Shown piece after piece: positions 1 through 64,000 of a stretch of DNA of 64,000 nt (its first letter is position 1; each line of letters begins with the position of its first letter). The translations under genes and the position numbers were made by a program. Below the pieces are notes generated by a model. That model saw only the letters and a list, made by a program, of their open reading frames with translations. It did no database searches and had not been told where the DNA came from. The stretch lies in assembly GCA_013215805.1 (NCBI GenBank), contig JABSQM010000014.1, positions 62,001 through 126,000 of the forward strand, in the 5' to 3' direction. Origin of the DNA: Piscirickettsiaceae bacterium (GTDB lineage: Bacteria > Pseudomonadota > Gammaproteobacteria > Nitrosococcales > Methylophagaceae).

Positions 1-1452
1 ATTTAATTTTATTTTAAAATTTGCATCTGTGATTCTGTTGTTATGTTTGAGTGTACCGTCAAATTGTAGAGCAAAATCATTATTACACAAACGTAATTCA
101 GATACTTCTATTTGCCAATTCTGATCATATTGCCAACGTAGATATCCTGATGCTGTATTAAAAAATATTGATTTTTTCAACCACTTATCTAAATTCAAGG
201 TCATATTATGACTGTCTAAATATATGGTAGTGATATTATTATGCCAATTAATTGAGCCACTAAATCCATTAATACCAGGAACACCCCCCCATGGTGAGCT
301 CTCAAAATTTTCCAATGTCATTTTTACGCTATGGATGTAGTTTTCAGCAAAATTATATTCTAAACGCATGGACATCATATCTCCTGCTAATTTTAGATCT
401 TGTAAAGACCAAGGAGATGCATATGTTAGTAACATTACAGACCTTAAGTCACTCAACCTAATATAGTCCGCTTCTACAAATAAATGTCCAACTTCATATT
501 GTTCAACCATGAAACTTGTTACTGGCCATGAATAGTTATTAATATCGAGCTCAATATCTTTGCCAGTAAACCGCCAATTACTTTTTTTTCTATGCCATGC
601 AAAAAATCCTTTTATTTTATTTATCAATACATCTTCAGCATATACAATTTTATCCGAAGCGACTAGATTGGCCTGTTTTAAGACTAAATCACAATCTAAG
701 TCACTAACTTTCGAATCTATACCATTAACATTCACAAAAACAGTCATACCACCTTGAGAAATTTGCATTCCCTGAAAACTATTCTGCCGCAACAACTGTT
801 GTAGCAAAAGATTAACGGTTCTTAATCTGTATCGCCAATGCATTTGGGAAGTTTCCGCGAACCATTCCATCTCCCCATGTAATGTAAGTATACTACCTAA
901 TTTATCAGGCAACTGTATTTTAGCCTTCGTAATCCAATGCATATCTATATGCGATATAAAGACATTATTAAATTGATAATATCCTGATAAGTTAGTATTA
1001 ATTAAGTCGATATAATGAACCGATATTGCATCTAAATTAATATCATTTAATAGAAATATATATTTGTACCAATTCGTTGTAAATCCTGTTGGAGTATGTT
1101 GATTGGCTGATTTAATTAACTGAAATTTACCGGTGCTTAATCTAATAAGGCTAATATCCAAACCTGTGAGGACGATATCTTTCAACACAGGTTGTAGCTG
1201 TTGGACACTGGCTAATAAATCTACATTAATATAAATATATTTCAATAGCTGCCATACATCTGTGCCGGTCCTTCCGATATAATCGTCAAATTTTTTAGTT
1301 ACCCATCCAGGAATGTCTTTTTCACTATTTTCTGAGCTCTTAGAGATGTAAAGTATTGAACCTGTGGATATAATGGTAATTACTAACACTAAAATTAATA
1401 AATAACTGATCTTATTATTAATGACATGCAAAAAACGGCAAAAAATATACAT
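1..1452 (-). CDS. yhdP: YhdP-family AsmA-like protein, N-terminal 484 residues (runs off the window)
   Basis: The minus-strand frame is open from an ATG at 1450-1452 to base 1, giving 484 residues without a stop; the full family protein is about 1270 residues, so the rest lies outside the window. One membrane helix is visible at about residues 13-33, followed by a long region rich in beta-strand-like sequence, as in AsmA/TamB bridge proteins. Established knowledge: YhdP is anchored in the inner membrane, spans the periplasm and helps move phospholipids to the outer membrane. The assignment rests on architecture, on short similarities such as a TDVWQLLK stretch near the start, and on position: in several gammaproteobacteria yhdP follows rsfS-rlmH-maf-rng, and here it follows rsfS with the other genes missing. 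A run of seven C at 284-290 lies inside the gene. No clear ribosome binding site is seen. Confidence 0.72.
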   Translation of the reverse strand, partial: MYIFCRFLHVINNKISYLLILVLVITIISTGSILYISKSSENSEKDIPGWVTKKFDDYIGRTGTDVWQLLKYIYINVDLLASVQQLQPVLKDIVLTGLDISLIRLSTGKFQLIKSANQHTPTGFTTNWYKYIFLLNDINLDAISVHYIDLINTNLSGYYQFNNVFISHIDMHWITKAKIQLPDKLGSILTLHGEMEWFAETSQMHWRYRLRTVNLLLQQLLRQNSFQGMQISQGGMTVFVNVNGIDSKVSDLDCDLVLKQANLVASDKIVYAEDVLINKIKGFFAWHRKKSNWRFTGKDIELDINNYSWPVTSFMVEQYEVGHLFVEADYIRLSDLRSVMLLTYASPWSLQDLKLAGDMMSMRLEYNFAENYIHSVKMTLENFESSPWGGVPGINGFSGSINWHNNITTIYLDSHNMTLNLDKWLKKSIFFNTASGYLRWQYDQNWQIEVSELRLCNNDFALQFDGTLKHNNRITDANFKIKLN

Positions 1453-2091
1453 AAGATGTATCAATGCTAAATTAAGATTTCATACTTATACTAATACTTG
1501 AGGAATAAATTTTCATCTACGAAATATTTTATATCATTCGAATTTATTAAATTTTTTAATATAATCTGCAGATTATATTTGCAATATTAATATTTAAAAA
1601 TATACATTCTGTACCTACCTTTTAATATCATTATTTCAATATTTTTACTGCAATACATACTGTATCGCAACTTATGCTAGACAAACCAAAGATACTAAAT
1701 AAAATATTATCTTAAATAACGTTTCGATGAATTAAATCTTCTACATATTTATATATACCCTACTACCCAAACGCTAACACCCCTCATTACTCTCCATAGC
1801 ATCAAACATATCCAAAACATTAAAACTAAATTTGATAATGGCACAATAATCAGGCTAATTTACAATTATCTGTATTAAATTAATCCTTGCTATCGACAGG
1901 CATGGCAAATTAACGAACCAATATTACTTATCCTCCACCTGTGATTTCTTATGAAATATTTTTAAATGTATCATACCCGCTTTATATTATGTACGATAGA
2001 CTTGATTGCACTATTCATTATCTGATTTCATAATAATACAGTTATTAGCAATAAACAACAGATACAATCTTGTTTATCCTCTGCCAAAAAC
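1453..2091. other. Gene-free gap between yhdP and rsfS
   Basis: About 640 AT-rich bases with no open frame that looks like protein. In related gene orders rlmH, maf and rng sit here. I found no readable piece of any of them, so they were deleted or have decayed beyond recognition (inference from synteny). Confidence 0.5.
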
Positions 2092-2430
2092 CTATTTTCT
2101 AATTTTTGGAATGCTCCACAATTGACCAAGATTATAAACGGCACATGTCCTTGATGTCATCACATGAGTTACCACATCTCCTAAATCTATTAAGGCCCAC
2201 TCACCAATATTTTGACCCTCAACCCCTATGGGTTGGTTACTAACTCTCTTAACTTGTATAACAACCTCATCGGCAAGTGCTTTTACCTGGCGTGTAGAAT
2301 TACATGTAGCGATAACCATATAATCAGTTACATCAGTCATGGTTCGTACGTCTAGGACCTCTACGGCTTTAACCCTAACATCTTTCAATACACCCATCAC
2401 CAACAGCTTTAGATCTTCACCCTGCATCAA
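2092..2430 (-). CDS. rsfS: Ribosomal silencing factor RsfS
   Basis: A 112-residue protein, close to the family length. It shows the RsfS/Iojap core: a helix-strand start, the DVTDYMVIATCNSTRQ segment with the conserved D-Y and S-R positions, and GEWALIDLGDVVTHVM near the end. RsfS binds ribosomal protein L14 and blocks joining of the 30S and 50S subunits during starvation. It belongs to the ancestral holA-proA-nadD-rsfS gene order, but 820 bases now separate it from nadD, so it may need its own promoter. The second Met (residue 2) is an equally possible start. Confidence 0.93.
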   Translation of the reverse strand: MMQGEDLKLLVMGVLKDVRVKAVEVLDVRTMTDVTDYMVIATCNSTRQVKALADEVVIQVKRVSNQPIGVEGQNIGEWALIDLGDVVTHVMTSRTCAVYNLGQLWSIPKIRK

Positions 2431-3253
2431 CTATTAACTTCCATCATTGATAAAAATATACATAGTGTACATCACACCACCTTGATTCGCTGATTTTAAA
2501 TACCTTAACATTATAATTAAACATCAAATGAAAATATTAAGATCTATAAATTTTATAATATATCTCAATATTATAGTTGTTAAAATAAAAATACAAGTTT
2601 ATATATTAAAAATATATATTCATAGATAAATATGAAATAGCTAAAAAGATAAAATTTATTATCAATCTGTTAGCATTTACTTATACCCGATTGTGATGAA
2701 AAATAATTAACAATGATATAACCAAAAACAGAAAATTTATATTTCTTTAATCTAAAACCCTTACATACAAAACCCACATCTTATCAATATAAATTTGCCC
2801 TCTATTTAATAACTTAGAAATAGATCAGCTATAAATATACTTAGTTGAAATTTATTGAAATATCGATCACTGACCTTCCTATCAATCATGCTCATAAACC
2901 TTAAAAAAATTAGGGAATAAATTACCATAACTTAAGATTCAACCAATTGCACTCTAAAACTTAAGATGATGCTCATACTATCAGTATTACATAAATTATC
3001 TCTACAGATACACAAGTTATTATTTTTTATAATAATATATGCTTGCCATGAAATCAATTAGTATTGCATTTATTTGATTTGATAAAGACAAGGACCTGCA
3101 ATATAAAATATATAACTTTCAATAAAATTATTGTAATAAATCAATAGACAGGAAGCTATGAACTTTTTATGTTATATTGTACCAAAATTGAAGGAACGTA
3201 GAATGTAGCCAAGAAAATAAATTCTACAATTATATATACATCTGGATGCTCTG
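2431..3253. other. Gene-free gap between rsfS and nadD
   Basis: About 820 AT-rich bases with frequent stops in all frames. nadD and rsfS are normally almost contiguous, so this is probably expanded or decayed spacer; I see no recognisable gene piece or RNA. Confidence 0.45.
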
Positions 3254-3880
3254 TCAATAGAGGCCAAGTATTTTGATAAAACTAATCACCGCATCAGGCA
3301 TAAAAAACCTTAAATTTAAACCTCTAGCTATTTTCTTTCTTATTTTGGTTGCTGAAATCGCAATTTGAGTTACATTTACAGGCCAGATATTTCCTGAAAT
3401 GCAATATCTACTTTCCCTAGCAGCCAAATGGTCCTTATACCAATCAGTTAATTCATCGGACATAGTTAATGATTCTCCTGGTCGTTGCATCACAACAATA
3501 TGAGTGAAATCTAATAACCGTCTCCAGTTATACCAAGTATTAATACTAACAAAAGCATCCGTACCTAAAAATAGGTATAGTGGATTTTTGACAAACTCAT
3601 AACGTAGACTAACTAAAGTGTCGACAGTATAAGAAGGTCCTTCACGATGTAACTCTCGATCATCAACTATAAAATATTGCTCATCTCTTATCGCAAGCCT
3701 CATCATTGTTATCCGCTGCTCTGCCGTAGCAATGAGTTGTATTTTGTGCGGAGGAATACCACAAGGAATCAAACGAACTTGATCCAATTTTAATTGTTCT
3801 ATAACGTCTAATGCAGTTCGAAGATGGCCAATATGAACGGGATCAAAGGTACCCCCTAATATTCCTATTTTTTTTAGCAT
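3254..3880 (-). CDS. nadD: Nicotinate-nucleotide adenylyltransferase
   Basis: A 208-residue NadD. It transfers AMP from ATP to nicotinate mononucleotide, giving deamido-NAD, the shared late step of NAD synthesis in the cytoplasm. The nucleotidyltransferase signature GGTFDPVHIGHL with its two catalytic histidines is at residues 9-20, and the ISATKIRKKI motif near residue 175 matches the family ISxTxIR phosphate-binding motif. Length matches the family (about 210). It starts 2 bases after the proA stop, so the two are co-transcribed in the order holA-proA-nadD. Confidence 0.96.
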   Translation of the reverse strand: MLKKIGILGGTFDPVHIGHLRTALDVIEQLKLDQVRLIPCGIPPHKIQLIATAEQRITMMRLAIRDEQYFIVDDRELHREGPSYTVDTLVSLRYEFVKNPLYLFLGTDAFVSINTWYNWRRLLDFTHIVVMQRPGESLTMSDELTDWYKDHLAARESRYCISGNIWPVNVTQIAISATKIRKKIARGLNLRFFMPDAVISFIKILGLY

Positions 3881-3882
3881 AT

Positions 3883-5139
3883 CTAAGTTCGCACTTGACC
3901 GTTACCTAGTACAATCCATTTTTGTGAAGTAAGACCCTCTAAACCAACAGGGCCTCGCGCATGCAATTTATTAGTTGAAATACCAATTTCAGCACCCAAG
4001 CCATATTCAAACCCATCTGCAAATAGAGTAGACGCATTTACTATCACAGAGCTGGAATCTACCTCTGCCATGAAACGACGCGCCTGCGCATAAGCTTTAG
4101 TAACAATAGTTTCAGTATGTCCTGAACCATGTTGATGGATATGCTCCATTGCCGTCTCTATTCCATTAACAACACGGATGGATAAAATTGGGGCGAGATA
4201 TTCAGTATCCCAATCTTCTCTAGTCGCTTTATTTATATGAATTAATAGCTCCTTGGTTTGTTCGCAACCTCTTAACTCAACTCCTGCATCAGCATAACGT
4301 CTCCCTAATATGGGTAATATCTTGTGAGCGATTGACCGATCGACCAATAAAGTTTCCATGGCATTACAAACACCATAACGATGACATTTAGAATTAAATG
4401 CGATTTCTTCTGCCATCCCTAAATCCGCTGATTCTTCGATATATATATGGCAAACACCATCAAGGTGCTTAATAACCGGCACCCGAGAATTATTAATAAT
4501 GTGCTTTATTAACCCCTTGCCACCACGAGGTATAATAACATCGACATAATCAGGCATCCCAATAAGTTGTCTCACTGCTGATCTATCTGTTGTTTCAACA
4601 AATTGCACCATTGTAATCGGCAATTCTACTTGTAATAGACCGCGATGTATGCATTGTACAATTGCTTGATTCGACTTCATCGCCTCACTGCCACCACGTA
4701 GAATAACGCTATTGCCTGATTTCAGACATAGCCCAGCAGCATCTGCCGTGACATTAGGCCTAGATTCGTATATTACCCCTATCACACCTAAAGGTACACG
4801 CATTCTACCAACCTGTATGCCACTTGGACGATAGCACATATTGCTAATCTCCCCAACAGGATCTGGTAGACCTGCGACCTGTTCCAAGCTTTTAGTCATC
4901 AATTCTATACAATTATCCGTTAGTTCCAATCGATCTAATAATGTCTCATTCAAGCCTCTATTTTTACCTAACTCTAAATCACAAGCATTTTCCTTTTTTA
5001 ATATTTTTACCGCAGTTCTAATTTCATTAGCAATGGCTATCAAGGCTCTATTTTTTGTATCAGTATCAATACAAGTTAATAAGCGGCTAGAATCCCTAGC
5101 CTGCTGACCTAATGTCTTCATATATTTAGTGATATTCAA
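3883..5139 (-). CDS. proA: Gamma-glutamyl phosphate reductase
   Basis: A 418-residue ProA, normal length. It reduces gamma-glutamyl phosphate with NADPH to glutamate semialdehyde, the second step of proline synthesis. Visible family features are [10 protein letters not shown] in the substrate/cofactor region, [11 protein letters not shown], the [10 protein letters not shown] strand, the catalytic cysteine region ([15 protein letters not shown]) and the ending [14 protein letters not shown]. It lies between holA (10 bases upstream) and nadD (2 bases downstream), an arrangement known from other gammaproteobacteria. The partner kinase proB is not in this window. Confidence 0.96.
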
Positions 5140-5149
5140 TATTTGTTGC

Positions 5150-6184
5150 TCACTTTAGATTTGTAACTAACGCGTTTGTACCAGCTACTTCCATGCATAA
5201 ATTTTCAAGGAGTACCCATGGACATTCCTTCAAACTGCCCTTAGCTGCTTGATCCACTAAAGTCATTTTTTGTAGAAATGCCTGCCATTGAAGGTTATTG
5301 TGCCGAATTAAAGCTTTGCGAATAATCTCTTGATCTTTCTGCCAAATCGTTGGTTTCTGCAAGTTAAATACCTGATCTACACTTTGACCATATTCGAGTT
5401 GATTCGCTATATCAATAACACGATGTAACGACCAAGACACCAATAAAAATATTGACATAAATTCTAATCCTTCAGTTCTTATACGCGCAATAATTTTTGG
5501 TATCTTAGTAAGATTCCCTGAAAAAACAGTTTCTACTAAATTACATGCCTTGAAACGGGAACTATCTGATACAGTTTCTAACACCAACTGCTCATCTATC
5601 TCACCATCAGGACTTAATAATGCCAGTTTTTTTATTTCTTGCACAGCAGCAAATAAGTTTCCTTCCACTAATTCTGCGATTAATGAAGTTACTTGTCGAC
5701 TCACATGTAAGCCTAGTTTTCGCATACGGTGAAAAATCCAAGGTGATAGATTAGCTGAACTTACCGACCTAATTGGTATGATTACACCTATTTCGTTTAA
5801 TGCAGTAAACCACTTACTTTTCTGTGCAAGAGCATTGATTTTTCCACTTATAATTAGTAATGTTGTATACGGTGAGGGATTAGTGGCATATTCACGTAAA
5901 GCTATGCTACCTTCTCTACCCATAGTTCCGGTAGGAAGCCTAATCTCCAATAAACATCGACTAGAAAATAATGATAATACTTGTTCTTGCCGCTTCAATT
6001 GTGACCAGTCGAAATTATTTTTAACATGCCAAACTTGTCTGTTGTCTGCACAAATGCTATGCATTTTTTTTCTGACCAAATCGCTAGCTTCCTCAATCAG
6101 CATCTGTTCATCACCAAAAACAAGATATACGGGAAATAAATTTTTCTGTAAATGTTTTTCTATTTGTTCTATCTGTAAACGCAT
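5150..6184 (-). CDS. holA: DNA polymerase III delta subunit
   Basis: A 344-residue HolA, the usual length. Delta opens the beta sliding clamp as part of the clamp loader. Sequence features are an N-terminal domain with [18 protein letters not shown] (family YLLxGDExLLxxEA), a middle region ending in [18 protein letters not shown] (family GNLLAAxQEIEKL), and a helical C-terminal collar domain. It heads a tight holA-proA-nadD operon. The genes usually upstream (leuS and lptE) are absent and about 1.3 kb of decayed sequence lies there. Confidence 0.94.
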
Positions 6185-7479
6185 TTAAGGGGTATCCCAA
6201 TGCCGACAGGTATGGTTACATAAATTCATAATATTTATGGTGCTTCATTAGCACGAGTAACGATTGACCTGCTGCAGACAATTTATACAACATACTATAA
6301 AAACAAATCGTTATAAATTAAAGATAACTTTAAAATAAATTGGAAATTGTAGTTATATTAATAAAGGTTTCTCATATCTAGAAAAGAATATTGCAAATAA
6401 TTAAAAATAACATCAATCCATTGTAAATACTACATGTAATACAGGCAAACAACAAGGTATAAATATTTGTTCTAAAGGTAGTGCTATCCAACATACTCAT
6501 CTTTGCTAGTCCATTACACGACGATTAAATCAAAATATACCTAATTAATTTGCAGGTATAACAACTCTCACTACAGTGGGAGCTAAATGCTTATTCATGT
6601 ATTTTTAGTCTGACAGCTATGCTAATTTTTGAGCCACCTTACATGCTATCATTGATCATTTGTTCTGGTCACGATCCTACTTCTCTCAATAAAAGATAGC
6701 ATGGACGTAGAATATCATTCTTATCAGCAATTTAACATTTTGATCTGCTTCCTTAACTGAATCGGACATTTTAGAACAACATCTAATAATTATATTACAA
6801 TATGCCATTTCAATATATGTTCATTCGTATTAATAAATTTTTTTCTCACAGCCCTTATTATGAGTACATGGAACATGCATAACTATTTTCCTCTTACCTC
6901 ATGTAAGTTCTGTCAAGATACTACAATTAATTTGTACGAATATATTTATATCATCAAAATTTTACGTGATCTATGTAGATACTCGATGAGCCATTTTTGA
7001 CATAATGGAGCGGTTAACCAGGATGGTTATATGATATATAGCTACAAGTAGCTATAATTAGATTAAGCTTCAAAAACTACACCATGGTGAAATTCATGGA
7101 TAATTATCAAAGATAAAATACCTCCAATAAAATTTTAAGTTCATAATTAATTTTATAAGTTATGTTTAAATAAAATATAGATAAATAATTAGGATGAAAA
7201 TTAAATTTTTTGCAACAGCCATCCCTAAGATATTGATGAATTCGATAATTACTAATAGCTCCTATAATTTTACGATAATTATGTACTATTAAAATACCCA
7301 CATAAACTTACCATTGAAATGGTACCAATATTGGCCAGAATTATACTAATTACTATTAATTTATATGATAATAATTTTTATTATTAAGATATAATGGTAA
7401 GTAGATATCCGCAGTTTGATTCAATTTTTGAAGAAAATTATAAAAAATAGATACCGTGAACATCACCGAAAATAAATAA
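6185..7479. other. Decayed gap upstream of holA and ftsY
   Basis: About 1.3 kb between the divergent holA and ftsY groups. In related genomes leuS-lptE (minus) and rsmD lie around here. A 64-residue minus-strand frame at 7107-7301 contains KIIGAISNYRIH, faintly like the RIIGGxWRGR start of RsmD, but nothing after it supports the match. A small hairpin-forming sequence lies near 6567-6584 (CTCAC/GTGGGAG arms). No gene can be supported. Confidence 0.4.
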
Positions 7480-7632
7480 CAGTCAGAGCAGCTATCAACA
7501 ATCACTCAGAATTATTTACTAAAAAATATATATTGGAATGAAATTATAGGTGAAATCAGCCTGCTAGCTAGATTAAGACAGGATATAGGTAAATCGAGTA
7601 CTAAATTTACCAATAGTCTATTATCATTAATT

Positions 7633-8472
7633 TTGGGTAAGAAAATTATTGATAAGGCATTGCTGGAAGAATTGGAAGTACTGCTACTTACCGCAGATAT
7701 TGGCGTTGAAGCAACACAAGCTATTATCAATAATTTAACTCAGCGTATTATTCGCAAACAATTAGGTAACACTGAAGCTCTATTTGATGCCTTGCGCAAA
7801 GATATGATTTTGCTATTAAAATCTAGTTGTCATCCCTTGATTATCCCAAAGCAAGAGGAGCCTTTTGTTATTTTGATAGTAGGTATCAATGGCGTTGGCA
7901 AAACTACCACTATGGGTAAACTAGCAAAACAATTTAAAAATCAAGGTAAATCCATCATGTTGGCGGCTGGAGATACATTCAGAGCTGCTGCAGTTGAGCA
8001 ACTGCAGATATGGGGAAAGCGTAATAAGATTGATGTCATTACCCAACATAATGGCGCTGATGCAGCTTCCGTTATCTTTGATAGCTTAATAGCCGCAAAA
8101 GCAAGAAAAATAGATATTTTAATTGCTGACACAGCCGGTCGTCTTCATACTCAAACTAATTTTATGAAAGAATTAAAAAAAATAAAATCTGTCATGAAAA
8201 ACCTTGATCCAAATGCCCCGCATGAAATCATGTTAGTGCTTGATGCTGGAACTGGACAAAATGCACTTGTACAAGCAGTAGAATTCAATAATGCTGTTGG
8301 GATAAATGGATTGATATTAACTAAATTAGATGGTACAGCCAAAGGTGGCATAATCTTTGCTATCTCTAACAAAATAAATTTGCCTATTAGATATATTGGT
8401 GTAGGTGAAGACATCGATGATATTCGCATTTTTGATGCTGAAAATTTTGTTGATGCCCTATTAGGACGATAG
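7633..8472 (+). CDS. ftsY: Signal recognition particle receptor FtsY (NG domain; start uncertain)
   Basis: SRP-receptor GTPase that docks SRP-ribosome complexes at the membrane. G-motifs are all present: GINGVGKTTTMGKLA (P-loop), DTFRAAAVEQL, DTAGRLHTQ and TKLDGTAKGG. The start given is a TTG, the first usual start codon in the frame, but it truncates the N domain. The frame is open back to 7480 after a TAA at 7477-7479, and translated residues from about 7561 (LLARLRQDIGKSSTKF) match the first N-domain helix. No ATG, GTG or TTG exists between that stop and 7633. Either an unusual start (ATT at 7543 or CTG at 7561) is used or the gene has lost its start. The acidic A domain is missing. It is followed 11 bases later by ftsE, the ancestral order. 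Confidence 0.88.
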   Translation: MGKKIIDKALLEELEVLLLTADIGVEATQAIINNLTQRIIRKQLGNTEALFDALRKDMILLLKSSCHPLIIPKQEEPFVILIVGINGVGKTTTMGKLAKQFKNQGKSIMLAAGDTFRAAAVEQLQIWGKRNKIDVITQHNGADAASVIFDSLIAAKARKIDILIADTAGRLHTQTNFMKELKKIKSVMKNLDPNAPHEIMLVLDAGTGQNALVQAVEFNNAVGINGLILTKLDGTAKGGIIFAISNKINLPIRYIGVGEDIDDIRIFDAENFVDALLGR

Positions 8473-8483
8473 ACATCAAACCA

Positions 8484-9137
8484 ATGATCAAATTCATCAA
8501 TGTTTATAAGCACTATCACAATAATCACCAAGCCTTATCAGGACTAAGCTTCCATATAGATGAAGGTGAAATGACCTTCTTAACCGGACACTCTGGTGCC
8601 GGTAAAAGCACATTATTAAAATTAATTGCATTGATTGAACGCAGTTCACATGGGCAAATCTTAATTAATAATAGAAATATTAATGGTTTGCCACAAAATA
8701 AAATCCCATATTACCGACGTCAGATTGGTTTAGTATTTCAGAATCATTACTTGCTTTTTGATCGTACGGTATTTGATAATGTGGCCTTACCCTTGGTCGT
8801 TGCTGGAGAAAATCATCGAGAAATCGGCCGCAGAGTTCGTGCATCACTCGATAAAGTTAGCTTACTTGGAAAAGAGCGTAGTCTCCCTATGGTCTTGTCT
8901 TGTGGTGAGCAACAACGTGTGGTAATTGCTAGAGCCGTAGTTAATAGGCCGCCAATATTACTAGCAGATGAGCCTACCGGTAACTTAGATTGCGAATTGT
9001 CAAACGATATTATGAAATTATTTGAACAATTTAACCAGGTTGGTGTAACGGTATTCATTGCTACTCATAATCATGACTTAATCAGCACATTACCATACGG
9101 GCGAATAATATTACAGCATGGTCATTTAGCCCAGTAG
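8484..9137 (+). CDS. ftsE: Cell-division ATP-binding protein FtsE
   Basis: A 217-residue ABC ATPase that, with FtsX, activates septal peptidoglycan hydrolysis. Motifs in order: Walker A GHSGAGKSTLLKL (about residues 35-47), Q-loop FQNHYLLFDRTVFDNVALPL, signature LSCGEQQRVVIARA, Walker B ILLADEPTGNLD and switch histidine in THNHDL. The signature reads LSCGE where almost all ABC proteins have LSGGE or LSGGQ: the first glycine is now cysteine and the second, ATP-contacting glycine is kept. It lies 10 bases upstream of ftsX, in the order ftsY-ftsE-ftsX-rpoH. Confidence 0.95.
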   Translation: MIKFINVYKHYHNNHQALSGLSFHIDEGEMTFLTGHSGAGKSTLLKLIALIERSSHGQILINNRNINGLPQNKIPYYRRQIGLVFQNHYLLFDRTVFDNVALPLVVAGENHREIGRRVRASLDKVSLLGKERSLPMVLSCGEQQRVVIARAVVNRPPILLADEPTGNLDCELSNDIMKLFEQFNQVGVTVFIATHNHDLISTLPYGRIILQHGHLAQ

Positions 9138-9147
9138 GTTTAGCAGT

Positions 9148-10083
9148 ATGAATCATATACGATTTAATTTAAAGGTATATTTATTACGTCATTTACAGGT
9201 GATGTTATTTAGCCTAGGACAGCTATGGCGTCAACTACTTACCAGCACTATGACTGTATTAGTTATAAGTATCTCTCTAGCTCTACCAGCTGGATTGTAT
9301 ATTTTGCTGCAAAACATTAAGCAAGTAAGTAATCAATGGAATTACGTTAGTCAAATATCTCTATTCATGGAATATAACTTCTCTGATCGACAAGCGAATA
9401 CATTCACCAATAAATTACAATCATGGCCTGAAATTGACGCTGTTAAATATCAGACATCCAATAAATCCCTAGAAAACTTTAGGAAATTATCAGGCTTAGA
9501 TGATTTGCTTAATAATTTACCAAATAACCCTCTTCCCGCTACTATAATAATTAATATTAAGAAAGACAGCCTAAATCCAGATACAATTAATAATTTATTA
9601 ATTCGTTTAGAAGGCTTCGCTGAGGTAGAGCAAGCACAATTTGATATGGAATGGCTGAAACGTTTACGAAGTATTAACAAAACAGGACAACTGGGCATTG
9701 GTATTTTAACCACCCTACTGTCCTTGAGTGTATTACTAGTCATTGGCAACACAATTCGACTATCTATTATAAATCGACAATCCGAAATTAAGGTGATTAA
9801 ACTTGTGGGTGGTACCAATAATTTTATTAATAGACCCTTTTTATACGCTGGATTCTGGTTTGGCGCACTGGGTGGCATCGTTGCTTGGTTCATATTATTG
9901 CTTACCATGGCATTATTAAGTGCCCCAATAAATGAATTAACACTATTATATAATAGCCAGTTCAATTTTCAGTGGTTTTTGAGTCCCATGATTATCGCAT
10001 TACCGATATCAGGCATAATATTGGGTATCTTTAGCTCTTGGATAGCAACAAAAAGTTATTTAAGCAATATAGAACCACATTAA
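9148..10083 (+). CDS. ftsX: Cell-division protein FtsX
   Basis: A 311-residue membrane partner of FtsE. Transmembrane segments are visible near residues 30-50, 183-205, 232-258 and 275-300, the four-helix FtsX layout, with an extracytoplasmic loop between the first two that includes YNFSDRQANTF and the LNNLPNNPLPATI strand. The cytoplasmic motif NRQSEIKVIKLVGGTNNF matches the family (RxEIxVxKLVGAT). Together with AmiB elsewhere in the window, it suggests that daughter-cell wall splitting still works. Confidence 0.95.
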   Translation: MNHIRFNLKVYLLRHLQVMLFSLGQLWRQLLTSTMTVLVISISLALPAGLYILLQNIKQVSNQWNYVSQISLFMEYNFSDRQANTFTNKLQSWPEIDAVKYQTSNKSLENFRKLSGLDDLLNNLPNNPLPATIIINIKKDSLNPDTINNLLIRLEGFAEVEQAQFDMEWLKRLRSINKTGQLGIGILTTLLSLSVLLVIGNTIRLSIINRQSEIKVIKLVGGTNNFINRPFLYAGFWFGALGGIVAWFILLLTMALLSAPINELTLLYNSQFNFQWFLSPMIIALPISGIILGIFSSWIATKSYLSNIEPH

Positions 10084-10195
10084 TTACAGTGATCAGTGAA
10101 GTGACTATATTATTGATATTAATTAACTTTGAGTGGTTGACTTACATATTACTTATGAGGTTAAATGCTATGATTTATCCAATACAAGGCACGCA

Positions 10196-11056
10196 ATGAC
10201 AGCATATATAGCCCAATTAGAATTCGCGTTGGGACCAATTAGTAATCTTAGTTCTTATAATAACCTTGTACATCAGACTCCTGTATTAACAGCCGAAGAG
10301 GAATATGAATTATCAATGCGCTTACAAAGGGATGGTGATTTAGAGGCAGCTCAAAGCTTGGTTTTATCTCACCTTCGTTTTGTCGCACGTATAGCCAAAG
10401 ATTATAATGGCTATGGACTACCTATTGCTGACCTAATTCAAGAAGGTAATATAGGACTCATGAAGGCAGTTAAACGTTTTAATCCTGACAAGGGTGTACG
10501 TCTAGTATCCTTTGCAGTGCACTGGATTCGTGCAGAAATTCATGAATATGTGATCCGCAACTGGCGCATTGTAAAAATTGCGACAACTAAGGCTCAACGA
10601 AAACTATTTTTCAACCTTCGTAGTGCAAAAATGCGCTTAGGATGGTTAAATCAGAAAGAAGCGAAGGCGGTAGCGGAAAATCTGGGTGTTACGCCACATA
10701 ATGTACTTGAAATGGAATGTCGTTTAGCACAACCAGATACTTCGTTTGATTTATCTGTTGATGTTGATGATGAAGATAATAGCTGTCCTCCAGCTGCCTA
10801 TATATCTGCGCCAGATAATTCAGACCCATCCCTCAAGTTGGAGCATGATGATTCTTCCAACTATCAACATCAAAAACTGACCAATGCGCTAGCAAATTTG
10901 GATAGCCGTAGCCGAGATATTATTAGTCGGCGCTGGTTAAACGATGATAATAAAGATACGCTACATAACCTCGCCAAACGATACCGAGTATCAGCAGAAC
11001 GTATTCGCCAGATAGAACATAATGCCATGAAGAAATTAAAGATCCTAATGGCTTGA
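10196..11056 (+). CDS. rpoH: RNA polymerase sigma-32 (heat-shock sigma factor)
   Basis: A 286-residue RpoH from the ATG at 10196; E. coli RpoH has 284. The frame extends upstream to a GTG at 10133 but those 21 residues do not resemble the family. Features: region 1.2/2 with [18 protein letters not shown] and [17 protein letters not shown] (core binding), [19 protein letters not shown] (-10 recognition), the RpoH box [17 protein letters not shown], and region 4 with [20 protein letters not shown]. RpoH drives chaperone and protease genes. With rpoN wrecked, this is the only alternative sigma factor visible in the window. It ends the ftsYEX-rpoH cluster. Confidence 0.96.
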
Positions 11057-11083
11057 TATTATCTGATTTTTGAGATTCTATAA

Positions 11084-11407
11084 TTAGCGCTCCAGCAATG
11101 GCAGTTTCCCACTTTTACAATCCCATTCATCAGCATTTTCTAAAGCATCCTTCTTTTCTGCCAATACCGGCCATACACTAGATAATTCTTCATTTATACC
11201 AACAAATTTTTTTTGATTGTCTGGTAGATCATCCTCGAAAAAAATAGCTTCGGCAGGACACGATGGCTCACACAAAGTGCAGTCAATACATTCATATGGA
11301 TCAATCACTAAAAAATTAGGGCCTTCATGGAAGCAATCTACAGGGCAGACCTCAACACAATCCGTATATTTACATTTAATACAATTTTCTGTGACTACAA
11401 ATGTCAT
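11084..11407 (-). CDS. fdxA: 7Fe ferredoxin ([3Fe-4S][4Fe-4S]), FdxA type
   Basis: A 107-residue ferredoxin closely resembling Azotobacter ferredoxin I. Cysteine patterns [17 protein letters not shown] and [12 protein letters not shown] supply ligands for one [3Fe-4S] and one [4Fe-4S] cluster; the C-terminal helical extension ends in KLPLLER as in that family. The start is the ATG at 11405-11407 with a strong AGGAGA ribosome binding site 7-8 bases upstream; a longer frame reaching 11452 would add 15 residues that do not fit the family. It is convergent with rpoH, 27 bases away. Likely a low-potential electron carrier; its partner is not evident here. Confidence 0.95.
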
Positions 11408-11882
11408 AATAATTTCTCCTAAAATTATGATTTTAGATCCGAGGGATACCAAAAGGTAATAATCGATTATAATTTTACATCATTTAAAATTAATCGGGGA
11501 AAGGATCATTTTCAAGGTATGATTATTTGCACTAAACATATTTCTCAAATGCAAGATCAATACCGAAGAGTATTCAGTTATAAGAATAATATTCACCGTT
11601 GCTATTTTTTATTCATTTTAATTTTCAGTACCACCTTTTCAAAATCGATAATATATCTGCAGATATTAATCTATTACATGCACACATGAAATACTTACCT
11701 GATCTATATCTTCTAGTATTTTTTATCATTACAGAGGGATGATCAGGCACCTTAATATTTTCATCGATATTAATACGAATGAATGATGAGGGCCGTTAAT
11801 TAATAAATAAATTTTTATGTCTAAACAAAAATAAATAATTTACGTATCCTACCTGTAGAGATATTCAATAAAATCAATACCC
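11408..11882. other. Gap upstream of fdxA
   Basis: Holds the fdxA ribosome binding site and presumably its promoter. A short palindrome, ATAATCGATTAT, lies near 11459-11470, about 55 bases upstream of the fdxA start. ihfB or lapA would precede lapB in related genomes, but I could not read either here. Confidence 0.4.
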
Positions 11883-13050
11883 ATGTCTGAATGGTTATTA
11901 TCTTTCATATCCATGGCAACATTGTTTGGATAACTAACTACCCTAGCTCATTATAAAATAAATGTTGTCCTCAGGACATAAATTTTAACACTGAATATTT
12001 TAAAGGCCTACAGTATTTACTTAATGAACAACCAGACAAGACGATCGATCTATTCATTGGTTCACCAAAGGTAAAATCGTAAGAATACCCCTTGCACTTG
12101 CAAATTTATTTGGTCATCGTGGCAAGGCGGATCGTACTATCCAAATCTATAAAGACTGAATTTCTCGAACAACATTGAATCACCAACAAAGCATAAAAGC
12201 GTTAGTAGATCCAAATTTAAGTTATAGAAATACTGGTGTACTTGATTGTGCCAAACTATTTTCTTAAATTATTACAACAATTTTTCTACCCAAATAGCTG
12301 TAGAGTAATTTTTGACACATATACCAATAGGGAAAGTATTGGTATCAAGCCATTGAAATAACCAAACGTTTAGGACCACAAAACATCATAATATTGAAAT
12401 TTTAATAGCTCAATTTGACTGTGGAGTCAACATAGCAACCACTTAAAAAATCCAATCTCCATTATCCCATCATTCAGACCAGATAATTTTTATAACAATA
12501 ATTGTGTACGTGCTGGATTAATTAAGATCAATGTCCATATTTCGGCATAACATTTTTCTGAAGCACTGATAATATCGCAGCATATTGAGCGACAAAATAA
12601 TCACTACATTCCAAATATTTACCTAATTTATTGATATGCTATCAGAGGGTTAGAAATTTCAACTCCTTCCTGATATTATTAGAACAATAGCCTAATCTTC
12701 ACACTCAATTAACTAGTGCTAAATTAATGTTTACGCAAATTATTCAAAGGCGCAAGGCAGTCGAACAGGCCGGGATTTCATTTACCAAAAGCTTCATACC
12801 TATCTATCCATTGATGATCTACATGAATTGTAATGTTAGGTTTCAGCTCAACCCAAACAATCGTGCCTCTATGTAAAATTATTAATAAAGATTTTATCCG
12901 TAGAGGAAACTATTATAATCACCATGATTACGGATTTTCCTATAAAATACCGCATTAAAAATATACCAGCTATAGCCCTTGTGGCAGCATTAGTTCAAAT
13001 AAAGCTCAATCATCTTCATTCATGATGAAGTACATAAAATCCTAACAGCA
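11883..13050 (+). pseudogene. lapB: Decayed lapB (yciM), LPS assembly regulator
   Basis: Pieces of LapB appear in the right order and spacing but in shifting frames with many stops. From 11883 an ATG begins MSEWLLSFISMATLFG (membrane anchor). Near 12003 comes KGLQYLLNEQPDKTIDLFI (family FLLxxQxDKAIDLF). From about 12100 to 12160 comes ALANLFGHRGKADRTIQIYK (LGNLFRxRGEVDRAIRIHQ). Near 12340 comes WYQAIEITKRLG (WxKAIxVAERL). Near 12500 comes NNNCVRAGLI. A vestige of the rubredoxin-like tail (DYGFSYK) lies near 12925. The roughly 1.17 kb span equals a 390-residue LapB. LapB presents LpxC to FtsH and so limits LPS synthesis; it is essential or nearly so in E. coli. No functional product is possible from this sequence. 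Confidence 0.75.
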
Positions 13051-13953
<903 letters not shown>

Positions 13954-14777
13954 GTTGATTATATCTCTAAATAGACATATATCAGTGATAGTATCTAATT
14001 ACTACTATAATGCATTATTTTTTCAGCACGTATATAATCTTTTTCAGCGATACATATATGAAAATGCTTTTACTATTATTTAACCATAAAGATATGTGAT
14101 AGAGGTGATATTACAGTCAATTTGATACTAAATTTATATTTTATAAAGACACTTAAATTATTTAAAAAAATTCATATTTTCTACATCATTTATTCTGGAT
14201 ATGATTCTACAGGTATGAGTAAAAAATTATATAATGTACCCAATAAATACCGCAGTACCTTGTACTCTTTAGGATATAATAACAAATTACTGACTCATTG
14301 AAATTAATTAATTGACTTAAATTAAAAATAATAAAATTAAAATGTTACCTAAATTGATTATTATTAACATGATTGAATCAGATAATAGATGTTAGAATAA
14401 CCGCATTGAGCTACATATTAAAAATTTAATCCATTTAAAGTTAGTGATTTCATTGAGCAACATTTTTTTTATAACCGCAAGTATACGGATTAACCATATA
14501 GCCCCCATTATGGTAAAAATTACCTAACCTACTAATAATGTTATTTATTTGAGGCATACATTGAAATATTTACGAAACATGAAAACGTTCATATATTTTA
14601 AACATTTAATCAATATCAAATTAACTCATTATGAAGAAAGAGAGTCCAAATAATGATAAAAACTCTATTTTACCAACATTCACCAGTAGTGCTTCGTTTA
14701 ATATTTAAGATAATGAGAAGGGCCAGCTGAAAGTCTCCGTATTTATATAGCTAATTACTAATAACATCTCAATAATT
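13954..14777. other. Gene-free gap between wrbA and birA
   Basis: About 820 AT-rich bases with dense stops. It includes the place where the DNA-binding domain of BirA would be encoded (about 14550-14775). I could not read that domain in any frame. Confidence 0.45.
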
Positions 14778-15581
14778 TTGACTTACCATTTATACCCTCT
14801 ACTATCTAAAACTAAGATTCAGTCTGCTATGGATAATGATAGCCTTAACAAACTTGATGAAATTCTAATTTACTCATCAATAAAATCAACAAATGATACA
14901 TTATGGCAACGTCTTTTCAATGGAAAATCCACTCCGGCGGTCTGTCTTGCTGAAGGTCAGACTGCCGGTCAAGGCCGTCTTGGAGACGTATGGCATTCTC
15001 CTGCAAATGGCAACCTATATTTATCTCTTTTCTGGCCATTTCCAGCTAAAATGGCTAGAAATGGATTAAGTATCGCCATAGGCATCAGTCTAATAAATAC
15101 TCTTAAATTTGCAGGAATCAATAATTTACAGCTAAAATGGCCAAATGATATTTTGTATAAAAGACATAAGCTTGCGGGTATTATAGTAAAATCTCATTAT
15201 GGAAAACAACAAAATACCGTCATAGGAATTGGCCTTAATTTCAATCTTCCGACCCAAATAAAAAATCTCATAAATCAAAAGACTACTAGTCTGCAACAAA
15301 TTTGTGAGGAAGTACCTTGTCGCAATCAACTGGCGGGAAAAATAATTCAAAATATGATGAAAACAATAGAAATTTTTCAGTATCATGGGTTAAGTGATTT
15401 TTTACCTTTATGGCATCAATATGATGCTCTTGAAAATCAAGCCATAACCATGATCGGCAATAATTATCAATTCACAGCTCTAGCTTGTGGCATTAATGAG
15501 CAAGGAGAATTACGTTATATGCGTAAAAACACAATAGAAACCTTATCTAACAGTCACATCAGCATTAGATTCTCATCATGA
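14778..15581 (+). CDS. birA: Biotin--protein ligase lacking the repressor domain
   Basis: Ligase that activates biotin with ATP and attaches it to the acetyl-CoA carboxylase carrier protein. Present are the central domain with SSIKSTNDTLWQRL, the biotinyl-AMP loop GQTAGQGRLGDVWHSP, NLYLSLFWPF, LKWPNDILYKRHKLAGIIV and the GIGLNFN segment, then a C-terminal beta domain. About 267 residues remain against about 320 in E. coli: the N-terminal helix-turn-helix is missing, with an in-frame TAG at 14748-14750. The start is a TTG with no clear ribosome binding site; an ATG at 14829 is an alternative but would shorten the lead-in to the catalytic domain. The gene overlaps coaX by 4 bases (ATGA), so the two are translationally coupled. 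Confidence 0.9.
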   Translation: MTYHLYPLLSKTKIQSAMDNDSLNKLDEILIYSSIKSTNDTLWQRLFNGKSTPAVCLAEGQTAGQGRLGDVWHSPANGNLYLSLFWPFPAKMARNGLSIAIGISLINTLKFAGINNLQLKWPNDILYKRHKLAGIIVKSHYGKQQNTVIGIGLNFNLPTQIKNLINQKTTSLQQICEEVPCRNQLAGKIIQNMMKTIEIFQYHGLSDFLPLWHQYDALENQAITMIGNNYQFTALACGINEQGELRYMRKNTIETLSNSHISIRFSS

Positions 15582-16390
15582 AGCTATTGGTTGATATCGG
15601 CAACAGCCGAATTAAATGGGCCTGTATTAGTCTTGTAGGTCTAACTAAAAGCCAAAATTTCAATCTAAATAAAACTGAAATTAAGGCTTCCTTAACTAGG
15701 CACTGGAAAGAAATATCTGATGTTGAAGCTATTTTTGTTTCCAATATTGCTGGTGAAAAAATTGCTCAACAATTAAGCGAATGGACCACAAAACAATGGG
15801 AACTTGAGCCTAAATTTGTGACCAGTGAACAGAAGCGTTTCGGCGTAGTTAATGCTTACAAGCAACCGGAAAAGTTAGGCGTTGATCGATGGCTATCACT
15901 TATAGTAGCCAGGCAATATGCACGAATGGCAACTTGTGTCATTGATTGTGGGACAGCAATAACATTAGATATAGTTACTAAACATGGAGAACACCAAGGA
16001 GGTATGATTATCCCTGGACTTAAACTCATGAGACAAGCCCTCACACATAACACCAATGCTATTAAAAATATTTCCGATAAAGGAAGTGAGTTTAAAATCT
16101 TAGCTATTAACACTTTTAGCGCTGTTCAATCAGGTACACTTTATAGCATTACCGCAACTGTAGAACGTCTTATTAGCGATCTTAGGCAGCAATTTAATAA
16201 TCGTATTCGCTTCATTATTACAGGCGGCGATGCTGAAACAGTATTACCACTTTTATCTACAACTGTTGCGCATTATCCTAATATAGTATTGAAAGGCCTT
16301 GCCTACTATGCACGTCAGGATGGTTGCAAACAACATCATCCAAAGTCAAAGACTGAAAAATCAACAAAGTCGGCAGAAAAGGTAATTTGA
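15578..16390 (+). CDS. coaX: Type III pantothenate kinase
   Basis: A 270-residue CoaX, catalysing the first step of coenzyme A synthesis. ASKHA-fold motifs visible are DIGNSRIKWA (phosphate loop, residues 6-15), the QPEKLGVDRWLSLI segment (family PxxLGxDRWxxxxG), VIDCGTAITLDIV and the ITGGDAE loop near residue 213. Type III enzymes replace CoaA in Pseudomonas, Legionella and Coxiella relatives, which argues against an enterobacterial origin. It shares an ATGA overlap with birA and is followed after 19 bases by tRNA-Ser. The last 20 residues are Lys- and Ser-rich and not conserved. Confidence 0.95.
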   Translation: MKLLVDIGNSRIKWACISLVGLTKSQNFNLNKTEIKASLTRHWKEISDVEAIFVSNIAGEKIAQQLSEWTTKQWELEPKFVTSEQKRFGVVNAYKQPEKLGVDRWLSLIVARQYARMATCVIDCGTAITLDIVTKHGEHQGGMIIPGLKLMRQALTHNTNAIKNISDKGSEFKILAINTFSAVQSGTLYSITATVERLISDLRQQFNNRIRFIITGGDAETVLPLLSTTVAHYPNIVLKGLAYYARQDGCKQHHPKSKTEKSTKSAEKVI

Positions 16391-16409
16391 GGTAACTGTT
16401 TCATCTCTA

Positions 16410-16501
16410 GGAGAGCTGGCTGAGAGGCTAAAGGCGCACGCTTGGAAAGCGTGTATAGGTAAAAGTACCTATCAAGGGTTCGAATCCCTTGCTCTCCGCC
16501 A
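16410..16501 (+). tRNA. tRNA-Ser (anticodon GGA)
   Basis: A class II tRNA with encoded CCA. Acceptor stem GGAGAGC pairs with GCTCTCC at 16491-16497. The anticodon stem-loop CACGC-TTGGAAA-GCGTG puts GGA at 16444-16446, there is a long variable arm (ATAGGTAAAAGTACCTAT), and the T-arm is GGGTTCGAATCCC. It reads UCC and UCU serine codons. It lies 19 bases after coaX and is probably co-transcribed. Confidence 0.97.
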
Positions 16502-16734
16502 TTAATGACAAAAATTCCTGCCATCAATTTAAATACCCAGCACTTGACGTGTCTTTTTGCTTCACACAACTGCAACTTTGTTCAACAATATCATTGAGGT
16601 ATTTAACGTCCAATATTTCCATTGAAGACAACATGAAAAGACCTGATAGATACAGCTGTAAATTCATTGCATGAATTGCTGCATGATTTGCACTACTAAC
16701 ATAAATAACTATCTAATTTGGCAATCTATTTTGA

Positions 16735-17090
16735 AAGATAGCCTCATTAAAAAAGGCTTCGCCACTTTCTCATCACACTTCAGCTTAGATAATGATCGAC
16801 AATATGTCTAAATTTATCAACTGCGCAATGGCAGTCAAGCACTCACCTTTTGTTTTTATATGAGTTTCATCAATGCGTCAGAAGATACAAGTCTCTTCCC
16901 AAATCTTAGGTCATGCTCTAAAATTGATATAAATTTAATAATCCAACCATTAATTGTCGCATAATCGACCCTCGCACCGCGTTTAGATTTAATTTTTTCG
17001 TCCTCCCAAAGCTGAGTTTGTAGCCAAGGTAGTAATATATAGTTGCTAGGATGGCTCTAAATGAAAAATAACTTCCTGTAAATATGGCAA
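16735..17090 (-). pseudogene. Remnant of an IS6-family (IS26/IS240-like) transposase
   Basis: Minus-strand translation gives, in order but in different frames: SYFSFRAILATIYYYLGYKL at about 17075-17015 (family FxxEIIL..VRWYLRYxLSYR), RVDYATINGWIIKF at about 16970-16925 (VDHTTIYRWV), DETHIKTKGEC at about 16872-16839 (DETYIKVKGxW, holding the first catalytic Asp of the DDE triad), and HYLSKLKCDEKVAKPF near 16790-16745 (family LSxxRDxxAAxxF). The C-terminal half and terminal inverted repeats were not found. It is a dead insertion-sequence fossil, showing that the lineage once carried active mobile elements. Confidence 0.7.
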
Positions 17091-18701
17091 TTAGTGTATT
17101 GATGTGAAGCGTGGATAAGAGATGTTGTATATTTGCGAAAAATTTGCCACAAAACCAGCATAGATGCTCCCTGTGAAAGCATCGAAGCAAGCAGGATGAT
17201 TAAAATAAATATTTGACCTTGCTTAAACAATAGTTCACTACACCCTGTAATGATGAGCAATCAATCACTGAAGATAACATCCTTGTACCTTACGATGCAT
17301 AGATATATTATTTGCCCTTCATCCTGCATGACAACTTAAAATCATATTGTTGAATGAATTAATATGGCTAAACATGTTGCTGACTAGTATGAACATTTTC
17401 AAAATCCATGAACTATGAACAAAAATCACCAGAATTCTTCTAAACTTGTATCATTATAAATAAATTTTCATCTTAAATATCAGACAACTATCTATATATC
17501 CACCTGATATATAGCAATAATTAATTGTGAAGAACTGAAATAGCCCATCAAAGCTAATAGATCTATCATATGGATATAGGTAAATCCGCAAGAATAGAAC
17601 ACAAACTTTTAATTTCAAATTATTAACAAATAAATTTCAGAGCATTAAGACAGTATCTCATAAGCAATTATAAATTGCCAAAGGCAATGATCCCAAATAC
17701 AACAAGATATCAAAAGGCAACATCTTGAACATCAGCTGATTTCCAATTATTAAATTCTGCAATATTATTGGTAAAATCAATAAAATATTTACGTCCACTC
17801 AAACCGTAAAGATACCGATCACCCACCAAAATGATACATCACTTTACAGGACATAACTCTAAAGGTGAAGAGTTGATATCAAGCCATGATATCACAAAAC
17901 AGCGACGTCCAATGTATAGACCATCTACATCCAGTTTATGTAATATTCAATAAATCGCTTAAAAATTGCTATATGGTCAATACATACGTATAAATTAAGC
18001 GTGATAGATATATATAACTGATAAGAGTGAGTATGCCCAATGATGCTGTTAACAATTACGGCAGATACCATGAATACAAATTAAAAATAACTGTATACCA
18101 ATTGCTTATCTTTATTTGGAATAATTACACCTAATCATTGATAGTTTACCTAACACACCCAGAGCAAATAAGGGATACTCCTAAGACCCATGCCATTGCT
18201 ATATTAAACAGAGGTACAGCAGGTGAGAATGTACTCAATGTCCAATATAGTCCTTTGAATAACAAAATCGAGTCTAATATAAATTCCTATGAAATGTATT
18301 AAAACTGATAGTAGTTGTAAAAAAAATAAGGAAGCAAGATAGATCTTAATATCCTAATATTTGAATGATTATAGATGATAAATTGAGATTAAATAGATTT
18401 TTAGTTGCTTAATAAATCACCAAATAAAGTCCCAGGATAAATATCCCACATGAATCATACTGTTCAGTATGGAGAAAATATTGTCTAATATTAAAGTTTA
18501 TGAATAATTATCTCGTATTCTCACTATCATTCATGATAGTCATTACTAATGATAACTACAATTAAATTTTTGCCATTAGATATTACGTAATGAAAAAATA
18601 TTCATAATATTATCTTTTAAGATTCTAAACATCATGAAATGCTATGATCTATCATTAAACGGTAATGTAAATTTAATATCTGAAAATTAAAGACCGAGAC
18701 T
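17091..18701. other. Long decayed gap between the IS relic and orn
   Basis: About 1.6 kb without a supportable gene. Two minus-strand stretches read longer than chance would suggest: about 18160-18275, containing the hydrophobic FSPAVPLFNIAMAWVLGV, and about 17715-17940, containing GRRCFVISWLDINSSP and, after one stop, RYLYGLSGRKYFIDF. They may be parts of one wrecked membrane-protein gene, but I recognise no family. Confidence 0.35.
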
Positions 18702-19262
18702 ATGATAAAAAATAAAAAGAATTTAATTTGGATCGATTTGGAAATGACTGGACTTGACACTGATAATGACGCGATTATTGAAATTGCAACGGTGGTTACA
18801 GATAGTGAACTCAATATTTTAGCCGAAGGTCCAATTCTGGCCATCACACAATCTGAAGTAGCGCTTAAAGCCATGGATACATGGAATACCCGCCAGCATG
18901 GGAAATCTGGTTTAACCGAAAGGGTACGAAACAGTACATTTAACGAAGCCAGAGCAGAACACCAAACCATAGAATTTTTAAAAAAATATGTGTCTTCAGG
19001 TGTTTCTCCAATGTGTGGCAATAGCATTTGCCAAGATCGTCGTTTCATAGCACGTTGCATGCCTAAGCTAGAATCCTATTTCCACTACCGAAATTTAGAT
19101 GTTAGCTCATTAAAAGAATTAGCTCGACGTTGGGCACCCACAATAGAAAAAAACTTTAAGAAACAGTCATCACATCTGGCTATGGATGATATCAAAGATT
19201 CAATCAATGAACTAAAACATTATCGAGAATACTTTATCAATGTACCAGATAAACCCAACTAA
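18702..19262 (+). CDS. orn: Oligoribonuclease
   Basis: A 186-residue DEDDh 3'-5' exonuclease that degrades 2-5 nt RNA and pGpG to mononucleotides, completing mRNA turnover. The exonuclease motifs are [11 protein letters not shown] (DxE), [16 protein letters not shown] (motif II), [16 protein letters not shown], and [14 protein letters not shown] with the H-x4-D pair. It is very close to E. coli Orn in length and sequence. In gammaproteobacteria orn usually sits next to queG and nnr; here nnr follows after 268 bases and queG is absent. Confidence 0.97.
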
Positions 19263-19530
19263 TCACTAATATCATACCTAATTTCAAATCCCGCATGACA
19301 CCTAGTTAAATTAATTTTCATATTAAAGATTTCTTGGAGCCCATGCGAATTTATTAATAATTATAATTATTAACACCATATTTTAATAAATATATAAACG
19401 CTATTAAAATCAAAATATCTAAATTTTATTGATGAAGAAAAGAGAATGAAATTCTTAATTTACATCCCGCAAAATTGATACACAACCTCATTAAATCACT
19501 GGTAAATTATGGACATTATGACAAAGTATT

Positions 19531-21021
19531 ATGATTAATAACAACCTACCTTATGATCTATATTCAGTAAATCAAATTCGAAAATTAAATAAGATTGCCA
19601 ATGAATGGTACAATATTACACCATCTGATCTAATGAAGCACGCTGGAGATTCTGCACTCAACACAATTAAAAATCATTGGCCTCAAGCTGAAAGATTATT
19701 AGTCATATGCGGTACTGGTAATAATGCTGGTGATGGATTTTATCTGGCAAAACAAGCATTGGATAATGGTTACCGAGTGGTGGTATACCAAGTCGGTAAT
19801 AACGAAAAATTAAATGCCAATGTAGATCACGCAAAAAAGAAAATACTTGCCGCTGGCAACAAAGTTTATTCATTCAAAGACTCATTGCCTTCCACTGATC
19901 TTATTATTGACGCCATACTAGGCATTGGAATTAATCGCGCAGTGACAGGGAAATACAAGAAAGCCATCCAAATGATAAATGAAGATAAATATACATCAGT
20001 GTTATCGATGGATACTCCTTCTGGTTTAAACGCCGACACTGGTAATACATTAGGAATAGCGGTGAAGGCTAATGCCACCATAAGCTTTATGAGTTTAAAA
20101 AGGGGACTATTTACAGGTGAAGGTCCTAACTACTGCGGTACTATATATTTTAATTCATTAGAGATTCCATGCGAAATTTACCATAACGTGTTCCCCATTG
20201 CCCGCCGGATCAACTTAGAAAATAACTCTGCAAGTCTAGTACCTAGAGAACGAATTGGACATAAAGGCTCGTATGGCCACTTATTTATCATTGGCGGTGA
20301 TTATGGTATGTATGGCGCAGCACTTATTGCAGCAGAAGCAGGTGCACGTGCTGGAGCCGGATTAATAAGCGTTGTCACACAAAGCACAGAGGTCCTAGTG
20401 AATTTTTCAAGACCAGAATTGATGTGTCATAGTGTGGAATATGATGATGATCTTAGTAGTCTACTATCTATTGCAAATGTGCTTTGCATTGGCCCAGGAT
20501 TAGGTCAAAATAAATGGGGAGAATCATTATTCAAAAAATCTATAGAAACCAACTTACCCTTAATTGTTGATGCAGACGCATTAAACCTTCTTAGCAAACA
20601 TCCAAGCCATCACGACCAGTGGATTTTAACCCCACATCCTGGCGAGGCGGCACGTTTACTCAATTGTAGCTCTCAAGACATCCAAAATGACAGATTTGAG
20701 GCAGTCAGAGAACTACAAAGCCGTTATGGTGGTATAGCTATTTTAAAAGGATCTGGCACCCTAATTTATGATGGTAACTCACCCATACGACTCTCTAATC
20801 TGGGTAACCCAGGAATGGGTAGTGGAGGCATGGGAGATTTGCTTGCAGGAATGATTGGAGGTCTATTAGCACAGCATTTATTCCCAATGAATGCTGCCTG
20901 TATAGGTGTAATTATCCATGGTATGGCAGCTGATCGAGTGGCAAAAAAAAATGGTGAACGCGGCATGTTAGCAATGGATTTGATGCCCCATGTACGCCAT
21001 TTAGTAAACTTAGCTTACTAA
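19531..21021 (+). CDS. nnr: Bifunctional NAD(P)H-hydrate epimerase / ADP-dependent dehydratase
   Basis: A 496-residue two-domain repair enzyme that re-forms NAD(P)H from its hydrated forms. The N-terminal YjeF_N epimerase domain (about residues 1-215) has ICGTGNNAGDGFYLAK and MDTPSGLNADTG. The C-terminal carbohydrate-kinase-like dehydratase (about 225-490) has GSYGHLFIIGGDYGMYGAA, DADALNLL, TPHPGEAARLL and the catalytic NPGMGSGGMGDLLAG. Both active sites look complete. It forms the conserved nnr-tsaE-amiB-mutL order; tsaE starts 15 bases downstream. The N-terminal start MINNNLPYDLYSVNQIRKLN fits the family. Confidence 0.96.
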   Translation: MINNNLPYDLYSVNQIRKLNKIANEWYNITPSDLMKHAGDSALNTIKNHWPQAERLLVICGTGNNAGDGFYLAKQALDNGYRVVVYQVGNNEKLNANVDHAKKKILAAGNKVYSFKDSLPSTDLIIDAILGIGINRAVTGKYKKAIQMINEDKYTSVLSMDTPSGLNADTGNTLGIAVKANATISFMSLKRGLFTGEGPNYCGTIYFNSLEIPCEIYHNVFPIARRINLENNSASLVPRERIGHKGSYGHLFIIGGDYGMYGAALIAAEAGARAGAGLISVVTQSTEVLVNFSRPELMCHSVEYDDDLSSLLSIANVLCIGPGLGQNKWGESLFKKSIETNLPLIVDADALNLLSKHPSHHDQWILTPHPGEAARLLNCSSQDIQNDRFEAVRELQSRYGGIAILKGSGTLIYDGNSPIRLSNLGNPGMGSGGMGDLLAGMIGGLLAQHLFPMNAACIGVIIHGMAADRVAKKNGERGMLAMDLMPHVRHLVNLAY

Positions 21022-21036
21022 ATCTGGCGGCATGTC

Positions 21037-21492
21037 TTGAAAATTTTTCTGGTAGACGAACTAGCTACATTTAAACTGGGGAAGAAACTTGCCCAGCTTT
21101 GCCCGCATACTCAATTCATAATATTTTTAGAAGGTGAACTTGGTTCGGGTAAAACAACTTTTAGCCGAGGTATATTGCAAGAACTAGGCACAAACAGAGC
21201 AGTTAAAAGCCCAACTTATGCACTCACCGAACGCTATGATCTGGCTAAGCACACAGTGTTTCACATTGATCTATATCGCATTTCCGATCCGGAAGAATTA
21301 AATTATTTAGGCTTAGAGGATTATTTTAGTAACAACGCTATATATTTAATTGAATGGGCATCAAAAGGCGGTAATAATCTGCCAAATCCTGATCTTATTA
21401 TTGACATTATATACCAAAATAATAATACTCGTATTGCCAATTTAAGAGCACGTTCAACATTAGGAGAAAAAGTACACCAAAAGCTTAAATAA
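21037..21492 (+). CDS. tsaE: tRNA t6A synthesis ATPase TsaE
   Basis: A 151-residue P-loop ATPase that works with TsaB, TsaC and TsaD to put threonylcarbamoyl on A37 of ANN-decoding tRNAs. Visible features are Walker A LEGELGSGKTTFSRG (residues 31-45), SPTYALTERYDL, HIDLYRISDPEELNYLG and YLIEWASKGG. It begins with TTG; an ATG two codons earlier in another frame stops at once. Length is normal. It lies 15 bases after nnr and 93 bases before amiB. Confidence 0.94.
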   Translation: MKIFLVDELATFKLGKKLAQLCPHTQFIIFLEGELGSGKTTFSRGILQELGTNRAVKSPTYALTERYDLAKHTVFHIDLYRISDPEELNYLGLEDYFSNNAIYLIEWASKGGNNLPNPDLIIDIIYQNNNTRIANLRARSTLGEKVHQKLK

Positions 21493-21585
21493 TAGTTACA
21501 CTATCAATCATATAATTACAATATATCAATCTATATATTCCAGGAAATTGCACAATTAATAAAGTGTAATGCATAGAACATTATC

Positions 21586-22929
21586 ATGCCGTATATTCTA
21601 CTAAGCCTATTATTAACAATAACTACATCTAAAATATGGTCTGCAACAGTTGAAGGTATGCAATTATCACATTCCAATCACGGTACCTGTATAGTATTCA
21701 ATATAGTTGGGAATATTAAATATGACGTATTTACCCTAATTGCTCCTGATAGACTCGTGATTGATTTTGACAATTCGCAGCACACTACAAACCTCGCTAT
21801 TCCCAAATTCAAAAATGCACTAATTAATGACATTCGTTATTCCATGTGGAAGAAGACTACCTTGCGCTTTGTATTTGAACTTAATAATACCATAAAGTAC
21901 AACATTGAAGAGCTCAGCACAGATCAAAAATATCAACATAACCTTATCATTAATCTATTACATAAAAAAAAGTTAGATATAGTTAACGATAATAATAAAC
22001 ATACATCCACAAAAACACAAATAGAATATAGGATAGCAAAGTTGCCACGTACCATACCGATGATAAAAACTAAAAAGCCTAAAATACGGAGCAATATTAT
22101 TATTGCTATTGATGCAGGACATGGCGGACTAGATTCTGGAGCACTAGGTAAAGGCGGTACCAAAGAAAAAGATGTAGTATTATCAATAGCTAAACGTCTG
22201 GCACAACTAGTCAATAATGAAATAGGAATGAAGGCATTTCTCATTCGTGACAAAGATGAATTTATTACTCTACGTCAAAGAATCAAGCGTGCCCATGAAA
22301 ATAGTTCGGATATGTTCATTTCTATACATGCCGACTCCTTCTACAATCCACAAGCAAGAGGAGCCTCAGTATATGTTTTATCCAAACATGGTGCCAGTAG
22401 TGAGGCCGCACAATTGCTTGCTGATAAAGAAAATGCAGCCTATTTATCTGGAAATATCAGCTTAGAAGATAAAGATGATTTACTGGCTTCCATATTATTA
22501 GACTTATCCCAAACCGCCAGCCTCGAGGGAAGCATTAAGGTCGCCAATACCATACTTTATGAATTAAAGCGTGTTAGTCATATGCATAGAAAACATGTTG
22601 AATCGGCTGAATTTGTCGTATTAAAATCACCAGATATACCATCACTACTAGTAGAAACAGCATTTATTTCAAATATAGATGAGGAACGCAAGCTAAGAAG
22701 TACCGATTATCAAAATAAATTGGCGCGCGCCCTAATGAACGGTATCTATAGTTATTTTAAACATGATCTACTGCTAAATATTACGCCTATACGAAAACAT
22801 CTTGTCCAACGCGGCGACACCCTAATATCTATAGCCCAACGTTACCAAGTAAATTTGAATGAAATTAGAGTGAAAAATGATCTACAAACTACCACAATAA
22901 GAATGGGTGACATGCTATTTTTACCTTAA
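21586..22929 (+). CDS. amiB: N-acetylmuramoyl-L-alanine amidase with AMIN and LysM domains
   Basis: A 447-residue periplasmic zinc amidase that splits septal peptidoglycan between daughter cells. A signal peptide (about residues 1-20) is followed by an AMIN domain (about 22-120), a linker, and the Amidase_3 domain (about 168-390). Zinc and catalytic positions are IDAGHGGLDSGALG, GTKEKDVVLS, MFISIHADSF and LLVETAFISN. A C-terminal LysM domain (HLVQRGDTLISIAQRYQVN, from about residue 404) binds glycan. In E. coli AmiB activity needs FtsEX-EnvC; FtsE and FtsX are present here. Confidence 0.95.
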   Translation: MPYILLSLLLTITTSKIWSATVEGMQLSHSNHGTCIVFNIVGNIKYDVFTLIAPDRLVIDFDNSQHTTNLAIPKFKNALINDIRYSMWKKTTLRFVFELNNTIKYNIEELSTDQKYQHNLIINLLHKKKLDIVNDNNKHTSTKTQIEYRIAKLPRTIPMIKTKKPKIRSNIIIAIDAGHGGLDSGALGKGGTKEKDVVLSIAKRLAQLVNNEIGMKAFLIRDKDEFITLRQRIKRAHENSSDMFISIHADSFYNPQARGASVYVLSKHGASSEAAQLLADKENAAYLSGNISLEDKDDLLASILLDLSQTASLEGSIKVANTILYELKRVSHMHRKHVESAEFVVLKSPDIPSLLVETAFISNIDEERKLRSTDYQNKLARALMNGIYSYFKHDLLLNITPIRKHLVQRGDTLISIAQRYQVNLNEIRVKNDLQTTTIRMGDMLFLP

Positions 22930-23032
22930 AAATATAATTGTTAGAAAGATAGCATGAAAATAAAATGCCAACAAAAGGATTAAGGATGAGGAACGCACTT
23001 GCAATTCAGGTTAATACTATTACAATAGTATT

Positions 23033-24684
23033 GTGACAAACAATGATCGTATCCATACTTTATCTTTACACCTCTCAAATCAGATCGCTGCAGGTGAGGT
23101 GATTGCAAGGCCAGCTTCCATTGTGAAGGAATTAGTTGAAAATAGTATCGATGCGGGAGCTTCGCAAATTGATATTAAAATTTACGGTGCCGGTAGCAAA
23201 CTCATCCAAGTTCATGATAATGGCAATGGCATTCATGCAGATGATCTAATACTTGCTATAAGGCGTCATACTACCAATAAATTATATTCCAGTGAGCATC
23301 TAAAATACATTGATAGCCTAGGTTTTAGAGGTGAGGCTCTACACAGTATTTCATCAGTCTCTATGTTGAGCATAACATCACGACGAATTGATAGTAATTG
23401 TGGCTGGAGAATATCTGGAGATCATAATAAAATTGGCTCCGCACCTCACCCATCAGGCACCACCATTGAAGCCAACGATCTATTTTTCAATCTGCCTGCT
23501 AGACGACGCTTCTTGCGAAGTAATAGAACAGAACAATATCATATTTTAAAAACTATATATCACTTGGCATTAAGTAATTTTAATATATAATTTGCTTACA
23601 AAGTATCTGGCAATAATAGACTAAAATTGCCCATTAGCAAATCTACTATCGAACAGCAACAACGTATTGCGAAGATCTGCGGCCAAGAGTTTATCAACAA
23701 CACCTTATATATAAAGAAAACTTACCATAACATCAGTATATCTCGTTAGATAGTTAAGCCTAATACCCACAGGCCTCAGAATAACATACAGTACATATTT
23801 GTTAACAGTCGAGCGATTAGAGATCGTGTCATTTGCCATGCCGTACGTCAAGCATATGATAATCGGATTCCCAAAGGTCGTTATCCTGCTTACGTTCCAT
23901 ATTTAACAATACCTCCAGAACATGTTGATGTGAATGTTCATTCTACCAAACATGAAGTTCGCTTTAATGATGCCCGCCTAATTCACGGTCTTATTACTTC
24001 AGCATTTAATGAAATCCTATCACAAGAGGACAGTATTAGTACTTATTACGATAAAAAAATAGATCTAAATCGAAATTTTATTTCTATAAAATCTAAGTCA
24101 CATCGAATTAAAGATACAGATAATACGTTTTCTGAAAAAATAAATCACCAGAACCTACAATAAAATCAACTGATATCCTATTATATCAACGCTATATTAT
24201 AATTCATTATAACCATCAACTACTCTTAATTGACCTCCAAAGAGCCGATTTGCAAATACGTCAACAAAATTTATTGTGCGCAATAAAAACTGGGACTCTT
24301 AAATCTCGTCCTATTCTAGTACCTATATCTGTGTCAACAGAAGAGAATCTTATTGCACTATATGAACTACATCAGGCAGTATTACGAGATTTAGGTGTTG
24401 AATTTATCGTTCAATCAAAAAAATTTCTCATCAAGCAAATTCCAAGTCTGTTAACCCAAGTTAACATTCAACAATTTGTGCAAAAAATCATGCGTGCTTT
24501 ATTCGAAAATAAAACTAGCTTCGAACAGCTAAGCTATGTCTTACAGCAACAATTACCACTGTTTGAAATTTTATCCTTAGAACAAGCAGAACTGATAATA
24601 CGACAGCTAGACAAGCAACTAAATGATGCCCCTTGGAGCAAAGGACTTGATCTGCAGATTCTAAACAGCCTATTCTATCCATAG
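23033..24684 (+). pseudogene. mutL: Broken mutL (mismatch repair)
   Basis: A MutL coding sequence split by at least two frameshifts and one nonsense codon. From a GTG at 23033 the ATPase domain reads well: LSNQIAAGEVIARPASIVKE, DNGNGIHADDL, LGFRGEALHSIS and NLPARRRFLRS. The frame ends at TAA 23588-23590. The continuation lies in another frame from about 23590 (FAYKVSGNNRLKLP), meets TAG at 23747-23749, then gives FVNSRAIRDRVICHAVRQAY and VNVHSTKHEVRF up to the stop at 24161-24163. The C-terminal dimerisation region follows in a third frame to 24684. The family ending with CPHGRP is missing. A free N-terminal fragment of 185 residues could be made but would lack the dimerisation part. Confidence 0.93.
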
Positions 24685-27042
24685 ATATATTTACTACAAA
24701 GATCGTCAACCTATAAATTATAATATGGCTAAATTAAATTTGCTATATTTTTTATACCATTATTGCGAATTTATGTTATCCATGTTGATTTCATCTAGTT
24801 ATTTATTATTTCTCGGCCTAAAATCTGAACATATCAAGTAAATATTGTACCTCCCTATTATAAACATCATTCAAACACCCCCCACACTTCTAACTTGCAT
24901 AGAAATAACAGAATGCCAAGCAAGGTATTTATTGAAATACCCAACATAACTAAAACCTGAAGGCATGATAAACATGATGGGTCCTATTATACCCGCCTAA
25001 AATTTACTATTGAGATAACTACTCGATAATTAAAAGGGTTGCTGATAAAATAAAGCAAAATTACTTATTCCAATATGATATATTTTTCACTCCAAATAAA
25101 TCTTACTGATAAAATCGGTATATAGTATGATATCATAATCACTATTAAAGAGACTGCATGGACCTTTGATGTCGCCAAACCGATGAGCTAGAAAAATTGG
25201 GCAGCCAACTTCTGATAAGCTAGATAAATAAGAATTATTACTCAATAAAATATCTTATAAGCAATAAAATTAGATAAATATAGTCATCTGATATAGACTT
25301 TATTTGCTACTGTCAACCATGGAGAACAAGACAATAATATTGAAATATAATGCAATCAGGCTGAATAGATAAAAATTAGCATATATACACGAATAATTGC
25401 TGATGTAATTTACCAGGCATACGAATAATCATTTGAGACAACTTGATTCTGAAATAGGAGGAAAATGGACAGCTTTACATAGAAAGTGTCAGACCAAAAT
25501 TAAATGTTGGTATCAGTTGTATTCTTGCAAATATGGGCGGCTACAATAAAAATTAAATGAATCCTGACAATAATTTCATTACTTACAAAGTATACGTAAA
25601 ATTTTAAGATGATTTATCCTGAATGACAAATTATTTTAATATATTGTTTTTACTAGAAGTAAGTAAGATAAATTAAACAATTCTCTCAATAAACATAATC
25701 GGAGCATAAAAACATTGGCTGTCATAGATTAATGATAGATCTCATATTATTTGTCCTAGTGATCATTATTATTGCTATTGCATTATTGATTCCACTAAAT
25801 TAGTGTAATTTGATATGTCAATTACTACCATTAAGCACTGAACGTATCAGAAATACTATAAAAAGCTAATGTTATTGAAAATCATGATGAATGCCCCATT
25901 TTTCACAAACAGGTCTTATTAATCCCAGGATCTAAAATTCATCAACATGGAGATAAGCATATAACGACAAGCGACCAATAGTATAAAATATTGATGTAAA
26001 ACTTACTCATGATAATAAATATATTATTGAATAACTCAATAAAAAATAATGCTACTAATATAAATTAAAAATCTATTTATCATATTTAAATCAGAATGGA
26101 GAGTGCATAATCAATAAAAATATATAATTTATATGGCGAAATTAAAACAACTAACTAGTATTCAAATTTATTATTAATATTTGCATTATATGTTTCTCCC
26201 TATCTAACCTCGCAACCGTTATTTCGGTAACATATACACTGAGTTAGATTTCAAGTAATCACTCACAGTGTATACCAAAGTTAATTTAGCTAGATTCATT
26301 AATACCTAACTCAAACGCACCGATATTAGCTTGATCCTAAATATATATTGCTTTTCCAGGCAAACTATTGAAGTGTCGCAATACCTAACTTCACTAATCT
26401 TGGCTGATCACATACACAACCACTATCGACCATAGATTATAAAAATGGAGTTCTCTGCATCTTTGCAATATTTTAAGTGATTTTCTTAATATCGGAGCCT
26501 GTAAGCACAAAACCCTGGAATTATACTGTTCTAAAGAATATTATTGTAAAATGACTTCTGTATATATTTGTGAAGACGGCAAGCCTGCAAACCATAGAGC
26601 GCCTTAAATTAATGAGTGAAACAATATAAAAACAAGCGCAACAAAATCAACTTCTAGATTTACCTCTAATACCAGCAATAATTAAATTTGTTTGGAATTA
26701 TTTTGATATCAAACAGAACTTTATATTGTAGCACTTGCGCATCAATAGTAATATCACTCATATTTAGGCAACGAGAATTCTAGAAAAAGCTGAGGGTTCA
26801 TCAATACAAAACGCACGCTCATTTAAGCCTTCTTCAATCTTATAGATCAATTTCAGGTCTTATATATCATGCAATGTACTCTCCGAATTGTTATGAAAAT
26901 ATAGAATACATATATAATCCGCCCTCTTCTCGCCCCCCTTATTGCTTACTCAGACATACCCATTACAAATAAAAATACTATAAATCAAACCATATTTCAC
27001 TTGACAGTATAACTATACGGAGAGTCTAATATGTACTTTAAT
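24685..27042. other. Long decayed gap after mutL
   Basis: About 2.4 kb with dense stops. Ancestrally miaA, hfq and hflX-hflK-hflC would follow mutL; I could not read any of them with confidence. A hydrophobic stretch near 25733-25800 (MIDLILFVLVIIIIAIALLI) and a stretch near 26550-26600 (SVYICEDGKPANHRAP) look coding-derived but are unassigned. Confidence 0.35.
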
Positions 27043-27118
27043 GGCTTGATAGCTCAGTCGGCAGAGCAAGGGACTGAAAATCCCTGTGTCCCTGGTTCGA
27101 TTCCAGGTCAAGCCACCA
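27043..27118 (+). tRNA. tRNA-Phe (anticodon GAA)
   Basis: A 76-base tRNA including encoded CCA. Acceptor GGCTTGA pairs with TCAAGCC at 27108-27114. The D-arm has AGCTCAGTCGGCAGAGC, the anticodon stem-loop is AGGGA-CTGAAAA-TCCCT with GAA at 27076-27078, and the T-arm is CCTGGTTCGATTCCAGG. It stands alone in decayed sequence. Confidence 0.97.
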
Positions 27119-27679
27119 AAAATAAAAAATATAAAACTTTATTGTAGTATATGACTATCCCGGTTTTACTATATTGTATATTTATACTATTTGCCCAATT
27201 TCAGTTACAGATATATTTTTTTAGATAAAAATAATTTATTATCATAATAATATCACCTAAAATTTTTTATTTTTGTGAGTTTACATACCTATAAATATAT
27301 AAAATTATACATTAATTAAATCTGTAACTTATCAAGTTGATTGCTGCATAGAACCAATAAGTTAGCGTATCATTATTTAAAGTTGAATTATTTTAGAGGA
27401 GCATATTGAAGCTTAAATAAAGTGTATATACTCCATGATACTATCCTTATTAATCTCTATATCAAAATTTGCTCCCACTCAGTAACTACCACACTTCCTT
27501 GCAATTACATGTTATGTGAAACATATAAATTTCACTTAATGATAAAAATGTATATTTTTTGTTGAAAAAGAGTTGCAAAGTCATTCTCAATGTGGAGAAT
27601 ACATGACTGATGGGTTCCAATAATCCAGTCAATGAAAATAAGCTAAGCTAATATGTTAATAAATTTAAAGGTATATAAA
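27119..27679. other. Upstream region of the porin gene
   Basis: About 560 very AT-rich bases, probably holding the porin promoter. I saw no convincing -35/-10 pair. The porin ribosome binding site (AAAGG) lies at about 27666-27670. Confidence 0.4.
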
Positions 27680-28828
27680 ATGATATTTAATAAGACAGCC
27701 ATTGCGGTCTTAATTGCTCTAGCAGCAACGAGTGCAGCTAACGCGAAGATCATCGCTAGCATTGAGAATGGCTGGCAATTATCCGTGACTGGTAAAATCA
27801 ACCAATTCATGATTATGACTGACGATAAAAACCGTGATGATTATAATGAAGTCCGTGGTGGTAGAATAGCAGGATTCATAAAATTTAATATTAAAATACC
27901 AAAAACAAATGGTCTTAATATAAATGCTCATATTTCCTTAAGCCCAAGTACCAACAAATCTGGTCATCAAAATCTTGAACAACGTGAGATCTACTTTACG
28001 GTTGATGGTGAATTTGGTCAAATATTAGCAGGGAGAGCTTTAGGTCTTTACGGCTCACATAATATGGTAACTGAACAAACTTATAGGGGGGTAGGCTATG
28101 GTACTGGTGGTAATGCTAATAGCACCTTAGGTGGCATCGGTATAGGTCATGACTATGCTGCATGGCGTCAACAATTTAGATGGACCTCGAAGAGGGTCAA
28201 AGGCCTCCAGATTGCCTTCTCTATATCTGAGAATGGTGGCGGAACCCAAAGACTGCAGAATAAATTACCTACAGGTAGTATGCAGACAAGTCAACGTGAT
28301 TCTAAAGATCGTAGATATGAAGGTGATGTAAATTACAAAGGTGTTATAGATGGAGGCAAGTACATGTTTTGGTTCTCCGGTATGAACACAGGAAATGATA
28401 TAGCCAATAAAGCAGATGCACCTAAAGGTGAACAGGCTATAACAGTCGGAGCTACTTTGCATATCCACGGTTGGGAATTTATGACTCAATACTCTGATTC
28501 TTCGGGCTCCACTGATGCTAAGCCTGAAAACGAAAATGAAAATACAAAAGCTAAAAAGGCTCAAAAGGTAAGATGGGATCAGTATGTCCTCCAAGGTGGT
28601 TATCGCTTTAAAGAAAAAACATTAGTATCAGTAAACTACTCTAGAGTTCTGGAATATAGTTTAGGTGCAAAAGGTAATGCAAATGAAGCTGACCGGTGGA
28701 CTTTTGGTATTTACCACGATCTGACTGACAACCTCAGATTAATTGCTGAAGTTTGTAAGGTCATAACTGAAAAACGTACAATCCTCTATCAAAAAGACAT
28801 CTCTTTCGGAGCAGAGGTCCGTTGGTAA
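27680..28828 (+). CDS. Outer-membrane general porin
   Basis: A 382-residue porin starting at ATG 27680, with AAAGG about 10 bases upstream; the frame extends to an ATG at 27653 but the signal peptide begins at 27680. Residues 1-22 are a classic signal peptide ending in TSAANA. The mature part has alternating strand patterns and loops, contains GGRIAGFIKFNIKIP and GEFGQILAGRALGLYGS (like the strand before the constriction loop in Gram-negative porins), and ends in GAEVRW, a C-terminal aromatic that serves as the BAM insertion signal. Trimeric porins let small solutes cross the outer membrane. It has its own terminator at 28857. The exact porin subfamily is not resolved. Confidence 0.88.
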   Translation: MIFNKTAIAVLIALAATSAANAKIIASIENGWQLSVTGKINQFMIMTDDKNRDDYNEVRGGRIAGFIKFNIKIPKTNGLNINAHISLSPSTNKSGHQNLEQREIYFTVDGEFGQILAGRALGLYGSHNMVTEQTYRGVGYGTGGNANSTLGGIGIGHDYAAWRQQFRWTSKRVKGLQIAFSISENGGGTQRLQNKLPTGSMQTSQRDSKDRRYEGDVNYKGVIDGGKYMFWFSGMNTGNDIANKADAPKGEQAITVGATLHIHGWEFMTQYSDSSGSTDAKPENENENTKAKKAQKVRWDQYVLQGGYRFKEKTLVSVNYSRVLEYSLGAKGNANEADRWTFGIYHDLTDNLRLIAEVCKVITEKRTILYQKDISFGAEVRW

Positions 28829-28856
28829 ACAAATTAATGTTTGAATAGCAAGTGAG

Positions 28857-28887
28857 AGCCTCGAATTTTTAAAGTCGGGGCTTTTTT
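28857..28887 (+). terminator. Rho-independent terminator of the porin gene
   Basis: An 8-base-pair stem AGCCTCGA / TCGGGGCT (one G-T pair) around a 10-base loop, followed directly by a T run at 28882-28887. It lies 29 bases after the porin stop and is the clearest intrinsic terminator in the window. Confidence 0.9.
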
Positions 28888-29119
28888 GTGATTTATATAA
28901 GCACGTGCATATAGATTCAGTAAATAATATCACCAAGAATAACAAATAATGCATATAAAAACTAGTTTAATTTAAAGACATAATAGACTAAAATTAATAT
29001 TAATTAATAGTGTTAATTTGTTTAAAAGCGACCGATATGACTGGTAAGCTATCTATATTAATTTTCTTATAATTTTTATAAATCTGTATAATGGATTTTT
29101 TATACATTTCAATACTAAC

Positions 29120-30523
29120 ATGACTCAAGATAGAACTCTTTATGATAAATTATGGGATCAGCATGTAATTAGCAGTAGTTTCAACGGTGCCTCCCTAATT
29201 TATATAGACCGCCAACTTATACACGAAGTGACTTCACCACAAGCTTTTGAAAGTCTGCGCTCATCAAACCGAGTCCCTCATCGTCCTAAATCAATATTGG
29301 CCACACCAGATCATAATGTTCCTACAGATGATAGAAGCCAAGGTATTACTGATCCAATCTCTCGCCTTCAAGTAAAAACTCTAAATAAAAATTGCAGAGA
29401 TTTTGGTATCACTGAGTTTGGTCTATCGGATAACCGCCAAGGCATAGTACATATTGTTGGTCCAGAACAAGGGTTGATATTACCCGGAATGACCGTGGTC
29501 TGTGGTGACTCTCATACTTCGACTCATGGTGCTTTCGGAGCTATGGCATTTGGTATAGGCACCTCAGAGGTAGAACAGGTATTGGCTACCCAATGTCTGA
29601 TCCAAAAAAAAACAAAAAATATGCTAGTGCACGTTGATGGTAAGTGCAGACCTGGAATAACAGCTAAGGATATCATGTTGAATATTATCGGTAAAATAGG
29701 CACTGCTGGAGGCACAGGTTACACCATTGAATATGATGGAACTGCTATTAGAGAACTTTCAATGGAAGGTCGCATGACTATTTGTAATATGACTATTGAA
29801 GCTGGTGCACGTATAGGCCTTATTAGCGCTGATAATATTACTATCGAATATCTGCGTGGAAGACCCCTCTCACCATCAGGCGAAAATTGGGATAAGGCTA
29901 TTTTATCATGGTCTGAATTATATAGCGATACTAATGCTACATTCGATAAAATGATTAGAATTGATGCTTCAAATATCAAACCGCAAGTTACATGGGGGAC
30001 ATCTCCAGAAATGGTTGTTGCTGTAGATGATAAAATACCTAACCCTGCTAAAGAATCAAATTATATTAAACGTAATAGTATGGAACAAGCTTTAAAGTAT
30101 ATGGGGTTACATGCCAATATGAATATTACTGATATTAAAATTAATCGTGTTTTTATAGGTTCTTGCACTAACTCTAGAATCGAGGATTTACGTCAAGCTG
30201 CCAATATAATTAATAATCGACATGTAGCAGACGACTTGATACAGGCTTTGGTTGTACCGGGTTCAGGATTAGTAAAACAACAGGCTGAACAGGAAGGATT
30301 GGATGATATTTTTATTAATGCGGGTTTTGAATGGCGAGATCCTGGCTGCTCAATGTGTTTGGCAATGAATGGTGATCGGTTAGAGCCAGGTGAGCATTGC
30401 GCATCAACATCAAATCGTAATTTTGAAGGTCGTCAGGGATCAGGAGGGCGTACGCATCTAGTTAGTCCAGCAATGGCTGCAGCTGCAGCCATTGCTGGGC
30501 ATTTCGTTGATATATCGCGATAA
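29120..30523 (+). CDS. leuC: 3-isopropylmalate dehydratase large subunit
   Basis: A 467-residue LeuC of normal length, an aconitase-family subunit that isomerises 2- to 3-isopropylmalate in leucine synthesis. [4Fe-4S] ligand regions are [11 protein letters not shown] and [13 protein letters not shown]. Other signatures are [30 protein letters not shown] and [16 protein letters not shown]. The holoenzyme needs the small subunit LeuD, which normally follows at once; here only 123 non-coding bases separate leuC from the convergent aroC, so leuD must lie elsewhere or be lost. IlvE, at the end of branched-chain synthesis, is present at 54.6 kb. Confidence 0.96.
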
Positions 30524-30646
30524 AGTGCATTACAATAATAAATGACATTTAGACATGATAATAACCGCTAAAATATATAATAGCACCGGATTATTGAACA
30601 AAAATTAATATAACATTGTGATGGGCAACGTATATATATACTGGAT

Positions 30647-31744
30647 CTATACTTGTGGTGGGATGATTGGCATATTGGTGGCCACATCAATATTTTGAGC
30701 ACGGTGGCGTAACATGTGATCCATCAATACAAGCGATAACATCGCCTCAGCAATAGGAGTAGCACGAATACCAACACAAGGATCATGCCTACCATTAGTA
30801 ACCACCAGAACCCTTTTGGTTTGAGTATCGACACTATGGCCAGGAATACGAAGACTAGATGTCGCCTTCAAAGCTATGCTTACCAAGATATCTTGACCAC
30901 TAGAAATACCGCCAAGTATACCACCTGAATTATTACTAAGGAAACCCTCTGGTGCTATTTCATCACGATGATCAGTTCCTTTTTGAGTTACTGATTCAAA
31001 ACCAGTGCCAATTTCAACTCCCTTAACAGCATTGATGCTCATCATAGCATGAGCAATTTCGGCATCTAGTCGATCAAAAATAGGTTCCCCTAAGCCTGGA
31101 GGTACATTTCTAGCAATGACCCTTACTCGAGCGCCAACAGAGTTCCCCTCCTTGCGTAAGACATCCATGTAATTTTCTAATTGCTGTTCCTTGTCAGGAT
31201 CTGGACAAAAAAAGGCACTATTTTCCATATGCTCCCAATCTAACTTTTCGATGACTATGGGACCAAGCTGAGATAAATAGCCCTTAATTTTAATGCCATA
31301 ACGTTGATACAAGTATTTTTTTGCTATGCCACCAGCGGCAACACGCATAACAGTTTCACGCGCAGATGCTCGACCTCCACCCCGGTAATCACGAGAACCA
31401 TATTTATGGTGATAGGTATAATCAGCATGTGACGGACGGAACTGATGCATAATACTACTGTAGTCTTTTGAGCGCTGATCGGTGTTGTTGATAATCATCC
31501 CAATGGGTGTACCTGTGGTAGCACCTTCAAATATTCCAGAAAGAATTTGTACCCGATCTAATTCACGACGCTGAGTTTCATGACGTGTTTTGCCGGGTCT
31601 ACGACGATCTAAATCTCCTTGCAAATCATCCTCACTAAGTTTTAATCCTGGAGGACAACCATCAACGACACACCCTAAAGATTGGCCATGGCTTTCACCA
31701 AAAGTTGTGACAGTAAAAAGTTTTCCAAAGCTGTTACCAGACAT
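30647..31744 (-). CDS. aroC: Chorismate synthase
   Basis: A 365-residue AroC, full length. It converts EPSP to chorismate using reduced FMN, the last common step to aromatic amino acids and folate. Conserved blocks are [18 protein letters not shown], the three Arg-rich patches around [49 protein letters not shown] and [18 protein letters not shown]. The ATG at 31744 has a weak GGAA upstream. It stands alone, convergent with leuC. Confidence 0.97.
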
Positions 31745-31862
31745 ATTAATTTCCGGTGTTAAATAAGGGTACCACTAATGAATAAAAGTGATAGTGATTT
31801 TATCAAATTTACAAAAATAACTATAGGTATAACGAATCATCAAATGCCGCAATATCGTTCAT

Positions 31863-31880
31863 TATAATCGATCGATTATA
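31863..31880. repeat. 18-base perfect palindrome upstream of aroC
   Basis: TATAATCGATCGATTATA reads the same on both strands and ends 119 bases before the aroC start codon at 31744 (minus strand). Such a symmetric site could be an operator, but long palindromes also arise by chance in AT-rich DNA. A shorter similar palindrome lies upstream of fdxA near 11459-11470. Confidence 0.4.
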
Positions 31881-33501
31881 TAAGGTATATGCCTTGAAAA
31901 GGAAAGCAAGGGTGCCAGATTATAAATTCACAAATATCTTAATGTAACCTTTAATATTAATATCAATTATAGATATTATTTTGCTTAAATAATATTTATT
32001 TAAGCAGTAATATGGATAAAAAGGAGAACATGTACAGAGAATATAATAATCAAAATTTATTGTGATGTAGATGATTATCACCCGCATCCTGATCGCATGA
32101 GATATTGACAAATAAATTATTCTACATATTTTAAAGTATTGTGATATCCTCCATAGCTAAATATTAAGAAATCCTCATTTCATGCAACGATAGTCTTATA
32201 AATAAAGTTTCGTCTTCATAAATAGATTTTATATCAACAATAGTTTCGAGTCACAATTAATTTAAAATGTCCCAGACATCTACCCACCGACATAGCATGC
32301 ATTAATTTTGGATTATCAACTAATTATATTACACTCGATCTGAAAGACTTTATATAAAAGAAAATACCTTTTAGCCTACATCCTTATGCGAGATCAATTA
32401 AATCGATACACAATAATTTGTACCTATTGATCAAATAAACATGCTTTACAAACATATCCGTACATACTGTGCTAAGGACAATCTCGAGTATAGCACCAGC
32501 TTCAATTCGATTGTAATACCATAGGATTTCCTCATACAGCTCCTACTTATATTAATATTAAATCATCTATAATATCTTATACAAGCTGTGTCAATATCAA
32601 CCATAACTGATATACCTAATTACATGCACAAGATGATGGTATCAAAAGGTGCATCCTCATATTAGGTAACAGAGGCAGAGCAATGACATAAAGTCGCATT
32701 GATACTACATCTGTAAAGAATTGTTCTTATGTAATATATGATACAATATCCAGGATAACCATTTGATGATTGATTATCAAATGTATTCTGATTGAACAAG
32801 ATACGATAAATATGATTTACATCGTCACTGTGATTGCATATATATGGGTCACCAATTTAATTAAGCATATTAATTAATAGCATTCTGTCGAAAATAAAGA
32901 TAACATTCAGCATTGCCAACACCTAGTCCAAATCATTTCAAATAGTATTGGAACTAATAACAAACCATTAAGAATCAATAGGTTATTGTTGACATAAAAA
33001 ATTTCATCAACAGATATAATAACTAAAATTTGATCACGATCGGAGGAGACACTGCATGAAATATGACCAGAGATCGATCTAAATATATTATATAAAATGA
33101 AAGAACCATCTCTATTTATATTTTATAATTTTTCTTTAAATGATGAGGATGAAAGATACAGATAATAATATCCATGATTACCACGATAGCCCATGGTCTT
33201 ATAAATATCATATTTTATCTCCGAACATATATTTGGCCTCCATTGTAATCAATGAATTAGATATTATATAAATAAGAGTACTATACTTTAATAAAATATC
33301 TTAAGAATAGTAAACTTTAGATATAACTCAAATAAATAAATCTTTAATTACAGAATTTAGAAAATTAATAATCCAGTTTTTATCTCAACTTAAGGATATG
33401 AAATAATCATATTATAATAAATAAGCTTACTCATCCAATATATTAATAATATACCCCCGAGTGTTTTATTTTCATTGATTATTGCTAGTATAGACATGTA
33501 A

Positions 33502-33521
33502 ATGATAATGAGCATTATCAT
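33502..33521. promoter_or_regulatory. Fur-box-like inverted repeat
   Basis: Two 9-base arms, ATGATAATG and CATTATCAT, are separated by AG. The arms match the GATAAT/ATTATC core of Fur operators, but the spacing differs from the usual 19-base box. A good ribosome binding site (AAAGGAAA at about 33545-33552) and an ATG at 33555 follow within 35-55 bases, in the position expected for an iron-regulated gene; that reading frame stops after 13 codons. Confidence 0.35.
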
Positions 33522-33554
33522 CGTCAGTTTGCATAGCTATCCAGAAAGGAAAAT

Positions 33555-33596
33555 ATGATAAATAAAAGCAATAAACTTATGTTAAAGTTAAAATAG
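33555..33596 (+). pseudogene. Stub of a lost gene (13 codons after a good ribosome binding site)
   Basis: ATG at 33555, preceded by AGAAAGGAAAAT, opens a Lys-rich frame of 13 codons ending at TAG 33594-33596. A well-formed translation start with nothing behind it suggests the 5' end of a gene whose body was deleted or has decayed. The start is too short to assign. The Fur-like repeat just upstream hints at an iron-related role (inference). Confidence 0.3.
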
Positions 33597-33981
33597 TGAA
33601 TAACTTAATACTAATATCACATAATCATGTGATACTGTAGAAACAGTAAACGCATATTTTATGTTTAGTAACATGACATAAGTAATATTATTGATATACT
33701 TTTGACAGAATGCACCATAACTATGAATCACGCTTAACTCACACAGCTATGCATAAGGTTAACGAAACATCCTCACTACTATAATCATTTAAACAAATCA
33801 TCCATCATAAAAGGATGCCTTAAATATAATCATTTCGGTGAAAATTATAATTTCACATACACCTAACCTAGGTGACCTATGATTTTTGATATTTCATAGT
33901 CGTTAATGTTCATTGGGACACTATGATAGAACAGCCTAAATTATTTCGATTAATAATGTCCAATACTAAGCTATCTAAATT

Positions 33982-34440
33982 TTAACTATCCATAAATAAT
34001 AATATGTTAAATATTTCCTCGGCATTGATTGTAGCACGAATTTTTTTGCAGACATCAGCATTACGAAATAGAGTGGTCAATTGTAATAAATGCTGGGAAT
34101 GACGATCTCTATTCTCCTCAGGTACCAATAAAGCAAAGGCAATATCTATAGGCTGATCATCTGCAGTATCAAAATTTATTGGTTGTTTCAAAGTCATCAT
34201 GGCGGAAATAGTATGTGTGATATCAGGGAGTTTAGCGTGAGGAATTACCACACCCTTACCCAATACAGTACTGCCTAATCTTTCGCGATCAAGCAAAGCT
34301 TGAAAAATTTTTTCCGCTGTCGTATCACTGGTATTAGATGCTAGCATTTGACTGAGTTTTTCAAGTACACGTTTCCTACTAGAGGCACTATTACGATGAC
34401 TAATATTATCTACACTAACAATTTGTGCGACGTTTAACAT
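33982..34440 (-). CDS. ptsN: Nitrogen-regulatory PTS enzyme IIA (EIIA-Ntr)
   Basis: A 152-residue EIIA-Ntr of normal length. The phosphorylated histidine lies in GKGVVIPHAKLPDI (about residue 69); IDIAFALLVPEENRDRHSQHLLQL is the second conserved block. It regulates potassium transport and nitrogen/carbon balance according to its phosphorylation state. It follows hpf by 12 bases in the conserved rpoN-hpf-ptsN order, but rpoN is wrecked. Enzyme I-Ntr and NPr are not in this window. Confidence 0.95.
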   Translation of the reverse strand: MLNVAQIVSVDNISHRNSASSRKRVLEKLSQMLASNTSDTTAEKIFQALLDRERLGSTVLGKGVVIPHAKLPDITHTISAMMTLKQPINFDTADDQPIDIAFALLVPEENRDRHSQHLLQLTTLFRNADVCKKIRATINAEEIFNILLFMDS

Positions 34441-34452
34441 AAGAAAACCTTG

Positions 34453-34779
34453 TTATATATCATCATATTCTATTTGGGCAGCATCAACCTGATGATGATT
34501 CTTAATTTTATCTCTATGCTTAATAATCTGACGATCAAGTTTCGCTGCCATATTTTCAATAGCAGTATACATATTTTCATTTTCATCAGAAGCGAATAGA
34601 TCAGCACTTCCAACATGTACCGTCGCTTCAGCTTTTTGACGTAACTTCTCTACTGTTAGGATAACATGGACATTGGTCATATGATCAGAATGGCGAATTA
34701 ATATTTTAAATTTTTCATTGACATGATTACGCAGACTATCAGTAATTTCGATATGTCGTCCACTTAAATTTAATTGCAT
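34453..34779 (-). CDS. hpf: Short hibernation-promoting factor
   Basis: A 108-residue protein of the short HPF/YfiA family, which binds the 30S decoding centre and promotes ribosome dimerisation in resting cells. It starts MQLNLSGRHIEITDSLRNHV, typical of the family, with EKLRQKAEATVHV and DMYTAIENM-like (here NMYTAIENMAAKLDRQI) segments. It is encoded between the rpoN wreck and ptsN. The ancestral rpoN-linked promoter may be lost, so the gene is expected to have its own promoter in the decayed rpoN sequence (inference). Confidence 0.95.
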   Translation of the reverse strand: MQLNLSGRHIEITDSLRNHVNEKFKILIRHSDHMTNVHVILTVEKLRQKAEATVHVGSADLFASDENENMYTAIENMAAKLDRQIIKHRDKIKNHHQVDAAQIEYDDI

Positions 34780-34799
34780 AATGATTAGCTCTAATTATA

Positions 34800-36250
34800 A
34801 AAGAGTGAAAAGAACTTAATTTTTTGTAACAGTAGATTCTATTCATTCTACATTTATATCTGAGTTACTAAAATATCAGCTATTCTACCATTGATAGGAA
34901 TAATTGTGGTATCTCTGCTATTATAAATTTATTAATGACAGTGCCAATTACTGTAGTAAAACGTCTATCCTCCCCCCAATCAGTACCTAAATAACCAAAA
35001 AAAAAACAGATCTTTCAACTTAAATATCCCGCAAGATATGTAGATACCCGCTCATGGCAATGATACTGATACGCCTAATTCATATTTATCCATGTTTAAT
35101 CTCAGTACAATTTATTATAAAAATATCATATATTGCATCGTTTTCTTCCATAATTTAGAGAAACATAACTCAATCATTACATATATATTGTAGCACTCTT
35201 AATAAGCGTTAAATTCAATTTCTGCGCAATATTTACCAGTATATTATCATAAGCCACAATCAAATTTATTGCTTATCCCAAAATAATATTTAAAAATTTA
35301 CGAACATATCACATCATTAAGGCAGGGTGACAATAAACGTTCATCCTTTATCATCTCGATATCAACATTAAAAACTATCATATCTCGACAGGCCCTTTGG
35401 ATCTTAACTTTATACTACTGCCAGGTAAAAATCTAATAACCTAATAGGTTTAACCAATTTAATTAATAAATCAATACGCTTGATCAATAAATTATAAAAA
35501 ATTAGGATAAACCAATCAACATGTATAAAAATGTATGGTTGCACCCATAAAATACAGATACCAAACACAATGAAAGTCATTTTTATATTTCATCACCAAT
35601 TAATACTGTACCCCCTACTAATATTATCACAGAGTTTTCTCACCACAAATAAAATTTAGCATCTTAATAAACACGTGTCAATAATCCTACATGATCAATG
35701 CCATAGCCACCCTTTATACTTACTAACTATCGGTTGGTTATCATGAAAAAGATCTTCGCCATTAGAAGTATACTCCCATACTGGCATCAATAAAAGATTA
35801 ATTTATATAATATAATTTTTAAATTATAATTTAGGTGAATGAATCATGATAAGAGCATAACTTGTTCAAGTCAGAAGGTCATTAATAGACTTCAACACAT
35901 GCCAATGTACAATAATAATTTCACCAATTACTCTGAAATTATTATTTCTGCATGACTGCAATTATCATAAATAAAAAGTATTTTAATATACGTTGTTCTT
36001 ACCTATCAAATTCTTGCAACAATAACTATGAGTAATCTTTACAAAAAATACAAAGCTAAATGACCTAAACACATCCTAGATAACCCAAGTTAAATATGAC
36101 GATATAATTCGAGATATCATATTAATTTTTCCAACAATATTACATATTTACTTCTAGTAATAGAATAACAAGAAGTGCTTGAGCTTACTGATAGTATTGC
36201 AAGACCATGAAGTAACAAAATGACATCCCAACACAACATAAACTAGTAAT
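34800..36250 (-). pseudogene. rpoN: Decayed rpoN (sigma-54)
   Basis: Minus-strand pieces of the sigma-54 C-terminal half are readable in order with frameshifts and stops. FSKLWKKTMQYMIFL at about 35170-35125 fits FxxGxxxxMKPMxL before the DNA-binding region. YISCGIFKLKDLFFF at 35042-34997 fits the family YxxTPRGIFELKYFFSS. TVINKFIIAEIP at about 34955-34915 fits AIRxxIKKLIxAEdP, and INGRIADILVTQI near 34895-34860 fits LSDSKIADILAEQGI. The RpoN box itself is not readable. A run of ten A lies at 34997-35006. The 5' boundary is estimated from family length (about 477 residues); nothing above about 35250 was read. Position upstream of hpf-ptsN supports the call. Sigma-54 transcription is therefore lost. 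Confidence 0.78.
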
Positions 36251-36835
36251 GATTACAATTATCGCCGACACTGCAGATAATATAGCACAGATCTTATCTT
36301 TTTTCATATAAAACATACTATGCATAGTACATCAATATAGTTAATTGAAGCAACAGACAATATTGTTAATATCACAACAAGTTCGCGCTTTAATAAGTAC
36401 ATAATAATACTGATAAATTATTCTGAAAAATATCTTTGTACCTATAACCTCCAGCTATATTCTAAATATAAAAAATTAGGAACAATACTATAAAGATAGC
36501 ATTACAATTATTAAATATCCAGATCAATTTGAAAAATATAACACCTTGAATTTTGAGGATGCATTCATTAGAAATTCAGCACTTCCAATAAAAGCATCAT
36601 GACATTGCTAAGCTACTAATATTTGTTAAAATTGGGGGATCTCAGTGGTAAATATCAATCATACTATAATCCAGAAGTCATAACGATACAATAAATACTG
36701 CAAAGCCTAGAAAATAAGTACTCCATGCCTATCAAATAATACTCATATGATCCATAACACCCCCATTAACTATTAATTGTTTACACATACATCATTAAAC
36801 TATAATGATTAATATCACCTATTTTGGCACCGACA
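36251..36835. other. Gap between the rpoN wreck and mutH
   Basis: About 580 AT-rich bases with dense stops. lptB would lie upstream of rpoN in related genomes; no ABC-ATPase motif was read here. Confidence 0.35.
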
Positions 36836-37540
36836 TCAGTTATATAAAGACTGATGTAATAACGGACCCGTAAAGGATGTTCTTAAATAAAATCCTTTGG
36901 GAATTATAAATGCACTGGTATGACCATTTGACATTCCTCTTACTAATACTAAGCTATTAGCTGCCTTTGGACGAATGTGTAAATACTCCCCTTCCTGTGA
37001 AGTAATCTCTGCTTGCTCGCCCAATACAATCCTATCCATCAACTCTTCCCAGTCTCGCTGCAATGAGCATTCTTCTGCAAATGACGGTCGCCATATCCAG
37101 AAATTATCTACGTATCGTTCTGCCAAAGGTATATCTCTAGCAGCTTCTACTGGCACCCATAATACCCGAGATAGCTTTCTTTTCACCCAACTATTTTGCC
37201 AACTATACGCATCTATCTGCCGTATTGGCATAGTACATACATATGTTGACTCCTTGGGTTTTTCATGAGCATCTACAGGTAAGGTTTTAAGTTCCACTCC
37301 AATGTCCAAAAAATCAGGTTCAGCCCTATCGCCAGCATTAGCACCTAAATAATTTTCACATAAATGTCCTACCCATCCCTTATGTAGGCGTAAATCTTCC
37401 GGTACTGTCATAGATAATTTAAAAGCGATCTGACCTAATGTTTGCCCAGCCATTATCTCACATCGATTTAACAATTCTGCCTCTGTCTTAGGAATAGGAG
37501 TAAATCGCGTCTGTTTTGATGAAAAGTTATCTTCTGTCAT
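36836..37540 (-). CDS. mutH: DNA mismatch repair endonuclease MutH
   Basis: A 234-residue MutH (E. coli 229). The Type II-restriction-like catalytic set D-x6-ExK is present in PDFLDIGVELKTLPV (about residues 81-95), and KGWVGHLCENYLGANAG and ADEPDF-like sequence (here DRAEPDF) precede it. LWVPVEAARDIPLAERYV and the C-terminal FYLRTSFTGPLL complete the family pattern. MutH nicks the unmethylated strand at hemimethylated GATC, but only when stimulated by MutL; mutL is broken in this genome, so this intact gene may be without function or used differently. Confidence 0.95.
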   Translation of the reverse strand: MTEDNFSSKQTRFTPIPKTEAELLNRCEIMAGQTLGQIAFKLSMTVPEDLRLHKGWVGHLCENYLGANAGDRAEPDFLDIGVELKTLPVDAHEKPKESTYVCTMPIRQIDAYSWQNSWVKRKLSRVLWVPVEAARDIPLAERYVDNFWIWRPSFAEECSLQRDWEELMDRIVLGEQAEITSQEGEYLHIRPKAANSLVLVRGMSNGHTSAFIIPKGFYLRTSFTGPLLHQSLYN

Positions 37541-37588
37541 TTAAGCATGATAACCTAATATGTTTAATATCATGCTTGAGATTCTCAG

Positions 37589-38512
37589 ATGAAGGCGTTG
37601 AACATCTATAAATTAAGCAAAATTTATAAAAATGGCCTACAGGCACTCAACAGTATCAACCTTGAAGTCGAACATGGTGATTTTTTTGCTCTGCTAGGAC
37701 CTAACGGTGCTGGCAAATCAACCACTATAGGTGTCATTGCTTCTTTGATGAACAAAACTAAAGGTAAAGTACTAGTATTTAATAGTGATATTGATACTAA
37801 TGGTGACGAGGCTAAAAGCCATATAGGTCTAGTACCTCAAGAATTTAATTTCAATGATTTTGAACAAGTTAAACATATTCTAATTACACAAGCAGGATAT
37901 TACGGCATAGGCGCTTTACAAGCTGGAGCACGCGCTGATGAACTGTTAGATCAACTTGGTTTATGGCACAAACGTCATGGGATTGCTGGAGCCTTATCTG
38001 GAGGGATGAAACGTCGTTTAATGATTGCACGTGCATTAATACATTCTCCTAAATTACTCATTCTTGATGAACCTACCGCTGGAGTAGATATTGAGCTAAG
38101 ACGCTCTATGTGGGACTTTCTCCGAAAAATAAATGAGAAGGGCACTACTATAATCTTGACGACGCATTATTTGGAAGAAGCCGAAAATTTATGCCGAAAG
38201 ATTGCCATTATTGACAAAGGCAATATTATCGAAAATACAGATATGAAATCCCTAATTAACCGTTTGGAAAAAGAAACCTTTATATTAGATCTTAAATATC
38301 CACTACCAAGTGATATCAATCTAAATAACCTAATCTTTAAGTCTATTGATAGTACTACAATAGAAATAGAGCTGGATAGGACAGAAAGCCTGAATGATCT
38401 GTTTGAGTTGTTGACAACCAAAAACATCGAGGTCTGTAGCATGAGAAACAAAGCGAATCGCTTAGAGGAGCTATTCTTAAATCTTGTGAAATCTACAGAG
38501 ATGGGATTGTGA
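37589..38512 (+). CDS. ABC-2 type exporter, ATP-binding subunit (YadG-like)
   Basis: A 307-residue ABC ATPase. Walker A is GPNGAGKSTTIGVIA, the Q-loop GLVPQEFNFNDFE, the signature LSGGMKRRLMIARAL, Walker B LLILDEPTAGVD and the switch histidine is in LTTHYLEEAENL. About 80 residues of C-terminal regulatory extension follow. It overlaps the permease gene by 4 bases (GTGA). Closest in layout to E. coli YadG-YadH, an exporter of unknown substrate. It is divergent from mutH, 48 bases apart. Confidence 0.93.
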   Translation: MKALNIYKLSKIYKNGLQALNSINLEVEHGDFFALLGPNGAGKSTTIGVIASLMNKTKGKVLVFNSDIDTNGDEAKSHIGLVPQEFNFNDFEQVKHILITQAGYYGIGALQAGARADELLDQLGLWHKRHGIAGALSGGMKRRLMIARALIHSPKLLILDEPTAGVDIELRRSMWDFLRKINEKGTTIILTTHYLEEAENLCRKIAIIDKGNIIENTDMKSLINRLEKETFILDLKYPLPSDINLNNLIFKSIDSTTIEIELDRTESLNDLFELLTTKNIEVCSMRNKANRLEELFLNLVKSTEMGL

Positions 38513-39291
38513 ATACTAATAAACATAAACTTCACTGGATCGCGTTTAATACATTGCTAACACGTGAGATAAGACGTTTCATACGTATTTGGCCTCAAAC
38601 CTTACTTCCTTCCGCCATTACCATGGCTCTATATTTCATTATTTTTGGAAATCTGATTGGTAATCGAATAGGTATAATGGGTGGTTTTAATTATATGCAA
38701 TACATAGTACCTGGTATTATTATGATGGCTGTAATTAATAACGCATATTCTAATGTAGCCTCATCATTATACAGCGCTAAATTCAAAAACTATATTGAAG
38801 AGCTGATCATAGCACCAGTACCTAATTATCTGATCCTAGCAGGTTATGTTGCAGGCGGCACCATACGTGGTTTATCTGTCGGCTTCATTGTCACCATAGT
38901 GTCTCTGTTTTTTACTCAATTACCAATACAGCATCCAGTAGTCACAGTCAGTATAGTACTGTTGAGCGCAATTTTATTCGCTATAGGCGGTTTCATTAAC
39001 GCCCTTTATGCTCGCAGCTTTGATGAAATCGCCATTACTCCAACTTTTATACTAACCCCTCTCACTTATTTTGGTGGAGTATTTTATTCAATTACCTTAT
39101 TGCCAGAATTTTGGAGAAACATATCTTTATTAAACCCTATACTCTATATAGTCGACGCTTTCCGGTTCGGAATATTAGGTGTATCTGATATATCAGTGTC
39201 AATTGCCTTCACCATCATTCTAGTTTGTATTATAGGTTTAATAATATTTGCCTTGTATTTACTTAACAGTCGTACCGGACTCAGGAACTAG
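38509..39291 (+). CDS. ABC-2 type exporter, permease subunit (YadH-like)
   Basis: A 260-residue membrane protein with about six predicted helices: near residues 26-45, 58-80, 108-130, 140-165, 175-195 and 230-250. ABC-2 features include MQYIVPGIIMMAVINNAYSN, a TLIxP-like segment, and FGGVFYSITLLPEFWRNISL followed by NPILYIVDAFRFGILG, the family C-terminal motif. The start is a GTG overlapping the ATPase gene. The last 33 bases overlap the 3' end of dusA on the opposite strand, so the two transcripts are antisense there. Confidence 0.92.
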   Translation: MNTNKHKLHWIAFNTLLTREIRRFIRIWPQTLLPSAITMALYFIIFGNLIGNRIGIMGGFNYMQYIVPGIIMMAVINNAYSNVASSLYSAKFKNYIEELIIAPVPNYLILAGYVAGGTIRGLSVGFIVTIVSLFFTQLPIQHPVVTVSIVLLSAILFAIGGFINALYARSFDEIAITPTFILTPLTYFGGVFYSITLLPEFWRNISLLNPILYIVDAFRFGILGVSDISVSIAFTIILVCIIGLIIFALYLLNSRTGLRN

Positions 39292-40266
39292 AGCCAAGGC
39301 CTTTTGTAATACCTCTGGTCCAGCTCGTTCTAAATGAGATTTTTCACTTAAGTATCGGCGCCATCGCCTTGCACCTATTTGACCTTGGAACATGCCGAGC
39401 AAATGACTCGTAATTGATTTCAATGAGCAACCCTCAGTCATACGTTGCTCAACATAAGGCAGCATTTGCTCTATAATCTGATGACGAGTTGGTATCGAAT
39501 GATCATCTGCGAATAGCAAATTATCAGCTTCAGCTAACAAATAGGGAGAATGACAAATAGCCCTGCCAATCATCACACCATCAACCTGATTCAAATGCAG
39601 TTGCACTTCCGATAGTGCATGAATGCCACCATTAATATCAATGTGTAAATGTGGGAAATTTCTTTTAATTTGGTACACTCTCTGGTAATTTAAAGGTGGA
39701 ATATCACGATTCTCCTTTGGACTTAAGCCTTGCAACCACGCCTTGCGTGCATGCAAAATAAATGCGTCGCTACCAGCTTCAGACACTCTACCAATGAATT
39801 CAGTTATAAACTCATAGCTGTCCATGCTATCAATTCCAAGTCTAGTTTTGACGGTTACAGGGATGTCAATTTCAGCTCTCATAGCAGATATACACTCTAC
39901 TATCAAATCTAGCCTTACCATCAAACATGCGCCAAAACCTCCTGATAATGCCCTATCACTTGGACACCCCACATTCAAGTTTATTTCATTATAACCTGCA
40001 TCTTGACCATAACGTGCACACTTTGCCAAATCTTCGGGAGAGGACCCCCCTAACTGTAAAGCAAGTAAATACTCACTAATATCATGATTCATGAAACGAT
40101 CTCGATTACCATGAATCAATGAACCAGTAGTTACCATTTCAGTATAAAGAAGACAATGCTTAGAAATAAGGCGCAAAAAATATCTAAAATCACGGTTAGT
40201 CCGATATAACATTGGAGCGACAGATAAGCGATGAGCTTGCCTTAATGTACATTTAGATCGAGTCAT
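39259..40266 (-). CDS. dusA: tRNA-dihydrouridine(20/20a) synthase DusA
   Basis: A 335-residue FMN enzyme that reduces U20/U20a in tRNA D-loops. It has the TIM-barrel hallmarks LYTEMVTTGSLIHG, LQLGGSSPEDLAKCA, INLNVGCPSDRALSGGFGA with the catalytic cysteine, VTVKTRLGID, HARKAWLQGLSPKENRDIPP and INGGI. The N-terminal APMLYRTN departs from the common APMxDWTD/DRTD: the conserved first Asp is Tyr and the last Asp is Asn. This may be drift near the FMN site. It is convergent with the ABC permease and overlaps it by 33 bases. Confidence 0.94.
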   Translation of the reverse strand: MTRSKCTLRQAHRLSVAPMLYRTNRDFRYFLRLISKHCLLYTEMVTTGSLIHGNRDRFMNHDISEYLLALQLGGSSPEDLAKCARYGQDAGYNEINLNVGCPSDRALSGGFGACLMVRLDLIVECISAMRAEIDIPVTVKTRLGIDSMDSYEFITEFIGRVSEAGSDAFILHARKAWLQGLSPKENRDIPPLNYQRVYQIKRNFPHLHIDINGGIHALSEVQLHLNQVDGVMIGRAICHSPYLLAEADNLLFADDHSIPTRHQIIEQMLPYVEQRMTEGCSLKSITSHLLGMFQGQIGARRWRRYLSEKSHLERAGPEVLQKALALVPESGTTVK

Positions 40267-41324
40267 ATCAAATATCTATAAAAATTAAATATTTATTTTA
40301 AAATAAATACACTACAATCATCACAATATCTTAATTTATAGAGAAAATTATTCATAATTGCTTGAGTATAAATACACCCACCAAAAATACGATTTTAATA
40401 GATACTACCTCAAGCCGTATCAATCTATATACCCTAAAAATTAACTAGAAATCACAAATTTAGAGATAAAATATAGTAACATGAGATTGAAAATCATATT
40501 ATATTATCAACTTTCATAACTAATATAGTTATTACTTTTATTGATAATTAATATGACGATCACATAAACAAAAGATATCGTCTCAAATCGATAAAATAAA
40601 ACTACATTTTAAATTTAGGAAGATCAGCCAACTGAATAGAATATTAAATTTAAATAATTCATTATAATATGAGTACACATTTAGTTAAAAAAAGACAGCA
40701 TTAATAAATTTCTTCAGTTATCGTTGATGCATGTAGAATGCTAGAATAGTTATATTAATTCATATAACATAAAAATAAAATTTAATAAAGTAACCATGTC
40801 AGAATTATATGAATATATATGTAATGTTTGATATATAATAATTCATGATATTTTATCCAAAATATGATATAAATTTTAGAAAAAATACCTCTACTTCTTA
40901 AGAAATATAATTAGATTTATGATTCGATCAGATTGAATACTGTGTTAGAAAAAACATTGATTCAGATATTTCATTGATATACCAATGAATTAGATGGCCA
41001 ACACCGATAGCAATAGGCATCTTTTAATGTACAACACCTACCAGTACCACAATTATGATTTAAAAATACTAATTTAGTGTTATAACTTACATTTTCCTGT
41101 ATGATTTCACTCAAAGTCATATCTTATGTGAACCATAGATTATATGACTCTATGACATAATGATGATTCATGGGATCATTAACATCTGTTCCTGAATTAG
41201 GTCAGCCGTTAATACTAGTTTAAATGATCGATAATCAGTTATATCATAAATTTGTTGTCACCAAAAAATTTTTGTACTTATATGTATAATATAACTTCTT
41301 TTTGTAATAAATTATGAATTAATA
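40267..41324. other. Gene-free gap between dusA and metK
   Basis: About 1.06 kb of very AT-rich sequence between two divergent genes. It must hold the metK promoter; a TATAAT lies at about 41285-41290, but no well-spaced -35 was seen. I found no SAM or SAH riboswitch pattern and no gene remnant. Confidence 0.45.
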
Positions 41325-42479
41325 ATGAGTAACAGCTTAATACTTACATCCGAATCAGTATCTGAGGGTCATCCAGATAAAGTTGCAGATCAGATCTCTG
41401 ATGCTATCTTAGATGAGATATTACGTCAAGACCCAAACGCCCGCGTTGCCTGCGAAACACTGATAAAAACTAGTGTAGCCATCATCGCCGGTGAGATTAC
41501 TACTAGCGCGTGGGTTGACTTAGAAGACATAGTTCGCAAAACCATTATGGATATTGGTTATACAAGCTCGGAAGTTGGCTTTAACGGAAAAACTTGTGCG
41601 GTCATGTCTTTGATTGGCAAACAATCTACTGATATAGCGATGGGCGTGAACAGGGACATATCAGAAAATCAAGGTGCTGGGGATCAAGGTATAATGTTTG
41701 GTTATGCCAGCAATGAAACAAATGTATTAATGCCCGCACCCATCACCTATGCTCACCGCTTAGTACGGCGCCAAGCTGAAGTGCGCAAGGATGGCACTTT
41801 ACCATGGTTACGCCCTGATGCTAAAAGCCAAATATCCATTATTTATGAGAATGGCAAGCCAGTAGGCATAAATACGATAGTATTATCCACACAACACAAC
41901 CCTGATATATCATTAAAAGATTTAAAGGAAGCAGTCATGGAAGTTATCATACAGCCAACACTTCCTACCGAATGGTTAACTAAAAATACAATATTCCACA
42001 TCAACCCAACCGGGCAATTTATCATTGGTGGTCCTATCGGAGATGCCGGCTTAACTGGACGCAAGATTATAGTTGATACTTATGGGGGCATGGCTCGACA
42101 TGGTGGGGGGGCATTTTCAGGCAAAGATCCATCCAAAGTTGATCGCAGTGCTGCTTATGCTGGTCGATATATAGCAAAAAATATTGTTGCTGCAGGTTTG
42201 GCTGAAAGATGTGAAATTCAGTTATCTTATGCCATTGGCGTAGAAAAACCAATTTCAATTAATATTGAAACGTTTGGTACCGGCAAAATTTCTGACAATA
42301 AACTTGAGGCTTTAATATCTGAACATTTCGACCTGCGCCCAATCGGACTCATAGAAATGTTAGATTTAATTCGTCCTATTTACCTAAAGACAGCCTCTTA
42401 TGGTCACTTTGGTCGCGAAGAACCCGAATTTACATGGGAAAAAACTGACCTGGCTAATGAATTATGTGCTGCTATCTAA
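41325..42479 (+). CDS. metK: S-adenosylmethionine synthetase
   Basis: A 384-residue MetK, full length, making SAM from methionine and ATP. Motifs: [40 protein letters not shown] (methionine and ATP site), [20 protein letters not shown] and [19 protein letters not shown] (P-loop). A run of seven G at 42105-42111 lies in the [10 protein letters not shown] coding region, a slippage risk. The gene heads metK-ahcY-metF; ahcY begins 46 bases after the metK stop. Confidence 0.97.
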
Positions 42480-42525
42480 CTATCGCTATCCATCTGTAAT
42501 TATGGATATTGCAAGGAATTTAGAA

Positions 42526-43836
42526 ATGAATGCTCCCATTGAAAACCTCATTCCTGACTACAAAGTAGCTAACATTAGTTTGGCTGAATGGGGTAAAAGG
42601 GAAATTGAAATTGCAAAAAATGAAATGCCTGGATTAATGGCCATTCATACGGAGTACTCTGATAGCAATCCATTATATGGAGCTCGCATCGCCGGTTGTT
42701 TGCATATGACTATTCAAACTGCGGTATTAATTGAAACATTGATAAATCTTGGAGCTGAAGTACGCTGGTCTTCGTGCAATGTTTTTTCAACTCAGGATCA
42801 GGCGGCAGCGGCCATTGCGATACAAGGAATACCTGTCTTCGCCTGGAAAAATGAAACTGATGAGGAAGCTATCTGGTGCATCAAACAGACTATTTTCGGC
42901 CCAAATAATTGGCATCCAAATTTAATTATGGATGACGGAGGTGATTTAACTCAAATTATGCATAATGAATACCCTGAATTATTGAAAAGTGTTAGGGGAT
43001 TATCGGAAGAAACGACAGCAGGTGTACATCGTTTATATAAAATGATGAAAAATAGGAAGCTAAAAATTCCTGCTATCAATGTCAATGATTCGGCCACAAA
43101 ATCAAAATTTGATAATTTATATGGTTGCAGGGAATCTTTGTTAGACGGCATTAAACGTGCAACAAACGTAACGATCGCAGGAAAAATATGCGTAATACTA
43201 GGATATGGCAATGTTGGCAAAGGATGTGCTCAGGCGCTCAAATTCATGGGTGCCACCGTGATGATAACAGAAATTGATCCTATCTGCGCTTTGCAAGCTT
43301 CTATGGAAGGTCACCGCGTTGTGAATATGGATGATGCTGCTAAATTAGGAAATATTTTTATTACTGCTACCGGTAATATTAATGTAATCACCAATAATCA
43401 CATGAAAGCAATGCGAGATGAGTCCATAGTTTGTAATATCGGACACTTCGATTTTGAAATTGAGGTGGAATCTTTACGTCAATATGAGTGGATAAACATC
43501 CAATCACAAGTTGATCAAATTATCTTCCCTAATGGCAAGCGTATCATTCTGCTAGCTGAAGGTAAATTAGTAAATTTAGGATGTGCCAATGGCCACCCTA
43601 GCTTCATAATGTCGGTGTCATTTACCAATCAAGTCATGGCTCAAATTGAGTTATGGCATAACAGTGATAAGTATACCAATAAGATTTATGTCTTACCAAA
43701 ATTATTAGATGAGAAGGTGGCGCGTCTACATCTAGAAAAAATTGGTGCACAATTAACTGAGTTGACCTCTAAACAAGCAGAATATCTAAACTTAAGTAAG
43801 AGCGGCCCATATAAACCCGAGCATTATCGTTATTAA
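42526..43836 (+). CDS. ahcY: S-adenosylhomocysteine hydrolase
   Basis: A 436-residue AhcY, resembling the short human-type enzyme that lacks the 40-residue insertion. It splits SAH to adenosine and homocysteine using bound NAD. The start ATG 42526 has AAGGA 10 bases upstream and begins like the family (MNAP...[13 protein letters not shown]); an open frame back to 42400 overlaps metK and is not used. Conserved: [51 protein letters not shown] and the ending [10 protein letters not shown]. Departures from consensus: GYGNVGKG for [17 protein letters not shown] for [17 protein letters not shown] for DPINALQA, and MSVSFTNQ for MSNSFTNQ. Enterobacteria use Pfs/LuxS instead, so this gene informs lineage. 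Confidence 0.95.
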
Positions 43837-43892
43837 TAAGATATCAGTATTCCTCCTCTTCTTAATCTATTATTTTTATAATTGTACACACC

Positions 43893-44750
43893 ATGTCACA
43901 TAATCTAATTCTTAGTTGCGAATTTTTTCCACCACAGACAGATAAAGGTAAGGCAAAAATACGTCATGTTCGCCAACAGCTAGCACCACTCCAACCTAAA
44001 TTTTACTCCGTCACCTTCGGTGCTGGTGGCTCAACCCAAGGAAATACCCTAAATGCTGTAATGGAGATCCAAAAGGATCAGGTAAAGACTGGAATTGATG
44101 CAGCCCCCCATCTATCCTGTGTGGGTTCAACAATTGGAGGCATTAGGAAGCTACTTAATATATTCCAATCTAATGGAATTCATAGGATCATTGCTCTACG
44201 AGGAGATTTCCCATCAGGCATGCGCGATCCTGGGGATTTTCGTTACGCTAACGAGCTAGTTAGATTTATCCGTAAAGAGACTGGTAATTTCTTTAACATT
44301 GAAGTTGCAGCCTATCCCGAAGTACATCCTCAAGCTCCATCCACCCACGCAGATTTGACCATCTTAAAACGTAAGGTGGATGCCGGAGCAAATGGTGCAA
44401 TCACCCAATATTTTTATAATATTGATGCTTATTTACACCTTATCGAACACTGTCAACAAAATAATATAGACATTCCAATCATTCCTGGCATCATGCCAAT
44501 TAATAATTTTTTGCAGCTAAAACGCTTTTCTGATGCTTGTGGCGCAGAAATACCTCGATGGTTACGAAAACGATTAGAAGGCTTTCAGGATGATAAAAGA
44601 TCATTAGAAGCATTCACCATAGATTTTCTAACAAGTTTTACCCAAAATTTAATAAATGCTGGCGTACCAGGTTTACATTTTTACAGTATGAATCGTACAT
44701 ACCCCACCTTCACCATCTGCCAACGTTTAGGTCTGATCCATAAAATGTAG
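43893..44750 (+). CDS. metF: Methylenetetrahydrofolate reductase
   Basis: A 285-residue MetF of normal length, reducing 5,10-methylene-THF to 5-methyl-THF, the methyl donor for methionine synthase. FAD-barrel features: SCEFFPPQTDKGKA with the catalytic Glu, FYSVTFGAGGSTQG, IIALRGDFP with the flavin-tuning Asp, AAYPEVHPQAPS, ITQYFYNIDAYL and IIPGIMPI. With metK and ahcY it forms a compact methyl-cycle cluster. It starts 56 bases after ahcY. No methionine synthase is in the window. Confidence 0.97.
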   Translation: MSHNLILSCEFFPPQTDKGKAKIRHVRQQLAPLQPKFYSVTFGAGGSTQGNTLNAVMEIQKDQVKTGIDAAPHLSCVGSTIGGIRKLLNIFQSNGIHRIIALRGDFPSGMRDPGDFRYANELVRFIRKETGNFFNIEVAAYPEVHPQAPSTHADLTILKRKVDAGANGAITQYFYNIDAYLHLIEHCQQNNIDIPIIPGIMPINNFLQLKRFSDACGAEIPRWLRKRLEGFQDDKRSLEAFTIDFLTSFTQNLINAGVPGLHFYSMNRTYPTFTICQRLGLIHKM

Positions 44751-45150
44751 GTAAATTCACCAATTAAATAAAATAAATTTAGACCGAACCCTTATCTATA
44801 ACCACAATCTCTGCTGAAAAAAACAACTGATAATATGCCCTATTTATAGGGCATATGACTGCAATAACCACGCCTTATTATTACATATAAAGATTGACAC
44901 AGGGGAGAAGACTTAGTTCAAAAATAAAATAAAATAATATTGTATTATATTGCGCTGAAACTAATCAGAGAATAGATATAAATAAAACTATTAATATTAT
45001 TATTCAAGTTGCTGGTTAAAAATAAGATAACCCTAAATGATCCATGTTGGATAATATAAAAATATGCAACTTAGAACACAACTTCCTAAATGTTTGTCTA
45101 ATTAAAATTAAGACATCCAGATCGATAAGTATATTACTTAAAGTAGTATT
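44751..45150. other. Gap between metF and tRNA-Lys
   Basis: About 400 AT-rich bases with one strong inverted repeat at 44833-44856 (listed separately). No coding trace was read. Confidence 0.5.
44833..44856. repeat. Perfect inverted repeat (hairpin) after metF
   Basis: Ten-base arms ATATGCCCTA and TAGGGCATAT flank a 4-base loop, 82 bases after the metF stop. There is no T run on the plus strand, so it is not a standard terminator for metF; on the minus strand a T run begins about 7 bases beyond. It could protect the mRNA 3' end or act as a weak terminator. Confidence 0.55.
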
Positions 45151-45226
45151 TGGTGGGCCGTCCGCGACTCGAACGCGGGACCATCGGATTAAAAGTCCGG
45201 TGCTCTACCAACTGAGCTAACGGCCC
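45151..45226 (-). tRNA. tRNA-Lys (anticodon TTT)
   Basis: A 76-base minus-strand tRNA with encoded CCA (45151-45153). Acceptor GGGCCGT (45226-45220) pairs with ACGGCCC (45161-45155). The D-arm contains TAGCTCAGTTGGTAGAGC, the anticodon loop CTTTTAA places TTT at 45193-45191, and the T-arm is CGCGTTCGAGTCGCG. It lies downstream of tol-pal-cpoB, where tRNA-Lys also occurs in other gammaproteobacteria, but the queE/queC genes that usually intervene are missing. Confidence 0.97.
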
Positions 45227-45625
45227 GAACCGAATTAAATGATACGCATTTTCAATAAAAGAACAAGACACAATTTACATTGTGTATATTACGATTTGAT
45301 TAATCGAGTTATTATACCATAATAAGGCAATTTTTACCAACATTAGAAATACATAGGAATAGTAGTCACAAATTGGCCAATAAAATGATGAACTCACGTC
45401 TATCCCCCATGCATAATATGCAGAACAGCAATGTTCGACAATCATCTTTGATGAATTATCAGGTTCTATAACTCTCTTTCATTCGTATCATAATAGCACA
45501 ATAGAAATAACCTATCAATCTAATAAAATATGAATACAGATATCATTGTGCACATATTATCCATAAAGAATAGATAAATTATGACACTGCAAACATTAAA
45601 AATAAAATTCAACTCACTTATAAGC
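45227..45625. other. Gap between cpoB and tRNA-Lys
   Basis: About 400 bases. Related genomes have queE and queC here; no trace of either was read, so they appear cleanly deleted or fully decayed. No terminator with a T run was seen for the tol-pal operon. Confidence 0.45.
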
Positions 45626-46492
45626 CTAGTGTATTTGTCGTCTAATACGATTTAATCGTGCTCTAGCTAAGCGTGACACTGATGTATTTGGATATTTTTG
45701 CATAACCGCAATTAACGTTTTTTTTGCCATACCGACCTGACCCAACTCATATTGACTGAAACCTTGTTTAAGCATCGCATCAGCCACCTTGTTGCTAGTA
45801 ATAAATTGATTAATAACTGTTTGAAAAGCCACTATCGCTTGATCAAAATTACGCAATACATAATTTGTTTCTCCTTGCCAGTAGAAAACATTAGGCAAAT
45901 AACTACTATGGGGATATTGCTCAGGAAAAGCCTTCCAAGCTGCTGCTGCCTGTTCATATTGACCACTGCGTAATGTTTGAAGTGCTGATTGATAAGCTAG
46001 TTCACCATTATCCACTGGTACCATAATATTGATATTAGATATTTTCTTTAACTGTACCAAAGGTGCAGTAACAGTAGTTTCATCTGACCCAATAGCCTCG
46101 CTAACCATCACTAGCTTACCCACTGTCTTTTTAATTGTTAATTTTTGTCCAGTAACAGACGATAGATCAAAGATTTTATCCATACCCCCTTCATCGATAC
46201 CTAACGCTCCTATTTCCGTCCATTGCTCAATTACTGAATATAATTCACTTTGACGTTGCTGTATTTTATTAAGCTCATGCTTCAAAATTTCGGTTCCACC
46301 GCTTAATCTCTGTATCTCATTTTGATGTTGCTCAATACGAGCCAGTAAAGAGACTAAGCCCTGACCCTGAATAATACGCTCCAAACGTTCAATACGTTTT
46401 AATAACTTCAACTCATTGGACCAAACTATATTTGAAACGATTGGTGCCGATATAATCAATGCCAATAATAATTTCTTGACCATCAACTTCAT
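45626..46492 (-). CDS. cpoB: Cell-division coordinator CpoB (YbgF)
   Basis: A 288-residue periplasmic protein that links peptidoglycan synthesis to Tol-driven outer-membrane constriction. It has a signal peptide (about residues 1-25), a coiled-coil trimerisation region (about 28-90, EIQRLSGGTEILKHELNKI and neighbours), a linker, and C-terminal TPR repeats from about residue 164 (AYQSALQTLRSGQYEQAAAA, YWQGETNYVLRNFDQAIVAF, VADAMLKQGFSQYELGQ). Slightly longer than E. coli CpoB (263). It starts 3 bases after pal. Confidence 0.93.
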   Translation of the reverse strand: MKLMVKKLLLALIISAPIVSNIVWSNELKLLKRIERLERIIQGQGLVSLLARIEQHQNEIQRLSGGTEILKHELNKIQQRQSELYSVIEQWTEIGALGIDEGGMDKIFDLSSVTGQKLTIKKTVGKLVMVSEAIGSDETTVTAPLVQLKKISNINIMVPVDNGELAYQSALQTLRSGQYEQAAAAWKAFPEQYPHSSYLPNVFYWQGETNYVLRNFDQAIVAFQTVINQFITSNKVADAMLKQGFSQYELGQVGMAKKTLIAVMQKYPNTSVSRLARARLNRIRRQIH

Positions 46493-46495
46493 ATT

Positions 46496-47092
46496 TTAGT
46501 ACTCCACATATTCTATCTCAACACGGCGGTTTTGCTCCCATACTGATTCATCATTACTGTCCACAGCCAAACGTTCTTCACCAAAGCTGACTACTTTAAA
46601 TTGGCTAATACTCGCACCGTATAATATTAAAATTTGACGTATAGACAATGCACGCCGCTCACCCAAAGCAAGATTATATTCACGTGAGCCACGTTTGTCA
46701 GTATGACCTGCTAAATGTACAGTCACATCCGAATGTGCCCCAATATATGCAGCATCAGATTCTAATATTTCATAGGCTTCCTCGCTCACACTACTACTAT
46801 CATATTTGAAGTATACAATATGATCTAATCGCGGACTAATAGTATTAGTTAACTCATATCCTCGCGACCTACCCTCACCAAAGACATTTTCTAGTTTCAC
46901 GCCATCATCAAAATCCATAACCATCGCATTATCAACATCAGTACCCGAATTTTTCATATGACGCTCATTGGGCGTAATTTTCCTACCTTCTTTCATCTTT
47001 GCATCAAATCCTTGAATTGGCAAATAATTACCTGTACATGCTAGTAACAACGTTACAGTTAGCAATAAAGCAAATATCTTTAATATTTTCAT
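46496..47092 (-). CDS. pal: Peptidoglycan-associated lipoprotein Pal
   Basis: A 198-residue outer-membrane lipoprotein. The start is ATG 47092 with AGGAG 10-11 bases upstream; a longer frame to 47116 adds 8 residues before the signal peptide. The lipobox is LLLAC (lipidated Cys near residue 19). The OmpA-like C-terminal domain shows IVYFKYDSSSVSEEAYEILE, VHLAGHTDKRGSREYNLALG with the diaminopimelate-binding residues, RRALSIRQILILYG and the ending NRRVEIEY. It tethers the outer membrane to peptidoglycan and binds TolB. Confidence 0.96.
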   Translation of the reverse strand: MKILKIFALLLTVTLLLACTGNYLPIQGFDAKMKEGRKITPNERHMKNSGTDVDNAMVMDFDDGVKLENVFGEGRSRGYELTNTISPRLDHIVYFKYDSSSVSEEAYEILESDAAYIGAHSDVTVHLAGHTDKRGSREYNLALGERRALSIRQILILYGASISQFKVVSFGEERLAVDSNDESVWEQNRRVEIEYVEY

Positions 47093-47116
47093 TTGATAAA
47101 TACTCCTAATATTCAA

Positions 47117-48427
47117 TTACCTTCTGATAGGCGACCACTCCGGCTCACGAACATTACTTCCTAATTTTTTTAAACGTTGATGAATTCTACCATCGACAGA
47201 CACTTTCTCTAATACTGCCCTACCATTGTGCTCAGTGGCATATATAATAATGCGACCATTTGGCGCAAAGATAGGTGACTCATAAGTACCACCATCAGTT
47301 AAAACTTGTACTGTACCTGTTTTTAGGTCCTGAACTGCAATATGAAATCTTCCATTAACACTATGTATCATAGTCATATTACGTCCATCTGGCGAGATAT
47401 CAGGAGAAGCATTATAATAACCTTCAAATGTTAGACGATTAGCACTGCCACCATCAGTAGATATCCTATATATCTGTGGCTGACCGCCACGATCTGACGT
47501 AAATATGATTTCATGACCATTGGGCATCCATGCCGGTTCACTGTCAATTACCTGTATGTTGTGGGTGATTCGTACCAATTTGCCTTTGCCATCCGCCGCT
47601 AATTCCAAAATATAAATTTCTGGATTACCATCTTTGGATAACATTAACGCCAATTTTTGGCCATCTGGTGACCATGCGGGAGCACTATTCATACCTTTAA
47701 ATGCAGCAACCAAATGTATGAGACCACTACGTAACTCTAATATAAAAACTTCTGCTTTACCACGCTCAAATGAGACATAGCTTAATCGTTGACCATCTGG
47801 TGACCAACTTGGTGACAAAATTGGTTGTTTTGATCGTAATGCACTACGCTTATTAGTGCCATCTGCATCTGAGATCCTTAATGTATAAATATTTTCGCCA
47901 TCGCTAGGCTTCATATCTGTTACGAATACTAAACTAGTTGAAAAGATTCCAGCCTCGCCTATCAATGTTTCATACACTAAATCCGAAATTTGATGAGCTA
48001 GACGACGTAGACCAGAAGCGGATACCTGATAGCGCCTACCAACTAATTGCTCATTCTTATAAACATCAAATAATTGAAATTGCACCTGATAGGTTCTACC
48101 ATCGATACTACTGATTTTACCCACAAGCAAGCTTTCAGATCGTAATAAGCGCCAATCTCTAAAATTAACTTCAGATTCCTCGTGAGGACTAGAAATTAGA
48201 TCATCGATAGGGAGCGGTATAAAACGTCCACTATGAGCCAAATCATCACAAATTATTTTAGAAATATCCTGATCACTCTTAAAGCCTTCATGACCAAAAG
48301 GTACTATAGCTATCGGTAAAGCTGCTTCTGCACCACCAGTGATTTCTATAGTTAAAACTGCCTGTGCTTGCCATGGCAATGATACGATCACAAGACATAT
48401 TACTATTAAACATTGTTTACCCATCAT
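47117..48427 (-). CDS. tolB: Tol-Pal system beta-propeller TolB
   Basis: A 436-residue periplasmic protein with signal peptide MMGKQCLIVICLVIVSLPWQ then AQA (cleavage near residue 23). The N-terminal domain includes a TolA/Pal-contacting start, AVLTIEITGGAEAALPIAIV, and is followed by a six-bladed propeller whose blades carry repeated SPSWSPDGQRLSYVS, APAWSPDGQKLALML, EPAWMPNGHEIIFTS, SPDISPDGRNMTMI and SPIFAPNGRIIIYAT motifs. Normal length (E. coli 430). It lies 24 bases upstream of the chosen pal start. Confidence 0.96.
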   Translation of the reverse strand: MMGKQCLIVICLVIVSLPWQAQAVLTIEITGGAEAALPIAIVPFGHEGFKSDQDISKIICDDLAHSGRFIPLPIDDLISSPHEESEVNFRDWRLLRSESLLVGKISSIDGRTYQVQFQLFDVYKNEQLVGRRYQVSASGLRRLAHQISDLVYETLIGEAGIFSTSLVFVTDMKPSDGENIYTLRISDADGTNKRSALRSKQPILSPSWSPDGQRLSYVSFERGKAEVFILELRSGLIHLVAAFKGMNSAPAWSPDGQKLALMLSKDGNPEIYILELAADGKGKLVRITHNIQVIDSEPAWMPNGHEIIFTSDRGGQPQIYRISTDGGSANRLTFEGYYNASPDISPDGRNMTMIHSVNGRFHIAVQDLKTGTVQVLTDGGTYESPIFAPNGRIIIYATEHNGRAVLEKVSVDGRIHQRLKKLGSNVREPEWSPIRR

Positions 48428-48436
48428 CAGCCTTTA

Positions 48437-49243
48437 CTAAGGGTTAAAGATAAAGTTAAAATTAAGAAATTTGGAGACAACTCTAGCATTAAGAGGCATA
48501 GGCAAAGGTGATGCTTTATACACTGCCAGTTCTGCCGAACGATCAAAAATGATATTATTACTACTTTCTATTATCATCACTTTTTCAACATCCCCACTCG
48601 GCAATAATCTTACACGCAGTGTAACTTGCAAACCATTTTTAGTATTTGCTGGTCGAGTCCAATAAAGCTTAACATGTTGCTTTATCTCTGCTAAAAGTTC
48701 TTTTTCTTGCGCAACACGCTTATCTTCTGCTAATTTCTGTTCACGCACCTCTTCTGCCCTAATTTCTTTCTCAGCCTGCTGCTTTATCTCCACTAAACGT
48801 GCTTTTTCCTGCGCAACACGCTTATCTTCTGCTAATTTCTGTTCAAGCACCCCCCCAAAACTGTTTATCTTTTCTATTCTCTTCTGCTCTTGTTTAGAGA
48901 TGGCATTATGATGTCGTTCCATTTTAGACTGCATGTCAAAATATAAAAACTCCTGCTCACTACTCATAATTTCTTTTTGCCCTTCTTTCAGCTGTTCTAG
49001 GGCTTCTTCCTTTTCATATTCCGAAACTTTTAATGATTTCTCTTCCTTAACCTGCCGTCTAGCTATTTTTAATAGAATACTGCTCTCATCTATCATCGTC
49101 GCTTTTACAATATCAGTATCTATCTTTACCATTCTGGGTACTGATACCTCCTCGATGCCGATAATAAAAAATACGATACAAATGATATGTAATAATAAAG
49201 AATAACTAAAAAAAATTAAGTTATCAATAATCCTATTTCTCAT
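48437..49243 (-). CDS. tolA: TolA, shortened, with an internal coiled-coil repeat
   Basis: A 268-residue TolA from ATG 49243, against 421 in E. coli. An inner-membrane anchor (FFSYSLLLHIICIVFFIIGI, about residues 8-30) is followed by a charged helical domain (about 45-185) and a C-terminal domain III with WTRPANTKNGLQVTLRVRLL and SAELAVYKASPLPMP, which touches Pal/TolB. The helix contains two nearly identical units (EQKLAEDKRVAQEKA and EQKLAEDKRVAQEKE) spaced 34 codons apart; the underlying DNA at 48678-48748 and 48780-48850 repeats with a 102-base period. A C7 run is at 48850-48856. A TTG start at 49264 is possible. The gene overlaps tolR by 11 bases. Confidence 0.93.
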   Translation of the reverse strand: MRNRIIDNLIFFSYSLLLHIICIVFFIIGIEEVSVPRMVKIDTDIVKATMIDESSILLKIARRQVKEEKSLKVSEYEKEEALEQLKEGQKEIMSSEQEFLYFDMQSKMERHHNAISKQEQKRIEKINSFGGVLEQKLAEDKRVAQEKARLVEIKQQAEKEIRAEEVREQKLAEDKRVAQEKELLAEIKQHVKLYWTRPANTKNGLQVTLRVRLLPSGDVEKVMIIESSNNIIFDRSAELAVYKASPLPMPLNARVVSKFLNFNFIFNP

Positions 49244-49703
49244 ATAATTTATCGGGCAAGCCAAAAATATCAGACTTCTCAGTAAGTAAACCTACGCTAG
49301 ATGCACCCGCCTGTTGCAATAAGGACATCACTGTAATTACCTGACCGTAATTCACCGATCTATCCCCCTTTACCATAACAAACGTATCGGGTCGGCGTCG
49401 TAAAACTGCCGCAACCTTAATTACTAATTCTTCCGCATCAATAGGTTGTTTTTGTTTTTTGCCAGCAGCAACATAAAATTTACCCTCGGCATTGACTGAA
49501 ACTACCAACAGTTCACTATTATGTTCTAAACCATCAACTATATTAGTATTGGCCTGCGGCAAATTAACATTAACTCCTTGAATTAACATCGGCACGGTAA
49601 TCATAAAAATGATCAATAATACCAACATAACATCAATGTAAGGCACCACATTAATATCGGTTATCAGTTTTTTACGTTGGAATTTGTTTCTATATACAGA
49701 CAT
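49233..49703 (-). CDS. tolR: TolR, proton-motive-force coupling protein
   Basis: A 156-residue TolR. It has a short cytoplasmic start, one transmembrane helix with the essential proton-channel Asp in INVVPYIDVMLVLLIIFMIT, and a periplasmic domain with VNVNLPQANT and VMVKGDRSVNYGQVITVMSLLQQAG. With TolQ it forms the stator that uses proton flow to energise TolA. It lies 14 bases downstream of tolQ and overlaps tolA by 11 bases. Confidence 0.96.
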   Translation of the reverse strand: MSVYRNKFQRKKLITDINVVPYIDVMLVLLIIFMITVPMLIQGVNVNLPQANTNIVDGLEHNSELLVVSVNAEGKFYVAAGKKQKQPIDAEELVIKVAAVLRRRPDTFVMVKGDRSVNYGQVITVMSLLQQAGASSVGLLTEKSDIFGLPDKLYEK

Positions 49704-49717
49704 ACCAGCAAATTTTT

Positions 49718-50386
49718 TTAACTTTGTTGACGCTGTAAAATAGAAGAAAATTCCTCTAAAAAAACATCATAGCGATTGATTAACCGTTCTACTTCATACA
49801 AATATTTATTGTACGCAACAACAGCAGGAATAGCTGCAAACAAACCCATTGCGGTAGCGATTAAAGCCTCTGCAATACCAGGAGCTACCATAGATAGAGT
49901 CACGTGTTGCACATTCTTCAAAGAACTAAATGAATTCATAATTCCCCATACAGTACCAAATAAACCTATGAATGGACTCGTTGAACCAGCCGTAGCTAAA
50001 AATGGCAATGACATCTCTAATTGCTCTACTTCACGCGCCAAAGCAACGCGCATAACACGTTGTACACCCTCTAGCACGAAACTAGAATTAGATGAAGTTT
50101 TTTGCAGACGAATAAATTCCCGAAAACCAACTTCAAATATACCTGTGATGCCGCTACTGCTATATGATCGTAATGAGATATCCTCATAAAGATGCTTAAG
50201 TTCATTACCTGACCAAAATTTATCCTCAAAGGAATTCACATCCTGCCTGGCCAACACTAGTTCACCGCGCTTCTTAAAAATCAAGAACCAGGAATACAAG
50301 GAGATCGATAACAATAACAACATAACTATTTTAACCAATAAACTAGCTTCCAGTATCAATGTTGTTAGAGAAAGATCATAATTCAC
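49718..50386 (-). CDS. tolQ: TolQ, inner-membrane stator protein
   Basis: A 222-residue TolQ with three membrane helices: about residues 14-37 (ASLLVKIVMLLLLSISLYSW), 125-155 (PFLATAGSTSPFIGLFGTVWGIM) and 165-190 (LSMVAPGIAEALIATAMGLFAAIPAV). The conserved Thr/Gly positions of the proton path are present. It is the first gene of the operon tolQ-tolR-tolA-tolB-pal-cpoB; ybgC, usually first, is missing. Confidence 0.96.
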   Translation of the reverse strand: MNYDLSLTTLILEASLLVKIVMLLLLSISLYSWFLIFKKRGELVLARQDVNSFEDKFWSGNELKHLYEDISLRSYSSSGITGIFEVGFREFIRLQKTSSNSSFVLEGVQRVMRVALAREVEQLEMSLPFLATAGSTSPFIGLFGTVWGIMNSFSSLKNVQHVTLSMVAPGIAEALIATAMGLFAAIPAVVAYNKYLYEVERLINRYDVFLEEFSSILQRQQS

Positions 50387-51481
50387 CTTTAATCTCCATA
50401 AAAATGTATGAAGGCATGCAACCTTGATCTTAAAATACCCTAGAAAATTTGAGTGCTAAAAATACTACTCCGATCACATCTGACCCAATAGTGCATCCTT
50501 AAAATAAAATTCTGTTTGAATATTTCAATCAAAGTTTACAAATTTACAACAAAATAAATATCTAATCTAGATATCAATCTTCGGCAACCATATTATCAAT
50601 ATATATACACTACATATGATTTAACCATCCTCTCCAAAGAGTATATCAAAGCTTCTAAATAACTGAAATAATTGGTAGTATTATCTTCAATACTCCAACC
50701 CAACCACATCCATAAATCAATACCAGAATATTTCTACAGATTACGGATAATGCTGTCCAATTAGACATATACCTTGTTTTTATACTAATATCAAGAAATT
50801 AAGGCACATGACTTAAGAATATAATTGGAATTAGCACCACATCTTACCCCCCCTATGTCTCAGATACATAAAATATATTTTCATAAGAAAATTTTTCATT
50901 AAATAGCCAACAAATTATAGAATATTTAATATCAGATATAAAATATGAAAGACCTATAATTTGTACGTTAATAATTGATCTTAGTACGTATTAATTTTCA
51001 AAATATAATAAATTAACTATCACTGGCCATAGTAACATATTACAGATTTCACCCTGCTTGGATGAACTTGAATAAATATTTTATACACAGATATACTAAA
51101 ATAGGACAGACGCAAAAAAAAAGAAATCATAATTGACATTTCATCATGAGAAATAATTAACTAAATGTCAATAATACCCCATTAAAATAGTACTAACTTA
51201 ATATTAATACTTCCTTTCTTATATTAGTGGCATATTATTAATAATAATACTGATATTTTCCTATAAATTAGGTGGATAGCATATGTAAAAATGCTCTGCA
51301 AAAAGCACACTATTATTAAAATATTATTTCCCTTGATTTTTATATTATTTAGGTTCAAAATGAACTATCAACTAATATTGTCATACAATTTAAATATACC
51401 AACATTATTCACGAATGATATTCTCGGTTATTTAAATGAATAATACATCAAAAGTTGTACACATAAGAAACTCCTAGCCTA
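50387..51481. other. Gap between tolQ and the thioesterase relic
   Basis: About 1.1 kb, very AT-rich. The ancestral ybgC and ruvABC would lie upstream of tolQ but were not read. One minus-strand stretch near 50610-50745 stays open for some 43 codons (containing GIDLWMWLGWSIEDN) without resembling a known protein. Presumably holds the tol operon promoter. Confidence 0.35.
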
Positions 51482-51952
51482 TCGCTGCCCTTAATTGATT
51501 GATGAGATGGAACAATCTTTTCCAGAATGTAGATATTCACAGCTCTCGTCTTATTGAATAATTTATTAGCACTGAATGTGTATCAGCTTGATACGTTTGA
51601 TGTTTCTAAAGTATTTACGGAAAAGTTCAGACAGGTCATATTGTTATAGTTTGACATGATGGCGAAACACCAACTACAGACTTACCGTGGCAATACGACA
51701 TTTCTTAAAACGACAAAACCAACAATGCTATTATCGGAAATATATGTGCGTGAAACTCATAGTAAGAATATGAACGTCTTAAGTTAATACTATGAGACGT
51801 TAATGCGAAGACATGAAGGTAACTGGACTCGTATCGCCAGTGATGTTCATATACATAATATTGATGCCAGTCATTATGAATTGCTTGAGGAGACACCTGC
51901 AATTGATATTATTCAACAGATGCGCAACACCATGAATATAATAAGGGAGTAG
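51482..51952 (+). pseudogene. Relic of an NRPS/PKS-type thioesterase domain (C-terminal end)
   Basis: One reading frame carries the last third of a type I thioesterase. YRGNTTFLKTTKP at about 51680-51720 fits YxGxxtLFrA, and GNWTRIASDVHIHNIDASHYELLEE at 51817-51894, in two parts, fits the family GWxxlaxGxvxvHxVPGdHyxlLxeP with the catalytic His in SHYELL. A helical tail follows to TAG 51950-51952. Internal stops in the same frame include TAG near 51646 and TAA near 51786. Such domains release products from nonribosomal peptide or polyketide synthases, either fused at the C-terminus or as stand-alone type II editing enzymes; the missing upstream part prevents choosing. It is followed 13 bases later by the MATE gene, implying one operon. 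Confidence 0.62.
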
Positions 51953-51965
51953 GCTACCAATATGT

Positions 51966-53265
51966 ATGTTTTCTGAACATACAAAAAAGCTAATCAGATT
52001 TTCCAAACTTATTTGTTTGGTTAGATTACTGAGCATAAGTGTCAGCTTAATTGCCATGTTGTTCGTCGCTCAGGTGGGGGGGGGAGAAGAATTTGCGGCG
52101 GCAGCATTGGCAAGCATCAGCTATATCGCAGTCATGACATTCTCTTTAAAGTCATTTTACTCTGTAAGTATTCTCGTTAGTACCGCGCAAAGAAACATGA
52201 ATCAGATCCGTATCATTATTGGTAACCGTATATGGAGTACACTGCCTTTAGGCTTGATCAGCAGTGTCATCTTTTGGTGGATGCCAATTATTCTCCGGTT
52301 GTTTCGTCAAGGTTAATTGTCAGTTTCAAAAACAATTAACTACTTTCATTTCATGTCGATATTACTGACTATGATACCATCTCAATATTATATCGACATC
52401 GGACGATCAAAATGTACATCTTATTTAATCCTGATACGACTTCCATCTACCCTGGTGCTTTCTTATATTTTTATATTGGGTAAGTTTCATGTCTTCCAAA
52501 TGGTATGGGCTAGCGTATCTTTTTCTGTGTTAATCGTTGAGTCCGTTTTTTGTATCGCACTTTATGGTGTCCGGTATGTCTATTTTCAACAGAAGGTATC
52601 GACTCAGGAGAGTTGGATGGCTTTTCTATCGCCGAGTATTATGAAAAACATATTGAAGATAGACATTCAGATTGGCCTACAATTCAGTGATGAATTTGCT
52701 GCAATAACACTGGCTTTATATATGATGAGCTTTTTGGTTTAATCTCTTTAGCTGTCTCACAAATCATCAGTCAATATTATATGTTAATGATGATTGCATT
52801 GGGTATTTATCAGGGGCTTACCATTCTTGTAAGTTAATTGGTGGAAAATAATGATTATCTGTCAGTGAAAAATGCCTAATATCAGCAACCAAGGTAATGT
52901 TATCGATATCACTGATCACTTTTGTGATGTTCATATTATTTTTTGACTGGCTGATCACTCCCTTCATGAATAGTTCCAATAAGTTGTTAAGGAATTTAGG
53001 CAGTAAGCTATTTATTGTCGCAACATTTACAATGCCTATCCATACCTTCCGGAATATTATTTTCGGATATTTCCGGGGATGGAAGGATTCGATAACTCCG
53101 ATGCGTGCTAGTTAATTTAGCCTCTGGTTTATTTCATTACCAGTTAAGTTATTGCTTTGCATTCTGGTGGCATCTGGGACCGGTCGGGCTTCGGGTCTAG
53201 CCTGCTATAGGAATTACGGTCGCATTGGTAATGCCATAGCCTAAAGTGACCAAAAAGGAACGCTC
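51966..53265 (+). pseudogene. Broken MATE-family efflux transporter
   Basis: ATG 51966 with GGGAG about 16 bases upstream opens a multidrug/toxin extrusion protein broken by stops and frameshifts. Readable pieces in order: FAAAALASISYIAVMTF and ISSVIFWWMPIILRLFRQ (to TAA 52314-52316); ILLTMIPSQYYIDIGR, LSYIFILGKFHVFQMVWA and IDIQIGLQFSDEFAAITLAL (stop at 52740-52742); after a frameshift, FGLISLAVSQIISQYYML and ALGIYQGLTILVS; then MFILFFDWLITPFMN, and IFGYFRGWKDSITPMR ending at 53113-53115; and FSLWFISLPVKLLL in the residual tail. The full span matches a 440-residue, 12-helix MATE protein. A G9 tract lies at 52076-52084. The DNA looks less AT-rich than its neighbourhood, suggesting later acquisition or later decay. 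Confidence 0.8.
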
Positions 53266-53873
53266 TCACTTTTTTACACAAAATTGCAGATAAGTCAATT
53301 TTTCTACAGCTTCATGCAATGCGGGGTAATTAAACTGACGCAAAAGATTGCAAGGAGATACCACCAAGAACCTGATTGGATAGGTCTTATGAATCAGTGC
53401 TCGAATATTTATTGCGATGCGGTGTGTTACGGATCCCCGAGAAAGCCAGCTTTATACGACATTAATAGCATTGATTACTATTTGCAAACCAATTCATCAT
53501 AAATAGTATAAAATAACATGAACTTACCTTTCTTGCATAATATTTCGCTAATAATAATCTCATAAAGCTGAACATTCTAATTAAATATGGGTGAGTGTCT
53601 TTATTAAAAGAAAAGAAAAATATTAACTTAAAATAACCATGAGTTATGACGTTATTAATACCTCTCATGAAAATTAAAGTATGTAGCATAGCTAAAAACT
53701 ACCACGAATATTATATATCCATGTTATAAAAACAAAATAATATCGGACAGATCATATATTTACTATCGCATAGACAAATAACGACCTAATATTAACTAAG
53801 ACTAAAAGTCAGGTAAAAGCCGATATAATTCATGATATATTATATGTTAAAGCCTACTACATAAGGTGAGTTC
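53266..53873. other. Tail of the relic island and gap before yebC
   Basis: A 72-codon open frame at 53284-53502 (containing KIARRYHQEPDWIG) keeps the less AT-rich composition of the MATE wreck and may be another gene fragment of the same island; no family was recognised. From about 53510 to 53873 the sequence is AT-rich with no coding trace. Confidence 0.35.
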
Positions 53874-54608
53874 TTATCTTTCCTCATCAGAAAAATTGGC
53901 ATTAGTATAAACATATTGCACATCGTCCATACCTTCAAATGCATCAATCATTGCCAGAACCTTTTTCTCATTTCGTGCATTTAAAGTCACTGTGATTTTT
54001 GGATACATGATCACATCAGCAGATATCATTGTTAAGCCTATAGCCTCCAACGAATCCTTCACCGATAAGTAATCCTTCGGTGCCGTTAATACATCGATGC
54101 TGTTATCGTCATTAGTAATGACATCATATGCACCTGCTTCTAATGACACCTCCATTACAGTATCTTCATCGGTACCAGCCCCATAAGAGATAATGCCTTT
54201 CTTACTAAATAAATAAGACACACTACCATCGGTACCCATGTTGCCACCGTACTTAGTAAAAATATTACGCACTGCAGCTACTGTACGATTACGATTATCG
54301 GTTAAACAATCCATCATAATTGCAATTCCATCTGGACCATAACCTTCATAACGAATATCTTCGTAATTTATATCATCAGGCGCCCTAACGCCACGTCTGG
54401 CCGCACGATCAATCACATTCCGGGACATATTTCCATTCAAGGCTTTGTCGATAACAGCACGCAGCCGCGAATTATTATCTGGATTATTGCCCCCTTCCTT
54501 TGCAGCAAAGCTAATTTCATGAATAAATTTAGTAAATAATTTACTACGTTTAGCATCCTGATTGCCTTTACGATGCTGAATATTAGCCCATTTACTATGA
54601 CCTGCCAT
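53874..54608 (-). CDS. yebC: YebC/PmpR family protein (translation or transcription regulator)
   Basis: A 244-residue YebC, normal length. It begins MAGHSKWANIQHRKGNQDAK, the family signature, followed by PDNNSRLRAVIDKALNGNMS, YEGYGPDGIAIMMDCLTDNR, RNIFTKYGGNMGTDGSVSYL and, near the C-terminus, DAFEGMDDVQYVYTNANF. Family members act as DNA-binding regulators or help ribosomes through difficult motifs. It usually precedes ruvC; here ruvC is missing and the relic island lies downstream. ilvE lies 33 bases upstream on the same strand. Confidence 0.96.
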   Translation of the reverse strand: MAGHSKWANIQHRKGNQDAKRSKLFTKFIHEISFAAKEGGNNPDNNSRLRAVIDKALNGNMSRNVIDRAARRGVRAPDDINYEDIRYEGYGPDGIAIMMDCLTDNRNRTVAAVRNIFTKYGGNMGTDGSVSYLFSKKGIISYGAGTDEDTVMEVSLEAGAYDVITNDDNSIDVLTAPKDYLSVKDSLEAIGLTMISADVIMYPKITVTLNARNEKKVLAMIDAFEGMDDVQYVYTNANFSDEER

Positions 54609-54641
54609 GACAATATTTACCCCGAATAATTGCGTCCGAAA

Positions 54642-55580
54642 TTAACTATCTTGCACTAATGTATTCCAATGTGGATACGTCCTGCCACGGCCATAAACAT
54701 GATCAAAATATAAAGATTGCAATTGTTCCGTGATTGGCCCACGGCCATTATTACCAATTGTACGATTATCTAACTCACGAATTGGCGCAACTTCCGCAGC
54801 CGTTCCAGTAAAAAAAGCCTCATCAGCAACATAGACTTCATCACGAGTGATACGCTTCTCAACCACTTTCAGGCCAATGTCCTCAGCTAAAATCATCACC
54901 GTTGCACGAGTAATTCCTTCTAATGCCGATGTCAATTCGGGGGTATACAATACCCCATCCCGCACCATAAAGAAATTTTCACCGCTACCCTCAGAAACGA
55001 ATCCCTCTGCATCTAATAACAATGCCTCGTCATAACCATCTTTCACTGCTTCTTGCAATGCCATAATTGAATTTATATAATTGCCATTAACTTTAGCTTT
55101 GCACATGGTGGTATTTACATGATGGCGCGTAAATGAAGATGTTTTTATTCTAATACCATTCTTCATATTATCCTCTCCAAGATATGAACCCCAATCCCAG
55201 GCTGCAACCATAATATGGGTACATAAATTATCCGCACGAATACCCATGCTTTCGCTCCCATAAAAGCACATCGGACGTATATAGGCGGACTCCAAATTAT
55301 TATCACGTACCGCTATTTTCTGCGCTTCCTTGATTGTCTCCTTATCAAACGGTATATTCATGCCCATAATTTTGGCGCTACGAAATAAACGATCTATATG
55401 CTCTTGCAAACGAAAAATAGAAACACCCTTAGCAGTTTTATAAGCTCGCATACCTTCAAAAACGCCCATACCATAATGGAGAGTATGGGTTAATACATGT
55501 ACTTTAGCGTCACGCCAAGGCACCAATTTGCCATCTAGCCAAATAACGCCGTCACGATCCGCCAGTGTTATGATTGTCAT
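54642..55580 (-). CDS. ilvE: Branched-chain amino acid aminotransferase
   Basis: A 312-residue PLP class IV aminotransferase (E. coli 309). It carries out the last step to leucine, isoleucine and valine, or the first in their breakdown. Family blocks are WLDGKLVPWRDAKVHVLTHT, HYGMGVFEGMRAY, AYIRPMCFYGSESMGI, CKAKVNGNYINSIMALQEA (with the PLP-binding Lys expected in this block), GFVSEGSGENFFMV and GTAAEVAPIRELDNR. It lies 33 bases upstream of yebC. With leuC it suggests partial retention of branched-chain synthesis. Confidence 0.96.
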   Translation of the reverse strand: MTIITLADRDGVIWLDGKLVPWRDAKVHVLTHTLHYGMGVFEGMRAYKTAKGVSIFRLQEHIDRLFRSAKIMGMNIPFDKETIKEAQKIAVRDNNLESAYIRPMCFYGSESMGIRADNLCTHIMVAAWDWGSYLGEDNMKNGIRIKTSSFTRHHVNTTMCKAKVNGNYINSIMALQEAVKDGYDEALLLDAEGFVSEGSGENFFMVRDGVLYTPELTSALEGITRATVMILAEDIGLKVVEKRITRDEVYVADEAFFTGTAAEVAPIRELDNRTIGNNGRGPITEQLQSLYFDHVYGRGRTYPHWNTLVQDS

Positions 55581-57054
55581 AATTACTCATTTATCTAAAT
55601 AAAATTTGTTAATTATCATATAAATTTTATCCCAACCCAAGATTAGTATAGTCATATGTCATGGCAAAATACAGAATCGCGCATATAACTTAAATGTTAC
55701 TGCATGATAAATATAGGTATTTCTATAATACTTTAATATTGAGACACAATAATATGATAAGCACTAATGAGTATACTGACATCAGTATTAGTTGATCACT
55801 AGTGTGTTTGCTTGAATATGTTAGGTCTTTGGATGTTATCTGCATAAAATAATAGCTCAAAAAATATGTTGTCAAATCAAAAGATATGGGCGACCACAAA
55901 TATTTTCCGGCATTAATGACCCCCCTCATTCCCCTATCAAAGCACAATATATCATAGATATTGCTTGCAACCTCAGATCGCATTAATAGCATTATCAATA
56001 TAAGTTACAATAAAATCTAAAAAGATAAAGGATAACATATTTTTAAAGTCATGATTTTATGTTACGTATAATCAAACAAATAACTATATCAAATTGCTCA
56101 GACCTAGGTTTAATGCTCCAAACATCATACATCAATAATTGCAAGTATACATATAACAAATACTATGAACAGCATGCCTAATACAAACCATAAAGCCATC
56201 AACCATCAAAGACAATATGAACACTCACAAGACTACTAAAGTGCTAGATAATGGTTAATTCACCCAATAATTTTTAAAAATACATACATCGTATAATAAT
56301 TATGTATCTTGCATAGTCAATGCTTCTCCAATAAAAATTCTTACCTCTAATTTCTTTTGCTAAACATCAAAATTTTTGTTATATAACATCATCAGCCTAT
56401 TACAAGAAATTCATGCCATGAATAATATTTTAAATATGACATCTTCAAGAATAAATTCATCTCCCTATAAACATTTACCCCTATTTATTTATTAAATAGG
56501 ATGGCATAAAATCATACTACCTAGTATAGATACCAAAATAATAATGAATTTTATGAACACGCTAATATGTCGATATGGTTGAAGCAGAAAAATCATAGAC
56601 ACATTGTGTAGCTTTTTAGATTTATAAGAATAATTTCATTGCCTACATATCATATGCAATAGGTAAAATTATAAATATTTAAGAAAAATATTTATGTAAT
56701 ATCAATGCTCCGTTCTCTCAATTTAGATCATCGCACCTAATTTCAATACAGCTATATGTAATAAGATATTTCAATATCTGCAAATCACTATCTTATCAAA
56801 TTATAGATATTGAAAAATTCAGCGTTCAGGTTTTATGAAATTAGGCCTATATTGTTATCAGTGCTGCCATCCTTATTTTGGAGAGATGATCGCCACCTGA
56901 CAGCAATTAACGATATTTATTGAATCAATTTAATTTTATTCTTTCTAGTTTAGAAACATCCATAATATTAGCGAGATAACAAAAAATAGATTTAAATTAC
57001 AATCTAATCAATTAAAAATTAATAATAAGTAAAAAATTGAAAGTTGAAAATATA
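55581..57054. other. Gene-free gap upstream of ilvE
   Basis: About 1.5 kb, very AT-rich. A 91-residue minus-strand frame at 55723-55998 is hydrophobic but has no recognisable domain, and its codon pattern resembles the surrounding non-coding sequence. Nothing else was seen. Confidence 0.4.
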
Positions 57055-57300
57055 TATTTATAAAAACCTCATTACCTGGAACAGCAAAAGATAAGATAGA
57101 AGGACCTGATTATATTATTTGTCAAACAGGAATAAATAAACAAATTGCGATAATAGAAGCTAAAGAATAATAAATAAATATTGAACCAGATATAAAACAA
57201 AGCACGGAATGTGCAAAGGATTTAAATATTACTTTTGTTTTATAATAAATTAGCGATAGACTGTGAAACACAATGTTATCCTTAATAACAATGAACTTGT
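57055..57300 (+). pseudogene. Possible relic of a PD-(D/E)XK restriction-type endonuclease
   Basis: A single frame reads KTSLPGTAKDKIEGPDYIIC and then GINKQIAIIEAKE, followed after two stops by PDIKQSTECAKDLNITFVL. The combination GPDY...IIEAK fits the PD-(D/E)XK core, and the later QxxxxAKDLNxxFV segment fits the QAxxYAxxLnxxFv helix found after it in Type I HsdR N-terminal domains. Numerous stops make it non-functional. Downstream sequence to about 58000 could be the rest of the gene, but no helicase motif was read. Similarity is short, so this is tentative. Confidence 0.42.
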
Positions 57301-58560
57301 TCTAAATAGTAAAGAATAATGGAGTTGGCGAAATAAGCTTTAAAATTTAAGCGCTAATAATGATTAATTTTAGACAATTTCTATAAATTAAAAATTTAAG
57401 CAATGAACAAATATCTCAATTGAAAAATCCGAATGATATTGCAAACAGCGGGAGCAAAGCCAGCATTAAAAGATTTAGTTAATTTGCAAATATTCATTTC
57501 TAAAACTATTAAGTGAAGATAGACAAATATCTATAAAATGCTGCAAAATAATAATTGAATGATAATATTATGAATATATCAACAACCATGTAATAAGGGA
57601 AATTAAAAACAAATATAGCGATGATGTTTGCCCCTACCTCAACAAAGTCTCTCCGACTCTTGGCATATAATTAACGATCTGGTTTTATCAAGATATTGAT
57701 ACAGATATTACAGGAGATACTGCTGATGATCATAAAAAGGTGCTAACGACCTAAAATAGAAAGCTCTAATATTGATAAAGTAAACAAAAAGCTACATTTT
57801 AAGAAAAATATACTAGAGATTAGTTCTGACATTGTGCATATATGAAAGGTTGGAAATAATAATCACAATTTTATTGAAAGTTTTATAGATCAACAAAAAT
57901 TAAAAATAAATAGCAAAATTATAGACTTAAAATGGTTTTATTGTCAGCAGAAAAGGTTGGCAACTAGAACAACGGCTGTATAAGGTAAAAATGCCTGTTA
58001 TCTCTAGGAGAGCAAACAAGTCCTTGTTCTCATGATGAATCAAACTATGATAGAGATATTATTATAATATCAATTTCGAGTGCTTATTATAGTTTAATTT
58101 GGTACCATTATTATCAAATAATAGACTTATTATTGTGGCGTTGTTTATTCAAGCAATGCAATAATATTAATGATTAAACGCTTATTTTATATTTTATAAT
58201 AATTAGAAGAGAAATTTATCCAACATAGGTCAGGACAGCCGCATATCTATTCATAATATTTATACATACTATTATTCCCAATTCAAAAGCAACAAAAAAT
58301 AGGACGAGCCAATGGCTGATTCATATATGCTTATTTAAGGAGGCTTTCAAAATATTTTAAATAATTCTGCCAAATAAAGTCCATATATAACTTATTCTAT
58401 TATGGCAACAGGCAAATCAATTCATATACATTTGTGAATATCTAAGATATTAGAAAATTATGATATACATTGATCAATCCTTACAACTAATTCCTAAAAT
58501 TATATAAATGGATCGTGCGAGTGTTTGCTTTAACGAAACTCTTTTCTGCCATGATATAAA
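57301..58560. other. Decayed stretch after the endonuclease-like relic
   Basis: About 1.26 kb with scattered short open stretches (for example around 57870-57960, containing FIESFIDQQKLKINSK) and many stops. Possibly the rest of a restriction-modification locus; no methylase or helicase motif could be read. Confidence 0.3.
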
Positions 58561-58576
58561 CCATCATAGTTAAAGC

Positions 58577-58928
58577 CTAATTTTTAAAGTATGCATAAGG
58601 TCTATATTTATATGTATCAACTTCTGCAATTAATTTAATAATTTCCTTGAAAACATCAATAGTATTACTCTCGGTATCACCAACAATTTTAAAAAATGCT
58701 ACCTTTGCAAAATCTCCATGAATGGAAATTATGTTGCTCTAACTTGAATAATCTTCTTATCTTTATACTTATTGATTTCCCCATCGCAGTAATATATCTT
58801 GTAGATTTAAACCACATTTCAAAAATAGTTGATATTTTTATCAAATGACCTTCTAATTTGTTAAACAAATATGTAAGCACATTTATAATATCACTCATAA
58901 CTGTCTTTCTAATTTTCTGACCACACAA
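58577..58928 (-). pseudogene. Unidentified protein fragment in two frames
   Basis: One frame (58928-58689) gives 79 codons from an ATG, containing IINVLTYLFNKLEGHLIKIS. An adjacent frame from about 58725 to a stop at 58577-58579 reads HGDFAKVAFFKIVGDTES and then IDVFKEIIKLIAEVDTYK and RPYAYFKN. The second stretch has ordered charged and hydrophobic residues typical of real protein, so the pair probably represents one frameshifted gene end. I recognise no family. Confidence 0.3.
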
Positions 58929-59421
58929 GCCATTGCTAGCGGCAAAAAATAATGTAGAATTATTTTCATGAAGACTATTAATGACTCATCAAAAATTTAA
59001 TCAAACAAGTATATAATTGATAGTCATAATAATTACAAGCATAGCATTCATAAACCATGACTTTATAAAAATGAGAATATTTATGGAAAATCCAGATATT
59101 TTTTAGATTCTAATATTCATTAAATATTCGTGTGAACAAACTTCATCATTTAGGTATTTTGCATTAAATTGATTATAAGCTCTTCCTTGTTAATTCTGAT
59201 TTAAATTAATCACTTCTTATAAAGTGAGCATAACATTTGTTTGCCTATTGCCAAGACATAATTGACTAATATTAACTTAATGTCAAAGGTATCAATATAC
59301 TACCTCCACACACAGGAATATATAGATTTATTATAAACTTGATATAGATACTTTTGTGGTATTTATTCAGCATAATATCCGTATAGTACAGACCATACAT
59401 TTTATAAAATATTGCATGAAA
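58929..59421. other. Gap downstream of the ThiE-like gene
   Basis: About 490 AT-rich bases; no coding trace, RNA or terminator recognised. Confidence 0.4.
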
Positions 59422-60003
59422 TTACCAAAATTCTGACATACCGGAGATTCCATATGCACCAAATTTACGTGCAATGGATAAATTATCAATACTTTGACCA
59501 CCCAGTGCAAATACAGGCATGTTAGCTAGTGCGGATAATTTAGAAAATTGTTGCCATCCAATAGGTCTTACATCCAGATGACAACCTGCTGTTTCAACAG
59601 GAGATATTGTGATAAAGTCACACCTAACTCTATTCGCAACAGCAATTTCTTCTTCATTGTGACAAGATGCGGCAATGTATTTCACACCATGACTTCTTAT
59701 TTCTTTAATTAATATTACATCCTTAGCATCCTGCAAAGTCAAATGAATTCCCTGAAACGGATATAAAGTCGTTCCATCATAAGAAGATGAATTTAACAAA
59801 AATATACCGCATATATTCGGCGTCAACACCTCCCTTATAATTGTTAAGGTGTACATTTTTGCACGTACTTGGCTTAATTCCCCATCTTTTCTACCAAAAA
59901 CCATTTTAGCAATTACGTCTAAATCATCCTCGTTACTAGTTATAGAATAACGTCTTGGCAAGGCCATGAAATTAAATCTCCAGTTCGATATATGATAGCC
60001 CAT
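59422..60003 (-). CDS. ThiE-like (thiamine phosphate synthase family) domain protein, detached from its usual Nudix partner
   Basis: A 193-residue TenI/ThiE-fold protein. Its best match in memory is the C-terminal half of the roughly 310-residue Nudix hydrolase-ThiE fusion found in Pseudomonas and relatives: ALPRRYSITSNE (family LPxxYxITP), SQVRAKMYT (QLRxK), GIFLLNSSSYDG, GIHLTLQDA, KYIAASCHNEEEI, DFITISPVETAGCH, GWQQFSKLSALANMPVFALG and the ending GISGMSEFW. Family residues LNG and GxHL are only partly kept. The ATG at 60003 has AGGA 7-8 bases upstream, so it can be translated alone; a shorter start lies at 59967. No Nudix box was found upstream. Whether it makes thiamine phosphate is doubtful; the domain's role in the fusion is not settled. 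Confidence 0.72.
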   Translation of the reverse strand: MGYHISNWRFNFMALPRRYSITSNEDDLDVIAKMVFGRKDGELSQVRAKMYTLTIIREVLTPNICGIFLLNSSSYDGTTLYPFQGIHLTLQDAKDVILIKEIRSHGVKYIAASCHNEEEIAVANRVRCDFITISPVETAGCHLDVRPIGWQQFSKLSALANMPVFALGGQSIDNLSIARKFGAYGISGMSEFW

Positions 60004-62394
60004 TATTGATTCCTCATTAATTTCATTAAATAGACCTATGAAACATTATAGATATTTGACATATAAATCGAAATAATAGGTAAAGGTAAAGCACCTATAC
60101 ACGGCAGGAAAAATGCAGGCACAAGATCGCCTTGCGATATATCTATATGCATTATTTAGAATTACCCTGATATCATATATAACTATCAAGGATTTACAAT
60201 ATCTACACTCATATTTATTCGATAAATAATGTCCAAATGTAGCAAGATATTTATCGCTAACATAAGACTAACAAAAATTTATTAATTACTCTGTGTTAAT
60301 TAGAATGTATTTGTTCGTTATAAACGCAATCATTATAAAGACGCCATAATCAGTTATCGAATACCTCGAAATATCCCCCATAAATAATATTAATTACTTC
60401 AATACTAATTATAAAAATTATTTTGATGGACTTAGGAAGTCACAAAACTTATATGCCCAGAAACTTCCAAAAAATAGATAAACACAAATTTATAAATCAA
60501 AGAATGATAAGAGTCCTGTTCATGATATTAATATCATATAATTAACTACCGTACTTTAGAATTTGCAATATCTATAATTATAGAAAAATTAGTATATCAT
60601 GGGATTATACAGCCAGTACCTCAACTCTAGATAGAGATGTTAACTCATTAACATCTTGACTGCAACGGCTTCGAGGAATATTATTCATACCATATGAACA
60701 TTGCATACATTAACGGTTAATGAACATCTAGTTAATAGTTAAATCACACTTAATGTCATTAGTTTACGATAAATATTAAATTGATATCCGTATATAAAAA
60801 CATATTGCTCAACCCAAAATATCTATCATATCAGACTCTGCAAAATAATTTATATTCAGTCATAAATTGTACATTCATGTTATATATGTTTAATAAAATT
60901 AAAAAGATGCACATTAAACGCTATCAATACATCCTTGGATAAAAGAATACCTTTGTGAGGATAAATATAATTAGTGTTAATTATTAACTCAGTTACTGCA
61001 TTAATGCACATTTAGTTTTAATTATTTACCCAAGTCCTGATAAATCATTGGATGATACAGAGCATTGTATATAAAAATTTTTATATTACCCCCGTATATC
61101 ATGAAAAATATATACCATAATATCTATATTAGAAGACTGGCCTTATAACAAGACTTAAGAAACCATATGCTAAAATTTAGTAATATTAGATCACGACCTT
61201 AAGCATTATAGGTAACTTATTAAGGTAGATATATTTCGCATCTTTACTTTTTAGATCACGATAGTATAACCAAAAATTAAATTAATTATTTAAATTTCAA
61301 GATTTCACAATTATAAACTGTGAACTTATTATAATTGATCTTGTCCCAAAGTATTTCCAACTGTTCCTATGAGCAAACATATATTCGGGTGCTAAATTGT
61401 CACAAGTCCTTCTAACTTAGGGTATTCATAGTGATGATAGCTGCCATTTATCTTTTAAAATTTCCATCTCACCAATGAAATAAATTTAATAATTTTAAAG
61501 CTATTAACTTAAACCTAATTCATATGAATATTATATACATCATATATCACTGCCATATATAATAGCGGGTGAGAATCATATGTATCAAAAATAGATATGA
61601 TTGTATTACACCTCAGAGTACTAATTTATATGCATGATTAAACTTCAATTCATAATAAAGGCATATTTATATATTCTCATTTTGCCAAATAATATTTCAA
61701 TTATAGTTATATCGACATTGAAATATAATACACAGCAACATCAAGAATGGACTTAGATACGCATGATGTTCGTACTTGTTAAATGTATCTTAAACACCAA
61801 TTATATACTATATAATAGCATTTTTTACTGGTAAAAATATATTTCCATAAACAAACTTAATTTATGATAAGTAATTGTTACGATTGATACTCTCGCGGAA
61901 AATTAATAGTTGTTTAATATGTTCAATTAGGTTGCTTTATTATTGGATATTAGATTTTAATGACTAATACCATTAATTAGAAAATCGACATGCAAAATTA
62001 TCAAGGATGGCTATCGTAAATTTTAAGCTTGCACACAAATCTTGCAAATTCATAATTTTTTTATAAACGCTTACTAAGCAAGCAATGCACCCAATCCAGG
62101 AAATTGCTACTATCTAACCGCTAATTATGAGCCTACGGGATAGTATTTATTGTTACATTTATATAGATGTAATCTGCAAAATAAAATACTTCCATTATAA
62201 TTCTACAAACATTTGATCTACATAAGTACTGTGCTCAAAGAACTAACCGTGGATTACTGAGCGATAAAATGTATAGCTTTAAAAGTATTATACTCAAACT
62301 AAAGTGGCTTATAAAATTGGGCCGAAACATGCCAACATATAATATAAGAAATAATTTTAAAAACAAAATTATTTTCTTAAGGATTTGTGACCAG
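60004..62394. other. Long decayed gap between the ThiE-like gene and trxB
   Basis: About 2.4 kb, very AT-rich, dense stops in all frames. aat, ate, infA and clpA neighbour trxB in some relatives; none was readable. A short hydrophobic minus-strand stretch just upstream of the ThiE-like gene (about 60060-60150, containing VPAFFLPCIGALPLPI) might be a vestige, but it lacks Nudix features. Confidence 0.35.
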
Positions 62395-63384
<990 letters not shown>

Positions 63385-63433
63385 TTAAATAGTACCTTTC
63401 ATAATTAGTTTGGTAAAGTATCGCAATACATTT

Positions 63434-64000
63434 ATGTTAAAATTGTATTTTTACAACTTGGAAAATATAAATCGCCACAGTCATCTACAGTGGAAGGGAA
63501 CCATAATCAAGAATTTACAAAAAAATACAGTTAGTTTTAGTTTGCGTGAGGCCGCCATAATTTTATGTTTGGCATTGGCAGGCTATCTATTACTATCATT
63601 ATGTTCATACCAACCTATAGATCCAGGCTGGTCTACAACCGGCATGGATAATCTAATTACCAATCGTGGAGGCATCGTTGGAGCTTGGTTATCTGATATT
63701 TTATTATATGGATTTGGTTTTTCTGCTTATTTTTCTCCATTAATATTAGCTTTTGGTGGTTGGTTGCTTTTTAGTTGGGAAAGAATATCTAACATTAAGG
63801 GAAAATTATATTTTTGGATATTACAAATAATCGGTTTAGTTATAACTTTGTCCTCTCTTAGTGGGTTATCAACCTTGAATCTAAATGATGACCTATTACC
63901 ATTTGGAGCTGGTGGAGCGTTGGGCGAAGCAGTGGGACACGGCTTTGAAAGCATATTTGGTTCCGCCGGAACAACGCTATTGTTGCTAGCTGTATTGTTA
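63434..64000 (+). CDS. ftsK: DNA translocase FtsK, N-terminal membrane domain (runs off the window)
   Basis: A frame open from ATG 63434 to the window end, 189 residues. Four or five membrane helices begin near residues 41-58 (AAIILCLALAGYLLLSL). The loop SYQPIDPGWSTTGMDNLITN followed by RGGIVGAWLSDILLYGFGFS is the FtsK_4TM signature (SxxPxDPSWS...NxGGxxGAWLAD), and LPFGAGGALGEAVGHGF matches the later conserved segment. The start could also be TTG at 63443 or 63458. FtsK anchors at the septum and pumps chromosomes apart; the ATPase motor lies outside the window. Confidence 0.93.
   Translation, partial: MLKLYFYNLENINRHSHLQWKGTIIKNLQKNTVSFSLREAAIILCLALAGYLLLSLCSYQPIDPGWSTTGMDNLITNRGGIVGAWLSDILLYGFGFSAYFSPLILAFGGWLLFSWERISNIKGKLYFWILQIIGLVITLSSLSGLSTLNLNDDLLPFGAGGALGEAVGHGFESIFGSAGTTLLLLAVLL

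Follow-up and report, generated by a model that had tools for sequence, protein, structure and literature searches.

The mutL locus

The window, by which we mean the whole 64,000-nucleotide stretch of DNA that was analyzed, was found to contain a mutL pseudogene and an intact mutH gene on the opposite strand (Table 1). The intact 550-residue MutL of the nearest relative was used as the reference for a frameshift-aware alignment, with which a tblastn search was concordant. As evident from the alignment, which ran end to end and showed a sequence identity of still 62%, three disablements were present in approximately 1650 bases, namely two nonsense codons and one -1 frameshift. In particular, the reading frame covering MutL residues 1-358 differed from that of residues 370-548. 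The ATPase domain (PF13589) matched positions 23033-23587, and the C-terminal dimerization domain (MutL_C, PF08676) was found at 24142-24681 in a different frame from the N-terminal part. The longest N-terminal piece comprised 185 residues and stopped well within the ATPase/transducer half. The first-pass annotation had described two or more frameshifts and a TAG within the gene; the gene is indeed broken, but by a TAA, a TAG and a single frameshift. The nearest relative has the same neighborhood of nnr, tsaE, amiB and mutL.

Table 1. Coordinates of the analyzed features within the window.
Feature	Position	Strand	Evidence
amiB, intact; also precedes mutL in relatives; synteny anchor and control gene	21586..22929	+	ORF, synteny
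mutL pseudogene, full length recognizable	23033..24684	+	Frameshift-aware alignment, tblastn, domain matches
In-frame TAA, MutL residue 186, N-terminal ATPase/transducer region	23588..23590	+	Frameshift-aware alignment
In-frame TAG, MutL residue 239	23747..23749	+	Frameshift-aware alignment
-1 frameshift at about 24135, in or beside an A6 run (24135-24140), MutL linker	24130..24142	+	Frameshift-aware alignment
Non-coding DNA from mutL to the porin gene, without detectable remains of the nearest relative's genes here	24685..27652	+	tblastn
mutH, intact, 234 aa, single copy	36836..37540	-	ORF, PF02976, alignment to 2azo

Sequencing or assembly errors could in principle produce such breaks, and the frameshift does lie at an A6 run. 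The two other breaks, however, are base substitutions outside homopolymers, so homopolymer sequencing error cannot explain the state of the gene. Several family-invariant MutL residues were changed as well, and dam is independently broken in the same genome; we therefore regard such errors as extremely improbable. The mutL sequence may nevertheless reflect a population polymorphism or a consensus error. A second, intact mutL, which the first-pass annotation had named as a counter-possibility, was not found in the genome, and the sole MutL gene carries both stops.

MutH and the remaining repair genes

The MutH protein matched PF02976 with 96.6 bits (cut-off 23) and the E. coli MutH structures 2azo and 1azo with an E-value of about 5e-63. 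The DX6EXK set was present, and the alignment to 2azo revealed that all five catalytic residues were retained (E62, D76, E83, K85 and K122, which we take to be the counterparts of E. coli E56, D70, E77, K79 and K116). The earlier description of mutH as full length with its catalytic set was thus borne out. The same genome provides neither a working MutL as a partner for MutH nor a working Dam to mark the strands.

The first-pass annotation had also proposed a look for mutS, dam and uvrD elsewhere in the genome, and our evidence beyond the window comes from searches of the genome plus a few stretches. Both mutS (856 aa, 1525-4095 of stretch L147 on contig C17) and uvrD (721 aa) were found as intact, full-length open frames, and dam was found as a pseudogene outside the window, on contig C18 at approximately 11.6-12.4 kb (approximately 3619-4404, minus strand, of stretch L149). 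The dam trace aligned end to end with the Dam of a relative at 71% identity, and the frameshift-aware alignment revealed a +1 and a -1 frameshift, a TGA and a further disturbed stretch; additionally, the DPPY motif of the relatives was changed to DSPY. Reading dam in a single frame gave 12 stops, a count that overstates its age and was set aside in favor of the three clear breaks and the disturbed stretch. The density of disablements was three in 789 bases for dam versus three in 1650 bases for mutL.

The single-copy parts of this pathway are orthologous to those of E. coli methyl-directed mismatch repair (Dam, MutS, MutL, MutH and UvrD), with the same MutH catalytic set; unlike in E. coli, mutL and dam are pseudogenes, whereas mutS, mutH and uvrD are intact. 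Judged from its genes, methyl-directed repair is broken at two points. No other PF02086 (D12) or PF01555 (N6/N4) protein that might serve as a substitute methylase was found in the genome, and because dam is broken as well, the genome's own GATC sites are predicted to be unmethylated. The observed/expected ratio of GATC was 0.97 in the window versus 0.75-0.84 in relatives. We did not retain this abundance as a sign that methylation had been lost because AATT, CATG and GTAC shifted likewise, and the signal is not specific.

Distribution among relatives and genome setting

We found mutL to be stop-free in every family member in which it was recovered, and all members of at least 90% completeness retained such a stop-free copy together with a D12 methylase, which is intact in relatives of the family. 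Of 377 gammaproteobacterial genomes taken in an even draw, 81 carried MutH. A MutL match was found in 73 of the 77 MutH-bearing genomes searched, and stops inside the match occurred only in the genome of the window. Because mutL is free of stops in the family and this genome is the sole case among the 77, the stops are not due to chance. The four remaining genomes (G146, G289, G351 and G408) gave no match to MutL at E<=1e-25; gaps in their assemblies, MutH-like proteins that are divergent, or genuine losses may account for this. Of these, G408 (1.7 Mb, 5 contigs) is the strongest candidate for a second case of MutH without MutL.

The genome of the window comprises 1.149 Mb in 27 contigs with a completeness score of 100%; genome sizes of relatives within the family range from 1.2 to 3.6 Mb. 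Its GC content is 33.7%, compared with 41-54% in the sampled region of the relatives. The closest named match of MutH was that of Methylophaga sp. 42_25_T18 (69% identity), and the genome is assigned by this protein to the Methylophaga lineage. Intact gene-size open reading frames cover approximately 50% of the window, as in a genome that is part-way through reduction. We infer a host-associated lifestyle solely from the size, composition and coding density of the genome. A literature search found no described reduced symbiont of the Methylophaga type.

Selection on mutH

To assess conservation, we examined the columns that are invariant in the other relatives and counted the changes in the genome of the window. 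The proportions of changed columns were 13.4% in MutH, 16.1% in MutS, 18.6% in MutL and 18.7% in Dam. Among the intact genes of the window, 8-32% of such columns were changed, and mutH was therefore unremarkable within this range.

Branch omega values were obtained with our own maximum-likelihood code under an MG94-type codon model; they are rough, given the composition change (33.7% vs 41-54% GC) and the high divergence, with approximately one neutral substitution per site on the branch. The value for mutH was 0.164 (95% about 0.10-0.30) versus 0.081 on the other branches, and the values for mutS and dam were 0.124 versus 0.091 and 0.146 versus 0.057, respectively. In 16 intact control genes, the ratio of foreground to background omega ranged from 0.78 to 3.4, and four of these genes lay above mutH. 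The mutL branch, in contrast, showed no rise (0.173, 95% approximately 0.125-0.24, versus a background of 0.171). The few disablements, the identity retained with the relative and this absence of a rise support an inactivation of mutL that was recent and late on the branch, in agreement with the very recent death suggested in the first-pass annotation. Relative to the intact orthologues of relatives, mutL carries disabling mutations, but its branch lacks the relaxed dN/dS that would be expected only after an old death; since its death was too recent for the dN/dS test, the disablements decide its status.

The dN/dS of mutH had been put forward as a test of whether the gene is itself decaying. 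Its omega is indeed far below 1, but the test is uninformative, since a dead mutL passes it too and a death this recent escapes it. We accordingly rejected this value as evidence of current use; being an average over the whole branch, it proves only that mutH was used through most of it. More broadly, a low branch dN/dS is no proof that the surviving partner of a dead gene is still used.

We also estimated how long an unselected frame would survive, using a simple Poisson/gamma calculation with equal rates scaled from the mutL count of three disablements in 1650 bases. Under these assumptions, a mutH (702 bases) evolving neutrally since the death of mutL would have stayed unbroken with P = 0.29, compared with P = 0.037 for a neutral mutS and 0.022 for mutS and mutH together. 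The survival of mutS is a weak hint of a later death or of continued selection, whereas mutH is fully compatible with coasting. The earlier suggestion that mutH is next to be lost is likewise compatible with these values, but a frame with such odds of surviving unselected does not prove it.

These results also bear on the proposal that MutH is retained for a role independent of MutL, such as the cutting of unmethylated or hemimethylated GATC DNA. The intact frame, the five retained catalytic residues and an omega far below 1 would fit such a role. However, the frame may well have survived by chance, the low omega is shared with the dead mutL, and the mutH value is twice its background rather than lower. 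Moreover, the cutting of incoming DNA requires protected self DNA, and the genome's own sites should be unprotected, given the broken dam and the lack of any D12 or N6/N4 methylase among the search results. The cutting of incoming or hemimethylated DNA, as raised in the first-pass annotation, is therefore unlikely, and we consider retention for any MutL-independent role highly improbable.

Among the genes tested, the largest rise in omega was observed for nnr (NAD(P)HX epimerase/dehydratase, window 19531-21021), which has an open frame (0.186 vs 0.055, 2dlnL 33.9), and the branch omega of the nearby amiB was also increased twofold. Both genes are possible next casualties.

Timing of decay in the window

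The first-pass annotation had suggested that the loss of mismatch repair could speed the decay seen across the window through homopolymer slippage. The nearest relative carries many genes between mutL and mutH, and for most of them no remains were detected in the intergenic DNA of the window (tblastn, E<=0.01). In the interval syntenic with 24685-29119 (from mutL to an aconitase-family gene), the relative has, among others, two hexulose-phosphate-synthase-like genes and one transaldolase-like gene, names that we assigned by eye from the sequences; neither type was detectable in the window interval. Because only about half of the window is coding and these neighbors are gone without a trace, in contrast to the end-to-end alignment that mutL still gives, most of the decay probably predates the death of mutL, an ordering which assumes that the missing genes were ancestral rather than inserted in the relative. 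We also rejected homopolymer slippage as a driver of decay, since A/T runs of at least 6 were not depleted in intact genes (50 vs 47.1 +/- 4.6 in codon shuffles). The suggested acceleration thus found no support, and with the decay probably older for the most part, the loss of mutL would be a further outcome of genome reduction rather than its driver.

Interpretation and comparison with other reduced genomes

We consider it quite likely that methyl-directed mismatch repair has been caught part-way in ordinary piecemeal decay, with mutH coasting. In this view, relaxed selection would be dissolving the Dam-MutS-MutL-MutH-UvrD pathway of a reduced genome of the Methylophaga lineage gene by gene. 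The recent casualties are dam and mutL, and the frames of mutS, mutH and uvrD are still whole. By the E. coli mechanism, repair by this pathway should be off, since MutS has no MutL through which to engage MutH and Dam no longer marks the strands, and too little time would have passed for a hit on the 702-base mutH. The low odds of an unselected mutS surviving and the low omega of mutH speak to some extent against this view.

MutHLS is known to break DNA at unmethylated GATC sites in dam mutants of E. coli, the phenotypes of which are suppressed by mutations in mutS, mutL or mutH. An adaptive course can be envisaged on this basis: dam died first, MutHLS cut both unmethylated strands at GATC to give double-strand breaks, and the loss of mutL was selected as a suppressor, with mutS and mutH intact for now. 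In line with this course, dam and mutL are both broken and both look young, omega is raised for dam and not for mutL, and the denser disablements of dam give a weak posterior of approximately 0.83, under equal rates, that dam is the older loss. However, the order of the two losses is statistically unsettled, the pattern would be no different had both genes been lost passively, and the omega rise of dam is matched by several intact genes, so that we regard adaptive loss of mutL as unlikely. That reduced genomes losing dam are driven by a self-damaging MutHLS to break mismatch repair at one point, leaving idle but intact mutS and mutH, also appears rather doubtful. Should dam be lost ahead of mutL in other reduced genomes, this order would provide a test of whether mismatch repair turns harmful without Dam.

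Under piecemeal decay, the disassembly of the repair pathway is seen mid-way, with dam and mutL gone and the effectors intact. For mutL, this state is the combination that a survey of Sodalis-related louse endosymbionts reported and then withdrew: mutL was first scored as inactive beside intact mutH and mutS in reduced genomes, and the call was withdrawn because only in-frame linker deletions were present (PMC11137140). Unlike in those symbionts, the mutL of the window has two stop codons in the ATPase half, so its loss is real, and dam is also lost. In Vallotia, an adelgid endosymbiont with a moderately reduced, gene-sparse genome, mutL and mutS are both pseudogenes (PMC8692619), whereas mutS, mutH and uvrD are intact in the genome studied here. 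The mutL finding of the first-pass annotation is real, fuller with dam, mutS and uvrD added, and ordinary in kind. As a minor observation, slippage-prone A8 and T9 runs sit in the open mutS frame of this genome, which is predicted to be without mismatch repair.
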